Shown here piece after piece: positions 1-64,000 of a stretch of 64,000 nt of DNA. Position 1 is the first letter of the stretch. Each line of letters opens with the position of its first letter. Below the pieces are notes generated by a model that was not told the origin of the DNA, ran no database searches, and saw nothing but the letters and a program-made list of their open reading frames with translations. The position numbers were made by a program, and so were the translations under genes. The DNA is from Acidithiobacillus sp. AMEEHan. Its GTDB lineage: Bacteria > Pseudomonadota > Gammaproteobacteria > Acidithiobacillales > Acidithiobacillaceae. The stretch covers positions 928,001 to 992,000 of the forward strand of contig NZ_CP118747.1 in assembly GCF_030996345.1 (NCBI RefSeq). Direction: 5' to 3'.

Positions 1-936
1 GTGGCTGAACATCCGGGAAAATCCTACAATCCGCTGTACATCTATGGTGGTGTCGGTCTTGGCAAAACCCACCTGATGCATGCCGTCGGCAACGAGATCC
101 TGCGCAACAATCCGCAAGCCAAGATCCTCTATATCAGCTCTGAAGGCTTCATCATGGACATGGTGCGCGCCCTGCAGCACAACAGCACCGCCGAATTCAA
201 GCAGCGCTACCGCAAGCTCGACGCCCTGCTCATTGACGACATCCAGTTCTTCGCCAACAAGGACCGTACCCAGGAAGAATTCTTCCACACCTTCAATGCC
301 CTCTTCGACAGTGGCCACCAGATCATCATCACCTGCGATCGCTATCCCAAAGAAGTCGAGGGTCTGGAAGAGCGTCTGCAATCACGCTTCGGTTGGGGCT
401 TGACGGTGGCTATCGAACCCCACGATCTGGAAACCCGCATGGCCATCGTCTTGTGCAAGGCCGAGGAGGCCGGAATCGAATTGCCCCAGGAAGTTGCCTT
501 TTTCATTGCCGAGAAGATTCGCTCGCATGTACGCGAGCTGGAGGGTGCGCTGCGCCGCGTCATCGCTCACGTCAATTTCACCCGCAAGCCCTACAGTGTG
601 GAGACGGCCAAGGCGGCGCTGCGCGATCTCATCGACGTGCAAAAGCGCATGATCAGCCTCGACAACATCCAGAAGGTGGTCGCCGACTATTTTCACATTC
701 GCGGCTCGGAGATGCAGTCGAAACGGCGCAGTCGCAATATCGCCCGCCCACGACAGATGGCCATGGCCCTGACCAAGGAACTCACCTCGCACAGCCTGCC
801 GGAGATCGGCGAGGCCTTCGGTGGCCGCGACCACACCACGGTACTGCATGCCTGTCGGCAGATCGAAAAATTGCGCCAGAGCGACCCCCAGGTCGCCGAG
901 GATTACAACAACATCCTGCGGGTACTGGGCGGATGA
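1..936 (+). CDS. dnaA: Chromosomal replication initiator DnaA, 3' part (5' end outside window)
   Basis: This is the AAA+ ATPase and DNA-binding part of the initiator that melts oriC. The window opens inside the gene: the first codon, GTG, is an internal valine of the conserved stretch just before the Walker A motif, so domains I and II are missing. Visible are Walker A (GGVGLGKTH, residues 16-24 of the fragment), Walker B (LLIDDIQFF), and the domain IV helix-turn-helix signature [11 protein letters not shown] near the C-terminus, which reads DnaA boxes. The gene is followed by DnaA boxes and dnaN, the usual origin arrangement. Identity is certain; only the length is unknown. Confidence 0.98.
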
Positions 937-1180
937 GAATCCGGAACAAGCTGTGGGTAACCCCCGGAACAAGACCGGTACTGGCCTGGGGACGGAATCC
1001 ACGGGTAAAATCACCCCCGAACATACCGACTTGTCCACAGGCTGTCAGCCTGGCTTGCCATCCTGCAGGTAGTATACCGATCAAAGGGATAAAGCGGTTA
1101 TCCACAGATAAGTTTGTCATTAATAATCACTATAAGAAAAAGAAAGAAAATTTATTATTATTCTCTTGGGAGAAGACCCG
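937..1180. other. oriC: Candidate oriC: dnaA-dnaN intergenic region with DnaA boxes and AT-rich tract
   Basis: This 244-base non-coding stretch holds a perfect DnaA box TTATCCACA (1098-1106), a one-mismatch box TTGTCCACA (1031-1039) and a reverse one-mismatch box TTACCCACA (minus strand, 952-960). From about 1107 to 1165 the sequence is strongly A+T rich in an otherwise GC-rich region, which fits a duplex unwinding element. CCGGAACAAG is repeated directly at 941-950 and 964-973, 23 bases apart. Box cluster plus AT tract beside dnaA is the classical bacterial origin layout. The region upstream of dnaA lies outside the window, so part of the origin, or all of it, could be there instead. Confidence 0.65.
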
Positions 1181-2277
1181 ATGAAGCTTCGTGTGCAGAA
1201 AGACGAGATCCTGCCCCTCCTCGCGGCTACGGCCAACATTGCCAATCGCCGGCCGGTTCAGCCGATCCTGTCGCATCTGTTGCTGCGGAGCACGGAAAGA
1301 GGACTGCAGCTGATTGCCAGCGACGGGGAAATCCAGCTTCGGACAGAACTGGAACTGAAGGTGGAAGAAGGCGGGCAAACCGCAATTCCCGCCCGCAAAT
1401 TGTATGATATCTGTCGTACCCTGGTGGATGGCAGTGAGATTTTCCTGCACAAAGACGGAGAACGCCTGACCCTGCGTTCCGGTTCCGCCCGTTTCACCCT
1501 GCCTACCCTGCCTGCGCAGGACTTCCCCATCATGGAAGAGCGCGCGGCGCGTATCTCCGGTAACTGCGATGGCGAAGATTTCCAACAAGCCCTGGCGGCA
1601 GCCGCCACAGCCATGGCACATAACGATACTCGCTACTTTCTCAACGGTGTTTTTGTTGAAATTGGCGAGCAGAAGATGCGCCTTGTTGCCACCGACGGAC
1701 ACCGCTTGGCGCGAGTGGAAATTCCCTTTGCCCACAGCTCCGATGCCGCGCCTTACCAAGGCATCCTGCCGCGCAAAACGGTGCTGGAACTGTTACGGAT
1801 CGTCGGTAGTGGCGATGTTGCCTGGAGCTTTGATGAACAAGGTTGCCGCATGCAGCAGGAGGCACAGGAGTTCGCCAGCCGCCTGGTGGATGCCAACTAT
1901 CCGGACTACCGTCGGGTCATCCCGGTTGGCCAATTCACTCAGTGCATCATCGACCGGCCAACGCTGAAAACCGCCCTGCAGCAGATCGACGTCATCGCCA
2001 GCGACAAGAACCCGGTCTGCACCTTGCAATTTCAACCCGAAAATCTTGTGCTACGCAGTCGCAATGAAGAGCAGGAGGAAGGAGAAATCAGTGTCCCGGC
2101 AGTGCTGCATGGCGAAGCCACGGAGATCGCCTTCAACACCCGCTACCTGCTGGATGCACAGAACATCTTTGCCAGCGACGAATTGCTGATCCAGGTTCGA
2201 GACAGTAGCAGCAGCGCATTGATCCGCTCTCAGGAAAGCGATAATCCCCTGTATATCGTCATGCCCATCCGCTTGTA

Positions 2278-2278
<1 letters not shown>
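1181..2278 (+). CDS. dnaN: DNA polymerase III beta sliding clamp
   Basis: DnaN forms the ring that holds DNA polymerase III on DNA. The 365-residue product matches the usual length. It starts MKLRVQKDEIL and ends with the typical clamp C-terminus YIVMPIRL. The ATG at 1181 is preferred over the in-frame TTG at 1166 because GGGAGA (1168-1173) sits at ribosome-binding distance from it and clamp proteins normally begin with this motif. The stop overlaps the recF start (TAATG), so dnaN and recF are translationally coupled. Its promoter would lie in the candidate origin upstream. Confidence 0.98.
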
Positions 2279-5720
<3,442 letters not shown>

Positions 5721-5737
5721 GCACAGGGAAAGGCAAA

Positions 5738-8700
5738 ATGTCCGGCTTCGGCCGGCGGGGAAAGCAGGGAGTACCTTTTTTGAAGCTGAGTGATTTCGCA
5801 TTTTCAAACTATCTGCAGGCGGAGACGACGCAAGCGCTGGATGCCGCCTTTCTCGATGCACTGCGGCAACGGGACGCGAATCTGGCGCAACGCCTGCTCG
5901 ATCATCGCGCCGGGCGCACCGCACAGGACGGCCAAGAACGCAGTGAATTGTTGCTTGCGCTTGCACCGCATCTGGAAAATTTCCTCGTCGAGTTTTTTGC
6001 CATTGCCGATGCCAACCAAGCCCTGCAGAGCAAGATCCGTGATCAGGATGTGGTCATGGACTTCAAAAAGCAGTTCGTACTGCGCCGGGGTCGCCGCTTT
6101 CGCGGTGAATTCTCCGCCAGCTTTGCCGATCTCCAGACTTGGCTGGATCAGCAGATTCATGCCAGCGGTCTGCCCGCCGACGACCGCGAGTGGTCGATTG
6201 CCCGCCTGGGCATGGGCTGGTTGGCTGACGAGGCCGCATATGCCGAGTCCATCGAGCGCCTCACCCAGTGGTGTGCCCTGGCCCTGAGCGATCCATTGGC
6301 CAAGCTTGCAGTACAGGGCTGGTCGAGTTTTCGCTTGCCGGAACGCATGGATCACGAGCATCTCGTCCCGCTGCAGCACTTTGCCGAACGTCCCGATCAT
6401 CCCCTGGCGGCTGATCCCGCGCAGTGGCGCCGGCGCGATGCCTTCCATCTCACCGATCTGCGCATGGACCTGCGCAGCGCGCAGAGCGAGGTGCATTACT
6501 GCCTCTACTGTCACGACCACGATGGCGACTTCTGCTCCCGTGGCTTCCCCGAGAAAAAGGGCGTGCCGGAGTTGGGCTTCAAGGTCGATCCCCTCGGCGT
6601 GACCCTGACCGGCTGCCCGCTGGAAGAAAAGATCTCCGAGATGCAGATCCTGCGCCGGGATGGCTTCAGTATTGCGGCGCTGGCAATGATCATGGTCGAC
6701 AATCCCATGGTGCCGGCCACCGGCCATCGCATCTGTAATGACTGCATGAAGGGTTGCGTCTACCAGAAACAGGACCCGGTCAACATTCCCCAGGTGGAAA
6801 CCCGCATCCTCACCGATGTGCTGGAGCTGCCCCTGGGCGTGGAGATCTATGATCTGCTGACGCGTTGGAATCCCTTGCGCCGGGAACAGTACAGCGCGGC
6901 CAGCGACAACGGTCGCAAGGTCCTGGTAGCCGGCATGGGGCCGGCCGGCTTCACCATGGCGCACCACCTCCTGCAGGCGGGGTGTACCGTGGTCGGGGTC
7001 GATGGGCTCAAGATCGAGCCCTTGCCGGAGTCCTTGTTGACGGCGCCGGTGCGGGATTGGGATGCCCTGCAGGAAGACCTCGACGAGCGCATCCTCCTGG
7101 GTTTTGGCGGCGTTGCCGAGTACGGCATCACCGTGCGCTGGGACAAGAATTTCCTCAAACTGATCTACCTGAGCCTGCTGCGCCGCCCGGGCTTCCAGAT
7201 TTTTGGCGGCGTGCGCCTTGGCGGCACCCTACGTCTGGAAGATGCCTGGGACCTGGGCTTCGATCATGTCTGCCTGGCTACCGGCGCTGGCCTGCCCCGT
7301 GTCCTGTCCCTGCCCGGCAGCCTCGCCCGCGGTATGCGTCAGGCCAGCGATTTTCTCATGGCCTTGCAGCTCACCGGGGCGGGGAAGGAAAGCAGTCTCG
7401 CCAACCTGCAGGTGCGTCTGCCCGCGGTGGTCATTGGCGGTGGTCTGACGGCAGTGGATACCGCCACCGAAGTCCAGGCCTACTATATCCGCCAGGTGGA
7501 AAAAGTCCTGGCCCGTTACGAAGTCCTGTTGGCGGAAATGGGTGAGGAGAAGCTGCGTGCGGGGTTATCCGCGGAAGATGCCGGCATCCTCGACGAATTC
7601 CTCGCCCACGGACGCGCGGTACGGGCCGAGCGGCAGCGCGCTGCCGCTGCTGGTGAGGCGCCCAATTTCATTCCCCTGCTGCACGCCTGGGGTGGTGTCA
7701 CCCTGGCCTACCGCAAGGGCATGCGCCAGTCCCCGGCCTATACCCGTAACCACGAAGAACTCATCAAGGCGATGCAGGAAGGACTCTTCTATCAGGAAGG
7801 CGTCGATCCCCTGCGCGCCGAGCTCGATTCCTACGGGCATGTGCAAAGCATGGTCTTTCGCAAGCTGCGGGAGGAAGAGGGCCGTTGGGTGGCGACGGGT
7901 GAAGAGCTCTGTCTGCCTGCGCGCGGGGTTTTCGTTGCCGCCGGAACGGTGCCAAATACCATCTACGAGCGGGAATATCCGGGTACGCTGCAGCTCGATG
8001 GCGACCATTTCCAGCCCTATCTCGCCCATGGCGACCGCAGTATGCAGGCGGTGCAGGTGGCAGAGCACTGTAAGGCGCCGGAGCCGGGTCCCTTCACTTC
8101 CTACCACGATGCGCTTGGGCATCGGGTGAGCTTTATCGGCGATACCCATCCGGTGTATCACGGCAGTGTGGTCAAGGCCATCGCCTCCGCCAAGCGTAGC
8201 TATCCCGATGTGCTGGCCGCAATGGAAATCCTCCCTCCGGCTCCCAGGAATGATCTCTCTGCTTTTCAGGAGCGCCTGCGTTCTCGGCTCAGCGCCCGGA
8301 TTCGTCGCATCGATCGCAGCAACCCAGCGGTATGCGAACTCTGGGTCGAGGCGCCCGCGGCGGCCAAGAACTTTGCCCCCGGGCAGTTTTTCCGTCTGCA
8401 GACCTTTGAAACCGGCAGCCCCGTGGTCGACAAAACCCGCTTGCAGATCCCGGTCCTCACCGTCAGCGGTGCTGGAGTGGAAGGCGACTTGATCCGGCTG
8501 ATGGTCCTGCAATGGGGTACGGCGCCGCGCATCGCCGGTCGCTTGCAAGAAGGTGACCCGGTCCTGCTCATGGGACCGACGGGAGCGCCGACGGATATTC
8601 CCCAAGGCAAGACCATCGCTATCGTTGCCGGGCGCTGGGGAGCGGCAGTGATGCTCGACATCGGCCCCGCCCTGCGGGCTGCGGGTAACCGGGTGCTCTA

Positions 8701-9259
8701 TGTGGCCGCCTTCACCCAGGCGAGCGAGCTCGACCATCAGGAGGAACTGGAGGCGGCGGCGGATCAGATTCTCTGGTGCACCGCCAAAGGTCCGTTGATC
8801 GCCGCGCGGCGTCCCCAGGACCGCAGCGTCGAAGCCAGTGACATGGTGCAGTTGCTGCGCGATTACGCTGCCGGCAAGCTGGCGGGTGAAGCTGCCGGTA
8901 TCTCCCTGAAGGAGGTCGACCGTCTCATGGTCATGGGCTCCACGGGCCTTCTCAAGGGCTTCCAGTCGGCCCTGCGCGGCGATTTGGCAGAAGTTTTCCC
9001 GCCGCACTTGGAAGCCGTGGCGACTGTCGGCAGCCCCATGCAGTGCATGCTCAAGGGCGTTTGCGCCCAATGCCTGCAGTGGCAGGTCGATCCGGAAACC
9101 GGCAAACGTACCAAGGCCGTGTTCACCTGTGCCGGTCAGGATCAACCCCTGGCCTGGGTCGATCTCGATAACCTCACCGCCCGGCAAGGACAGAACCGCC
9201 TGCTTGAGCGTCTTTCCAGCCATTGGCTGGACCATGTACTGGAGCGCGCCGACGCCTGA
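5738..9259 (+). CDS. Large fused FAD/Fe-S pyridine nucleotide oxidoreductase (GltD/NfnB-like plus PyrK/NfnA-like)
   Basis: The 1173-residue protein has three parts. Residues about 1-240 are not recognised. The middle begins with Cys-rich segments (CLYC at 255-258, Cys265, Cys293, then C333-x2-C336-x3-C340 followed by the IP segment seen in glutamate synthase small-subunit Fe-S domains). Two dinucleotide folds follow: GMGPAG near 398 and IGGGLTAVDTA near 564. The C-terminal third resembles a ferredoxin-NADP reductase/PyrK module (APGQFFRLQ) and ends in a 2Fe-2S-type cysteine cluster from Cys1103 (CMLKGVCAQC, with a last Cys in FTCAGQ). The order recalls NfnB plus NfnA (SudA/SudB) fused in one chain, so electron transfer between NAD(P)H and a low-potential carrier is likely, but the substrate is unknown. 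ATG 5738 follows AGGGAAAGG; TTG 5780 is an alternative start. Confidence 0.8.
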   Translation: MSGFGRRGKQGVPFLKLSDFAFSNYLQAETTQALDAAFLDALRQRDANLAQRLLDHRAGRTAQDGQERSELLLALAPHLENFLVEFFAIADANQALQSKIRDQDVVMDFKKQFVLRRGRRFRGEFSASFADLQTWLDQQIHASGLPADDREWSIARLGMGWLADEAAYAESIERLTQWCALALSDPLAKLAVQGWSSFRLPERMDHEHLVPLQHFAERPDHPLAADPAQWRRRDAFHLTDLRMDLRSAQSEVHYCLYCHDHDGDFCSRGFPEKKGVPELGFKVDPLGVTLTGCPLEEKISEMQILRRDGFSIAALAMIMVDNPMVPATGHRICNDCMKGCVYQKQDPVNIPQVETRILTDVLELPLGVEIYDLLTRWNPLRREQYSAASDNGRKVLVAGMGPAGFTMAHHLLQAGCTVVGVDGLKIEPLPESLLTAPVRDWDALQEDLDERILLGFGGVAEYGITVRWDKNFLKLIYLSLLRRPGFQIFGGVRLGGTLRLEDAWDLGFDHVCLATGAGLPRVLSLPGSLARGMRQASDFLMALQLTGAGKESSLANLQVRLPAVVIGGGLTAVDTATEVQAYYIRQVEKVLARYEVLLAEMGEEKLRAGLSAEDAGILDEFLAHGRAVRAERQRAAAAGEAPNFIPLLHAWGGVTLAYRKGMRQSPAYTRNHEELIKAMQEGLFYQEGVDPLRAELDSYGHVQSMVFRKLREEEGRWVATGEELCLPARGVFVAAGTVPNTIYEREYPGTLQLDGDHFQPYLAHGDRSMQAVQVAEHCKAPEPGPFTSYHDALGHRVSFIGDTHPVYHGSVVKAIASAKRSYPDVLAAMEILPPAPRNDLSAFQERLRSRLSARIRRIDRSNPAVCELWVEAPAAAKNFAPGQFFRLQTFETGSPVVDKTRLQIPVLTVSGAGVEGDLIRLMVLQWGTAPRIAGRLQEGDPVLLMGPTGAPTDIPQGKTIAIVAGRWGAAVMLDIGPALRAAGNRVLYVAAFTQASELDHQEELEAAADQILWCTAKGPLIAARRPQDRSVEASDMVQLLRDYAAGKLAGEAAGISLKEVDRLMVMGSTGLLKGFQSALRGDLAEVFPPHLEAVATVGSPMQCMLKGVCAQCLQWQVDPETGKRTKAVFTCAGQDQPLAWVDLDNLTARQGQNRLLERLSSHWLDHVLERADA

Positions 9260-9262
9260 GCT

Positions 9263-10594
9263 TCAGTCCCGCAGCAACGAGGCGCTGATCTCTTCCAGGG
9301 TCAGGCCGCGGGTTTCCGGTACCCGGCGCCAGGTGTACCAGGCGGCAATGAGGGAGGCCAAGGCATAGAGGAAAAAGGTCTGGCCCTCCCCCAACCAGTG
9401 CATCAAACTGAGGAATACCCCGGTGACCAGCATGTTGCTGAGCCAGTTGACGATGGTCGCCAGACCCATGGCCCGCCCGCGCAGGCCGGTGGGGAAGATC
9501 TCGCTGATCAGGAGCCAGAACACCGGACCGATGCCAATGGCAAAGAAGGCCACATAGGCCGCCACGGCAAAGGCCAGCAGATACAGAAAGGCCCCCTGCG
9601 CCTGTGCCAGCATACAACTGGCAAGGGTCAATAAACTCCCGAACATGCCCAGAAAGCTGGTCAACAGCAGCGGCCGTCGTCCAATCCGGTCCAGCCAGCG
9701 CAGCGCGAGCAGGGTCGCGAAAAAGTTGATCGTACCTATCCCCACCGTGGCCAGGATCTCGCCGTCGGTCGAGGCGAAGCCAGCGGCATGAAAGATGATG
9801 GGGGCGAAGTAAAGCACCACGTTGATGCCCGTGATCTGCTGAAAGATGGCCAGCAACAGGGCGATCTGCAAGGGTCGCCGATGTTCCAGCAGCGCTCGCC
9901 ACGGCAGACTCCGCTGCCCGGCGTTATTGGCGGCCAGTTCCTGCCACTGCACGGCGGCGGGGTCGAGGCGCAGCCCCTGCAGAGCCCGCATGGCCGCCTC
10001 GGAGCGACCCATCTGCAGCAGCCAGCGTGGACTTTCCGGCAACAACAGAACGCCCAATAACAATATCACGGCCGGTACCGCTCCCAGCCCGAACATCCAG
10101 CGCCACCCGGCGCTACTGTGGGCAAAGGCCAGATTGACCAGATAGGCGACGAGGATGCCGACGGTAATGAGGAGCTGATTGATGGTGACGATGGCGCCAC
10201 GCTGTCTGGCCGGCGTGATTTCTGCCAGATAGAGCGGGGTGACGGTCGAGCTGAGTCCGATCCCGAGACCAAGACAAGCGCGCCCCAGAAAGAGCAGCGG
10301 GATGCTGTCGGCGAGGGCCGCCAGCAGGGAGCCCACAGCGAAGAGCAGGGCTGCGAGGGCAATGACCCGTCGTCGCCCAAAGCGATCGGCCAGCACGCCA
10401 GCGAGGGCAGCCCCTAGGGCTGCGGCGGCCAGGGCGATGGCGACAAACAGGCCAGCACTGCGGGCATCCAGGGAAAAGACCTGGCGCAGAAAAAGCAGGG
10501 CTCCGGCAACGATGGCTGTGCCATAGCCAAAGAGCAGGCCACCAAGCCCGGTAATTCCGGCAATCAGGGCAAAGGAAGTAGCGCCGCGTTGCAT
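9263..10594 (-). CDS. Sugar/H+ symporter, MFS sugar porter family
   Basis: This is a 443-residue inner-membrane carrier with about twelve predicted hydrophobic segments. It has the sugar-porter marks: GLLFGYGTAIVAGA in helix 1, the DRFGRRR loop between helices 2 and 3, PESPRWLL before the central loop, and PETRGLTLEEI near the C-terminus. Such proteins (XylE, GalP, GlcP types) import hexoses or pentoses with protons. It is the last gene of the minus-strand sugar-uptake unit, 24 bases after the ABC ATPase. It converges with the oxidoreductase gene with only 3 bases between the stops. The actual sugar cannot be read from the sequence. Confidence 0.9.
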   Translation of the reverse strand: MQRGATSFALIAGITGLGGLLFGYGTAIVAGALLFLRQVFSLDARSAGLFVAIALAAAALGAALAGVLADRFGRRRVIALAALLFAVGSLLAALADSIPLLFLGRACLGLGIGLSSTVTPLYLAEITPARQRGAIVTINQLLITVGILVAYLVNLAFAHSSAGWRWMFGLGAVPAVILLLGVLLLPESPRWLLQMGRSEAAMRALQGLRLDPAAVQWQELAANNAGQRSLPWRALLEHRRPLQIALLLAIFQQITGINVVLYFAPIIFHAAGFASTDGEILATVGIGTINFFATLLALRWLDRIGRRPLLLTSFLGMFGSLLTLASCMLAQAQGAFLYLLAFAVAAYVAFFAIGIGPVFWLLISEIFPTGLRGRAMGLATIVNWLSNMLVTGVFLSLMHWLGEGQTFFLYALASLIAAWYTWRRVPETRGLTLEEISASLLRD

Positions 10595-10618
10595 ACCTAT
10601 GCCCTGTTGCGAGGATGG

Positions 10619-11734
10619 TTACGCCAGCCGGGAGCCGTTATCGGGATCGAAAAAGACCGCTCGCTCCATATGAAAACTCAGCGTACAGCGCGATCCGACC
10701 TGTAACCGGGTACTCGGATGCACCCGTGCCACCAGGCTGTGGCCATCCAGGCGGGTAAAGACCAGGGTATCGGGACCGGTGGGCTCGAGCAGCTCGACGC
10801 CGAGCTCGATGCTGTGCAAGGACTCGCCTTCCCGCGCACTGCCAGGATCGGTGATCTGCTCGGGGCGAATGCCCAGGGTAATGCGCCGTCCCAACTGGCC
10901 GCGCAGGGCCCCCTGCATTTTTGCCGGGAGGGGAAGGACGTTGCCATCGCCATCGCTGCCAGCCACTCGCAGGCACAGCCCCGACGCCTCTTCTCGCGGC
11001 ACCACGGGGAGGAAGTTCATGGACGGAGAGCCCATGAAACCCGCCACGAAGCGGTTGGCCGGATCGTTGTAGATACTCTCGGGACTCCCCAGTTGTTGAA
11101 TGACGCCCTCATTCATCACGGCGATGAGATCGCCCATGGTCATCGCTTCGATCTGATCATGGGTGACGTAGACCATGCTGGTTTGCAGTTGCTGGTGCAG
11201 GCGCTTGATCTCGCTACGCATTTCCACCCGCAATTTGGCGTCGAGGTTGGACAGGGGCTCATCGAAGAGAAAGAGAGTGGGACGACGTGCGATGGCGCGG
11301 CCGATGGCGACCCGTTGCTGCTGCCCCCCGGAAAGCTGGCGGGGCCGGCGGCCAAGCAGATGTTCGATTTGCAGCATGCGCGCGACATCCATCAGGATCT
11401 GCTCTCGCTCCGCCTTGGGCACTTTGCGATTTTCCAGGGCGAAAAGGATGTTGTTGCGCACGCTCATCGATGGATAGAGGGCGTAGGACTGAAAGACCAT
11501 GGCAATGTCCCGGTCCTTGGGACTAAGTCCATTCAGGTGGCGATCGTTGAGCAGGATGTCACCGCCACTTTCCTGTTCCAGACCGGCAATGATGTTGAGC
11601 AGGGTCGTCTTGCCGCAGCCGGAAGGGCCAATCAGCACCAGAAACTGATTTTCTCCGGTTTCGATATTGATGCCATGCAGGACTTCATCCTTACCATAGC
11701 TTTTGTGAATGTCCTGCAAAATGAGCTTACCCAT
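10619..11734 (-). CDS. Sugar ABC transporter ATP-binding protein (MalK/UgpC/GtsD type)
   Basis: This 371-residue ABC ATPase energises the CUT1-type importer encoded just upstream. Walker A (GPSGCGKTT), the signature LSGGQQQR, Walker B (LFLFDEP) and the switch His (YVTHDQ) are intact. About 130 residues follow the ATPase core and match the regulatory TOBE/OB region of the MalK group. It begins 3 bases after the second permease gene, so the importer genes are clearly co-transcribed. The similarity of the binding protein suggests glucose or mannose as cargo, but MalK-type ATPases can serve several importers. Confidence 0.93.
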   Translation of the reverse strand: MGKLILQDIHKSYGKDEVLHGINIETGENQFLVLIGPSGCGKTTLLNIIAGLEQESGGDILLNDRHLNGLSPKDRDIAMVFQSYALYPSMSVRNNILFALENRKVPKAEREQILMDVARMLQIEHLLGRRPRQLSGGQQQRVAIGRAIARRPTLFLFDEPLSNLDAKLRVEMRSEIKRLHQQLQTSMVYVTHDQIEAMTMGDLIAVMNEGVIQQLGSPESIYNDPANRFVAGFMGSPSMNFLPVVPREEASGLCLRVAGSDGDGNVLPLPAKMQGALRGQLGRRITLGIRPEQITDPGSAREGESLHSIELGVELLEPTGPDTLVFTRLDGHSLVARVHPSTRLQVGSRCTLSFHMERAVFFDPDNGSRLA

Positions 11735-11737
11735 GGG

Positions 11738-12580
11738 TTATCCTTTTACCGCGCCGCCGGTCAGGCCGCGCACGAAATATTTTCCGGCCAATAAATAGAC
11801 CACCAGAGTGGGTATGGCAGCAATCAGCGCTGCCGCCATATCGACATTCCACATATGCACGCTGGTGACGGTATCCACCAAATCGTTGATGGCAACCGTA
11901 ACCGGCTGCTGGTCGCTGTTGGTAAATACCACGCCAAAGAGGAAATTGTTCCAGATCATGGTGAACTGCCAGATTGCCGTCACCATGATGATGGGCGTGC
12001 TCAGGGGCAACATGACGCGCCAGAAGATCCGGAAGAATCCGGCTCCATCGACCCGTGCCGCACGTACCAGATCGTGCGGAATACTGACGTAATAATTGCG
12101 GAAAAAGAGGGTGGTAAAGGCCAAACCATAGATGATATGGACCATGACCAAACCAGGGATCAGGGTGCCGGCAATATGCAATTTTCCCTGCACCCAGGCC
12201 ATCGGCAACAAGATGATCTGAAAGGGAAATACGGTGCCGAGAAGAAGCAGATAGAAAATGATGTTGGCGCCACGAAAACGCCAGTGGGTGAGGATGTACC
12301 CGTTGATGGCGCCGATTGCGGTGGAGATGATGACCGCCGGAATCACCAGCTCAAACGAGTTGATGAAAAACGGATGAATGCCCTGATCGCTGGCGCCGAT
12401 GGTGGCCCCGCTCCAGGCATGGCGCCAGGCGTAGAGATCAAATTGCCGGGGCAGGGCGAGGATGCCCTGACTGTAGATTTCCGGCATGGTTTTGAAGGAC
12501 GTCACCAGCATGATGTAGAGCGGTAAGAGAAAGAACAGGGCGGCAAGCGTCAGCAGGAAGTAGATCGACAAACGGCGCAT
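11738..12580 (-). CDS. Sugar ABC transporter permease (MalG/GtsC type)
   Basis: This is a 280-residue inner-membrane subunit with about six transmembrane helices. It carries the EAA-loop motif that docks the ATPase (AARVDGAGFFRIFWRVMLPLS) and belongs to the CUT1 MalG group. Its start overlaps the stop of the partner permease (ATGA across 12578-12582), and the ATPase gene follows after 3 bases. It would form the heterodimeric channel with the product of the preceding gene. Confidence 0.93.
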   Translation of the reverse strand: MRRLSIYFLLTLAALFFLLPLYIMLVTSFKTMPEIYSQGILALPRQFDLYAWRHAWSGATIGASDQGIHPFFINSFELVIPAVIISTAIGAINGYILTHWRFRGANIIFYLLLLGTVFPFQIILLPMAWVQGKLHIAGTLIPGLVMVHIIYGLAFTTLFFRNYYVSIPHDLVRAARVDGAGFFRIFWRVMLPLSTPIIMVTAIWQFTMIWNNFLFGVVFTNSDQQPVTVAINDLVDTVTSVHMWNVDMAAALIAAIPTLVVYLLAGKYFVRGLTGGAVKG

Positions 12581-13470
12581 CAGACTTTCCTCCGTGCATC
12601 GAGGATCACAAAGGGAACCACCACCACCATCATGATCGCCAGCATGATCAAGGCGCTGGCCGCCCCCACCCCCATCTCGCCGCGCTCAAAGGAAAAAACA
12701 TACATGAAAATCGTCGGAACATTGGTGCTGTAGCCAGGGCCGCCGCCGGTGAGGGCAATGATCAGACCGAAGGCCTTGATGGCCAATCCGGCGCTGAGAA
12801 TGAAGGCGACGAAAAAGGTGGGGGCCAGATTGGGCAGGATGACCCGCCGATAAATGCGCAGCGTGCCGGCACCGTCGATGCGCGCCGCCTTGACGATATC
12901 CGGACTGATGCCGCGCAAGCCGGCCAGAAAGATTGCCATCATGAAGCCCGAAGTCTGCCAGACGGCGGCAATGACCACGGTATAGATGGCAAAGTCGGGA
13001 TCATCGATCCAGGCAAACTGAAAGTGACTGAAACCCAGGGAGCGAACGATCGCCTGGACACCAAAATTGGGATCGAGCAGCCAACGCCAGGCGACGCCGG
13101 TCACCACCGCGGAGATGGCCATGGGGTAGAGAAAGATCACCTGAAATAGACGTTCTCCGCGGATCCGCTGGTCGAGGAGGATGGCCAGAAATAAACCAAT
13201 AGCCATGGATATAGCGACATACAGTCCGCCAAAGATCCCCAGGTTACTCAACGAGCGCCACCAGCGGCTGCTGCCGAAGAGATCTCGATAGTTGGCAAGA
13301 CCCACAAAATGATTGCTGGGCAGGATCGTGGATCGCGTCAGCGACAGCCAGATGGTCCACAGGATAAAGGCGTAGATGAAAAAAATCGCCGCCAGTACGG
13401 TAGGCGACAGCATCAGACCCGCTATGACCTGGTCCTTGCCACCGCTACGCTGCATCATTGAATGTGCCAT
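12580..13470 (-). CDS. Sugar ABC transporter permease (MalF/GtsB type)
   Basis: This 296-residue membrane protein has about six transmembrane helices and an EAA loop (KAARIDGAGTLRIYRRVILPNL). It is the MalF-like partner of the next permease. The gene lies 73 bases after the binding-protein gene, and a strong hairpin (13497-13525) sits in that gap. Together with the binding protein, second permease and ATPase it completes a CUT1 carbohydrate importer. Confidence 0.93.
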   Translation of the reverse strand: MAHSMMQRSGGKDQVIAGLMLSPTVLAAIFFIYAFILWTIWLSLTRSTILPSNHFVGLANYRDLFGSSRWWRSLSNLGIFGGLYVAISMAIGLFLAILLDQRIRGERLFQVIFLYPMAISAVVTGVAWRWLLDPNFGVQAIVRSLGFSHFQFAWIDDPDFAIYTVVIAAVWQTSGFMMAIFLAGLRGISPDIVKAARIDGAGTLRIYRRVILPNLAPTFFVAFILSAGLAIKAFGLIIALTGGGPGYSTNVPTIFMYVFSFERGEMGVGAASALIMLAIMMVVVVPFVILDARRKV

Positions 13471-13496
13471 GAAGCTCCCTTTGTTTGAGACAAAAC

Positions 13497-13525
13497 GGCA
13501 TCCCGTCCGTTTTGGTCGGGATGCC
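13497..13525 (-). terminator. Hairpin between binding-protein and permease genes (partial terminator or mRNA stabiliser)
   Basis: GGCATCCCG (13497-13505) pairs perfectly with CGGGATGCC (13517-13525) around an 11-base loop. On the transcribed minus strand the stem is followed by GTTTTG. AAAACGG (13492-13498) can also pair with CCGTTTT (13507-13513), so two exclusive folds are possible. A GC-rich stem after an abundant binding-protein gene is a known device for raising its mRNA level over the permease genes. Regulation by switching folds is conjecture. Confidence 0.55.
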
Positions 13526-13543
13526 TGCCCTCTACTGCGTTTC

Positions 13544-14824
13544 CTAGTCCTGGCTCTTGGCCACCTCTACACGCTTTGCCATCGACGCGGCTGCCGCCTG
13601 GGGGCTCTCGTTCGAAGTATAGAACTGATCGAGAGAGTCGATGAAAGCGCCAGTGGGCGGGCCGTAGGTCGACATGTTCTGCGAGAAGCTCGGAACGAGG
13701 TTGTGCTCCTTGCTTGCCGTGAGAAACTGCGCACGTGACTTCAATTGACAGGGGTTGTAGCCCTTGAGTGATACGTTCATCAAATCGGGAATCGAGCCCT
13801 TGTATTTGTTGAACAAGAGCTGGAACTTGGGGCTGGTCATGGTTTCCGCCAGTTTGATCGTCGCTTCCCGTCCGGCGGCACTATGCTGGCGGAAGAAGAT
13901 GAAGCTGTCGACATTGTAGATGAAGTCGTTGGCGGTGCCGGGGAAAGCGACACAGCCGACTTTGGGACCGCCGGGGGTCACCCCAAGGAACTCGAATTGG
14001 CCATTGGCCCAATCGCCCATGATCTGGAAGGCTGCCTGGCCGTGTGCAACGAGGCCAGTGTCATAGTTCCAGGTGCGTCCTGCCAGCGACTTCGGGGTGT
14101 ATTGCTCGATTTGGCGCAGGCGCTCCAAGGCCTTGACCATGGTCGGGCTGTCGATGGCCTTGGCATCGAGTTTGACGAAGACGTCGCGGTACCACGCAGG
14201 TCCCCCGGTTTCCAGAGCGATGGGGTCAAATTCCGTGGCAATCATCCAGCCATTGCCGCCTCCGGCCATCGGTATCATCCCTTTGGCCTGTACCTTGGCG
14301 AGGTCGGCAATCAGCTCATCCCAATCCTTGGGGGGGGTCTTGATGCCCGCCTTGGCAAGTACCGCGCGGTTGTACCAGAGCCAGTTCAGACGATGCAGAT
14401 CCATCGGCGCCGCTACATAGTTACCTTTATATTTCATGTAATTGTCGATTTCCGTGGGGATGTTTTTGTCCCAATCACCAGCCTTTGCCGCGGCATCGAC
14501 ATTGGCAAGCAGACCCGTATGGCCCCACTGTTGGATCTCCACACCCTTGATCTGCGCAGCTCCGGGCGTCTCTCCCTCCATCAAACGGGTTTTCAGGATG
14601 GTACGCGCCTGCGCGCCGCCGCCGCCGGCGATGGCGTCGTTTTTGATGTTCACCCCCTGTGCTTTCATCATCTGCACCAGCACGTTCATTGCCTTGGCTT
14701 CCGAGCCGGCCGTCCACCAATTGATGACGCTGAGGGAAGTCTGGTCGGCCAGGGCCGGCTCTGCCGCGAGGGCGGCAATGCCCAGGATGGCCAGGGTGAG
14801 CAATCTCTTTGTAGGTTGTTTCAT
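13544..14824 (-). CDS. Sugar ABC transporter periplasmic binding protein (glucose/mannose type, GtsA-like)
   Basis: This 426-residue secreted protein begins with a Sec signal peptide (KRLLTLAILGIAALAAEPALA, cleaved near ALA-DQ). The mature start (SVINWWTAGSEAKAMNVL) and the segment WMIATEFDPIALETGG fit the family 1 binding proteins that take glucose or mannose in pseudomonads. It is the first gene of the second importer in this unit, behind the porin gene, and has a GAGGAGAA ribosome-binding site. The substrate assignment rests on remembered family resemblance only. Confidence 0.88.
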   Translation of the reverse strand: MKQPTKRLLTLAILGIAALAAEPALADQTSLSVINWWTAGSEAKAMNVLVQMMKAQGVNIKNDAIAGGGGAQARTILKTRLMEGETPGAAQIKGVEIQQWGHTGLLANVDAAAKAGDWDKNIPTEIDNYMKYKGNYVAAPMDLHRLNWLWYNRAVLAKAGIKTPPKDWDELIADLAKVQAKGMIPMAGGGNGWMIATEFDPIALETGGPAWYRDVFVKLDAKAIDSPTMVKALERLRQIEQYTPKSLAGRTWNYDTGLVAHGQAAFQIMGDWANGQFEFLGVTPGGPKVGCVAFPGTANDFIYNVDSFIFFRQHSAAGREATIKLAETMTSPKFQLLFNKYKGSIPDLMNVSLKGYNPCQLKSRAQFLTASKEHNLVPSFSQNMSTYGPPTGAFIDSLDQFYTSNESPQAAAASMAKRVEVAKSQD

Positions 14825-14847
14825 GATCGTATTCTCCTCTGCTCGTT

Positions 14848-16304
14848 TTAGAAGTGGTATTTCAGGTAGAAACGGTTGCTGAAATACGGATTGTGGTATT
14901 GCGGATAGTTGGCCTCATTCTGGGCGACAGAGATGTCAGTGTAGTCGGCCACGGTCAAGCCGCGCAGCACGCTCGCCAGATTGTAAGAGAAGCCCACGTC
15001 CATGGACCAGAGCTTCTGGTTGGGCACCGCCTCGCCGGTGGGGAAGCCATAGGCACCATTATAACTGTAGGCGCTGCCGCCATAGCCGTAGCGTGCCACG
15101 TAGCGGATGAAGCTGGCATTGACCAGCAGTTTGTGTTGCAAAAAGCCAAAATTGCTGGCAATTCCATAGGCATATCCGGGTCCAAAGTCGGAGATCCCGG
15201 TTTGCATGGTGGTGGTGTATTCCGTCCCGCTCAGATCATTGTAGGGATGGATCAGACCGCCATGGCGAAAGGAATCGTAATTGATGGGACTGTAATTACC
15301 CACTAACGCCACCGTGTCATGTTCGGTACCAAATTCCACCCCGAGCCGGCCGCCATAGATGTGCGCGTCGACGGAATTGGCATTGAGGGCATGGAGAAAG
15401 TTGGTTCCGGCGCCGGAATTGCCCTCGGCTATCATCTGAAAACCGGCCAGAAGAGCCAGATTCTGCTCAATGGGCGCGGAAAAATTCGCCTGACCGTAGA
15501 ACATGTTGGCAAAGCCGTAGAAATTATAGTCCCACAATTGCACGGCGATATGATTGCCCAAGAACGGCGACTGATAGCGTAGCCCTACGGTATAGAAGCC
15601 ATTGGTATGGGCGTCGGTATAGCGGTTACCAGTAGTGAAAGTCGCGCTGTAACGACTGGCATAACTGAACTCCCGGGCAAACATCACGCTGACGGTGGCG
15701 GGCGAGCCACTCAGGGTCAATGGCCCATTACCGGCCCAATTGGCATCCTGCGGATGTCCGAGAACGTCCCAGACCGCCGCGACCCCGGTAAAGGCGCGCG
15801 GATTGAACGTGTAGTAGTCCATGTTGGCATAGGGGGTGTTGATGAATTCCCGCCCGCCACGTACCACCACTGGTCCGTAATGGTACTGCAGGTAGCCAAG
15901 ACGCAGGATGGCGATGCCGTGGCTTGGATAGGGGCCCGTGAGCTCGGGATCTTCATGCTGATAAAAGCCGGTCCAGGTGGCAAAATCGCCGCCCACGCCC
16001 AGACTCAAGCCTACGTAGGATGGACTATGCAGGTACAGGTGTCCGCCCAACGCCATGGAATGAGTGTCCTGCGTGGTGTGTCCATGGTTGAGGTAGCTGA
16101 AATTGATCAGCCCCAGCATGGCCGAGATCTTGGTACCGCCGAGATCACTTTCCAGGACCTTGTTGCTGGGAATCAGGGAGTGGCTGTCATCGGCCGCGCA
16201 GGCAGGCAGGGCAAAGCCGCCCAGCAGTAAGGTGGCTGCCAGCGTCGCGCTGACGAGAGCGGCACGGGGCCGTAGTCTGGGTATGCAGGGTTTTTTGTGT
16301 TCAT
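14848..16304 (-). CDS. Outer-membrane porin (OprD-like), reading frame broken by one base near the start
   Basis: The mature protein is a beta-barrel: many alternating aromatic strands, no hydrophobic helices, and a terminal Phe (FYLKYHF). In-frame sequence upstream of Met 16119 encodes a good signal peptide ending PACA-ADDSHS, but that frame has no ATG, GTG or TTG. The only good start is ATG 16304, seven bases after a strong CGGAGGAG (16311-16318), and it is one base out of frame. Seven A residues instead of six at 16291-16296 would join them, giving MNTKKPCIPRLRPRAAL and a normal signal peptide. As printed, translation from 16304 stops after about 42 codons. The porin gene sits between two sugar ABC importers, so sugar passage across the outer membrane is the likely role. 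Confidence 0.75.
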
Positions 16305-16353
16305 GGTGTACTCCTCCGTTTTGCGCGAGGGGTTTTCCCCTCCTGAGCAGCGA

Positions 16354-17310
16354 TCAGTTGCTGCTTCTTTTTCTCAGGTGGCCCATCATGACCGCCAGAA
16401 GAATGACGATTCCCTCCACCAGCTCGGTGTAGAAGGGAGAAATGTTGAGAAGCACCAGACCGTCGAGGATGGTGCTCAAAATCAGGGCGCCGAGTACGGC
16501 GCCCCAGACTGAACCGCGACCACCAAAGAGGGAAACGCCGCCGATGACCACTGCGGCGATCGCTGGTAGTTCCTGCCCGCGTCCGGCGTTGGGATCCGCG
16601 GTAGCAAGTTGTGCCGCCAGAATCACCCCGGCAATGCCTGCCGAGACACCGGAGAAAGCATAGGCGAGGCTGCGCAGACGGCGCACGCGGATGCCGGCGC
16701 GGTAGGCAGCGGTACGGTTGCCGCCAATGGCATAGAGGTGCATCCCGGATGCCGTGAGGCCCAGCCAAAGCGCCACCAGAACCACGATGAACGCGGCAAT
16801 CCATATTTGTGTGGGAACCCCGAGCAGGTGCCCCTCACCGAGGGCGTTGAATCCATTGGCGTTGATATTCATCGGCTCGCCATCGGTGATGATCAGGGTC
16901 AGGCTGGAGAAGATGGACAAGCCCGCCAGGGTGGTAATGAAATCGGTCACCCGCAGGTAATTGATGATGAGTCCTTGCAGGGTGCCGGCAAGCGTCGCTG
17001 CGAGGAGCGCCAGAAGGGTGGCAATGGGCCAGGGAATCCCCTGCAGCATCATGGTGGCGGCGATGGCTCCGGTGAATCCGGCGATGGCTCCTACGGCGAG
17101 ATCGATGCCCGCCACCAGCATGACGACCAGTTCGCAAAGGGCGAGAAGGACCAGGGGCGCGGCATCGATGAGGATGCTGAAGGCGTTGGCCGTGGATACG
17201 AAGTGCGGTGCCACGAAGGCGAGAAATACCACCAGGAGCACGAAGGCGATCAACACACCCTGGTCGACAATGGTCTGCACAATGGGATGGTGGCGCAGTT
17301 CGTTAGGCAC
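16354..17310 (-). CDS. rbsC: Ribose-type ABC transporter permease (RbsC-like)
   Basis: This is a 318-residue permease of the monosaccharide CUT2 group, with about eight to ten hydrophobic segments and the family segment LVVMLVAGIDLAVGAIAGFTGA near the first third. Family dimers form the whole channel. It begins at GTG 17310, overlapping the ATPase gene by eight bases. The neighbouring binding protein and ribokinase point to ribose or a related pentose, though fructose importers have the same make-up. Confidence 0.9.
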   Translation of the reverse strand: MPNELRHHPIVQTIVDQGVLIAFVLLVVFLAFVAPHFVSTANAFSILIDAAPLVLLALCELVVMLVAGIDLAVGAIAGFTGAIAATMMLQGIPWPIATLLALLAATLAGTLQGLIINYLRVTDFITTLAGLSIFSSLTLIITDGEPMNINANGFNALGEGHLLGVPTQIWIAAFIVVLVALWLGLTASGMHLYAIGGNRTAAYRAGIRVRRLRSLAYAFSGVSAGIAGVILAAQLATADPNAGRGQELPAIAAVVIGGVSLFGGRGSVWGAVLGALILSTILDGLVLLNISPFYTELVEGIVILLAVMMGHLRKRSSN

Positions 17311-18076
17311 GAGCTTCTCTCCCGACGAGCATGGCGCGCACGACGCGCTCCTCCGTCAACTCTTCGGTTCTGCCTTCCAAGGCCTTTTCACCGCGGGTCA
17401 GCACGACGATGCGCGTCGCCACCTGCCAGACGTCGGGCATGGTATGGGTAACCAGAATGACCGCCACCCCGGACTGCGCAAGGTTCTGAATGAGTTTCAG
17501 AATGGCCTCGTGCTCGCCAACGCCGATCGCCGCCGTGGGTTCATCCATGATGACCAGACGTGCCTGCCAGTATGCCGCGCGGGCAATGGCGACTGCCTGC
17601 CGCTGCCCGCCGGACAGTTCCCCCACCACCTGCCGCAGCGGTAGCTCAATGGCCAAGTTTTGCAGGGCCTTTGCCGCCTCGCGACGCATTTCCCGCCGTG
17701 CGAGGACCGGCAGAAATCCGAGAACCTGCGATTTACGCTCGCGACCCAGAAAGATGTTGGTTGCGACATCGAGATTCTCGGCAACCGCCAGATCCTGGTA
17801 GATCGTCTCAATCCCCAGGTCGTGGGCGTGTCGCGGATCGAACAACGACACCCGCTCCCCTTGCAGGAACATTTCCCCGCTGCTGGGAGCGTGAGCGCCG
17901 GCGATGACTTTCACCAAAGTCGATTTGCCGGCGCCATTGTCGCCGAGTAGGGCGAGAACCTCTCCCGGGGCGATCTGCAGATCGATGCCGCGCAGCGCGT
18001 ACACGGCACCAAAGCGTTTGCCGATGTTTCTCAACTCCAGGAGCGGTACACTGTCGGTCATGACCGCCGCGCTCAC
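17303..18076 (-). CDS. Ribose-type ABC transporter ATP-binding protein, single-domain form
   Basis: This 257-residue ABC ATPase has Walker A (GDNGAGKST), the signature ELSGGQRQAV and Walker B (LVIMDEPTAAIG). RbsA of enteric bacteria has two fused ATPase halves of about 500 residues; this protein has only one, as in FrcA-type fructose importers, so it must work as a homodimer. The start is GTG 18076, overlapping the stop of the binding-protein gene (GTGA). Confidence 0.9.
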   Translation of the reverse strand: MSAAVMTDSVPLLELRNIGKRFGAVYALRGIDLQIAPGEVLALLGDNGAGKSTLVKVIAGAHAPSSGEMFLQGERVSLFDPRHAHDLGIETIYQDLAVAENLDVATNIFLGRERKSQVLGFLPVLARREMRREAAKALQNLAIELPLRQVVGELSGGQRQAVAIARAAYWQARLVIMDEPTAAIGVGEHEAILKLIQNLAQSGVAVILVTHTMPDVWQVATRIVVLTRGEKALEGRTEELTEERVVRAMLVGREARA

Positions 18077-18981
18077 GGACGCTGGCCGGGCGCGTAGTCC
18101 ATGTGGAGCGGGACGGGCACGAAGACCGTACCGGTTTTCAGGTAGTTGTATCCGGCCTCGACCCCCAAGGCGCCCATGACCGCCGGTTGCTGTGCGACGC
18201 TGAGCGCGATTTTTCCTTCCTTGACCAACTGCGTTTCACCGGCACTGCCGCTGCCGATCATGGCGATGCTGAGGTTTTTGAGGTGTCCAGCCGCCTCGGC
18301 GGCGCGCACGGCGCCAATGGCCATCTGACCGTTCTCGGCATAGATGGCATTCAGATTGGGATGCGCGATCAGGACCTCGCGCGTTACCGTCAGGCCGCCT
18401 CGCCTACTGAAGTGACCAGATTGCCGGGCAACGACATGGATATTGGGATAGCGTTGCAGCACGGAGTCACAGCCGGCGGTGCGTTCATTGGTGGCCGAGG
18501 CGCCGGAAATACCTAGCAACAGGAACAGGTTTCCCTTGCCATGCAGGCGATTGGCGAGAAATTGGCAGGCTTGGGCGCCGGCTTGGGTATTATCTGAGGC
18601 AAAGTAGGCGATGGCATGGCCGCCGTCTGCCTTGCGATCGATGAACACCACCGGAATATGTGCTGCGTTGGCCTTTTCCACGGCGGGAATGAGGGCCTTG
18701 GCGTCGGTAGGGTTGATCAGTAGCAGGTTGACCTTACGCGCGATGAGGGTGTCGACCTGGTTGGACTGGGTGGCGGAGTCATTGTTGCCGTTTTCGACCA
18801 GGAGCTGCACTCCCAGTTTTTTTGCCTCAGTTTCGGCACCACTTTTGATGGTAGCGAAATAGGGGGTCATGGCCGAGAGCAGCAGACCGAAGGTGTACTG
18901 CGGCGCAGCGGTGGCGGTGCCAAGCAGAGCGAGACTGCCGAGGGTGGCAAGGAGCAGGGCGGCGGGTTTTTTGGCTTTCAT
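18073..18981 (-). CDS. rbsB: Ribose-type periplasmic sugar-binding protein (RbsB-like)
   Basis: This 302-residue protein has a signal peptide (MKAKKPAALLLATLGSLALL, cleavage near TATA-AP). Its mature fold is the periplasmic-binding-protein type of RbsB, marked by a conserved VDTLIARKVNLLLINP segment and the IDRKA segment at the sugar site. The start at 18981 overlaps the ribokinase stop (ATGA); a longer open frame upstream is antisense-like coding noise. It is the solute receptor of the importer formed with the next two genes. Confidence 0.9.
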   Translation of the reverse strand: MKAKKPAALLLATLGSLALLGTATAAPQYTFGLLLSAMTPYFATIKSGAETEAKKLGVQLLVENGNNDSATQSNQVDTLIARKVNLLLINPTDAKALIPAVEKANAAHIPVVFIDRKADGGHAIAYFASDNTQAGAQACQFLANRLHGKGNLFLLLGISGASATNERTAGCDSVLQRYPNIHVVARQSGHFSRRGGLTVTREVLIAHPNLNAIYAENGQMAIGAVRAAEAAGHLKNLSIAMIGSGSAGETQLVKEGKIALSVAQQPAVMGALGVEAGYNYLKTGTVFVPVPLHMDYAPGQRP

Positions 18982-19895
18982 GATCGATCCTCCGTTAGCG
19001 GGGTGTGGGAAGCGAGAAACTGTTCGATTTCGGGTTGTCGTGGCAGGGCGTCTTGCGCGCCGATGACGGTGGCTGTGAGGGCAGCAGCGGCGTTCGCCCG
19101 CTGAGCGCTGGCCGACAAGGATGCCCCGGCTGCCAGGCTGGCAACGAAAACACCGGCAAAGGCATCGCCACAGCCTGTGCTGTCGCTTATTTCTACCGAA
19201 TAGGCGGGCAGGCGGGCAGCTTCGGTGCCGCTGGCCCACACCAGTCCGTACTCGCCAAGGGTAATGACCGCGCCCATGCGTGCATGCGCCAGTTCTCTGG
19301 CGGCGTCCATGGCGTTGCCCGGGTCGAGCGCTTGATTCACGATCTGCGCCGCCTCCTGGGCGTTGATGACGAGCAAATCGGTCAAAGACAGGAGTTCTGA
19401 AGAAAGATCCTGTACCGGGGATGCATTGAGTACGAAGGGGATTCCTCGGGCGCGGCAGATCCGAGCCGCATGCAGAACCAATTCCGGGTCGATTTCGAGC
19501 TGCGCCAGCACGAAAACCGCATCGCGCAGCTGCGTTTGGAGATCATGCTGGAGACGGTCGCGGTTGGCGCCCGGGTAGACGGTGATGCGGTTTTCGCCGG
19601 AATCCTCCAGCAGGATACACGCGGAGCCCGTAGGCAACGAACTGCGGTGCACGCCGCTGAGATCGATTCCCTCGGCAGCCAAGGATTGGTAGAAAAGCTC
19701 CCCCGCCTCGTCTTCGCCGAGTTGGGCGATAAGCCGAACCGCCGCTCCCGCACGGCGCGCGGCCACGGCTTGATTTGCGCCTTTGCCGCCATGATGCCGA
19801 CTGTAATTACTGGCAATTCGCGTTTCCCCAGGTCCCGGTACCCGGTCGATCCGGAACACCAGATCAACATTACAACTACCAATAACGGCCAACAT
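18978..19895 (-). CDS. rbsK: Ribokinase (PfkB family)
   Basis: The 305-residue sugar kinase shows both PfkB signatures: HHGGKGANQAVAARRAG near residue 35 and the catalytic DSTGCGDAFAG near residue 250, with Asp as base. The N-terminal IGSCNVDLVFRIDRVPGPGET is typical of ribokinases, which make ribose 5-phosphate for the pentose phosphate or Calvin pathway. It is the first gene of the sugar-uptake unit, so its upstream region (19896-20115) should hold the promoter. It overlaps the binding-protein gene. Confidence 0.92.
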   Translation of the reverse strand: MLAVIGSCNVDLVFRIDRVPGPGETRIASNYSRHHGGKGANQAVAARRAGAAVRLIAQLGEDEAGELFYQSLAAEGIDLSGVHRSSLPTGSACILLEDSGENRITVYPGANRDRLQHDLQTQLRDAVFVLAQLEIDPELVLHAARICRARGIPFVLNASPVQDLSSELLSLTDLLVINAQEAAQIVNQALDPGNAMDAARELAHARMGAVITLGEYGLVWASGTEAARLPAYSVEISDSTGCGDAFAGVFVASLAAGASLSASAQRANAAAALTATVIGAQDALPRQPEIEQFLASHTPLTEDRS

Positions 19896-20115
19896 TTTCT
19901 TGCTGCCAATTATTGCGTAAAAAATCCTCTACGGAATGAGTCATCCGCACTATTATCTCCCCGATATCCTGTTTTTCGACTTCTTTACGGCTTTTTAGGT
20001 ATAGGACACAGCAAGATGTTGCGCAAGAAAAACAATTATAGAAATAATTGATGATTTTTGCCGAGTAATAAAGTTAACAATGAATTATATTGATTGATTG
20101 CGATAGTTCTTCGCT
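19896..20115. promoter_or_regulatory. AT-rich leader of the sugar-uptake unit with a palindrome
   Basis: This 220-base non-coding stretch between the MutS-like gene and rbsK is markedly A+T rich. It holds a palindrome with perfect 7-base arms, CAATTAT (20033-20039) and ATAATTG (20044-20050), around AGAA. The site lies about 140 bases upstream of the rbsK start and could be an operator. No regulator gene is adjacent and no clear -35/-10 pair stands out. Confidence 0.4.
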
Positions 20116-21591
20116 TCAGAAAATTTTTTGATAGATCTCCTGGGCAAAGCTGCTCGCCTGCGGGGCGCCGGGAAGCAATTGGAAGCGCTGTTGTTCCGGC
20201 TCCCCGCTGGCGCGTAAAAATAGAATATTCTCTCCTTCTTCATCAAAAAGCCTTTTGGCAAAGCGATACAGATGGGTAACGAAGATCAGGCGGACGCCGG
20301 CGTCGCGCAGGGCCAAGGTGATCTGCCTGGCAATTTCTGCTCCCTCCTGCTCGTTGGTTGCAGCAAAAGATTCATTGAACAGTACCAGACTTCCGCTCTG
20401 GAGATGGGGTACGATGTCCTGCATGCGTTGCAGTTCCTCGGCAAATTTTCCGTGTTGCAGCTTAGCATCCTCCTCCTGGGGAAAATGACTGAAAATTCCT
20501 CGGCACAGGCTGATCTGCATGGTTTTCGCGAAAGTGTAGAGCCCACTTTCTGCATAGAGCTGGGCGATAGCGATGGCGCGCAGTAGCGTCGATTTGCCGC
20601 CGCGATTGGCACCCGTGATGATGATCAAGGAGCTATGGCTGGCATCGATGTCGTTGGTCACCGCGTCTTCCCCGCGCAGAGGCAGGACCGGCGAATAGAG
20701 GCCTGTGACGCTCAGCAGCCCGCCACCATCCCGCAGTTCCGGCAGACAACAGGACATCTCTCGTTGCTGAAGTTTTTGCTGTAGCGTGATGGCGGCAAGA
20801 TAGAAATGCAGTTCGTCGCGGAGCAGGCGAAAAAACTGCAGCACCCGCGCGACTGCATCATCGAGAACCTGCGCCGTTTGCGTAAGAAGGCCTTCTCGCA
20901 GTTTGCCGAGCGCTGTCTGACCCGCCTCATCGCGGTCAGCGATGCTGAAGCCGGCGTCCTCGTGTTGGGTGTGCCAGAGTTTTCCCAACCAGCCCTGGCT
21001 GCCAATGCCACCGTGTAAGGCCTCTGGGACACAGCGTCCCAAGGCGTCCACCCCTGCGGCACTGCGCAGGCCTTCGTCCAGTTGCAACGCGGCCAGCGCT
21101 TCCTGCGCTGCTTGCAGAAAACCCTCGTCAATCTCTTGCTGCAGGTGGGAGAAAAGCTTGCGTAGGGCGTCCGAATGGAAGGTACCTTCTTCTCTGCCCA
21201 GGTCACGCAAGGCTTGCAGTTGGCGCAGCAATTCCTGCAGGAGCTCAGTGTTGGCCCGTAATCGGCGACTGGGAGATTTGCTGAAGAGCAGAAATTGATG
21301 ACTTTGTCCGGGTAAGTCCAGACTGTTCTGGGCGATGGCGAAAATGGCTTCGGCGCGTTCTGGCTGCGCGCTCAAGTCGGTCAAGACATCTTGCCGGTAG
21401 CGTAATGTTGCCGCATCGCGAGAGCGCCAGCGGAGGATCACCCGCTCTACGATCTCCCGGCGTTCTTCATCGTCCTCGGCCATGGCAGCAAACAGGGCAG
21501 CAAGTCCCAGATCCTCGACCAGGCGCTGCTCCTGCGCGCTGGTGGGAAGCGCAGAAAGACTCAGTTGCGGATCAAGAAGATGGGGCAGCAT
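20116..21591 (-). CDS. MutS-family P-loop ATPase, second of tandem pair
   Basis: This 491-residue protein ends in a MutS-type ATPase: Walker A GANRGGKSTLLRA near residue 327, and a Walker B region LVLFNESFAATNEQEG in which Asn stands where MutS has the Asp of the DE pair. The MutS segment FVTHLYRFAKRL follows. Upstream are helical lever- and clamp-like sequences, but the N-terminal mismatch-recognition domain is absent. It starts at ATG 21591, 20 bases inside the end of its paralogous neighbour, so the two are coupled. DNA- or recombination-intermediate handling is plausible, but the role is unknown; it is not canonical MutS. Confidence 0.8.
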   Translation of the reverse strand: MLPHLLDPQLSLSALPTSAQEQRLVEDLGLAALFAAMAEDDEERREIVERVILRWRSRDAATLRYRQDVLTDLSAQPERAEAIFAIAQNSLDLPGQSHQFLLFSKSPSRRLRANTELLQELLRQLQALRDLGREEGTFHSDALRKLFSHLQQEIDEGFLQAAQEALAALQLDEGLRSAAGVDALGRCVPEALHGGIGSQGWLGKLWHTQHEDAGFSIADRDEAGQTALGKLREGLLTQTAQVLDDAVARVLQFFRLLRDELHFYLAAITLQQKLQQREMSCCLPELRDGGGLLSVTGLYSPVLPLRGEDAVTNDIDASHSSLIIITGANRGGKSTLLRAIAIAQLYAESGLYTFAKTMQISLCRGIFSHFPQEEDAKLQHGKFAEELQRMQDIVPHLQSGSLVLFNESFAATNEQEGAEIARQITLALRDAGVRLIFVTHLYRFAKRLFDEEGENILFLRASGEPEQQRFQLLPGAPQASSFAQEIYQKIF

Positions 21592-23188
21592 GGGCAATCC
21601 TTGCCAGGAGTTGTGGGTAGTCCAGGCCGTATTTTCTGGCCAGAGAGAGGGCATGAGCCAGACCGTCGGCGGGCTTGCGCAGGAGGCGAAAGGTGCGCTT
21701 GTCCTCATCCTCGCCATCGACCATGCTCAGAATGCTGACGACGTCGGCACCCGAGCGACTGAGCTCATCGAGAAAACTGACCCAAAGTACCAGCGCGTCG
21801 AGATGCCGCAGGCGCTGCAACAATTCCTGACTGAGAAAGCGGGCATCGTCCAGGGTGGTGGAGTGAAACAGCTCATTGAGGACGAAGATACTGCGCGGCG
21901 TCGCCCGCTCCAGATGGTGACGTAAACGAAGCAGGTCTGCTTCGAGCTTGCTGCGCGGGCTTGCCGCGTCTTCGCGGCGTTCAAAATGGGTATAAATAGC
22001 GTCGCAAACGAAGAGTTCAGCGTGCTGCGCGGGCACTGGTAGACCGATGCCAGCAAGGTAGTGCAGTTGCCCAAAACAACGGGCATAGGTCGTTTTGCCA
22101 CCCTGATTGGGGCCACTGACCAACAGGATACGCTCGCCCTCGTACAGGTCGATATCATTCAGGACAGGGATTTCTTGTCCTTCCTCGCGTAGGCGCGCAG
22201 CCAGTGCCAAATCGTAGGCAGCCTGGGCATGGCTCTGCTTTACTTCCTCGCAGAGTGCGGGGACACAGCTTGGGAGGCCCGCGCTTGCCAAGGGGCTGAG
22301 AAAGTCCAGAAAGGCGAGATAGAATTGCAGCTCTCGTTCCCAATGCAGAAGCGGTACAAAGACGAAGGGGTAGCGCGCCATTTCCAGGGCGGGGATGGCC
22401 TGCGACGGAACCTGCGGGTTCGCCCGTGCCCAACGCTCAGAAAAGCTGGCCAGGCGAGCAAACAGCTCGGGAAACAGCTCGGCGACGGCGTCGAGGACGC
22501 GAGCCTGCACCGGATCGAGGTCCATGCATCCGCTTCCTGGTTCCTCCCGCTCGTCCTCTTCGTCCGTTTGCGTGGCCAGAAAACGAGAAAAAGTATGAAT
22601 GATTTCCTGGTCGACATTGCGTTGCAGACATTGGCGCCAGAGGCTGACGTGACTGCCGGAGATTTGCAGGTCATAGCGCAGGGCATTCAGCTCCTCGTGC
22701 AGCGCCGTTGCAGTAGCGTGCATCTCCCGCCGTTGCGGGGCCTGTAATTCGTGATGCAACGCCTCCTGTACATTGCGTAGTGCAGCGGATTTTGGCGCGG
22801 CGTCGTCCAAAGCGTCCCGCAAGGAAAGGAGGACCGTCTGATACGTGCAAACGGCATCCAGAAGAACGCGTTGCCGCTGGCGATCATGGTAGAGTTTTTG
22901 CGCTTGCCCAAGCTGGCGGCGCAGGGTCTGCATGCGCCGGGTGAAGCTGCTCCACACGCTGCGCATCGAAGGCTGTAAAAGATCGCGCAGAATGGCCTGG
23001 CGATGGCGAATGACCGCCGATTTACCGGGAAAGGCATGATACCAATCAGCCAGCGCAAAATCCGTTACCGGCGCGCAGACGGCGTCAAAGATCTCCTGCA
23101 GATGGAGATCATGGAAAATTGCCGCTTCCGGTGTCGAGGTCGGTTTTGCCTCTCCCTCGGGCCAAAGCAGACTCATTGCCGATGTCAT
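21572..23188 (-). CDS. MutS-family P-loop ATPase, first of tandem pair
   Basis: This 538-residue protein is related to its neighbour in fold but not closely in sequence. The C-terminal ATPase has Walker A GPNQGGKTTYAR near residue 359, and a Walker B region FVLNELFHSTTLDDAR, again with Asn in place of the usual Asp before Glu. The signature of ordinary MutS (DELGRGT) is changed to NELFHST. No mismatch-binding domain is present; the N-terminal half is helical. Start chosen at ATG 23188 (MTSAMSLLWPEG), with ATG 23176 as an alternative. The two products could form a heterodimer, as eukaryotic MutS homologues do. Confidence 0.78.
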   Translation of the reverse strand: MTSAMSLLWPEGEAKPTSTPEAAIFHDLHLQEIFDAVCAPVTDFALADWYHAFPGKSAVIRHRQAILRDLLQPSMRSVWSSFTRRMQTLRRQLGQAQKLYHDRQRQRVLLDAVCTYQTVLLSLRDALDDAAPKSAALRNVQEALHHELQAPQRREMHATATALHEELNALRYDLQISGSHVSLWRQCLQRNVDQEIIHTFSRFLATQTDEEDEREEPGSGCMDLDPVQARVLDAVAELFPELFARLASFSERWARANPQVPSQAIPALEMARYPFVFVPLLHWERELQFYLAFLDFLSPLASAGLPSCVPALCEEVKQSHAQAAYDLALAARLREEGQEIPVLNDIDLYEGERILLVSGPNQGGKTTYARCFGQLHYLAGIGLPVPAQHAELFVCDAIYTHFERREDAASPRSKLEADLLRLRHHLERATPRSIFVLNELFHSTTLDDARFLSQELLQRLRHLDALVLWVSFLDELSRSGADVVSILSMVDGEDEDKRTFRLLRKPADGLAHALSLARKYGLDYPQLLARIAHAAPSS

Positions 23189-23288
23189 TGCTATTCCACC
23201 AAGCGCCGTTGCGCAATCCTTGACAGTATAGGATAACAAGGGGCAATCGTGCTTATCAGAATATAAATAAGTTGCCAACTGTACGCAT

Positions 23289-23311
23289 TATTTTTTGTTC
23301 TACAATAAATA
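23289..23311. promoter_or_regulatory. Palindrome upstream of glpD, candidate operator
   Basis: The arms TATTTTTTGT (23289-23298) and ACAATAAATA (23302-23311) pair at 9 of 10 positions around TCT. The site is 51 bases before the glpD start, in the 173-base gap shared with the divergent MutS-like pair. A GlpR- or LacI-type repressor site for the glycerol operon is a reasonable guess. No glpR gene is in the window, and no convincing sigma-70 promoter could be aligned. Confidence 0.4.
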
Positions 23312-23361
23312 TACCCGTCGTAATGACGGGACGCTTCCGCAGTAAAAAACCAGGGGTCGAT

Positions 23362-24864
23362 ATGAACGATATAAAAGATATTCTGGTCATCGGTGGCGGT
23401 ATCAATGGCGTGGGTATAGCCCGTGATGCTGCCGGAAGGGGACTTAGCGTTACCCTGATCGAGCGGGACGACCTCGCCGCCCACACTTCTTCCGCCAGTA
23501 CCAAACTCATCCACGGCGGATTGCGGTACCTCGAATATTATGAATTTCGCCTGGTGCGCGAGGCGCTCATGGAACGGGAGCGGCTCCTGCACATCGCCCC
23601 ACACATCATCTGGCCGTTGACCTTCATCCTGCCGGAAGGGCCAAGGAGCCGCGCCGGGTGGAAGCTCCGCGCGGGTCTCTGGCTCTATGACCATCTCGCC
23701 CCACGACAGAGTCTTCCCGCGTCCCAGGCGTTGCGTTTTGCCCGACATCCGGCGGGAGAGATTCTGGCGGACAATATACGGCGCGGTTTCAGCTATTCCG
23801 ACTGCTGGGTGGAGGACAGTCGGCTGGTGATCCTCAATGCCATGGACGCGCGGGAACGGGGGGCGGAGATTCGGCTGCACACGTCGCTGAGCAAGGCAGC
23901 CGTCGTCGATGGAGTCTGGCATGCGGAAATCGAGTCGGCCAGCGGCCAACGGGAAACACTGCTTGGGCGTTGTCTGGTCAATGCCGCCGGTCCTTGGGTG
24001 GGCGACATCCTGGGTACGGTGCTCCATCTACCCACCCACAAAAGCGTGCGCAAGGTAAAGGGCAGCCACATTATCGTTCCCCGCCTCTATGACGAGGACT
24101 TTGCCTTCATCCTGCAGAATCCCGACGGGCGGATCATTTTTGTCATTCCCTACGAGGGTGCCTTCAGCCTCATCGGCACCACCGATATCCCCTACGACGG
24201 CGACCCCGCGCAGGTACAGATCACTCCCGAGGAGACCGCATACCTCTGTGCCTGTGCTTCCCGTTATCTGCGAAAACCCGTCGTTCCTGCAGACGTGGTG
24301 CGTAGCTATTCCGGCGTGCGCCCCCTGTATGACGATCATGCGGCCAATGCTTCGGCGGTGACCCGGGATTATGTCCTTGATCTTGAGAAAGGACCCGGCG
24401 CGCCGGTGCTCTCGGTTTTCGGCGGCAAGATCACCACCTATCGGCGCCTGGCCGAACATGCCCTGCAACTTTTGGAGCCGGAGCTGGGTAAGGCCACGGG
24501 TCAGTCCTGGACGGCGACGGCGGCGCTGCCCGGCGGGGATTTCCCGGGCGCGGACTTCGACCGTTTCCTGCAGCAGCTGTCGAGTCGATATGCCGGATTT
24601 CCGGTCGCCTTGCTGCGTCGCTATGCCCGCGCCTATGGCACCCGCGCAGAGAGGATTCTGGCAGGCCACCAGCGACCGGAGGAACTGGGTGAGGATTTGG
24701 GCGGGGGGCTGTACGAGGCAGAAGTACAGTATCTCGTCGCGCAGGAATGGGCGAATACCCCCGAGGACATCCTTTGGCGACGTTCCAAGCTTTCCCTGCA
24801 CGTACCTTCCGGGACCGAGCAACGGCTGCGCCAATATCTGGAGAAAACCATCAGCAAGCGCTGA
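23362..24864 (+). CDS. glpD: Aerobic glycerol-3-phosphate dehydrogenase
   Basis: GlpD is a membrane-associated FAD enzyme that oxidises glycerol 3-phosphate to dihydroxyacetone phosphate and passes electrons to quinone. The 500-residue protein has the FAD-binding ILVIGGGINGVGIARDAAGRG at the N-terminus, the family segment STKLIHGGLRYLEYYEFRLVREAL, IGTTDIPYDGD, and SGVRPL before a GGKITTYRRLAE motif. The start at 23362 follows AGGGG weakly, and homology begins there. It is the first gene of a six-gene plus-strand unit with glpK, glpF and dhaKLM. Confidence 0.96.
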   Translation: MNDIKDILVIGGGINGVGIARDAAGRGLSVTLIERDDLAAHTSSASTKLIHGGLRYLEYYEFRLVREALMERERLLHIAPHIIWPLTFILPEGPRSRAGWKLRAGLWLYDHLAPRQSLPASQALRFARHPAGEILADNIRRGFSYSDCWVEDSRLVILNAMDARERGAEIRLHTSLSKAAVVDGVWHAEIESASGQRETLLGRCLVNAAGPWVGDILGTVLHLPTHKSVRKVKGSHIIVPRLYDEDFAFILQNPDGRIIFVIPYEGAFSLIGTTDIPYDGDPAQVQITPEETAYLCACASRYLRKPVVPADVVRSYSGVRPLYDDHAANASAVTRDYVLDLEKGPGAPVLSVFGGKITTYRRLAEHALQLLEPELGKATGQSWTATAALPGGDFPGADFDRFLQQLSSRYAGFPVALLRRYARAYGTRAERILAGHQRPEELGEDLGGGLYEAEVQYLVAQEWANTPEDILWRRSKLSLHVPSGTEQRLRQYLEKTISKR

Positions 24865-24888
24865 GCAACGCGAGAAGGAGTACATAAC

Positions 24889-26394
24889 ATGTCCAATTAC
24901 GTCGGAGCCATCGATCAGGGGACCACCAGTACCCGTTTCATCATTTTTGACCACGCCGGCAAGATCATTTCCCAGTCGCAAAAGGAACACCGGCAGATCT
25001 ACCCGCACCCAGGCTGGGTGGAGCACGACCCTCTGGAGATCCTCAACAACAGCAATGAAGTGGTCGGTGCCGCTTTGGCCCGCGCCAACCTCACGGCGGG
25101 CGACCTGTCTGCGGTGGGAATCACCAACCAGCGGGAAACCACCGTCCTTTGGGACCGACACAGTGGCGAGCCGCTCGCTCCGGCCATCGTCTGGATGGAT
25201 ACCCGCACCGATCAGTTGATGCGTCGCTTCTTGCAAAAGCGGGATCAGGCGTGGTTTCGCGAGAAGACTGGCTTGCCCCTCACCACGTATTTTTCGGCGC
25301 TCAAGTTACTCTGGCTACTGGAGAACGTTCCTGGAGCGCGGCGCAAGGCTGAGCAGGGTGACGCTCTGTTTGGGAATATCAACACCTGGCTGGCCTGGAA
25401 CCTGACCGGAGGCAAAGATGGCGGTTTGCATATCACCGACGTCAGCAATGCCAGCCGGACCCTGCTCATGGATCTGCGGCTTTGCCGCTGGGATGAGGAG
25501 CTCCTCACCGAGTTCGGCATACCCGCCTCCTGTCTGCCACGGATCGTTTCTGCGAGTGAGATCTATGGTGAAATCCGCACCGCCCCTCTGCGCGGTGCGC
25601 CTCTGGCAGGCATGCTCGGCGATCAGCAAGCGGCCTTGGTCGGGCAGACCTGCTTTGCGCCCGGCGAGGCAAAGAATACCTACGGCACCGGTTGCTTTCT
25701 GCTGATGAACACGGGATCGGAAGCGGTCCATTCCAAGGCCGGCTTGTTGAGCACGGTGGCCTATCGCTTTGGCCAGGAGCCGACCCACTATGCCCTGGAA
25801 GGCTCCATCGCCATCGCCGGGGCATTGGTCCAATGGTTACGCGATAACCTGCACTTTTTTGACCTGGCCGAGCAGATCGAGGCGCTGGCGCGCAGTGTGC
25901 CGGATAACGGTGATGTCTACATCGTTCCCGCTTTTGCCGGCCTGTACGCACCCTATTGGCGGGAAGATGCCCGTGGGGTGATCGCTGGCCTGACCCGCTT
26001 CGCCACCAAGGCCCATCTGGCGCGCGCCGCCCTCGAGGCGACGGCCTATCAGGTGCGCGATGTCGTCGAGGCGATGGAAGTGGATAGTGGTATCCGTTTG
26101 CGAGCTTTGCGCAGCGACGGCGGTATGGTCGTGAATGAGCTGCTGATGCAGTTCCAGGCCGATATGCTCGCCGTGCCGGTGCAACGTCCCCGTATCGTCG
26201 AAACCACCGCCCTGGGATCCGCCTATGCCGCCGGCCTGGCTACGGGCCTGTGGCAAAGCACGGAGGATCTCCGCGCCAATTGGGGCGTTGACCATGTCTG
26301 GAATCCGCAGATGGAAGACGGCGATCGGGGTCGCCTGTATCACTCCTGGAAGAAGGCGGTAGAGCGTTCCTTTGCTTGGGTGGAGGGAAACTGA
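24889..26394 (+). CDS. glpK: Glycerol kinase
   Basis: This 501-residue FGGY kinase makes glycerol 3-phosphate from glycerol and ATP, supplying GlpD. The N-terminal [15 protein letters not shown] phosphate loop, WMDTRTD, the [10 protein letters not shown] segment and the C-terminal [20 protein letters not shown] signature are all intact. AAGGAG lies at ideal distance before the ATG. It is 24 bases after glpD and one base before the glpF start, so the three form one transcript. Confidence 0.97.
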
Positions 26395-26395
26395 G

Positions 26396-27376
26396 ATGAA
26401 TACATCAGTGGCTGTGGGCGTGAAAACGGGTTGGCGGGCGCACTCCATCTGGGCGGAGATGATCGCCGAGTTTCTGGGTTGTTTTGTGCTGCTCGCCTTC
26501 GGCGCCGGTTGTGTGGCGGTGGCGGTGGTTGGTTTGACGGAGTCGCATCGTACTCTGGTGATTTTCCAGGGAGCCGGGGGTTGGCTCCTGATCACCTGGG
26601 GTTGGGCGATGGCGGTCGCCATGGCAGTCTATGTAGCAGGCGGAGTCTCCGGGGCGCACATCAACCCGGCGGTCACCCTAGCCTTTGCCTTGCGCGGCAA
26701 TTTTCCCTGGCGCAAGGTCGCACCTTACTGGATTGCCCAGGTGGTCGGCTGCTTTGCTGGCGCCGCCATCGTCTATTACGACTATTTTCTCGCTATCGAC
26801 AAGTGGAATCTGACCCATGACGTCCTGTCGCGGGCGGCACCCGGCGGGCTGACCACTTTCAGCATCTTTGCCACCTTTCCGGCCGCGTACTACGGCAATC
26901 AGATGGGTCTCGCCCTGCTCGATCAGGTAGTGGCGACCTTCTTTCTCTTGCTCTTTGTTCTCGCCATCATCGACAACATGAATGTCGGACCCGGCGCCAA
27001 TCTGGCGCCGCTGATGATCGGCTTCGCGGTGGCGGCCATCGGTATGTCCTTTGGGGTGGGTACCGGCTACGCCATCAACCCTGCCCGTGACTTTGGTCCC
27101 CGCTTTTTTTGCTGGCTGCAGGGCTGGGGCGCCAACGCCTTTCCCGGTCCGCATGGCTACTGGTGGGTACCCATCGTCGGCCCCCTCATCGGGGCGGCGA
27201 TTGCCGTCTATGCTTACGAGTGGATGATCAGTCGCACTCTCTGCGCTCGGGCCAAGCTCTTGCAGGAGAAGCAGCCGCGCGTCGAACAGAAGGGTCTGGG
27301 TTTCAAGCTGGAAAAGTTGCAAAAAGCGCTGGATGAGGTGCGCACGCAAATCGAAGCAGAGGAGGCAAAACAATGA
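26396..27376 (+). CDS. glpF: Glycerol uptake facilitator (aquaglyceroporin) with C-terminal coiled-coil tail
   Basis: This 326-residue membrane channel has six transmembrane segments and both NPA boxes (GAHINPAVTLAFA and INPARDFGPR). The Asp after the second NPA-Arg is typical of glycerol-conducting members. Enteric GlpF has about 280 residues; here a charged tail of roughly 60 residues (from SRTLCARAKLLQEK to the end) is predicted to form a cytoplasmic coiled coil. ATG 26396 lies one base after the glpK stop, and the glpF stop overlaps the dhaK start (ATGA). Confidence 0.94.
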   Translation: MNTSVAVGVKTGWRAHSIWAEMIAEFLGCFVLLAFGAGCVAVAVVGLTESHRTLVIFQGAGGWLLITWGWAMAVAMAVYVAGGVSGAHINPAVTLAFALRGNFPWRKVAPYWIAQVVGCFAGAAIVYYDYFLAIDKWNLTHDVLSRAAPGGLTTFSIFATFPAAYYGNQMGLALLDQVVATFFLLLFVLAIIDNMNVGPGANLAPLMIGFAVAAIGMSFGVGTGYAINPARDFGPRFFCWLQGWGANAFPGPHGYWWVPIVGPLIGAAIAVYAYEWMISRTLCARAKLLQEKQPRVEQKGLGFKLEKLQKALDEVRTQIEAEEAKQ

Positions 27377-28374
27377 AGGCATTGATCAATGATCCAGAGG
27401 CCGTGGTCAGCGAATCCCTTGCCGGGATGGCCCTCGCCCATGGGGATCTGCTGCAGGTACACACGGACCCCAGTTATGTCTTGCGTAAGGATGCGCCGAT
27501 ATCTGGCAAGGTGGCGATCATCTCCGGTGGCGGTTCGGGCCATGAGCCCATGCACGCCGGCTTCGTGGGAGCAGGGATGCTGGATGCCGCTTGTCCAGGG
27601 GCGGTATTTACCAGTCCTACCCCGGACCAGATTGCGGCCGCGTCCCTTGCCGCCCATGGCGGCGCCGGGGTGCTGCATCTGGTCAAGAACTACACCGGCG
27701 ATGTACTGAACTTTCAGATGGCCGCGGATATCCTGCAGGAAGAGGGTGTGGCAGTGGAGCAGGTGCTGATCGATGATGACGTCGCCGTCGAGAATTCGCT
27801 CTACACCGCGGGACGACGCGGTGTCGGGGCAACGGTACTGGCGGAAAAGATCTGCGGTGCCGCGGCGGCCGCGGGCATGAAGCTGGCGGACTTGGCATCG
27901 CTCGGCAAACGGGTGAATGGGCAGGCGCGCTCCATGGGCCTGGCGCTCGGGCCCTGCCACAATCCGAGCACGGGTCAGGAAGGCTTTCAGCTCGGTGACC
28001 AGGAGATCGAATTCGGTGTGGGCATCCATGGCGAACCCGGGCGACAACGGATTCCCATGGCATCGGCGGATCAGCTGACGCGGATGCTGATGGAGCCGAT
28101 CCTGAGCGATCTACCGTTTCATCCAGGGGATCCCGTGCTCCTTTTCGTGGATGGCCTCGGGGCCACGCCTTTGCTCGAGCTCTACATCGTGTACCGGGCG
28201 GCCGAAGCAATCGCGCGTGACTACGGCCTGCATGTCCAGCGGCGCTTGGTGGGATCGTACATGACCAGCCTGGACATGGCCGGGGTGGCGATCACGGTCC
28301 TGCGCCTGGAACCCGATCTGCAGCGATGGTGGGATGCTCCGGTCCATACCGCGGCGCTGCGTTGGGGTGTTTGA
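27373..28374 (+). CDS. dhaK: Dihydroxyacetone kinase subunit DhaK (substrate-binding)
   Basis: This 333-residue protein binds dihydroxyacetone covalently. The region [15 protein letters not shown] carries the catalytic-site His near residue 57, and GVGIHGEPG carries the His (residue 219) that forms the hemiaminal with the substrate. The length is that of the PTS-dependent K subunit and not of the ATP-dependent single-chain kinase, which agrees with dhaL and dhaM downstream. It makes dihydroxyacetone phosphate, the same product as GlpD, so the two routes meet here. Confidence 0.96.
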
Positions 28375-28384
28375 GGAGTGTGCC

Positions 28385-28990
28385 ATGGACTTTGATAGCA
28401 AGGCCCTGATGGCGTGGATGCGCTGCGTTCACGAGCGGCTGTTGCAGGAAAGGAGTAGCCTCGATCAGTTGGATACGGCAATCGGGGATGGCGATCACGG
28501 TAGCAATCTTTCCCGTGGCTTCAGCAAGGTAGTGGAGAAATTGGCGAGCGTCACTTCGGGCACCCCTGGAGAGTTGCTGAAGGGAGTGGCGATGACCTTG
28601 ATCGGATCCGTGGGCGGCGCCTCTGGGCCACTGTATGGCACCTTCTTCCTCGAGACCGCCAAGGCCATGGGTTCGGCGGCGACCTTCCAACCCGAGGATC
28701 TCGGACATTGTTTGCAGAGTGGTATCGCCGGCATACAACGCCTGGGCAAGGCCAGCGCTGGCGACAAGACCATGCTGGATGCGCTGATGCCTGCGGTCGA
28801 GGTACTTGTCGCGCGCGGCAGCTTTGCCGATGCGGCGCGGGCGGCAGAGGCCGGGCTCGCGGCGACGATCCCCCTGCAGGCGCGTAAGGGTCGCGCCAGT
28901 TATCTTGGCGCACGCTCCATCGGCCATGCCGACCCCGGTGCTGCCTCCGCCGCCCTGCTCTTTACCTGCCTGGCGCGTGCGGGGGACTGA
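28385..28990 (+). CDS. dhaL: Dihydroxyacetone kinase subunit DhaL (ADP-binding)
   Basis: This 201-residue subunit holds a permanently bound ADP that is rephosphorylated by DhaM and then phosphorylates the substrate on DhaK. The Mg-binding AIGDGDHGSNLSRGF and the nucleotide motif GGASGPLYGTFF are both present, as is the C-terminal DPGAASAALLF. The start ATG 28385 follows GAGGAG. A longer frame begins inside dhaK and was rejected for lack of homology. Spacing to dhaM is two bases. Confidence 0.96.
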   Translation: MDFDSKALMAWMRCVHERLLQERSSLDQLDTAIGDGDHGSNLSRGFSKVVEKLASVTSGTPGELLKGVAMTLIGSVGGASGPLYGTFFLETAKAMGSAATFQPEDLGHCLQSGIAGIQRLGKASAGDKTMLDALMPAVEVLVARGSFADAARAAEAGLAATIPLQARKGRASYLGARSIGHADPGAASAALLFTCLARAGD

Positions 28991-28992
28991 GC

Positions 28993-31296
28993 GTGGCAAC
29001 TTCGCTGCCGGTTGCACTGTTGCTCGTCTCCCACAGCCAGGACCTCGCCGAGGCAACGGAAGCTCTGCTGCGGCAAGTGACGGGCGATTCCGTGCCGATC
29101 GTGCTGGCGGCGGGAGCGGGGGACGATGGCCGGGAGCTCGGCACCGACGCCACACACATCGCGGCGGCATTGGCGACGCTCGTTCCACGGCCGGTGCTGA
29201 TCCTCATGGATTTGGGGAGTGCCCTGTTGAGTGCGCAGATGGCCCTGGAATTTCTGCCGCCCGAACAACAGGAAAACGTGGCGCTTTGCTCGGCGCCATT
29301 CGTGGAAGGCGCCATGGCTGGGGCATTGGCAGCCCAGGCTGGCGCGGAGCTCGCGGTGGTCGCGCAGGAAGCAGAAAATGCCCTGGCTGCAAAACAGCGT
29401 GCGTTGCCAGGTGCTACCAGTCCTGCGGGCTCGGGGCTGCCAACGCCGGCGCCAGCAGCGTTGCACAAGCGCTGTTATTCCCTGAAAGACCCTGCTGGCC
29501 TGCATCTGCGTCCCGCAGCCGATCTGGTGCTGCTTGCGGGGGATGCGGGAGTGGATCTCTGGATCGGTCGGGCGAACGCGGAACCAAACTTGGCGCCTGC
29601 CAGAAGCCTCAGCGCCCTACTGGCCTTGGAGCTGCGGCGCGGCGAGACGCTTTGCGTATACAGTCAAGAGCCTCTTGCTCCGAGTGTGGCGGCGCGGCTG
29701 GATGCACTGTTTGGCGGCCCCGCCGAGGATGCCCAGGAAACGCACGCGCGGGGCGTCGTGCCCGGCATTGCCGTGGGCCAGGTCTTCGCAGCGCAGAATG
29801 GATTGCGGGACTTCCTGCCAAAGGCAGAGCCTGCCGATGCCCACGGGGCCGCACGGATCCGGCAGGCAATCAGCGTCGTGTCCGGGGAAGAACAAGGGAA
29901 CGATATCCTCGCTGCCCAGCGCGCCTTACTTGCAGACCCGCGTTTACTGCAGTTGATCGACGCCGAACTCGCAAAGGGCGAAGGACCTGCCCACGCCTGG
30001 GTGGCGGCGGTGGAAGCCCTCGTGCAGGAAATCGAATCCCTGCACCAGCCGCTCTTGCGCGCGCGTGCGGCGGATTGGCGTGATCTCGGCAGGCGAGTAT
30101 TGCAAGAACTGCTTGGGGTCAGGGAGGCGGAGACCGCGACGGACACCCCACACCTTCTGTTGGTGGACGATTTGTTGCCGTCCCAGGCCGCCAATCTCGA
30201 TCCGGCGCAGGTGCTGGGTGTGCTCGATCGACGGGGTGCAGCGAACAGCCATGCCGCAATCCTGCTTCGCGCTGCAGGAATTCCCTACGTCATCAACGCC
30301 CGTGACTCCGCTTTGCGCAGCGGAGTCTGGGCAGCGATGGATGGGGCTACGGGAGAAATCCTCATCGCCCCTCAGGAAGAGCAGATTCAGGCGCTGCGAG
30401 CACGCCACGCACAGGGCGAACCCCTTGCTTTGCCGGCAGATTTTTCCGGCACCTTGCGCGTTGACGATGCGACGCAGATCGAATTCTGGGCGAATGTCGG
30501 ATCGCTGGCAGAGGCCCGCGAAGCCCAGCGTTTGCGGGCATTCGGCATAGGACTGTTGCGCACGGAGTTTCTCTATCTGGACCGATGGCAGATGCCGAGT
30601 GAAGAAGAGCAGATCCGTCAGTTGCAGCAAATACTTCTCGCCATGACGGGGCGCCAGTCGGTCATCCGGCTTCTCGACGCCGGTGCCGACAAGGCATTGC
30701 CTTTCCTCGACTTGCCTGCAGAGCAAAATCCTGCCCTCGGATTGCGCGGCATTCGTGCCTTGCTTGCGCGTCCTGATTTTTTGCGAATGCAGCTAACCGC
30801 GATTCTTCGCGCGGGTTACCGTCAGGCGATTGCCATCATGCTTCCCATGGTGAGTAATCCGCAGGAAGTCGTCGAAATCCGATCGCTGCTGGCATCCGTT
30901 CATGGGGAATTGCAAGCGCAGGGCCATGAACACGCCTGGCCCGTGCCGGTGGGCATCATGGCCGAAGTGCCAGCGATGTTGCTCGAGGCCTCCAGCTTCC
31001 GTGGCATTACGGACTTCGTGTCGGTGGGCACCAACGACCTCACCCAATATGTTTTGGCTGCCGATCGTGGTGATGACCGCCTGCGTTCGCTCGTTGACGC
31101 CGGGGAGCATGCCGTTCTCAGTCTGATTGCGCGACTTCTGGCAGAGCTCGATGCCCCCGTTTCCGTTTGCGGAGAGGCCGCGGGAGATCCCCGACTCGCC
31201 TTGATGCTGGTACGGCTGGGCATACGCCGCCTATCGATGAGTCCCCACCGTTTCGCAGGGGTTCTCCAGGCGCTGCACGCCGAGGAGCGCAGATGA
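28993..31296 (+). CDS. dhaM: DhaM phosphotransferase: EIIA-HPr-full enzyme I fusion
   Basis: This is a 767-residue phosphorelay protein that passes phosphate from PEP to the ADP on DhaL. The N-terminal mannose-type EIIA domain has its active His14 (VSHSQDL). An HPr domain follows with His171 (GLHLRPAAD). The rest is a complete enzyme I: phosphohistidine His420 (NSHAAILLRAAGIP), the PEP-binding RTEFLYLDR, and catalytic Cys726 (VCGEAAGD). Enteric DhaM keeps only the first part of enzyme I and depends on general PTS proteins; here the whole relay is in one chain, so no other PTS component is needed. The start is GTG 28993. Confidence 0.94.
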   Translation: MATSLPVALLLVSHSQDLAEATEALLRQVTGDSVPIVLAAGAGDDGRELGTDATHIAAALATLVPRPVLILMDLGSALLSAQMALEFLPPEQQENVALCSAPFVEGAMAGALAAQAGAELAVVAQEAENALAAKQRALPGATSPAGSGLPTPAPAALHKRCYSLKDPAGLHLRPAADLVLLAGDAGVDLWIGRANAEPNLAPARSLSALLALELRRGETLCVYSQEPLAPSVAARLDALFGGPAEDAQETHARGVVPGIAVGQVFAAQNGLRDFLPKAEPADAHGAARIRQAISVVSGEEQGNDILAAQRALLADPRLLQLIDAELAKGEGPAHAWVAAVEALVQEIESLHQPLLRARAADWRDLGRRVLQELLGVREAETATDTPHLLLVDDLLPSQAANLDPAQVLGVLDRRGAANSHAAILLRAAGIPYVINARDSALRSGVWAAMDGATGEILIAPQEEQIQALRARHAQGEPLALPADFSGTLRVDDATQIEFWANVGSLAEAREAQRLRAFGIGLLRTEFLYLDRWQMPSEEEQIRQLQQILLAMTGRQSVIRLLDAGADKALPFLDLPAEQNPALGLRGIRALLARPDFLRMQLTAILRAGYRQAIAIMLPMVSNPQEVVEIRSLLASVHGELQAQGHEHAWPVPVGIMAEVPAMLLEASSFRGITDFVSVGTNDLTQYVLAADRGDDRLRSLVDAGEHAVLSLIARLLAELDAPVSVCGEAAGDPRLALMLVRLGIRRLSMSPHRFAGVLQALHAEERR

Positions 31297-31338
31297 GCGA
31301 GGCGAACATCGCCGTAGAGTTGCTGTAGGGAGCGACGC

Positions 31339-31364
31339 CGCCCATATTTGCCCCATATCGGGCG
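31339..31364. terminator. Imperfect hairpin between convergent dhaM and glcF
   Basis: CGCCCATAT (31339-31347) pairs with ATAT-C-GGGCG (31355-31364, one bulged C) around TTGCCCC. It lies in the 122-base gap between the two converging operons and could slow transcription from both sides. There is no T tract, so it is not a standard intrinsic terminator. Nothing else is seen in this gap. Confidence 0.35.
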
Positions 31365-31418
31365 CTTCCGTAAACAGCTTGCTTGGAATGCCATGTTAGC
31401 ACTGGAATGCGACAGCTT

Positions 31419-32639
31419 TCACAAAAGCTCGGCGACCAGCTCCAACCAATGGCGCAGGGGCGTCTGCGTCGCTTGGGCAAGGAAGAGTTGGCAGCCGACA
31501 TTGGCGGTGGCAATCCACTGCGGCTTTTCTGCCTCGAGATTTTTCAGCTTGCGCCGCCGCAGTTCCTGCGCCAGCTGCGGTTGCAAGAGGGAGTAGCTGC
31601 CGGCGGAGCCGCAGCAAAGGTGGCTGTCTGCCACGGGCAACAGGCGGTAGCCCAGGCGTTGCAGGATGGCTTCGGCGAGGCCCTGGATGCGTTGGCCATG
31701 TTGCAGGGAGCAAGGGGAATGGAAGGCGATCCGTGCCTGTTCCGCGGTTGCCTGCGAGAGTTCGTCGCGATGGGCGTAGAGCCACTCCGAGGGATCGCGA
31801 GCCAGGGCAGCGACGCGGGCAGCCTTGGCGGCATAGTGCGAATCGTTCCGGAGAATTTCGCCGTAGTCCTTGACGACACTGCCACAGCCGCTGGCGCTGA
31901 TGAGGATGGTATCCACCCCAGCCTCGATGGCGGGCCACCAGGCATCGATGTTGCGCCGGATCTGCGCATGCGCCTCCTCCCAGGCGTCCAGGTGTAGACT
32001 CAGGGCCCCACAACAACCCGCGCCGGTGCCATGCAGCAAGGTGTAGCCCAGCTTGGCGAGAATCGCCTGCAAGGCCGCTTCGGTACGCGGGGTTGCCACA
32101 CTCTGCACGCAACCCGCGAGGGCAAGGACCTTTCCGCGCCGAGGGCTAGTGACCGGGATGGGCCTGGGGACAGGCGTCGGGGCCGGCAGGGTGCGGGCGA
32201 CAGGATCACGAAGGATTGGCCGCAGAGCCTGCGCGACCCCCAGGAGGGGACGCAAGCGTTGCAGTTGACTGATGATGGCGCGGATCAGTCGTCGTTTGAG
32301 TACCGCATCCGGGGAGCGGGGCAGCGCAGAATTTTGCAGATGACGCCCAAGCTCGAGGAGGCGACCATAGCGCACCCCTGAAGGGCAGGTGGTTTCGCAG
32401 GCGCGACAGGAGAGGCAGCGATCCAGGTGCAAACGGGTGGTCTCCCGCGCCTCTTCCCCCGCGAGCAACTCCTTGAGGAGGTAGATGCGTCCGCGCGGGC
32501 CATCGAGCTCGTCTCCGAGGACCTGGTAGGTGGGGCAGGTAGCGTTGCAAAAGCCGCAATGGACGCAGCTGCGCAGAATCGCCTCTGCCTCCTGAGCGAT
32601 GGGGTTGCCTTGATAGCGCGGAGCGAGTCGAGTTTGCAT
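31419..32639 (-). CDS. glcF: Glycolate oxidase iron-sulfur subunit GlcF
   Basis: The 406-residue electron-transfer subunit shows two 4Fe-4S motifs, CVHCGFCNATCP and CLSCRACETTCP, in the first 100 residues. Two CCG-type heterodisulfide-reductase-like repeats follow (including GAGCCGAL, SASGCGSV and CCGSAGSYS). It takes electrons from the flavin subunits during oxidation of glycolate to glyoxylate and hands them to the membrane quinone pool. It is the last gene of a five-gene minus-strand unit, nine bases after glcE. Confidence 0.95.
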   Translation of the reverse strand: MQTRLAPRYQGNPIAQEAEAILRSCVHCGFCNATCPTYQVLGDELDGPRGRIYLLKELLAGEEARETTRLHLDRCLSCRACETTCPSGVRYGRLLELGRHLQNSALPRSPDAVLKRRLIRAIISQLQRLRPLLGVAQALRPILRDPVARTLPAPTPVPRPIPVTSPRRGKVLALAGCVQSVATPRTEAALQAILAKLGYTLLHGTGAGCCGALSLHLDAWEEAHAQIRRNIDAWWPAIEAGVDTILISASGCGSVVKDYGEILRNDSHYAAKAARVAALARDPSEWLYAHRDELSQATAEQARIAFHSPCSLQHGQRIQGLAEAILQRLGYRLLPVADSHLCCGSAGSYSLLQPQLAQELRRRKLKNLEAEKPQWIATANVGCQLFLAQATQTPLRHWLELVAELL

Positions 32640-32648
32640 CGGTCTTTC

Positions 32649-33716
32649 CTATAGGCTCGGCTTGAACCGGCCAGGATTGAGAATGCCGGCAGGGTCGAAG
32701 GCCGCTTTGAGCCGCTGCTGCAGGGCGAGGAGCGCTGGCGGAAAGTCGGGAAAGATCTCGACGCCCTGCTGCGCGTTTCGGAAGACCGTGGCATGGCCGC
32801 CTTGGGCCGCGGCCCAGGCACGCAGGGCTTGGGCATCGAGGGGGCCGCGCAGCCAGCGTTGTTGCCCGCCCCAATCGAGAAAGGCAGGGCCGAAGGCGTC
32901 CGGCGTCGGAGGGCGTCCAGCTGGCAGGGCCAGGCGCCAGAGGGGGGCGTCGCCGGCAAAGAAGGGCAAGCGTTGCTCACGCAAATCCTCCCAGAAACGA
33001 TTTCCCGTTTCGTCCTCGAGAACTTCCCCAGCGACGCTGGCGGCAAAGTTGCGTACGCGGCTGGTGGCGCCGGCAAGGCGCAGGTACAGGCGCTCCCCGT
33101 CGTGCGCCGCGGCGCTGATGGGGGTGGCGCGCAGGGACCAGGTCGCGAGTTGCTCGAGGGCGTCGCCGGTGGAAAGATCCAGCGCGACACTGCAGGTGGA
33201 AGCGGGAAGCGGCAGGACCTTGCAGGTGATTTCCAGGAGCACGCCCAGGCTGCCGAGGGAGCCGACCAGGAGACGCGAGACATCGTAACCCGCCACATTC
33301 TTCATCACTTTGCCGCCGAAGCGCAGATCCTCACCGCGACCGTTGAGCAGGCGGACCCCCAGGACATGGTCACGAACGGCGCCGGCGTAGGGTCGGCGCG
33401 GGCCGGCAAGGCCACTGGCTACACAGCCACCAAAGGTGGCATGGGGGGAGAAGTACGGCGGTTCGAAGGCCAGCATCTGCCCCCGTTCCGCCAGCGTGGT
33501 CTCGATCTCCCGCAACGGCGTTCCGGCGCGGGCGCGGAGAAAGAGTTCTCGGGGTTCATATTCGAGGATGCCTTGGTGCCCGCGCAATTCGAGGACGGTT
33601 GCGGCTGCCGGCCGCCGACCGTAAAAATCTTTGCTGCCGCCGCCGCGTATTGCCAGAGGCGTGCGGCTCTCAAAGGCAGCGACGACCTGTTGTTGTATTT
33701 CGTCGCTGCGATCCAT
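32649..33716 (-). CDS. glcE: Glycolate oxidase FAD-binding subunit GlcE
   Basis: This 355-residue subunit carries the FAD_binding_4 fold: PLAIRGGGSKDFYG near the start, PHATFGGCVASGLAGPRRPYAG, and the FGGKVMKNVAGYDVSRL segment characteristic of GlcE. The C-terminal FDPAGILNPGRF is shared with GlcD. Start chosen at ATG 33716, one base after the glcD stop; a longer form would begin inside glcD. It works with GlcD and GlcF at the inner membrane. Confidence 0.95.
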   Translation of the reverse strand: MDRSDEIQQQVVAAFESRTPLAIRGGGSKDFYGRRPAAATVLELRGHQGILEYEPRELFLRARAGTPLREIETTLAERGQMLAFEPPYFSPHATFGGCVASGLAGPRRPYAGAVRDHVLGVRLLNGRGEDLRFGGKVMKNVAGYDVSRLLVGSLGSLGVLLEITCKVLPLPASTCSVALDLSTGDALEQLATWSLRATPISAAAHDGERLYLRLAGATSRVRNFAASVAGEVLEDETGNRFWEDLREQRLPFFAGDAPLWRLALPAGRPPTPDAFGPAFLDWGGQQRWLRGPLDAQALRAWAAAQGGHATVFRNAQQGVEIFPDFPPALLALQQRLKAAFDPAGILNPGRFKPSL

Positions 33717-33717
33717 G

Positions 33718-35187
33718 TCAGAAACGCTCCAGCTCGGGAAAAGGAAGCTTGCCGCCATGCACATGCATGGCGCCGAGTTCGGCGCAATGATGCAGGCTGG
33801 GCACGGCTTTGCCGGGATTGAGCAGACCCGCGGGATCGAAGGCCTCCTTGATGCGATGCAATTGCGCGAGTTCCGCCGCCGAAAATTGCACGCACATACC
33901 GTCGAGCTTTTCCACGCCGACCCCGTGTTCGCCCGTCACCGTACCGCCAACGGCCACACAGAGTTCGAGAATGCGCGTACCGAGGGCCTCGGCACGTTCC
34001 TGCTGCCCCTCCTCATTGGCGTCGTAGAGGATGAGCGGGTGCAGGTTGCCGTCGCCAGCATGGAATACATTGGCCACGCGCAAGCCGTAGTCGCGGGCCA
34101 GGAGCTTGATCTGCTCGAGCACTTCGGCCAGTTTTTGCCGGGGAATGGAGCCATCCATACAGTAGTAATCGGGACCGATGCGACCCACCGCCGGAAAGGC
34201 CGCCTTGCGTCCCTTCCAGAGAGCCATGCGGGTAGCCTCGTCGCGGGCGACACGGAGTTCTTCTGCCCCTTGGGCGCGCAGGATCTCCTCCACCTGTTGC
34301 AGTTGTTCTTGCAGTTCATCTTCCTCGCCGTCCAATTCGCACAAAAGGATGGCCGCCGCCTCCCGTGGATAGCCGACATGAACGAAGTCCTCGGCGGCCT
34401 GAATCGCCAGTTGATCCATCATTTCCAGGCCGGCAGGGAGGATGCCGGCGGCAATGATGGCGCCGACGCTTTCCGCCGCTTGCCGTACCGAGGGAAAAGA
34501 GGCAAGCAGCACGAGGGTCTGGGGAGGGATGGGCAGTAGGCGCAGTTGGCAGCGGGTGACCACGCCGAGGAGCCCCTCGCTGCCGATGACCAGGGAAAGC
34601 AGATTGTAGCCCGGCTCATCAGGCGCAAGGCTGCCAATCTGCAGGGTCTGGCCGCTACTGTCGCAGAGCTCCACGGCAAATACGTTGTGCGTGGTGAGAC
34701 CGTACTTCAGACAATGCACGCCGCCGGAGTTCTCCGCCACATTGCCACCAATACTGCAGGCGATCTGCGAGGAAGGATCGGGAGCATAGTAAAGGCCGTG
34801 GGGGCGCACCTTCTCGCTCACCGCGAGATTCCGCACCCCAGGGCCGACGCGGATGGAACGACTGCGCAAATCCGGTTCTTCCAGGTCGCGCAGCCGGGCG
34901 AGACAGAGAAGCAAAGCGGAGGACGTGGGCCGCGCCCCGCCGGAGAGTCCGGTGCCCGCTCCGCGTGGCACTACGGCGACACCATGGGCATGGCAGAGGC
35001 GCAGGATTTCTTGCACTGCCGCCGGGGTTTCCGGCAAGGCGACACACCAAGGCAAGGCGCGCAGGGCAGAAAGCCCATCGCATTCGTAGGGGCGCAGGCT
35101 TTCGGCATCCCGCAGCAGCCCGTCCTCGGGGAGGAGCGCTGCCAGGGCAGGGAAGAACTCTTCTTCGGCGAGGGTATTCGTGCTCAT
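33718..35187 (-). CDS. glcD: Glycolate oxidase catalytic flavoprotein GlcD
   Basis: This 489-residue FAD enzyme is the main dehydrogenase subunit. It has the flavin-binding PRGAGTGLSGGARP, the NVAENSGGVHCLKYG segment, the HAGDGNLHPL catalytic region and the terminal FDPAGLLNPGK. It oxidises glycolate (and often D-lactate) to the 2-oxo acid. Its start overlaps the stop of the DUF1537 kinase gene (ATGA), coupling the two. Glycolate is a known by-product of RuBisCO oxygenase activity, which would suit an autotroph. Confidence 0.95.
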   Translation of the reverse strand: MSTNTLAEEEFFPALAALLPEDGLLRDAESLRPYECDGLSALRALPWCVALPETPAAVQEILRLCHAHGVAVVPRGAGTGLSGGARPTSSALLLCLARLRDLEEPDLRSRSIRVGPGVRNLAVSEKVRPHGLYYAPDPSSQIACSIGGNVAENSGGVHCLKYGLTTHNVFAVELCDSSGQTLQIGSLAPDEPGYNLLSLVIGSEGLLGVVTRCQLRLLPIPPQTLVLLASFPSVRQAAESVGAIIAAGILPAGLEMMDQLAIQAAEDFVHVGYPREAAAILLCELDGEEDELQEQLQQVEEILRAQGAEELRVARDEATRMALWKGRKAAFPAVGRIGPDYYCMDGSIPRQKLAEVLEQIKLLARDYGLRVANVFHAGDGNLHPLILYDANEEGQQERAEALGTRILELCVAVGGTVTGEHGVGVEKLDGMCVQFSAAELAQLHRIKEAFDPAGLLNPGKAVPSLHHCAELGAMHVHGGKLPFPELERF

Positions 35188-36494
35188 GCTGCCTCTCCAC
35201 GCAACCGCCGTCGCACCAGGGCGAGGGCGTCGCGGTTGCCGACATTGCCGGGAAAAATCACCACCGGTAGCGCGGGAAAACGCGGGTGCTCCGGTGGGCA
35301 GAGGACCAGACTACAACCCGGTAGGATCTGCCCCATACTGCGTACCATTGCCAGTGCCAGGCCCTCGCTCAAGGTGTCGTTGGAGGTTATGCCGCCCTTG
35401 GCGATGAGGAAGCTGATCTCTCGCGGCAGGCCTTGCAGGAGTTCCATGAGAAAGCGTGATACTGCCTCGCCAAAGGCCAATCGTTCGGCATCGCTGGTAA
35501 AACGGCGCTCCTCGCGACTGGTATAGATGACCAAATCAAGACCTCTGTCGAAGAACGCCCGAGACTGTCCAAGCAGTTCCTCGCGATAGGCGGCTCGCGA
35601 CGCCCCCTGACAGCGGTCGACGTCTACCATGATGGCGGCGACCCCCTCCTCTTGGAGGAGGACTTCAAGCTGTTCGCTGCTTTTGCGCACATGGGAACCC
35701 ACGAGGACGACGCCGGGAGTGTTCCCTCTACGAAACCGTCCCATCGCCTCTGGGGCGACCGGTTGCGGCGGTAGATCGGCCAAGGCAGTGAGCAGACTGG
35801 CAGCGCTGCGAAAGAGAAAACGCTTGCCAGCCTGCTGAGCGGCGCGCACGGTGTTTGCGAAGCGTACGAGATCGGCAGGGGTCTCGGCATCCACTACGAC
35901 GCAGACATTACCCGTCAGGGTACGGAGGATTTCCTTGCCCTGCTGCGCCAGATCAGCGGGGCGGAGAACGCGAACCGCTGCGGCGGGAATGCGTCCGCCC
36001 GTCTTTTCTTCCACGTAATCCGGCAAGTAACTGTGATGAAAAGAAAAGACCGAATCCTTGGCAAATTCCGTTTCGTGCACCGGCAGCAAGCGCCCATCCT
36101 GAAGCAGGTACTGGGTTCCCCCCCGGGTGATGCGGCCACCTTCGAAGAAAGCCGGCACCAGGAAGAGTGCGTCGAAAGGTCCGAGCTCTTCGCTAAGGAT
36201 ATCGGTTTCCAGGGGATAGTGACCGCGCAGAGTGGAATCGGAACGACTGACGATGAGGGGCTGCAGCGCCGGCCTCGCTGCGAGAACCGCGCGCAGGCCA
36301 CTACAGATCTCCCGCATACGGTGGGCAGCGGCAGCGGCGGGCAGGGCGCGGGTGTTGGCGAGCAGGAAAAAGAGCGGTGCGGGATCGTCGAGGGCGCTCC
36401 GCAGGCTGGCAGCATCCCAACGAGTCAGGAGGAGACAGCTATGCACGGTTTGCGATCCCGTCGGATCGTCGTCGATGACGATGATCTTGCTCAT
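35184..36494 (-). CDS. Four-carbon acid sugar kinase family protein (DUF1537, OtnK/DtnK-like)
   Basis: This 436-residue protein starts IIVIDDDPTGSQTVH, the DDxTG motif of DUF1537 kinases. It also shows RSDSTLRGHYPLE (substrate site) and a C-terminal nucleotide region (IAKGGITSNDTLSEGLALA and FPGNVGN). Characterised members phosphorylate C4 acids such as erythronate, threonate or 3-oxo-tetronate. No OtnC-type decarboxylase or PdxA2-type dehydrogenase is nearby, so the usual pathway is not complete here. The gene lies between the TPP enzyme and glcD with tight spacing. Start chosen at ATG 36494. Confidence 0.88.
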   Translation of the reverse strand: MSKIIVIDDDPTGSQTVHSCLLLTRWDAASLRSALDDPAPLFFLLANTRALPAAAAAHRMREICSGLRAVLAARPALQPLIVSRSDSTLRGHYPLETDILSEELGPFDALFLVPAFFEGGRITRGGTQYLLQDGRLLPVHETEFAKDSVFSFHHSYLPDYVEEKTGGRIPAAAVRVLRPADLAQQGKEILRTLTGNVCVVVDAETPADLVRFANTVRAAQQAGKRFLFRSAASLLTALADLPPQPVAPEAMGRFRRGNTPGVVLVGSHVRKSSEQLEVLLQEEGVAAIMVDVDRCQGASRAAYREELLGQSRAFFDRGLDLVIYTSREERRFTSDAERLAFGEAVSRFLMELLQGLPREISFLIAKGGITSNDTLSEGLALAMVRSMGQILPGCSLVLCPPEHPRFPALPVVIFPGNVGNRDALALVRRRLRGEAA

Positions 36495-36498
36495 GCCG

Positions 36499-38736
36499 TT
36501 ACTCCAGGGTCGCCAGACGTTTCTGCAGCCGCTCGCGAATCTGTTCGCGGGCGAGGCCATTCAGGCCCAGGAGCTGCCCGGCGGAGGCGGTGGTATCGCC
36601 CCGTTGCCAGGCAAAAATCTCGCGGGCGCGATGGCGACTGCGCAGGAGCACGGGTTCGAGGGCGGTTGCCGGCCCGCCACTAAAGCCCACCAGGAGATCG
36701 GCATCGAAGAGGGCGTGGAATGCGGCATCGTCGAGGAAGCCGCGATCGAGCTCGGCAATATCCTCCTGCGCCACATCTTCCGGCCGATAGAGCTGGCGCG
36801 GGTTGATGACGGATACAATACGCACGCGATAGCCCGCCGCCACGAGATCGTCCTGCACCGCAAAAACGGGCAGTAGGACCATGTCGCCAAGGACGGCAAA
36901 GACGATGCTCCCCCGCTCACCCTCTCCCGCCTCCGCGAGGGTGATTGCCCCCTCATGCAGGCCACGGCGGGCATCGGCCAAACTCAAGCGCACCGGCAGC
37001 GGGCTCTTCGAGGCGATAATGGTCATGATCTTGTTGTGACTGTTTACCGCCATCTCATAGGCGACTTGGATGCTGTTGGCATCAGGCGGATAGAGCAGAA
37101 AGACATTGCCGTTACGCATCTGTGCAGCGATGTAACTCTCGATTTCCGGGCGCTGATGGGTCCAGCCGTTACGGCCCTGTTCCAGGGCCCCAGCGGTGAA
37201 CATGCAGACCAAGGAAGGGGTGCGCCGACGCAGCTCGGCCATGGCCTGGCCCACGGTTTGGACGATGGGCCAACCGTTGATGGCAAAGGACTCATACGAC
37301 AACCACAACGCGCGCCCACCAAAGAGGGCAAGACCCGCCGCTAGGCCGGCGCAGGCGTCTTCGCTCAGCGGTTCATAGACCTGCCCGCCTGGTTCCTGGT
37401 GGTAGAGCGGATCGGGAGTCGGATGGCGTATCTTCAAGGCCTCGTTGATGGCTTTCATGTTCGAGGCCTCGGTACCATCGGCGTTGCTGACCACAAAGTG
37501 GCGATCCCTGGTGCCGAGCCAGGCGACCAAAGCCGCCATGGCCGTGGCGGGCACCGCCGTCTCACCGAGGGGATACGCATGCAGAGGAAATTCGCCCAGG
37601 GCGGGAAGTTCCAGTTCCCGTTCCGTGACCACCGTCCGCGCCGCTGGCCCACCGCCGGCACGCACGCAGTTTTCGCGCACCAGTGCCCAAGCTTCGGGGG
37701 ACAGGGCACGTTGGGCCAAAGCGCTACGGATTTCCGGGGATTCCAGGGTGTCTTGGGGATGGAGGTTGTGTGCCTTGGCGCCCGTCGTGTGTACCCCGGC
37801 ACCCTTGAGTTGCTTGAGCAGGAATGCCGTATGACGACCGGCGAGGGCACTCGCCGCTGCCTTGGCCATGCCGGTCAGCACCGCTTGCATGAAGGCCATG
37901 CGGCCAGCTTCGGAGAAACGGGTGGAGTCGACGTAGGGACCAGCCTGCCCGGCATCGTCGTAGTCCTTGGCATCGACCAGAATCACCTCGTCGAAGTCGT
38001 GGGCACGCCAGTAGGCGATCATCTCTGCATTGCTCATGCGCGAGATCATCGAATGATGCTCCTGGCTGAAGCCATTCCAGACCAGTATGGGCAGGTAATT
38101 GGTGACTTGGGGGTAGGCAAAGTGGAAATGCTTCATGCTGCTCAGCACATAGGGCTCGCCGAGGCCACCATCGCCGATGGTCACCGGAAACAGGACGCCA
38201 GGATGCAGTAAGGCCCCGGCCATGGCGAAATGTTGCCCTTGGCCCAGGGGACCGGCGGGAGCGAGGAGGCCAGGAATGGCACCGGAGAGATGCCCGAGCA
38301 GGCCGTGACGCTCCCGGTAGCGCTCCATGAAGTCCTGCATGTTCCGGATCCCCATGCTCTCCAGGGAGCGATCCAGGAACATGGCGCTGTAGAAGCCGGG
38401 GGCATGGTGGCCTACCTCGGTCACGATATTGGTGTGCCCGAGGAGGACTAAGGCGGCATAAGCCTCGGCGCTGGAGGCGAAGCCGCCGGGATGTCCCGAG
38501 GACTTCGCGGCACAAACCTGCAAGGTGCAGTAACGCAGCGCATCCGCCAGCAAAAGCGCTTGATAGGCAGCAGTCCGGCTGGTGGGATCGGCTATGCAAC
38601 CGCTGTCCTTCGCTACCACGGCTGCGTGGCCACAGTCGGCATCGATGCTCCAAGGCATGCCGAACTGCTGGATACCGTGGCGAAAATCGGAAAATTCACG
38701 GTGCTCGGGGGTAGAAGTTTGCATCGTTTGGTCCAT
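36499..38736 (-). CDS. Transketolase/phosphoketolase-superfamily TPP enzyme
   Basis: The protein has about 745 residues. It opens with a transketolase-like segment (SSGHPGGFASSAEAYAALVLLG). The TPP motif is GDGGLGEP with a later WNGF pairing partner. The C-terminal part (NPRQLYRPEDV, then DAAFHALFDADLLVGFSGG) resembles the phosphoketolase C-terminal domain. It is shorter than typical phosphoketolases of 790-830 residues and I do not see their GHWGT motif, so the activity is uncertain. It heads the unit with the DUF1537 kinase and glcDEF. The start is unsettled: ATG 38736, ATG 38724 and an upstream TTG 38784 all lack a good ribosome-binding site. Confidence 0.72.
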   Translation of the reverse strand: MDQTMQTSTPEHREFSDFRHGIQQFGMPWSIDADCGHAAVVAKDSGCIADPTSRTAAYQALLLADALRYCTLQVCAAKSSGHPGGFASSAEAYAALVLLGHTNIVTEVGHHAPGFYSAMFLDRSLESMGIRNMQDFMERYRERHGLLGHLSGAIPGLLAPAGPLGQGQHFAMAGALLHPGVLFPVTIGDGGLGEPYVLSSMKHFHFAYPQVTNYLPILVWNGFSQEHHSMISRMSNAEMIAYWRAHDFDEVILVDAKDYDDAGQAGPYVDSTRFSEAGRMAFMQAVLTGMAKAAASALAGRHTAFLLKQLKGAGVHTTGAKAHNLHPQDTLESPEIRSALAQRALSPEAWALVRENCVRAGGGPAARTVVTERELELPALGEFPLHAYPLGETAVPATAMAALVAWLGTRDRHFVVSNADGTEASNMKAINEALKIRHPTPDPLYHQEPGGQVYEPLSEDACAGLAAGLALFGGRALWLSYESFAINGWPIVQTVGQAMAELRRRTPSLVCMFTAGALEQGRNGWTHQRPEIESYIAAQMRNGNVFLLYPPDANSIQVAYEMAVNSHNKIMTIIASKSPLPVRLSLADARRGLHEGAITLAEAGEGERGSIVFAVLGDMVLLPVFAVQDDLVAAGYRVRIVSVINPRQLYRPEDVAQEDIAELDRGFLDDAAFHALFDADLLVGFSGGPATALEPVLLRSRHRAREIFAWQRGDTTASAGQLLGLNGLAREQIRERLQKRLATLE

Positions 38737-38776
38737 CGGCAGAAATCTTGTTTTCACTCTAGGAAGAAACTTACTA

Positions 38777-38786
38777 TTCCGCAATG
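38777..38786 (+). promoter_or_regulatory. Candidate IclR-family operator half, TTCCGCAATG
   Basis: TTCCGCAATG lies in the short divergent gap between the TPP-enzyme gene and the IclR regulator gene. The same decamer occurs on the opposite strand at 39703-39712, and a close copy TTCCGCATCG is at 39680-39689, after the regulator gene. TTCC...GGAA-type sites are common for IclR proteins. Position and repetition suggest autoregulation and control of both flanking units. Confidence 0.5.
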
Positions 38787-38817
38787 AAGATTATTTTCCA
38801 TGATACGGGATAAACAT

Positions 38818-39630
38818 ATGGCCAAGGCACAGGTTTCCTCGGGAATACAGGTCATTGACCGCTTGCGCGCGCTTCTCGACGCCCTCGCAGCCGAAGGCGG
38901 AGAGGCGAGTCTCAAAGTCCTTGCCGCGGAAACCGGCCTTGCCAGTTCCACTGCCTTTCGCATCCTCGCGGCGGCGCAGGCGAATGGGTTGCTGACCCGC
39001 GACGCGCAAGGGCATTACCTGTTTGCAGCACAGCTCGCAGACTGGGCAGAACTCATTGCCGGGCGCAACGACCTCTGCACCTTGGCGAGACCGACCATGC
39101 TTTGGTTGCGCGACCAGGTGCAGGAGACGGTAAATCTGAGTATCCAGGAGCAGGATGAGGTGCTGTACGTGGCACGCGTTTCACCCCGTCGTCTGATGCG
39201 GGTGGAGCAGATCATCGGCAGTCGCGCGCCCCTGCATTGCACTGCCGTGGGCAAGCTCATGCTCGCCCGTGGCGATGCCGAGGCTATTGCTGCCTACGCA
39301 CGCCGCTCCGGCCTTCCCGCCCTCACCCGGCATTCGCTGCGCTCCCTTCCCGCCCTGCTCGCAGAATTGCAGGCAACCCGCGAACGCGGCTTTGCCCTCG
39401 ATAATGAAGAGGCCGAGGAGGGTGTCGGCTGCCTTGCCGTGCTTCTCGAAGCAAAGCTGCCATGGCGGGTGGGTCTGAGCATCTCGGCCCCCATCGAGCG
39501 ACGACAACTCGCCTGGAGCAAGCTTCTGCACGAGGCAGGGCGGCGTATCGTTCGCAACCTGCGCGGGCGCAAGGTCACCCTCAATGTGCATTATCCGGAG
39601 CACCCCGATTACAGGCCCCTGTCTCGCTGA
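38818..39630 (+). CDS. IclR-family transcriptional regulator
   Basis: This protein of about 270 residues has an N-terminal winged helix (SGIQVIDRLRALLDALAAEG through AETGLASSTAFRILAAAQANGLL) and a C-terminal effector domain (GSRAPLHCTAVGKLMLA, then GFALDNEEAEEGVGCLAV). The family senses small organic acids such as glyoxylate, allantoin products or aromatic acids. It stands divergently to the TPP-enzyme/DUF1537/glcDEF unit and upstream of the MFS carrier, so it most probably controls both. ATG 38818 is preferred for GGGA seven bases upstream; ATG 38800 is possible. Confidence 0.88.
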   Translation: MAKAQVSSGIQVIDRLRALLDALAAEGGEASLKVLAAETGLASSTAFRILAAAQANGLLTRDAQGHYLFAAQLADWAELIAGRNDLCTLARPTMLWLRDQVQETVNLSIQEQDEVLYVARVSPRRLMRVEQIIGSRAPLHCTAVGKLMLARGDAEAIAAYARRSGLPALTRHSLRSLPALLAELQATRERGFALDNEEAEEGVGCLAVLLEAKLPWRVGLSISAPIERRQLAWSKLLHEAGRRIVRNLRGRKVTLNVHYPEHPDYRPLSR

Positions 39631-39861
39631 CAAAAGCAAACCCGTAGCACGGACCTGGGCTGCCAAAGGGTGATGAAAGTTCCGCATCGTGGAATAACGG
39701 AACATTGCGGAAAAAAATTCTCGGAACTAGCCTGAACTAGCGGTGAATAGGGCGCTAACTCCATGTATTGTCAAATTATTATTCTCTTATATCCCAGCCG
39801 CCCGAAATTCCGCCTTACCTTCGCAGGTGCGGAGGATGTATTACTGAGAGGAGAGTAAGCC
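39631..39861. promoter_or_regulatory. IclR-MFS intergenic control region with repeated operator-like sites
   Basis: This 231-base gap holds TTCCGCATCGTGGAA (39680-39694), and CATTGCGGAA (39703-39712), which is the reverse of the decamer at 38777. Just after these, GAACTAGC occurs twice on the same face of the helix (39724-39731 and 39734-39741, ten bases apart). GGAGAG before ATG 39862 is the ribosome-binding site of the carrier gene. The arrangement suggests a regulated promoter for the MFS gene read by the IclR protein. Confidence 0.5.
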
Positions 39862-41160
39862 ATGGATATTCGAGAATTGCCGGAGTACTCATCGCCGTAT
39901 CGCTGGGTAATGGCAGCGGTGGCGGGGATCATCATGACCACCAGTTTCATGTCCTTGACCGCCTTTGGGGTGGCCGCACCGGCCATGGCGCAGGCCATGG
40001 GGGTTTCCGCGTCGACGCTCGCCACCGCCGGCGTGGACGCCTTTTCCGTGGGCCTCTTCGTGGCCTTTTTTCTTGGGCATGGAGGCATCTTTGATACGCG
40101 CATCAAGCTGGGCGTGCTGTTGGCCCAGGTGTTTCTGATCGTGCCGCAAATTCTGTTACCCATTCTCATCCCGCTCACCAAATCCCTGCTCCTGTTGGTG
40201 GTCCTGCGCTTTTGTCAGGGTTTGATGATCATGATGATCGCCCTTTTTTCCCTGCAACTCGGCGGATGGTTCCGGTCCAGCCAACGGGGCATCTCCCTGG
40301 CGGCGATGCTCGGCGCCATCACCCTCGGCGGGGCTGTGGGTGGCATCGTCACGGGTAGCCTGGCATCCCTGGGCTGGCAGAATGTCTATTTCATCACCGC
40401 CGGGATCATGGTGCTGGGTGCGGTGATTTATTTTCTGTTTGCCAAGGATGCCGCAAGCCATGCCGCCGACATCAAACAATCCAAGTCCTCCCACCATCGC
40501 AGTGCCTGGTCCTATCCGATGACTTGGATCATGGGCATCGTCCAGATCCCCAACAACTGGGCACTGTTCACCATTGGCGGCTTCCTGCCTCTCTATGCCT
40601 ACCACCTGGGCTACCATCCGACACAGACCGGCAATGTGATGTTCATTTGGGGCTTGATGGGCTTTGTTGCTGCCATTTTCGGTGCCCTGCTCGGCGATCT
40701 TTGGGCCCGGCGCGATAGTTCCCATCGTAGTGTCATCAACGCCAGGCTTCGGGTCATCAGTCTCGCCAACGGTGCGGTAATCCTCGGCGCCTTGATGATT
40801 CTGTACGTTGCACCGGTGTCCTACACCTGGTTTCTGATTTCCGCCCTGGTGGTCGCCTGTACCATGGCGACGCCTCCCAACTACTGGGCATCGCCCTGCA
40901 ATTGCTTTCCCGTGGCAACCATGGGGGCCGGTGCCTTCGCGATTGGTCTGATCTCCAATTCGGTCAGCGCGATCGGCCCGGTTTCTTCGTCGATCCTGAT
41001 TGGTACCGTCGGCTGGTCCGGGGTCTTTTGGGTGATGGCGGTTTTGGCCGGATTGGGGATGCTCATCAACCTTTGGGCCATGCGCACCCCGCTGCCCATC
41101 GACCTCGAAGCAAAGCGCAGCGTCGCGCCCAGCGGCGATGTGGGTGCGGCGGTCGGCTAA
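39862..41160 (+). CDS. MFS transporter, probably for an organic acid
   Basis: This 432-residue inner-membrane protein has about twelve hydrophobic segments and a typical MFS cytoplasmic loop after the sixth. It lacks the sugar-porter motifs of the carrier at 9263. The location between the IclR gene and glycerate kinase, facing the glycolate oxidase unit, suggests uptake or efflux of glycolate, glycerate or a similar acid; this is inference from context. A good AGGAG site precedes the start. Its stop interlocks with that of the converging kinase gene (CTAA). Confidence 0.85.
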   Translation: MDIRELPEYSSPYRWVMAAVAGIIMTTSFMSLTAFGVAAPAMAQAMGVSASTLATAGVDAFSVGLFVAFFLGHGGIFDTRIKLGVLLAQVFLIVPQILLPILIPLTKSLLLLVVLRFCQGLMIMMIALFSLQLGGWFRSSQRGISLAAMLGAITLGGAVGGIVTGSLASLGWQNVYFITAGIMVLGAVIYFLFAKDAASHAADIKQSKSSHHRSAWSYPMTWIMGIVQIPNNWALFTIGGFLPLYAYHLGYHPTQTGNVMFIWGLMGFVAAIFGALLGDLWARRDSSHRSVINARLRVISLANGAVILGALMILYVAPVSYTWFLISALVVACTMATPPNYWASPCNCFPVATMGAGAFAIGLISNSVSAIGPVSSSILIGTVGWSGVFWVMAVLAGLGMLINLWAMRTPLPIDLEAKRSVAPSGDVGAAVG

Positions 41161-42338
41161 GACGCGGTACCCTCGCCAGCGAGACGGAAGGCGCAGCTTA
41201 GGGTGGCGGCAACGCCGCGGGCGGTTCGCCGCAGGTTCTCGGGACCAGCGGCGAGAATTTCGGACTCACTGAGGGGCGCGGCGACGGTGCTGAAGATCGC
41301 CGTCGCCCCTAGCTTTCGCCAAGTCTCCGCAGCACCTTGCAGGGCACCGCCAAGAATGATTACCGGTCGCCCTTGGCGTTGGGCGAGGCGCAGCACCCCA
41401 GCTACGGTCTTGCCGTGCAGGGTCTGTTCATCGACACAGCCTTCGCCGGTCACGACCAAGTCTGCTGCAGCAATACGTTGCTCCAGGTGCAGCAGTTCGG
41501 CGATGATCTCGATTCCTGGGCGCAGGCGTGCACCCAGGAAGAGGCAGGCGAAGCCAAGACCGCCCGCGGCACCGGCACCCGGCAAGGCAGCAAGGGTCCG
41601 ACCAGACGCTTTCTCGAGCTGACGAGCGTAGTTGGTCATGCCCATCTCCAGAGTGCGGACGGCGTCGGCATCTGCCCCCTTCTGTGGGCCGTAGATTTGG
41701 GCCGCCCCCGTGGGACCAAGAAGGGGATTGTCCACGTCGCAGATCGCCTCCAGCCGCACCCGCGCAAGGCGCGGATCGAGCTCGCTAAGGTCTACCGCGC
41801 TAACGCGGGTAAGATGCTTGCCGGCGGGATCTAGTTGTCTGCCCTGCGCGTCGTAAAAACGGGCACCGAGAGCGCTGAGCATGCCCATCCCCCCGTCGTT
41901 GGTGGCGCTGCCACCGAGGCCGATGAGAATCGTCTCCGCGCCATGATCCAGGGCCGCGCGGATCAGATCGCCGGTACCTTGGCTGCTCGTTTGCAGGGGG
42001 TCGCGTTCCTCTGGCTGCAGTTGCAGGAGGCCGCTCGCCTGGGCCATTTCCACCACCGCCGTTTTTCCCGCGTCGATGAGGACAAGATTGGCCTGGCACC
42101 ATCGCCCCAAAGGATCGCGCGCCGCGACTCTTTCGCTGCTTCCCTCTTGGGCCTGCAGGAACGCTTCGGCGGTCCCTTCTCCGCCATCGGCGAGGGGTAG
42201 GAGGTCAAAAATCGCAGCAGGAAATACCTCGGCAAATGCTTGCTGAATGATCTGCGCGGCGGCAGGGGCGCTCATAGTGCCTTTGTAATGATCGGGCGCA
42301 ATCAGAAAGCGCAGGGAGCGTGGCGTCTGTCCAGTCAT
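41157..42338 (-). CDS. Glycerate kinase (GarK/GlxK family)
   Basis: This 393-residue kinase of the type I glycerate family starts LRFLIAPDHYKGTMSA and shows LPLADGGEGTAEAF, GLGGSATNDGGMGML, LPGAGAAGGLGFA and VVTGEGCVDEQTLHGK, the family blocks in order. Such enzymes make 2-phosphoglycerate from D-glycerate and so connect glycolate-derived C3 acids to lower glycolysis. Tartronate-semialdehyde synthase and reductase are not in the window. Start chosen at ATG 42338; the upstream frame extension has no homology. The last codon overlaps the MFS stop. Confidence 0.92.
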   Translation of the reverse strand: MTGQTPRSLRFLIAPDHYKGTMSAPAAAQIIQQAFAEVFPAAIFDLLPLADGGEGTAEAFLQAQEGSSERVAARDPLGRWCQANLVLIDAGKTAVVEMAQASGLLQLQPEERDPLQTSSQGTGDLIRAALDHGAETILIGLGGSATNDGGMGMLSALGARFYDAQGRQLDPAGKHLTRVSAVDLSELDPRLARVRLEAICDVDNPLLGPTGAAQIYGPQKGADADAVRTLEMGMTNYARQLEKASGRTLAALPGAGAAGGLGFACLFLGARLRPGIEIIAELLHLEQRIAAADLVVTGEGCVDEQTLHGKTVAGVLRLAQRQGRPVIILGGALQGAAETWRKLGATAIFSTVAAPLSESEILAAGPENLRRTARGVAATLSCAFRLAGEGTAS

Positions 42339-42468
42339 TGGTCGGTCTCTTTTTTTGCATTCGGGACCCGGCGATCTGCCGAGAGATCCCCTATCAGGAT
42401 AGCAGCCTTTGGAAGAGCAGGGCGTCGCGCAGGCGCGCTGAGGGGGAGAGGAGGGCCCTGAAATCCAC

Positions 42469-43578
42469 TTATGATTCGTGCTTGTTGCGCTGAAAGATCC
42501 AGCCGCGCTTGGCAAAGTACACGATCATAGCGAGGGCGACGAGCCACATCGCAGCCACGACGATTGCGAAGCCGTAGCGGAAGTGCAACAACGGGATCCC
42601 GTCGATATTCATTCCATAGATGCCGGTGATGAAGGTGAGGGGGATGAAAATGGTAGAGATGATGGTCAGCACACGCATGATGTCGCTCAAGCGATTGTTG
42701 ACCATTGACAGGTAGATATCCATGAGACCACTGACCACATCACGCTCGCTGTTGAGCAGGCTCATGAGTTGAATGGTGTGGTCGTAGAGGTCATTCAAAA
42801 AGGGACGTAACCGGTCGGGCAGCAGGCGGTGCTCGCCGATGCTGTGGTTCAGGCGGGAAACCATTTCCTGCATGGGCCAGAGGACGTGGTTGAACAGGAT
42901 CAGGTCTCTTTTGCTCTGCTGTATTTCGGCAAGTTGCCCTTTATGGGTGCGCTGCAGAAGCTCTTCCTCCAGGCGTTCCACTCCATCGGTGAAGCCTTGT
43001 AAAGCCGGAAAGGCCTGATCCACCACCAGATCGAGCAAGGCATAGACGAGGTATTCCGCCCCGCTGCGGCGAAGCCGCGATTGCTCATTCTGTATGCGGT
43101 CCAGCAGCACTCCGGTCAGCTCTTGCCGGCCAGCTGCGACGCTGATCACCAGGCCTTCTCGTAGAATGATGTGGAAAGGGGTGACTAGGAACTCGTGACC
43201 ATGCCGCGATATCTGCTGACACTGCAGGTGGACGTAGTTCTCGAAAGGCTCGAGCTTCGCCTGCTGCTGTGCGCTTTGAATGTCTTCCAGGGTCAGGGGA
43301 TGGATTTCGAAACGCGCGCCCAATTCCTCTAGTTGCGCCCGGCTTGGCGTACCGTGAAAGTGCAGCCAGATTACCCCGCGATTTGCCTCGGTACTAGCAG
43401 CGGCGCCAGCAATGCTTGCCTCCTTGTCCAGGGAGTAGTTCTGCGGACTGTAGATTACTAGGCGGAGTTCAGCCGGAACGCTGCCCGGTTTGTCGATCAA
43501 CGTCCCTGGCGGTAGGCCGCTGCGCTGCACTTGTCCGGCAACCTTGGTTTCACGTGAAACGCGGCGACGTTTGGCCAT
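42469..43578 (-). CDS. corA: CorA-family magnesium/divalent cation transporter
   Basis: The 369-residue protein has a large soluble N-terminal domain and two C-terminal membrane helices. The first helix ends in the diagnostic YGMN motif (FITGIYGMNIDG). It forms a pentameric Mg2+ (or Ni, Co) channel. It follows minE by 11 bases on the same strand and appears to be the distal gene of the LysM-to-Min unit. Residues 6-11 (RVSRET) are encoded by a perfect parS-type palindrome (43547-43560), so this stretch has a DNA-level role too. Confidence 0.92.
   Translation of the reverse strand: MAKRRRVSRETKVAGQVQRSGLPPGTLIDKPGSVPAELRLVIYSPQNYSLDKEASIAGAAASTEANRGVIWLHFHGTPSRAQLEELGARFEIHPLTLEDIQSAQQQAKLEPFENYVHLQCQQISRHGHEFLVTPFHIILREGLVISVAAGRQELTGVLLDRIQNEQSRLRRSGAEYLVYALLDLVVDQAFPALQGFTDGVERLEEELLQRTHKGQLAEIQQSKRDLILFNHVLWPMQEMVSRLNHSIGEHRLLPDRLRPFLNDLYDHTIQLMSLLNSERDVVSGLMDIYLSMVNNRLSDIMRVLTIISTIFIPLTFITGIYGMNIDGIPLLHFRYGFAIVVAAMWLVALAMIVYFAKRGWIFQRNKHES
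43546..43561. promoter_or_regulatory. parS: parS site 1 (ParB binding), inside 5' end of corA
   Basis: GGTTTCACGTGAAACG matches the near-universal chromosomal parS consensus TGTTTCACGTGAAACA at 14 of 16 positions, with a perfect 14-base palindrome GTTTCACGTGAAAC in the core. It is 28 bases upstream of the end of the minE gap side and 1.8 kb from parS site 2. A chromosomal parAB pair at 61 kb supports function. Confidence 0.9.
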
Positions 43579-43589
43579 CTGTTCCCTCG

Positions 43590-43850
43590 TTAGCCCGGCG
43601 AATGTTGCTCCGGAAAGAGAATGTTGAGCTCCAGTACCTCAAAATCTCCACGGCGCTCCATATGTACGGAAATCCGATCCTTTTCGACGGGCATGTACTT
43701 GCTGATGACCGCCAGTAACTCTTCCTGCAAGGCGGGAAGGAAATCAGGGGTATCGGCACTGCGCTCATGTGCTAGGATCAGCTTCAAGCGATCCTTGGCG
43801 ACCGCTGCTGTTTTCTTTCGCGATCCGAGAAAATAATCGAGGAAGGACAT
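43590..43850 (-). CDS. minE: Cell division topological specificity factor MinE
   Basis: This 86-residue protein has the membrane-targeting helix MSFLDYFLGSRKK, the MinD-contact region (AKDRLKLILAHER) and a C-terminal dimerisation half (LLAVISKYM...VHMERRGDFEVLELNI). It drives pole-to-pole oscillation of MinCD. ATG 43850 was chosen over an upstream frame start because it gives the normal length and follows GGAGG-like sequence. It lies one base after minD. Confidence 0.96.
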   Translation of the reverse strand: MSFLDYFLGSRKKTAAVAKDRLKLILAHERSADTPDFLPALQEELLAVISKYMPVEKDRISVHMERRGDFEVLELNILFPEQHSPG

Positions 43851-43851
43851 C

Positions 43852-44661
43852 TCAACCTCCAAAAAGCCGCTTGAAGAAGCCGGCTTTTTCGGGCTGTACA
43901 AAACGCAGTGGCCGCTCCTCACCCAAAAACCGCGCTACTACATCTTCATAGGCCAAGGCGACATCCGAACCCTGCATATGGATAGCGGGGATGCCTTGGT
44001 TGGAGGCCTGCAGAATGACCTCGGATTCCGGGATCACGCCAAGCAAGGGAATGCGTAGCAGCTCCTGCACGTCGTCCAGGGAGAGCATTTCGCCACCCTG
44101 GACCCGCTTGGGCGCGTAGCGGGTCAACAGGAGATGTTCGCGAATGGGCTCGGCGCCTTCTTCGGCGCGCTTCGAGCGGGCGGCGAGAATGCCCAGGATC
44201 CGGTCGGAATCGCGGACCGAAGAAACCTCGGGATTGGTGACGACGATTGCCGCATCGGCATGGTACAGCGCCCGCAAGGCGCCGCTCTCGATGCCGGCGG
44301 GCGAGTCACAGACGATGTAATCGAACTGTGTCTGCAACTCCTCCATCACCCGAGCCACGCCATCGGTCGTCAGGGCGTCTTTGTCGCGGGTTTGCGAGGT
44401 CGGCAGGATGTAGAGATTTTCCAGCATCTTGTCGCGGATCAGCGCCTGCTGCAGGCGTGCCTCTCCATGAATGACGTTGATGAAGTCATAGACGACCCGG
44501 CGTTCACAACCCATGACCAGGTCGAGGTTGCGCAGGCCCACATCGAAATCGATGACGACGGTACGATACCCGCGTTGGGCAAGGCCGCTGGCGAACGCGG
44601 CGCTGGTAGTGGTTTTGCCTACCCCTCCTTTACCGGAGGTGACGACGACAGTTTGGGCCAC
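43852..44661 (-). CDS. minD: Septum site-determining ATPase MinD
   Basis: This 269-residue deviant Walker A ATPase begins VVVTSGKGGVGKTTTSA, contains the DFDVGLRNLDLVMGCERRVVYDF segment of MinD, and ends in an amphipathic membrane-targeting helix (GFFKRLFGG). It recruits MinC to the membrane to block FtsZ rings. The start is GTG 44661 after AGGAGAG. It lies between minC and minE in the standard minCDE order. Confidence 0.97.
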   Translation of the reverse strand: MAQTVVVTSGKGGVGKTTTSAAFASGLAQRGYRTVVIDFDVGLRNLDLVMGCERRVVYDFINVIHGEARLQQALIRDKMLENLYILPTSQTRDKDALTTDGVARVMEELQTQFDYIVCDSPAGIESGALRALYHADAAIVVTNPEVSSVRDSDRILGILAARSKRAEEGAEPIREHLLLTRYAPKRVQGGEMLSLDDVQELLRIPLLGVIPESEVILQASNQGIPAIHMQGSDVALAYEDVVARFLGEERPLRFVQPEKAGFFKRLFGG

Positions 44662-44675
44662 AGTGTTTCTCTCCT

Positions 44676-45365
44676 CTAATTGTCCAACGGGATTATATGC
44701 AGTTGTTCGCCATCGAGGGAAACCTGGGCGGCTTTGCCCCAGAGGGGATGTTCCGCGTCGAGGATCATATAGACGCCAGCAATGGCTACCAGTTCTGCCT
44801 CCAGCCGTTGACAGAAAATGCGCGCCGATTCGTCTCCCTGGACGCCAGCCAGGGCCCGACCGCGCAAAGGGCCATAGACATGGATATGCCCGTCGGCCAG
44901 GACTTCGGCGCCAGCGTTGACGGCACCCAGGCAGACCAGATCGCCACCCCGCGCATACTGGCGCTGACCGGAGCGCAGCGGCTGGCTGAACACGCTACCC
45001 GAAGCGGCAGGCTTTTGCGGATTCGCGCTGGCGGCCGCCGCCTTGGCGTCGCTGCCGCGCAGGTGCGGTAGCCCGAGAGCTGCCGCGGACTCCGCTTGCC
45101 CGTCGCTGGCATTGCGCACAGCGATGGGAAAACAGCCAGCTTCTCGCAGAATCCCCAGCCAGTCGGTGAACGGCAGAGAGAGTGATGGATCGAGGTCGGT
45201 CAGGTCGAGGACGACGGCTGCCCCCTGCACCAGGCGCAACGCGGCCCCCTGGGCCGCAAGTTCCGTCCGCAAGGTCTCGGCAGAGGCGTCCGTCAGGCGC
45301 AGGATACCGAGGGTGAATACCCCACCACTAAGGCGCAGGGTCGATTTTGTCGGGGTAGAATTCAT
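44676..45365 (-). CDS. minC: Septum site-determining protein MinC
   Basis: This is the 229-residue inhibitor of FtsZ polymerisation. The C-terminal beta-helix region ([38 protein letters not shown]) is the MinD-binding domain and is well conserved. The N-terminal domain is divergent, as usual. The start codon touches parS site 2 (45365-45380), so ParB bound there would cover the leader of minC. The ribosome-binding site is not obvious, perhaps because the parS sequence fills its place. Confidence 0.95.
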
Positions 45366-45380
45366 GTTTCACGTGAAACC
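45365..45380. promoter_or_regulatory. parS: parS site 2 (ParB binding), between fdxA and minC
   Basis: TGTTTCACGTGAAACC matches the parS consensus at 15 of 16 positions and is the best of three sites in the window. It ends two bases before the fdxA stop and overlaps the first base of the minC start codon. ParB spreading from here would cover minCDE, whose other side carries parS site 1. Confidence 0.93.
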
Positions 45381-45382
45381 GG

Positions 45383-45715
45383 TCAGGGACGATCTCGCCG
45401 CAGCAGCGGCAGCTTGTTCTTCTTCCCCTTGAATTCTTCTGCCTGGGGCAGCGCCGCTTTTTTACGCAGTATGACGGGCCAGTGGCGGGTAAGCTCGGCA
45501 TTCAGGGCGGTGAAATGTTTCTGGTCCTCCGGTACGTCATCTTCGGCATAGATCGCATCGGCAGGACACTCGGGAATACAGGCAGCACAGTCTATACATT
45601 CGGCGGGATCGATGACCAAAAAATTGGGCCCCTCGTGAAAGCATTCGACCGGGCAGACTTCGGCACAATCCGTGTATTTGCATTCGATACAATTTTCGGT
45701 GACGACGTAGGTCAT
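45383..45715 (-). CDS. fdxA: Seven-iron ferredoxin FdxA
   Basis: This 110-residue protein has the pattern [21 protein letters not shown] followed by [12 protein letters not shown], which gives one 3Fe-4S and one 4Fe-4S cluster as in Azotobacter ferredoxin I. It is a soluble low-potential electron carrier. It stands three bases after topA and before minC. A functional link with its neighbours is not evident, but it is a possible partner for the redox enzyme at 5738. Confidence 0.95.
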
Positions 45716-45718
45716 ACT

Positions 45719-48172
<2,454 letters not shown>

Positions 48173-48175
48173 GCG

Positions 48176-48616
48176 TCAGTGCAGGATACGACGGCCATCG
48201 GGGCTGAGAAGGTGGTCCATCCAGTAGCCATCGGGCCCGTCCTCGTTGACCATCACCAGAAACGCGACCCAGTCGAGGGTTTCCAAGTCCGTTTCTTCCA
48301 GTTCCAGAGCCAGAAGACGGTCGATAATGCGCTCCCGAATACTGCTGTTGATGACGCCCAGGTATTCCCATTCCGCCAGCTGCCCGCGCGTTGCCACGGA
48401 TAACTGCAGATTTTCCCAGGGTTGATAGCCACGGATGGCAGAGCGGCTGTTTTCGGGGCTGTGGTCTTCGTCGAAGCCGTCCATCCAGTCGAGGGCACGT
48501 TGAATTCCCTCCTCCGGGTACCCTGCGGCGAGTAGTTGCTCCTCGATCTCGCTGTTTTCCTCGTCCTCGTCGAGGTGGTCGAGCAGGTAGCTGATGATAT
48601 CGATGACGTCTTCCAT
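48176..48616 (-). CDS. smg: Smg protein (DUF494)
   Basis: This 146-residue acidic protein starts MEDVIDIISYLLDHLDEDEE and contains REQL-like WEYLGVINSSIRERIIDRLLALE, both typical of Smg/DUF494. It is always found between dprA and topA in beta- and gammaproteobacteria, as here. Its biochemical function is not established. Confidence 0.93.
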   Translation of the reverse strand: MEDVIDIISYLLDHLDEDEENSEIEEQLLAAGYPEEGIQRALDWMDGFDEDHSPENSRSAIRGYQPWENLQLSVATRGQLAEWEYLGVINSSIRERIIDRLLALELEETDLETLDWVAFLVMVNEDGPDGYWMDHLLSPDGRRILH

Positions 48617-48625
48617 GGCAGACCC

Positions 48626-49696
48626 CTAGTTGGTATTGGGAAGGCGGCAGAAGCGCCCCCCAGGGCAGGAGGCGATATATCCTTGGATTTCCATGTGCAA
48701 GAGGATGGACGAAAGCGCCGGAAGCGTCAATCCGCAGCGACTGGCGATCTCCTCACTGCTCAGGGTTTCCTGTCCCAGTGCCGCCCACACCTGACGCTCG
48801 GCGCTATCTTCCGGCTCGCGCGATACCTTCGCCACGGTCCGGCTGGCGGCAAAGAGAGGTCCCAACTCCTCGAGAATATCTTGTGCCGTCTCTACCAGCT
48901 TGGCCCCGTCTCGGATCAGGCGATGCGGTCCGCGCGCCAGTGGACTGTGGATCGAGCCAGGGATGGCAAAAACCTCGCGGCCCTGTTCCATGGCCAAGCG
49001 CGCGGTGATCAGCGAGCCGCTGTTTTCCGCTGCCTCGACCACTAGAGTTCCCAGGCAGAGCCCGCTGATCAGGCGATTGCGGCGGGGAAAGAGTCCGCGA
49101 TGGATGCGGGTGCCGGGTGGCTGCTCGCTGATGATGAGGCCGGTCGCCGGAATGGCGCGGGCGAGGTCCAGATTTTCGCGCGGATAGATCAGATCGATGC
49201 CGGTGCCCAATACCCCAATGGTACCCGAATGCAGAGCACCCTGGTGCGCGGCGGCGTCGATGCCGATGGCCAGGCCGCTGACAATCACCAGACCCTGGTT
49301 GCCCAATTCCTCGGCAAAGGCGCGCGCTGTGGCGTTTCCCACTGGGGTCGGGTTGCGACTGCCAACGATGGCCATGAGCGGGTCGCGCAGGCGGGCGCGC
49401 TGACCACGCAGAAATAGCGCCATGGGCGGATCGGCAATTTCCCGCAGCAAGGGGGGATAGTCGTCATCGAACCAGGTACAGAGATCCTGCCCGGCACTCG
49501 CCAACCATTGACGATCGGCGTCCGTCAGGCAGTCGTCGGGGTCCCGGCGCAGCCATTCCTGACTTGCCGCTGCCAGCTCGGGATGGCGCACGCCAAAACA
49601 AGCCTCCGCAGAGCCCCATTGCTGTAGCAAGATGCGCTGCCGTCGTGGGCCGAGACCGGGGCAGCGCAGGAGGGCTAGCCAAGCGGAGTGTTTCAA
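48626..49696 (-). CDS. dprA: DNA processing protein DprA
   Basis: This 356-residue protein protects incoming single-stranded DNA and loads RecA during natural transformation. The Rossmann core shows VGSRNPTPVGNATARAFA, SGLAIGIDAAAHQGAL, GTGIDLIYPRENLDL and FPRRNRLISGLC. A C-terminal winged-helix (SSEEIASRCGLTLPALSSILLHMEIQGYI) follows. The start is TTG 49696, overlapping the stop of the LysM gene (TTGA) with GGAGG upstream. It suggests DNA uptake ability, but no competence pilus genes are in the window. Confidence 0.95.
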   Translation of the reverse strand: MKHSAWLALLRCPGLGPRRQRILLQQWGSAEACFGVRHPELAAASQEWLRRDPDDCLTDADRQWLASAGQDLCTWFDDDYPPLLREIADPPMALFLRGQRARLRDPLMAIVGSRNPTPVGNATARAFAEELGNQGLVIVSGLAIGIDAAAHQGALHSGTIGVLGTGIDLIYPRENLDLARAIPATGLIISEQPPGTRIHRGLFPRRNRLISGLCLGTLVVEAAENSGSLITARLAMEQGREVFAIPGSIHSPLARGPHRLIRDGAKLVETAQDILEELGPLFAASRTVAKVSREPEDSAERQVWAALGQETLSSEEIASRCGLTLPALSSILLHMEIQGYIASCPGGRFCRLPNTN

Positions 49697-50745
49697 GGAG
49701 TGAGTTCAGCCTCCTGCTGCAATTTTGCGGGTCCGGCAGTAGGATAATAGACGTCGGCTCCGAGGGGAATGCCGCGCGTTGCCGCAGTGATGACGGCATA
49801 GGAGACCTGGGGAAAGACCCGGAAAATCATCAGGGTACCAATTTTTTCCGGAGGTAGGGGGAAGTCCTTGCCGGTGACGGCATTCTTGCCCATCCGTGCG
49901 GAATCGTCGATTTCCATGACGTTGCCCGGTTGTAGTTGGGCGTTTGCGCCTTGGTCGAGAATGACCACCTGACCCACTGTGAGTTCCTCGGCATTGTTGG
50001 CTTTGGCGACGATTTGTGCAGCAACGGCGCGTTTGGGTGCGCTCGGGAAGTAGTGCGGCGTCGGGCTTGGGGTGATCGGCACCAGACGGTCGCCCAGACT
50101 GATTTCCCGCCGCGCTGAGAGAATCCGAATTTCCGCCTCGCCACCGTTGTGCAGTAACTCTGCCGTGCCCAGATTGATCATGCTATAGCCCAGCGGCTTG
50201 GGATCGGCCAGACGATGCAGCTCGGTACCCAGACGCACGATGCTGTAGCGGGTTCCCACCGCAGCCTGGTCGAGGCCGCTGACGAAAACCCGGTCCCCGG
50301 CGGTATAGGCGGGACGCTCATGCAGTGCCGCAGCGAGATAGGGCAGTTTTTCGTACTCCTGCTTGTTGGCGATGATGGCCGGGCTATGCAGAAAGGGCAT
50401 GATGATGCCGGTATGGTAACTGGGAATGGCCGTTACCTGCAGTTGGGGTTGCAGGGGAACGACCTCGACGGCGGGTTCGCCATTGGGCATCCGATAGAGG
50501 ACGATGCGATCGCCTGGGTAGATCAGGTTGGGGTTGCGGATCTGCGGGTTGGCGTGCCAAATCTTTTGCCATTCCCAGGGATTTTTGAGGAAATGGGCGG
50601 CGATGCCCCATAGGGTATCACCGGGTCGTACGACATAACTGCCCAACTGCTGGCTGACAACTGCTGGCTCGGCGAGTGCCAGGCCAGGGGCGATAGGGCC
50701 CAACAGGGCGCAGGCAATAGCCAGGGGCACAACACGTTTCCGCAT
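49693..50745 (-). CDS. LysM peptidoglycan-binding protein, exported
   Basis: This 350-residue protein has a signal peptide ([19 protein letters not shown], cleavage near ALA-EP) and one LysM domain ([17 protein letters not shown] through [11 protein letters not shown]) at about residues 37-85. The remaining 260 residues are of unknown fold. Orthologues lie beside dprA and opposite def-fmt in many beta- and gammaproteobacteria. AAGGAGAAG precedes the ATG. The 75-base gap to def holds divergent promoters, but I could not assign -35/-10 boxes with confidence. Confidence 0.9.
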
Positions 50746-50820
50746 GATTTCTTCTCCTTGGGACTTCCGCGCCCCATAGTATTAGTCCAAGATACCAATT
50801 TTTGCGAGAACGGACCGGTT

Positions 50821-51324
50821 ATGGCGCTTTTGAAAATTGTCGAATATCCCGATACCCGCCTCAAAGGCCTGGCTCAGCCGGTGGCGCGCATCGATCGGGA
50901 AATCCGTCAATTGGCGGATGATATGGCGGAAACCATGTACGACGCCCCGGGCATTGGCCTGGCGGCACCGCAGGTGGCGGCAGAGCAGCGATTGATCGTC
51001 GTCGACGTCTCCGATGGACGCAATGAGCTGCTAACCTTGATCAATCCGGAGATCATCGAAAAGTTTGGTGAAGAGGAAATGAAGGAGGGTTGCCTTTCGG
51101 TGCCCGGTGTGCTGGAAACCGTGCGTCGCGCTGAGCGGGTCAAGGTGCGCGCTCAGGATGTCCAAGGCAAGACTCTGGAACTGGAGGCCGACGGCCTGCT
51201 GGCGGTCTGTCTGCAGCATGAAATCGACCACCTCAATGGTGTACTCTTTGTTGATCACCTTTCCCGCCTGAAACAAAACCTGATTCGTCGGAAGGCGGAG
51301 AAGCGGGTGCGCCAGCATGGCTGA
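50821..51324 (+). CDS. def: Peptide deformylase
   Basis: This 167-residue metalloenzyme removes the formyl group from nascent proteins. All three motifs are present: [16 protein letters not shown] (with the metal-binding Cys) and QHEIDHLNG (two metal-binding His and the catalytic Glu). The start ATG 50821 gives the normal length. It overlaps fmt by eight bases, matching the conserved def-fmt pair. Confidence 0.97.
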
Positions 51325-52252
51325 GGAGCGGCGCATCGTCTTTGCCGGAACTCCGGACTTTGCGCAGATCGTGCTGACCCGCTTGTTGACGCGTCGGGAC
51401 AATGTGGTAGGCGTTTTGACGCAGCCGGACCGCCCTGCGGGTCGCGGGCGCAAACTCCAGGCGAGTCCGGTCAAGACCCTGGCGACGCAGGCGGGGCTGC
51501 CGATATTGCAGCCGGAATCCAGCCGCAGCCCGGAAACCCTCGACTGGTTGGGCCAGTTGGCCCCCGATTTGCTTATCGTGGTCGCCTTTGGCCAGATACT
51601 TCCGCAGGCGGTGCTCGATCTGCCGCGCCTCGGCGCCATCAATGTCCACGCCAGTCTCCTGCCGGCGTGGCGCGGTGCCGCTCCCATCGTCCGCGCACTG
51701 GCTGCCGGCGATCGGGAAACCGGGATCTGCATCATGCAGATGGAAGCCGGGCTGGACAGCGGCCCGGTGCTGTGGACGCGCCGCACGCCGATTCTGGACA
51801 CGGATACCGGGGCCAGCCTGCACGATCGGCTGGCGGAACTCGGTGCCGAGGCCCTCTGCGAAGCCCTCGACCGCCTGTGGTTGGGAGAGCTTCGACCCCG
51901 GCCACAGGATCATGAACGGGCGACCTATGCCAAAAAGTTGCGCAAGGAGGAGGCGCGCATCGACTGGTCACAGGACGCCGCGACCATCGAACGCCTGGTA
52001 CGTGCCTATCATCCCTATCCGGTGGCGCACACGAGTTTTCGGGAGCAACCGTTGCGTGTCTGGTCGGCGCGTCTTGGCAGCACTACCGGCGTGCCGGGCA
52101 CGCTGCTCGCCAATATCCCGGAAGGGCCGGAAATCGCCTGCGGGCAGGGGAGTCTGGTGCTGACCCAGGTACAACCCGCGGGTAAGGCCCAACTTTCCGG
52201 CGGTGATTTTGTGCGCGGCTACCGTCCGCAAGCGGGCGAGGTTTGCGCTTGA
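51317..52252 (+). CDS. fmt: Methionyl-tRNA formyltransferase
   Basis: This 311-residue enzyme formylates initiator Met-tRNA. The N-terminal domain has [12 protein letters not shown], the folate site [16 protein letters not shown] and the segment [12 protein letters not shown]; the C-terminal domain binds tRNA. It starts inside the def 3' end and its stop overlaps the rsmB start (TTGA). Confidence 0.97.
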
Positions 52253-53514
52253 GCGAGGCCGTGCAGGGGAAGCGCCTGCGCCGCGCCGCACTGCTTGCTT
52301 ACCCCGCAGCATTGGCCGGCGAACGCCTGGACTTTCTCCTTGATCGTTCCGGACTGCAGAGGACGGAGCGCGCCAGTTTGCAGTGGTTACTCAGTGGCGC
52401 CTTGCGCGAGAGCCAGTCCCTGCGGGATCTGTTGCAGGGCCTGCTGCGCCCCGGTAAGCAGGACGAGCAGGTACTTGCCTTGCTGCAACTGGCTCTGTAC
52501 GAATTGCGCCACGGGCAGCGCCCGGATTTTGCCGTCGTCAACGACTGGGTGGAGGCCAGCCAGTCCCTCGGCAAGACCTGGGCCAAAGGACTGATCAATG
52601 CCGTGCTGCGCCGCTACCTGCGCGAGCGCACGACCCTCGACAAGGTGCTGATGTCGTCGGAGTCGCATCCCGCGTGGCTGCTGCGGCGCCTGCAAGCGGC
52701 CTACCCGGAGGACTGGCCCGCCATTGTCGCTGCCAATCTCCAGCCCGCGCCGCTGTGGTTGCGTGTCAATCGTCAGCAGCTCAGTCGCGATGCGTACCAA
52801 CAGCACTTGCAAGAATGCGGTCATCCCAGCCGCACGGATGCCCAACTGCCGGATGCCCTGATCCTCCCCGGCAGTTTGCCGGTACGCGAACTGCCGGGTT
52901 GGGATGCCGGCTGGGTCACAGTGCAGGACGGTGCTGCGCAACTGGCCGCAGAGATTCTCGCGCCCCAGCCGGGGGAGCGGATTCTCGACGCCTGCGCCGC
53001 GCCCGGCGGCAAAACCGCGCATCTGCTTGCCTTGGGGGCCACGAATGTACTGGCCCTGGACCGTTCCGCCACACGCCTAGGCCGCTTGCAGGCGGCTTTG
53101 CAAAGGCAAGGCCTCCACGCCGAGCTACGGGAGGCCGATGCGGCCCTGCCGGATACCTGGAGCACCGGGCAACTTTTTGATGCCATTCTCCTCGACGCGC
53201 CTTGCAGTGCCACAGGTATCATTCGTCGCCACCCCGATATCCTGCACCGCGAGCCGGACCTCGTCGCCTTGCGCGAAGAACAGGCGCGTTTGCTGCGCGG
53301 TCTTTGGCGACAGTTGCGACCCGGGGGCCGCCTGCTCTACTGCACCTGCTCCCTTCTGCCGGAAGAAAATGAAGCCCAGGTGCAGGATTTCCTCGCCGGG
53401 CACGGCGACGCCATGCGGGTGGCAGATCCGCGCTGCGGGCAACGCCTCCCCGGGCAGGACGACATGGATGGCTTCTTCTACGCGCTGCTGCGCAAGGTCG
53501 GTACGCAGGCATGA
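52249..53514 (+). CDS. rsmB: 16S rRNA m5C967 methyltransferase RsmB (Sun)
   Basis: The protein has about 421 residues. An N-terminal NusB-like RNA-binding domain is followed by a SAM-dependent methyltransferase with DACAAPGGKTAHLLAL, the DAPCSATGIIRRHPD catalytic motif and the second Cys in YCTCSLLPEEN. TTG 52249 follows GGCGAGG and overlaps the fmt stop; TTG 52243 is an alternative. Its own stop overlaps the ntrY start (ATGA). The def-fmt-rsmB-ntrYX order is known in betaproteobacteria. Confidence 0.95.
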   Translation: MSEAVQGKRLRRAALLAYPAALAGERLDFLLDRSGLQRTERASLQWLLSGALRESQSLRDLLQGLLRPGKQDEQVLALLQLALYELRHGQRPDFAVVNDWVEASQSLGKTWAKGLINAVLRRYLRERTTLDKVLMSSESHPAWLLRRLQAAYPEDWPAIVAANLQPAPLWLRVNRQQLSRDAYQQHLQECGHPSRTDAQLPDALILPGSLPVRELPGWDAGWVTVQDGAAQLAAEILAPQPGERILDACAAPGGKTAHLLALGATNVLALDRSATRLGRLQAALQRQGLHAELREADAALPDTWSTGQLFDAILLDAPCSATGIIRRHPDILHREPDLVALREEQARLLRGLWRQLRPGGRLLYCTCSLLPEENEAQVQDFLAGHGDAMRVADPRCGQRLPGQDDMDGFFYALLRKVGTQA

Positions 53515-55736
53515 GCGAACGCCAACACCCCTCACCGCGCCGCTACTGGCTTCGTGCACTGCGCCAGAATGACGGCGAAGAGGGGAATGTCGGCTTCCTC
53601 CGCTGGTGGGCCGTGCTGTTGATCCTCGTGGTCCTGGGCTTCCTCGCGTTCACTTTTTTTGTCAGTGCCGCAGGACCGTTGAGTCCCTTTTTCATCCCCA
53701 TGCTCCTCGCCTCGGCGGCCATCGTTCTGCTCCTGCTGGTGCTGGTAATGGTCGCTGTCGCCCGCTTGCTGCTGCGTTTGCGGCGCGGTGAGGTGGGCAG
53801 TCAGTTGGCTACCCGTCTGGTCGTGATCATCACCATTCTCAGCCTGACGCCGGCGGCAGTGGTGTTTGCCTTCTCCTGGCGTTACCTCAATCAAGGCATC
53901 GACTCCTGGTTGAGCGCGGCGGTGGAGAGTGCCCTCGAGCAGGCGGTAGACGTGGCCAAGGCCGGGGTAGATCGCTATCGCAGCAGCACCTTGCTGTCGG
54001 CGGAGACGATTGCCCAGGCGCTCACCGGGCAGCCGGACAGTGCTGCGGTGCTGACCGTCATCCAGATGCGCGACCAATTTCGCCTGAGCAGCGTCACCCT
54101 TTTTTCCAGCAGCAACCGGATCATCGCCACCAGCAGTGACAACCTCGAGTTGGTCCCGCGTCTGCCCCATGACCTCCTGCTTGGTGCCCATGCCAATCAT
54201 CCGCTGGTCAAAATGGCGGACGAGAACGGACAGCTTTTGGTACGGGTGCTCATCCCGGTGATGAACCCGCAGTTTGGCCGCGGCAATCGTCTGCTCTACG
54301 TGGAGCAGGTGGTGCCGGAGCAATTCAGTCGCGCCGCCGCTGCGGTGCAAAATGCCGATCACCGCTATCGACAGCTTACCCTGATGCGTGGGCCGATGAA
54401 GACGGCCTTTCAAATGACCCTTGCGGTCGCCCTTTTGCTGACCGCGCTCAGTGCCCTGTGGATCGCCCTCCTCCTGGCTCGGCGCCTCACCGCCCCCATT
54501 GCCCGCCTCGCCGCGGGTACCCAGGCGGTAGCGCGCGGTGAGTTCATTCCCCTACAAATCATTCCAAGCAATGATGAGCTGGGCGTTTTGCTCCATTCTT
54601 TCAACAACATGACGCGGCAGCTCGCGCGCGCCAAGCAGCAGGCGGCCAAGGCGCAGGAAGAGGCCGATCAGCGACGGTATTATCTGGAAACCATACTGGC
54701 GCAGATTTCCAGTGGGATCCTGATCTTCAGCAACGAAGGGAAGATCTCGGAAATCAATGCGGCGGCAAGGCAGATTCTGCGTTTGCCGGAAAGCGGCTTG
54801 CCCGATCCGGAAAAGGAGCCGCAACTGGCCACGTTCTGGGCGCAGGCACAGGACTGGATTTCGCAGCCACGCAACGACATGCAGCGTGAGCTGCAGATCG
54901 AACGGAGTGACGGTACCCAGACCCTGCTGCTGCATGGGGCGCGTTTTGCGGAGTTGGGCGGGGCCGAGGGCTTCGTTGTGGTCTTCGACGACATCAGTCC
55001 TCTGGTGGCAGCGCAGCGCAGCGCCGCCTGGGGCGAGGTAGCTCGGCGCCTGGCGCACGAGATCAAAAACCCGCTTACGCCCATCCAGCTTTCGGCAGAG
55101 CGCCTGCGCCGTAAGTATCTCGAACGGCTGGGCGGCGAGGGAGAAACGCTGGACCGAGCGACCCACACCATCATCCAGCAGGTCGATGCCTTGAAGGTGC
55201 TGGTCGATGCCTTCTCCGAATACGCCCGAGCGCCAAAACTGGACCTGCATCCCATCGATCTGAATGCCCTGATTGCCGACGTGGTCGAGCTATACCGCGG
55301 ACAGGGCGCCGGAGTGGAAATCCGCTGCGATCTGGCGCCTGACCTTCCGTCTCTGCGCGCCGATGCCCATCGCTTGCGGCAGATCCTCAACAATCTGCTG
55401 CGCAATGCCATCGATGCCATCGCTGCAGCGGCAGAACCAGCAGCAAAGGCGCAGCAGCACATCTGGATTCGCACGCGGATGCTGCTCGGGCAGGAGCAAC
55501 CCATGCTAGAATGGACGGTAGAGGACGATGGTCCAGGTTTCCCCGCAGATCTGCTGGCGCGCGTTTTCGAGCCCTATGTGACCAGTAAGCCCAAGGGCTC
55601 GGGTCTGGGATTGGCCATTGTACGGCGCATCGTCGAGGAGCACGGTGGACAGATCGAGGCGGGGAATCGGGAAGCAGGCGGGGCTCGGGTGGCGATGCGG
55701 TTTCCCCTCGCGGCGGGGGTGGCGGAGGAAGTATGA
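53511..55736 (+). CDS. ntrY: NtrY-type membrane sensor histidine kinase
   Basis: The 741-residue kinase has three N-terminal membrane helices, a periplasmic/extracytoplasmic sensing region, a fourth helix near residue 300 followed by HAMP (ARRLTAPIARLAAG), a PAS domain (ILAQISSGILIFSNEGKISEIN), and the kinase core. The phospho-acceptor is His516 (RRLAHEIKNPLTPIQ). The ATPase boxes NNLLRNAIDAI, DDGPGFP and GSGLGLAIV are intact. It overlaps rsmB and ntrX, so the kinase and regulator are coupled. The signal sensed is unknown; NtrY has been tied to nitrogen status, redox and envelope functions in other bacteria. Confidence 0.93.
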   Translation: MSERQHPSPRRYWLRALRQNDGEEGNVGFLRWWAVLLILVVLGFLAFTFFVSAAGPLSPFFIPMLLASAAIVLLLLVLVMVAVARLLLRLRRGEVGSQLATRLVVIITILSLTPAAVVFAFSWRYLNQGIDSWLSAAVESALEQAVDVAKAGVDRYRSSTLLSAETIAQALTGQPDSAAVLTVIQMRDQFRLSSVTLFSSSNRIIATSSDNLELVPRLPHDLLLGAHANHPLVKMADENGQLLVRVLIPVMNPQFGRGNRLLYVEQVVPEQFSRAAAAVQNADHRYRQLTLMRGPMKTAFQMTLAVALLLTALSALWIALLLARRLTAPIARLAAGTQAVARGEFIPLQIIPSNDELGVLLHSFNNMTRQLARAKQQAAKAQEEADQRRYYLETILAQISSGILIFSNEGKISEINAAARQILRLPESGLPDPEKEPQLATFWAQAQDWISQPRNDMQRELQIERSDGTQTLLLHGARFAELGGAEGFVVVFDDISPLVAAQRSAAWGEVARRLAHEIKNPLTPIQLSAERLRRKYLERLGGEGETLDRATHTIIQQVDALKVLVDAFSEYARAPKLDLHPIDLNALIADVVELYRGQGAGVEIRCDLAPDLPSLRADAHRLRQILNNLLRNAIDAIAAAAEPAAKAQQHIWIRTRMLLGQEQPMLEWTVEDDGPGFPADLLARVFEPYVTSKPKGSGLGLAIVRRIVEEHGGQIEAGNREAGGARVAMRFPLAAGVAEEV

Positions 55737-57130
55737 AGGAAGCGGGAAGACTCAACATTCTGGTCGTCGATGATGAGCCGGACATTCGCAGCACGCTGGC
55801 CGATATCCTCGAAGACGAGGGCTACCGGGTTACCCAGGCGGCCAGTGCCGCCGAGGCCGAGGCGCGTCTGCGCGACGGCGTCTACGATCTTCTTCTGCTC
55901 GACATCTGGATGCCCGGTGAGGACGGATTGCAGTTCCTCCAGCGCCTCGCGAGGAATGGCCTCGAGCAACCGGTGGTGATGATGTCGGGTCATGGCACCA
56001 TCGAAACCGCCGTGCAGGCGACGAAGCTAGGGGCCTATGATTTTATCGAAAAACCCTTGTCCTTGGACAAGACCCTGCTCAGTGTCGGCCATGCCCTCGA
56101 AGCCTTCCAGTTACAGCGCGAGAATCGGGAACTGCGCGAGCAGAGTGGGGTGATCGAACGACCTACCGGTGAAAGTCCGGCCATCAAGCAGTTTCGGGAG
56201 CAACTCCAACGGGTTGCTGCAGTGGACTCCTGGGTCCTGCTGCAGGGAGAAGCGGGGAGCGGCAAGGAAGTCGCGGCGCGTTACCTGCACCGCCAGAGCC
56301 GCCGTGCCGACAGTCCGTTCATCGACCTGCGGGCGGCGGTCATCGCCCAGCCCAATGTCACGGTCGAGCTGTTTGGCGCCGAGCAGGATGGGCGTGTGCA
56401 GCGGGGGCGTCTGGAGTTGGCACACGGTGGCACCCTTTTCATCGACGAGATTGCCGATATGAATCTCGAGAGTCAGGCGCGCCTGGTCTCTGCCCTGCAG
56501 GAGCGGCGTATTCTCCGGGTGGGGGGGACGACTCCGGTGGATCTCGATGTACGCGTCATTGCCGGTACGGCGCGTGATCTGCAAAAACTGGTGGCCGCGG
56601 GGCAGTTCCGCGAGGATCTGTTCTACCGCCTGCAGGCCCTGCCGCTGCAGGTGCCCAGCTTGGCGCAGCGCAGTGCCGATATTCCTGAGCTGGTCGAGGA
56701 GTTCATGAGTTTGTATCGCCGGCGCGATGGTCTGAGTCGGCGGCAGTTTCTGCCGGAGGCCATGGAGGTTCTGCGCCACTATCCCTGGCCCGGAAACGTG
56801 CGGGAATTACAGAACCTGGTACAACGCCTGTTGATTCTCAGCGAGGGTCCCGAGGTCAGCGCCGATGAGGTGGAGGGCGCGCTGGGACTGGATCAGCGTC
56901 TGATGCCCCTCAGTAACGCCTCCCCCGAGGACTTTGGCGGCACCCTGAAGCGGGCGCGCGAACGCTTCGAGCGGGCCTTTCTCGAGTATCACCTGGCGCG
57001 TAATGACTGGAACATTGCCCGGACGGCGGAGGCCGCTGGTCTGGAGCGTACCCATCTCTACCGCAAACTGAAAAACCTGGGGATTGGGCTGCGTGGCGAG
57101 CGACGCCCCGAGGATGAACTGGAGGACTGA
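55733..57130 (+). CDS. ntrX: NtrX-type response regulator
   Basis: This 465-residue regulator has a receiver domain with Asp57 as the phosphorylation site, an AAA+ domain (Walker [10 protein letters not shown], Walker [12 protein letters not shown]) and a Fis-type helix-turn-helix ([26 protein letters not shown]). The GAFTGA loop that contacts sigma-54 is absent: after ELFGAEQ the sequence runs [15 protein letters not shown]. This is the usual state in NtrX proteins and implies that it does not activate sigma-54 promoters in the standard manner. The stop overlaps the moaB start (TGATG). Confidence 0.93.
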
Positions 57131-57651
57131 TGGAAGAACGATCGTTTCAACCCCTGGGTATTGCCATCCTCACTGCCTCGGACACCCGCACACCTGAAAC
57201 CGACAAGTCCGGTGACGCCGCCGAGACCCTGCTGCGCGAGTCGGGCCACAGGATCGTCCAACGCGCCATCGTGGTTGATGATCTGCTGGCACTGCGGGCG
57301 CAGATGCAGGCGTGGATCGATGATCCGCAGATCGATGTCGTCGTCAGCACGGGAGGCACCGGACTCACCGGCCGCGATGTCTGCCCCGAGGCCATGGCGC
57401 CTTTGGTCAGTAAGCCCATTCCTGGATTCGGCGAGCTCTTTCGTTACCTTTCCTACCAAGAAATCGGCACCAGTACCATCCAATCGCGCGCCGAGGCGGC
57501 GGTCTGTTCCGGGACCCTTTTTTTCTTGTTACCCGGCTCTACCGGCGCCGTGCGTATGGGGGTGAGCCAGATCATCGTGCCCCAGCTGGATATTCGCCAG
57601 CGTCCCTGCAATCTTGCCCAGCTCCTGCCGCGGATTCGCGGCGAGGCCTAA
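57130..57651 (+). CDS. moaB: Molybdenum cofactor biosynthesis protein MoaB/Mog
   Basis: This 173-residue MPT-binding-fold protein adenylylates molybdopterin before metal insertion. It has [34 protein letters not shown] (nucleotide and MPT site) and [14 protein letters not shown]. It is the last gene of the def-to-moaB unit. Its stop interlocks with that of the converging PilZ gene (CTAA at 57648-57651). Confidence 0.93.
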
Positions 57652-58352
57652 CCCATGGCGCATTGGAAGAGGCGCTGGATGCAGGCGACTTGTTCCGTCG
57701 TGTTCTGAAAAGAAGCCGCTACGAGGCTACTGCTCCGGCCGAAGCGTTCTATTCTGCGCACGGCGATGATCACCTCACAGCTGCCACAGTCCTCCAACTC
57801 GATGGTAGACAGAAAGCTCTCCCCAACGCGGATCTGCTGCGCTTCGAGAACGAAGCTGATGCCTCTGCGGCTGAAATCATGGATTCTTGCCGCCAACGTT
57901 TGATTTTGTTTGCCGCGCAGGATCACGCGCCCCCGCACGGATAGCCGTTTCTTTTCGCGCGCCAGCCGTCGCAATATCTGGCGAGGATGCACAAGCTGCT
58001 GGGACGCAGCCACGCGCGAGCTGAGAAAACCGACGATATGCCGATCAGTTTCCAGGACGACCAGCACCGAGCCAGCCGTGGGCGTTGCCAATTCTGTAGA
58101 AAGCGGCGAGAAGCAGAGCAGCTCTTCCTGCCAACCACGGAATTCCCAAAGGCGTCCTTCGTCCTGGGGATCGGCTTCGTAAATGACGGCCTTCTGGGGA
58201 CCATTCGCCAGAAAAATGGCCTTGTCCGGATCGCTGATCATCTCAAAATCGCCGGCGAAAATCCCGATGAGAAAGTTTTGCAGATCCAGCCCAAAACGCG
58301 CAGGTAACAGCGCCGTAAGTTCATCATTTTCGTTGCAGCGGTTCGTATTCAT
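57648..58352 (-). CDS. PilZ-domain protein, probable c-di-GMP receptor
   Basis: This is a 234-residue protein. The C-terminal half has the PilZ c-di-GMP signature: [10 protein letters not shown] (RxxxR) near residue 130, and DFSRRGISF (D/NxSxxG) about 25 residues later. The N-terminal 120 residues are of unknown type and could be a YcgR-like or other sensor module. No diguanylate cyclase, flagellar or pilus gene is near, so the output is unknown. It is transcribed away from mnmG. Confidence 0.87.
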
Positions 58353-58464
58353 AGAGACAATATCTGGCAGAATTTTTGTGCAGAATAGCGCGGTCGATGT
58401 CGCGAGGGAACCAAGGGCGGTTCGCGGACTTGCCCGATGCCTTTGCGGACAGGATAATCAGGAC

Positions 58465-60338
58465 ATGAAAAATACCTTTTCTGTCATTGTGGTAGGAGGC
58501 GGCCACGCGGGCATTGAGGCAGCGGCGGCGGTGGCGCGCAGCGGCAGCCCCTGCCTGCTGCTCACGCAAAATATCGATACCATCGGCCAGATGTCCTGCA
58601 ATCCGGCCATTGGTGGTATCGGCAAGGGGCATCTGGTCAAGGAAATCGATGCCCTTGGTGGAATCATGGCGCGTGCCATCGATCGCGCCGGCATCCAATT
58701 TCGCATCCTCAATGCGCGCAAGGGACCAGCCGTGCGTGCCACGCGCGCCCAGGCCGATCGCAGCCTATACAAGCTGGCGGTGCGAGAGCTCCTGGAAGAG
58801 CTGCCACTGCTACAGATGTTTCAGGGCAGTGTGGGCGATCTGTTGGTAGAAGATGGCAGGATTGCAGGGGTGCGGCTCGAGAATGGCCAAGAATTTTTCG
58901 CTCGCGCAGTGATCCTGACCACCGGCACCTTTCTTGCCGGGCGCATCCACATCGGCGATCAAAGTTATCCCGCCGGACGCGCCGGGGACGCCCCGGCCAA
59001 TGCTCTGGCAGAACGCCTGCGCGCCCTCGGGTTTCCAGTGGCCCGACTGAAGACCGGCACCCCGCCGCGCATCGACGGGCGCAGCATTGATTACTCCGTG
59101 CTCGAAATCCAGCCCGGCGACGACCCGGCACCGCCCTTCTCCTTCCTGACGGAGCGCATCGAGGTCGAACAGCGCCCCTGCCACATCACCTATACCAATG
59201 CCGAGACCCATCGCATCATCGCCGACAACTTGCAGCATTCGGCCATGTATGGGGGCATATACAATCCAAGGGACCGCGCTACTGTCCCTCCATCGAAGAC
59301 AAGATCGTGCGCTTTGCTGACAAGGCGTCGCACCAGATCTTTCTCGAGCCCGAGGGGCTGCGCACCCGGGAAGTGTATCCCAATGGGATTTCTACCAGTC
59401 TGCCCTTTGCCGTGCAGGAGGCGCTGGTGCGCAGTATGCGCGGCCTCGAAGATGCCGTGTTGCTGCGTCCGGGCTACGCCATCGAGTATGACTATCTCGA
59501 TCCTCGTGCCCTGACCCGGGAGTTACAGAGCCAAGTTCTGCCGGGGCTTTTCTGCGCCGGACAGATCAACGGTACGACGGGCTACGAGGAGGCGGCAGCG
59601 CAGGGGCTCCTGGCCGGAATCAACGCAGCCCGCTGGGTGCGCGATGAGCCGGGCTGGTGCCCGGCACGGCATGAGGCGTATCTGGGAGTGATGGTGGATG
59701 ATCTGGTCACCCGGGGTCTGGATGAACCCTATCGAATGTTCACCAGTCGCGCGGAATATCGACTGCGCCTGCGGGAAGACAATGCCGACCAGCGACTGAC
59801 GCCGGTGGGCCGAGAGCTCGGCTTGGTGGATGAGGAACGCTGGCAGCGGTTTGTCGCCAAGCAGGAAGCGCTGCGCAGCGAACGGCAGCGCTTGGAATCC
59901 ACCCGTATCGGCGAAGATTCTCCGGCGGCACGAAACTTGGCCATGCGTCTGCCTCAACCCCTGCGCCGGGACCACAGCCTGTGGGAGTTGTTGCGTCGCC
60001 CAGAGCTGGGTTACGCCGAGCTGCTGGCAGATTGTGGCATCAGCGATCCGTTACCGGTCCCCCTGGCGGGAGTGCTGGAGATTGACTGCAAATATGCCGG
60101 CTATGTGCAGCGGCAAGAAGAAGAAGTGGAACGCAATCAACGCTGGGAGAGTATGGAAATTCCGGCTGATCTCGACTTTGCGGTCATTGCGGGCCTGTCG
60201 ACCGAAGTGCGTCAGCGTTTGCAGCAGCAACAGCCGCGCAGCGTGGGCGAGGCCAGTCGGATTCCCGGGGTGACGCCCGCCGCTGTTTCCCTGCTGTTGA
60301 TTCACGTGAAACGTCACCACTGGGCGGCGGCAAGTTAG
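58465..60338 (+). CDS. mnmG: tRNA uridine-5-carboxymethylaminomethyl modification enzyme MnmG (GidA), with an apparent frameshift
   Basis: MnmG with MnmE modifies the wobble uridine of several tRNAs using FAD and folate. The N-terminal part ([21 protein letters not shown], then [19 protein letters not shown]) is in one frame to about 59255. The C-terminal part ([28 protein letters not shown] onwards) is in the next frame. One extra G in the GGGGG run at 59251-59255 would give [16 protein letters not shown] and a 624-residue protein, close to the 629 of E. coli. Sequencing or assembly error is likely. The last codons include parS site 3. RsmG follows directly. Confidence 0.93.
60298..60313. 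promoter_or_regulatory. parS: parS site 3 (ParB binding), inside 3' end of mnmG
   Basis: TGATTCACGTGAAACG matches the parS consensus at 14 of 16 positions, with the TTCACGTGAA core intact. It encodes residues of the MnmG C-terminus (IHVKRH) and lies 760 bases upstream of parA, the usual place for parS near parAB. Confidence 0.85.
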
Positions 60339-61016
60339 GTGCCTGCCACTGCCTCGATGAATGACAACGCCCTGCGCCAGCGGCTTGATCAGGGGTTGCT
60401 CGATATGGGCCTTGACGGGGAAATCGATCCGCTGGCGCGCGAACGACTGCTCCGCTATCTGGAGGAGCTGATGTTGTGGAACCGGACGCATAATCTCACC
60501 GCGATCCGAGAACCCGCTGCAGCCATCTATCGGCATTTGCTGGATAGTTTGTCTTTGCTGCCCTTTTTGCCCTCTGGGCGCCCTGTGTACGATATCGGCA
60601 GTGGCGCCGGTTTGCCGGGCATCCCTTTGGCCATTGCTCGCCCGCAGCAGTCGTTCGTGCTGGTCGAGCCCGCGGGAAAGCGGGTTGCCTTTCTGCGTCA
60701 TGTTCTGCCGCTACTGGACCTGGAGCAGGTACGAATCTATCCGCAGCGTGCCGAGGAATTGCGTTACGTCGACCGCATGGTACTGGTCAGTCGCGCCACC
60801 GCTGCGCTCGCGGACTTCCTTGTCATGGTAGAGGGTTGCCTGCAGCCAGGGGTCGCGTTCTTGCTCGCCAAGGGGCCAGCTTGGGCGGAAGAACTGCGTG
60901 CGCTGCCCGCGGAGTGGGCGGCGCGTTTCGTGGCCCAGCCACTGGCCGTTCCTGGGCAACCGCCACGCTTTGCCCTCTGCGCCGAGCTGGGGGGAACGGG
61001 TCTTGCCAGTCACTAG
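60339..61016 (+). CDS. rsmG: 16S rRNA m7G527 methyltransferase RsmG (GidB)
   Basis: This 219-225-residue SAM methyltransferase has the binding motif YDIGSGAGLPGIPLAIARP and the LLDSLSLLP segment typical of RsmG. GTG 60339 follows the mnmG stop directly; ATG 60357 is an alternative. Position between mnmG and parA is standard. Loss of this enzyme gives low-level streptomycin resistance in other bacteria. Confidence 0.96.
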   Translation: MPATASMNDNALRQRLDQGLLDMGLDGEIDPLARERLLRYLEELMLWNRTHNLTAIREPAAAIYRHLLDSLSLLPFLPSGRPVYDIGSGAGLPGIPLAIARPQQSFVLVEPAGKRVAFLRHVLPLLDLEQVRIYPQRAEELRYVDRMVLVSRATAALADFLVMVEGCLQPGVAFLLAKGPAWAEELRALPAEWAARFVAQPLAVPGQPPRFALCAELGGTGLASH

Positions 61017-61070
61017 CCGGCTCCGCTGGCAATCGGTATCCTTGCGGAGCAAGGCGGAGAGAGGTAGAGC

Positions 61071-61826
61071 ATGCGGGTTGTGGCCATAGCCAACCAAAAA
61101 GGTGGAGTCGGAAAGACCACCACGGCGGTGAATCTCGCGGCGGCGGTGGCGGCGTTGGAGAAGCGCGTGCTGCTGATCGATCTGGATCCGCAGGGCAACG
61201 CCAGTACGAGTCTGGGTGCCGATAAAAGTCGTTGGCCCAATGTTTACCACTTGCTTTTGGGTGAAGCCGACCTGTCGGCCGCGCTGCAAGAATGTGGGGT
61301 CGTGTCCTTACTCGCCGCAAGCCCGGATCTCGCTGCTCTGGAAGTAGAGCTTGCCGATCAGGAAGGGCGCGAATTGCGTCTGCGCGATGCGCTGCGGGGT
61401 ACGCAGGGCTGGGATTACGTTTTTATCGACTGCCCGCCGTCGCTGGGTCTCCTGACTCTGAATGCCCTGGTTGCCGCCGATCGGGTGTTGATCCCGATGC
61501 AGTGTGAGTATTTCGCCCTGGAAGGCTTGACGCAGCTGCTCGACACCCTTCGCCGGGTGCGCGCTCAATTGCATCCAGGCTTGGAGGTGGACGGTCTCCT
61601 GCGTACCATGTTCGACGCCCGCAACCGCCTCTCTGCAGAGGTGAGCGGTGAGCTGGAGCGCCATTTTCCCGAACGCATGTACCGAGTCATCGTGCCCCGC
61701 AATGTACGCTTGGCCGAAGCCCCCAGTTTTGGTCAGCCAGTCATCCACTACGATCCACAGTGTGCCGGTGCCGACGCCTACCGGCAGTTGGCGCAAGAGT
61801 TTTTGCAACGGGAGCATCGCCCATGA
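61071..61826 (+). CDS. parA: Chromosome partitioning ATPase ParA (Soj)
   Basis: This 251-residue deviant Walker A ATPase begins VVAIANQKGGVGKTTTAVNLAA. It contains LLIDLDPQGNAS and FIDCPPSLGLLTLNAL, the hallmarks of chromosomal ParA. It binds DNA non-specifically and moves ParB-parS complexes. The parB start overlaps its stop by four bases. Confidence 0.97.
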   Translation: MRVVAIANQKGGVGKTTTAVNLAAAVAALEKRVLLIDLDPQGNASTSLGADKSRWPNVYHLLLGEADLSAALQECGVVSLLAASPDLAALEVELADQEGRELRLRDALRGTQGWDYVFIDCPPSLGLLTLNALVAADRVLIPMQCEYFALEGLTQLLDTLRRVRAQLHPGLEVDGLLRTMFDARNRLSAEVSGELERHFPERMYRVIVPRNVRLAEAPSFGQPVIHYDPQCAGADAYRQLAQEFLQREHRP

Positions 61827-62680
61827 GTAAGAAGCCCGCGGCGCTGGGTCGTGGCCTCGACGCCCTGTTTGCCGGTAACCGGGAGATCAGCACCCTGCGC
61901 AATCTACCTCTCGATCTCATCCATCCGGGTACACAGCAGGCGCGTAAACATTTTGACGAGGCCGCGCTCGCGGAGCTGGCCGAGTCCATCCGGGCGGAGG
62001 GCGTATTACAACCGATCCTGGTACGTGCCGATGGTGGTGGCGGTTACGAACTGCTCGCCGGGGAGCGGCGTTGGCGCGCAGCGCAGTTGGCCGAACTGAG
62101 GGAAATTCCCGCCCTGATCCGCGAGGCCTCCGAACAGCAGGCCCTGGTAATCGGTATCATCGAAAATATTCAGCGTCAGGATCTCGATCCCCTAGAGGAA
62201 GCCGCCGCCTTGCAGCGTCTGCTCGATGAGTTCCGTCTGAGTCACGATGCCCTGGCCCAAGCGCTGGGGCGCTCGCGAGCGGCCATCACCAACCAACTGC
62301 GCCTGCTGCGTCTCGATCCCTCTTTGGCACCACAACTACGCTCTGGCGCATTGACTGCGGGGCATGCGCGGACGCTATTGTCGCTGCCGCCCGCCGCACA
62401 GCGGCAGGCGGCGGCGGAGATCATCGCCAAAGGGATGAGCGTTCGCCAAGCGGAATTCTTGGCCAAAAACGTGCAGGAGCGCGAGAAGCGAGCTCCAGAA
62501 GACGTCGATCCTAACCTTGCCGCGTTGCTTGTCCAGCTGGAACAGACGTTCGGACTGCAAGTCCGCATCTCGCTGCGTCGCGAAGGGGGGGAGCTGCGCA
62601 TTCGCTGGCGCAACGCCGCCGAGGCCGCCGCCCTGTGGCAACGTCTGGGCGTGACGGAAGATTCGGTGCCCCTCTCTTGA
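61823..62680 (+). CDS. parB: Chromosome partitioning protein ParB (Spo0J)
   Basis: This 285-residue CTPase clamp loads at parS. It shows the N-terminal ParA-contact start (KKPAALGRGLDALF), the CTP-binding LLAGERRWRAAQLA and ENIQRQDLDPLEEA motifs, and a helix-turn-helix (SHDALAQALGRSRAAITNQLRLL) that reads parS. A C-terminal dimerisation region follows. Three parS sites in this window are its likely targets. Confidence 0.97.
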   Translation: MSKKPAALGRGLDALFAGNREISTLRNLPLDLIHPGTQQARKHFDEAALAELAESIRAEGVLQPILVRADGGGGYELLAGERRWRAAQLAELREIPALIREASEQQALVIGIIENIQRQDLDPLEEAAALQRLLDEFRLSHDALAQALGRSRAAITNQLRLLRLDPSLAPQLRSGALTAGHARTLLSLPPAAQRQAAAEIIAKGMSVRQAEFLAKNVQEREKRAPEDVDPNLAALLVQLEQTFGLQVRISLRREGGELRIRWRNAAEAAALWQRLGVTEDSVPLS

Positions 62681-62729
62681 CCTCGTCCGACGGCGTGTTT
62701 AGACTCCCTGCCAATTTGCGGTGAGGCCG

Positions 62730-63125
62730 ATGCCAGAAAAATCAACGATGGCCTCCTGGGCATTTTCGGCCTATGTCGGTCGAGTTGCTGCGTGGGTTTT
62801 GGTGTTGGCTTTGCTCGCCGCCGCCGTCTGTGCGTGGGGCTGGAACGCTCGAGAGGCCTGGGCCATTCTCTACGCCGCCTTTTTGAGCGTATTGAACATG
62901 CTCATTTTGGGAAGTCGCCTGTTAGCGCTCCCCGCCTCACCGGCTGCCGCCAGCGCGCGGCTGGGTGCGGCGGTGCTGCAGCGCTGGGTGCTCACCATCT
63001 TGGGTTTGCTGTTGGCTTTGGCCTGGTTGCACCTGCCGATCATCGGCCTGGTCATCGGGCTTCTGCTCGCACATTTTGTATATTTAGGCTTCATGTTGCG
63101 CGAGCGCAGCAAGAAAAGGAGATGA
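62730..63125 (+). CDS. atpI: ATP synthase subunit I (AtpI-like)
   Basis: This small membrane protein of about 131 residues has four hydrophobic segments and a basic end (LRERSKKRR). It directly precedes atpB by three bases, where AtpI is normally found, and is thought to help assemble the c-ring. Sequence conservation in the family is low, so assignment rests on topology and position. ATG 62730 is likely; ATG 62748 is also possible. Confidence 0.85.
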   Translation: MPEKSTMASWAFSAYVGRVAAWVLVLALLAAAVCAWGWNAREAWAILYAAFLSVLNMLILGSRLLALPASPAAASARLGAAVLQRWVLTILGLLLALAWLHLPIIGLVIGLLLAHFVYLGFMLRERSKKRR

Positions 63126-63878
<753 letters not shown>

Positions 63879-63923
63879 TTCCACTTTTCTGCTTTTATTT
63901 TGACATTCTGAGGAGTCTTTACC

Positions 63924-64000
63924 ATGGATGCACATACCATCATCGTTGCAGCGACTGCCATCGCCGTGGGTATCATCTTCGGTGCCGCTGGTCTCGGTTC
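63924..64000 (+). CDS. atpE: ATP synthase F0 subunit c, 5' part (cut by window end)
   Basis: Only the first 25 codons are in the window: MDAHTIIVAATAIAVGIIFGAAGLG. The Gly/Ala-rich first helix and the position 45 bases after atpB identify the c subunit of the proton-driven rotor. GAGGAG at about 63910 is the ribosome-binding site. The proton-binding acidic residue of helix 2 lies beyond the end. Confidence 0.93.
   Translation, partial: MDAHTIIVAATAIAVGIIFGAAGLG

Follow-up and report, generated by a model that had tools for sequence, protein, structure and literature searches.

A fused NfnAB-like flavoprotein next to gyrB in Acidithiobacillus sp. AMEEHan as a candidate NADPH:FdxA oxidoreductase

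What is the task of the large fused flavoprotein encoded directly behind gyrB in Acidithiobacillus sp. AMEEHan? In the stretch of 64,000 nucleotides analysed here (the window), an uninterrupted frame starts 17 bp after the stop codon of gyrB (5720):

3201 to 5720, plus strand: gyrB (open frame), immediately upstream of the fused flavoprotein gene
5738 to 9259, plus strand: fused flavoprotein, 1173 aa and a stop codon (translation, homologue conservation; possible TTG start at 5780)

The true start may be the TTG at 5780 (residue 15), which is where the conservation of the family begins, and residues 1–12 have a pLDDT below 50 in the predicted structure. The gene is single-copy in its own genome, most relatives within the Acidithiobacillaceae carry it with 73–92% identity (several draft copies are cut by contig ends), and the linkage to gyrB is kept in much of the Acidithiobacillaceae. 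Genome comparisons suggest that the protein exchanges electrons between NADPH and FdxA in bacteria lacking the usual enzyme, and we hold with moderate confidence that it is a soluble NADPH:FdxA oxidoreductase replacing the stand-alone ferredoxin-NADP reductase Fpr.

The anatomy of the protein was read from Pfam and PDB sequence searches and from an AlphaFold2 model built on a 45-sequence alignment (mean pLDDT 88.5, pTM 0.89), while residue conservation was scored over 45 homologues. The following parts were recognized:

5738 to 6457, plus strand: N-terminal domain, residues 1-240, mostly helical (predicted structure; Pfam and PDB searches)
6458 to 6817, plus strand: double [4Fe-4S] (Fer4_20-like) domain, residues 241-360 (Pfam; invariant ligands)
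6908 to 8227, plus strand: GltD/NfnB-like FAD and NADP(H) Rossmann domains, residues 391-830 (Pfam, profile comparison, conservation)
7136 to 7138, plus strand: R467 codon (aligned with R201 of the P. furiosus NfnI large chain)
7487 to 7687, plus strand: helical insertion in the NADP domain, residues 584-650, absent from GltD/NfnB (model, profile alignment)
8291 to 9022, plus strand: NfnA/PyrK-like FNR-type domain, residues 852-1095 (PDB sequence searches, model, alignment)
9044 to 9130, plus strand: C-x5-C-x2-C-x18-C cluster motif, residues 1103-1131 (four invariant cysteines)

The first ~240 residues, predicted with high confidence to be mostly helical, have no match in the Pfam search or the PDB sequence search. 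The next domain matches Fer4_20 at E 3e-4, just under the Pfam cut-off, and its candidate [4Fe-4S] ligands C255, C258, C266, C293, C333, C336, C340 and E354 are invariant in 45/45 homologues; E354 lies where the Nfn motif has its glutamate. In the GltD/NfnB-like part (Pyr_redox_2, E 2e-11), G399/G401/P402/A403/G404, R467 and Y658-R659 are invariant, with Lys (25/45) or Arg (20/45) at position 660; this Y658-R659-K/R660 triad, a possible counterpart of the two arginines that bind the NADP 2'-phosphate in Nfn, resembles an NADP site. According to Liang et al. (PMC6405883), every Nfn has an arginine hydrogen-bonded to N5 of the bifurcating b-FAD. R467 aligns with R201 of NfnI, which we take to be that arginine, and a counterpart of it therefore appears to be present. 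The C-terminal part matches P. furiosus NfnI beta at E 2e-10 with the single sequence and 8e-18 with the family profile, and Nfn chains of P. furiosus and T. maritima match both halves; the resemblance to NfnAB is one of sequence profiles. C1103, C1109, C1112 and C1131 are invariant in 45/45 homologues. The initial annotation had described a single-chain NfnAB-like fusion of 1173 residues beside gyrB, with a GltD/NfnB-like part, a PyrK/NfnA-like part bearing its own cysteines and an unknown N-terminal domain of 240 residues, and this description is borne out by the open frame, the Pfam and PDB matches and the invariant cysteines.

The protein is a member of an uncharacterised, widespread bacterial family. 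Among named models, NF005128/PRK06567 comes closest (E 5e-187, 624 bits; best-matching stretch, residues 26–709). Labelled putative bifunctional glutamate synthase beta / 2-polyprenylphenol hydroxylase, it is also single-chain and shows homology over one stretch of 680 residues and two further stretches; it differs in having 1031 positions, and the 624 bits of the window protein lie below its curated cut-off of 1072. A literature search by model name found no tested function for PRK06567/NF005128, and no clear orthology to a characterised enzyme of another function appeared. The family name NF005128 and the homology to GltD (hhalign probability 96.8%) would make the protein a relative of the glutamate-synthase small subunit passing NADPH electrons to a partner enzyme. 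The double-cluster/FAD/NADP fold is indeed shared, but GltD is without the C-terminal FNR module, the GltD of the same genome has Lys at the R467 position as read from the alignment, the clustered loci show no conserved gltB neighbour, and a complete, canonical gltBD is present at another locus of the same genome (G000), for which reason the GOGAT small subunit (GltD) was rejected as an identity; we regard the broader relationship of function as very unlikely. The model name also occurs in Neorickettsia, and for Neorickettsia helminthoeca it was the basis on which glutamine-to-glutamate conversion and glutamine catabolism were proposed (PMC5481527). If that protein belongs to the present family, its anatomy alone would give such a reaction no support, and the NADPH:FdxA reading, if true, would correct the annotation as glutamate synthase beta / 2-polyprenylphenol hydroxylase on which the proposal was built.

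A true fused Nfn, namely a bifurcating NADH-dependent ferredoxin:NADP+ oxidoreductase taking NADH at the C-terminal FAD, would fit the module set, which is that of Nfn, the invariant R467 at the aligned position of NfnI R201, and the NCBIfam ranking, in which PRK12778 (fused Nfn type) comes second. The Nfn signature motifs (Asp-ligated [2Fe-2S], ERxPxT) were taken from PMC6405883. In the NfnB-like half, the [4Fe-4S] ligand residues of Nfn are present (seven Cys and E354, 45/45), while the literal motifs RCx2Cx4Cx3CPV and GRVCPQExQCx3Cx13Gx2ER are unmatched, the spacing here being Cx2Cx7Cx26CP and CNDCx3C. In the NfnA-like half, the Asp-ligand motif DGTGMCGxCRx10CV is absent and replaced by MQCMxKxxCxQC...C with four Cys (45/45 homologues), and the a-FAD strand ERxPxT was not found in the aligned region of the 45 sequences. 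The C-terminal nucleotide loop contains GGG in 20/45 homologues, as a true Nfn might, and AGRWGAA or another sequence in the rest; this glycine-rich loop is degenerate (AGRWGAA) in the window protein, lost in Acidithiobacillus and degenerate in several other lineages. Nfn proteins themselves also vary in their NAD site (PMC6405883). The invariant [4Fe-4S] and NADP residues together with the missing C-terminal hallmarks indicate that the NADPH/ferredoxin half is Nfn-like and conserved and the NADH half is not. Because it fails several tested hallmarks, the flavoprotein is not filed as Nfn, though it is related to Nfn; as the family also occurs mostly in aerobic lineages, we consider a true fused Nfn quite unlikely. 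Bifurcation in the manner of Nfn, as proposed in the initial annotation, is accordingly not upheld, and of the balance among NADH, NADPH and ferredoxin that it envisaged, the ferredoxin/NADPH part is favoured by anatomy and genome context, whereas the NADH part finds no support, the NfnA motifs being absent and the loop lost in Acidithiobacillus. Sud, sulfide dehydrogenase or NADPH polysulfide reductase, is another name for Nfn-type proteins and had been suggested as well. The host probably oxidises sulfur and second copies of the gene lie within sulfonate-type operons, but the 45 homologues lack the Asp with which Sud ligates its Asp(Cys)3 [2Fe-2S] cluster, the family is found in many bacteria without known sulfur oxidation, and nothing specific favours sulfur reduction, which makes this role barely credible.

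Compared with NfnAB (T. maritima 4YRY, P. furiosus NfnI 5JCA), the protein shares the large part with two [4Fe-4S] clusters, FAD and NADP(H), the small part with FNR-like and Fe-S modules, and the aligned b-FAD arginine and Glu ligand; it differs in being one chain with 240 extra N-terminal residues, an extra stretch of ~65 aa within the NADP domain, ~26 residues separating Cys 3 from Cys 4, Cys4 in place of the Asp-Cys3 [2Fe-2S], no ERxPxT and a variable NAD loop. PyrK likewise has an FNR-like domain and a four-Cys [2Fe-2S] cluster, but it is a separate subunit of DHOD B and its Cys spacing differs from that of the window protein. The best PDB sequence match is 5VJ7 (E 1e-22 with the family profile), which we take to be P. 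furiosus NfnII. Through its NAD-independent ferredoxin:NADP activity (PMC6405883), NfnII is also the closest functional precedent, although it has two subunits, comes from a hyperthermophilic archaeon and is without the N-terminal domain. The fused Nfn of Pattern C, found in Actinobacteria, Alpha- and Gammaproteobacteria and described as exceeding the fused clostridial Nfn (2,274-bp gene) by about 200 aa, is similarly a single, uncharacterised chain with the large part first and the small part C-terminal (Liang et al. 2019, PMC6405883). By our estimate such proteins have ~950 aa, against 1173 aa for the window protein. PRK12779 (944-aa model), presumably of the Pattern C type, matches the window protein weakly (69 bits).

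The evidence for the proposed partner is indirect and comes from co-occurrence and operon linkage, and the initial annotation guessed well in naming fdxA as relevant. The window contains this gene at some distance:

45395 to 45715, minus strand: fdxA (scores above the NCBIfam FdxA cut-off), the proposed redox partner

It lies 36 kb from the flavoprotein gene, in a separate operon in this genome, and within window 45395-48172 it adjoins an 817-aa minus-strand ORF that we take to be mutS. Homologues of the flavoprotein are present in 71 of the 369 sampled Gammaproteobacteria, including two 99%-complete genomes of 0.9 and 1.0 Mb. FdxA occurs in 70/71 genomes with the gene and in 227/298 without it (Fisher p 1.2e-6), while E. 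coli-type Fpr occurs in 6/71 and 107/298, respectively (p 1.5e-6), both values being uncorrected for phylogeny. Collapsed to families, 39 of which carry the gene and 6 of these 39 also Fpr, the Fpr result is weaker (p about 0.001–0.03, depending on the assumed family number). Reductase profiling covered the E. coli-type Fpr, one of several FNR types that also include TrxR-like and adrenodoxin-like ones. In its own genome, there is no Fpr match at E 1e-25. The flavoprotein candidates there include a TrxB, recognized by the motif CATC, as well as three FNR-like reductases with 2Fe-2S and ~340–350 aa, among which there may be another ferredoxin reductase. Several points count against a replacement of Fpr: FdxA is common anyway, the fdxA in the window is 36 kb away, and 191 genomes have neither Fpr nor the flavoprotein gene. 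E. coli Fpr, whose cellular task is the one proposed here for the flavoprotein, is a 248-aa FNR without Fe-S clusters or an NfnB-like part, and a simple FNR would need neither the extra C-terminal module nor the 240-aa N-terminus.

As an NADPH:FdxA oxidoreductase, the protein would bind NADPH at the NfnB-like domain and reduce a buried FAD there, from which electrons could leave via the proximal and then the distal [4Fe-4S] cluster to a docked FdxA. The C-terminal FNR-like module with its presumed all-cysteine [2Fe-2S] might serve as a second one-electron exit or as a storage or relay site. The likely cellular direction is from NADPH to FdxA, which would provide Fe-S and flavin enzymes of biosynthesis with electrons of low potential. 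A related scheme is a flavin-bifurcating NADPH:FdxA reductase, in which the high-potential branch (the C-terminal [2Fe-2S] and FNR-like domain) serves an acceptor other than NAD+. It would account for the conservation of the low-potential branch ligands and R467, and of the four C-terminal cysteines although the NAD loop is not conserved. It is also generally known that 7Fe ferredoxins have a very low-potential cluster, which is poorly reduced by NADPH alone. However, the gene neighbourhoods point to no such acceptor, and we consider this scheme rather unlikely. Equally doubtful is its wider form, a widespread single-chain bifurcating reductase in largely aerobic hosts that keeps the low-potential branch of Nfn, has an all-cysteine [2Fe-2S] and uses a new high-potential acceptor in place of NAD+, and that would replace Fpr by delivering 7Fe ferredoxin in a strongly reduced state. 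FdxA is among the commonest proteobacterial ferredoxins, and in the literature we did not find its reducing enzyme assigned for bacteria without Fpr; the flavoprotein family is a concrete, testable candidate, and the NADPH:FdxA reading, if true, would give metabolic models of acidophiles an NADPH-ferredoxin link.

Besides Acidithiobacillus, homologues are found in Methylococcales, Ectothiorhodospiraceae, Ignatzschineria, Legionellales, Rhodospirillales, Acidobacteria, a Nitrospirota MAG and Sulfuriferula (taxa per database records). Given this spread over methanotrophs, Legionellales, Ignatzschineria, Rhodospirillales and Acidobacteria, a lithotroph-specific role was rejected, and the tie to sulfur- or iron-oxidising autotrophy drawn in the initial annotation finds no support.

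No operon or neighbourhood conserved across the family was found in 106 loci. A recurrent arrangement consists of a GntR regulator, an AprA-like flavoprotein (NCBIfam PRK08275), a HEAT protein, FdxA and the enzyme, preceded or followed by a sulfonate-type ABC transporter. The fdxA gene stands directly upstream of the enzyme gene in two draft Acidithiobacillaceae genomes (G011 and G026), in Acidithiobacillus KUB_Bin07 and on the A. caldus plasmid pTcM1, where the annotation gives fdxA and then an FAD-dependent oxidoreductase. Transporter genes lie between the two in operon-like clusters of L035 (family f2) and L129 (a Sulfuriferula MAG), and contig C77 of G009 has the same cluster at its end. 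On pTcM1 (L174:6361-20324, NC_010600.1), enzyme and fdxA are plasmid cargo within the sulfonate-type operon, which has an ISL3-like transposase inside its ABC transporter region. Among 51 plasmid records with the AprA-like flavoprotein of this operon, the enzyme is present in pTcM1 only, and the Cupriavidus p2 operon, the one inspected among the other plasmids, has neither fdxA nor the enzyme. For such modules, organosulfonate uptake and assimilation have been proposed in a recent plasmid survey (PMC12375680), and the asfAB reductase/ferredoxin pair (PMC4267179) is a possible parallel. The second copies might also deliver electrons to the sulfonate-utilisation flavoprotein.

Apparently two copies, one behind gyrB and one behind fdxA, are present in the draft genomes G011 (L163, L164, L165, L166, L024) and G026 (L167, L168, L023), where a single contig holds the middle ~3.3 kb and is joined by two alternative left ends and, in G011, by two right ends as well; this implies copies that are nearly identical in their cores and diverge at their ends. 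The overlap with contig C230 in G011 is 198 bp at 100% for each of the two 5' ends, and the same holds for the two 3' ends, as if the assembly had collapsed two copies that are identical in the middle (residues ~68-1156) and differ outside it. The pattern is consistent with gene conversion or recent copying.

In addition, reading of the sequences showed that FdxA and a monothiol glutaredoxin-like protein adjoin the gene at three loci (L029, L030 and L123), with a NadA-like protein downstream at the first two, neighbours that would suit an Fe-S theme. In a 1035-aa version from a 1.4-Mb genome (L044:1477-4578, minus strand; 33% identical), part of the FNR-like nucleotide domain at the C-terminus is gone but all cluster cysteines are kept, in line with a dispensable NAD site.
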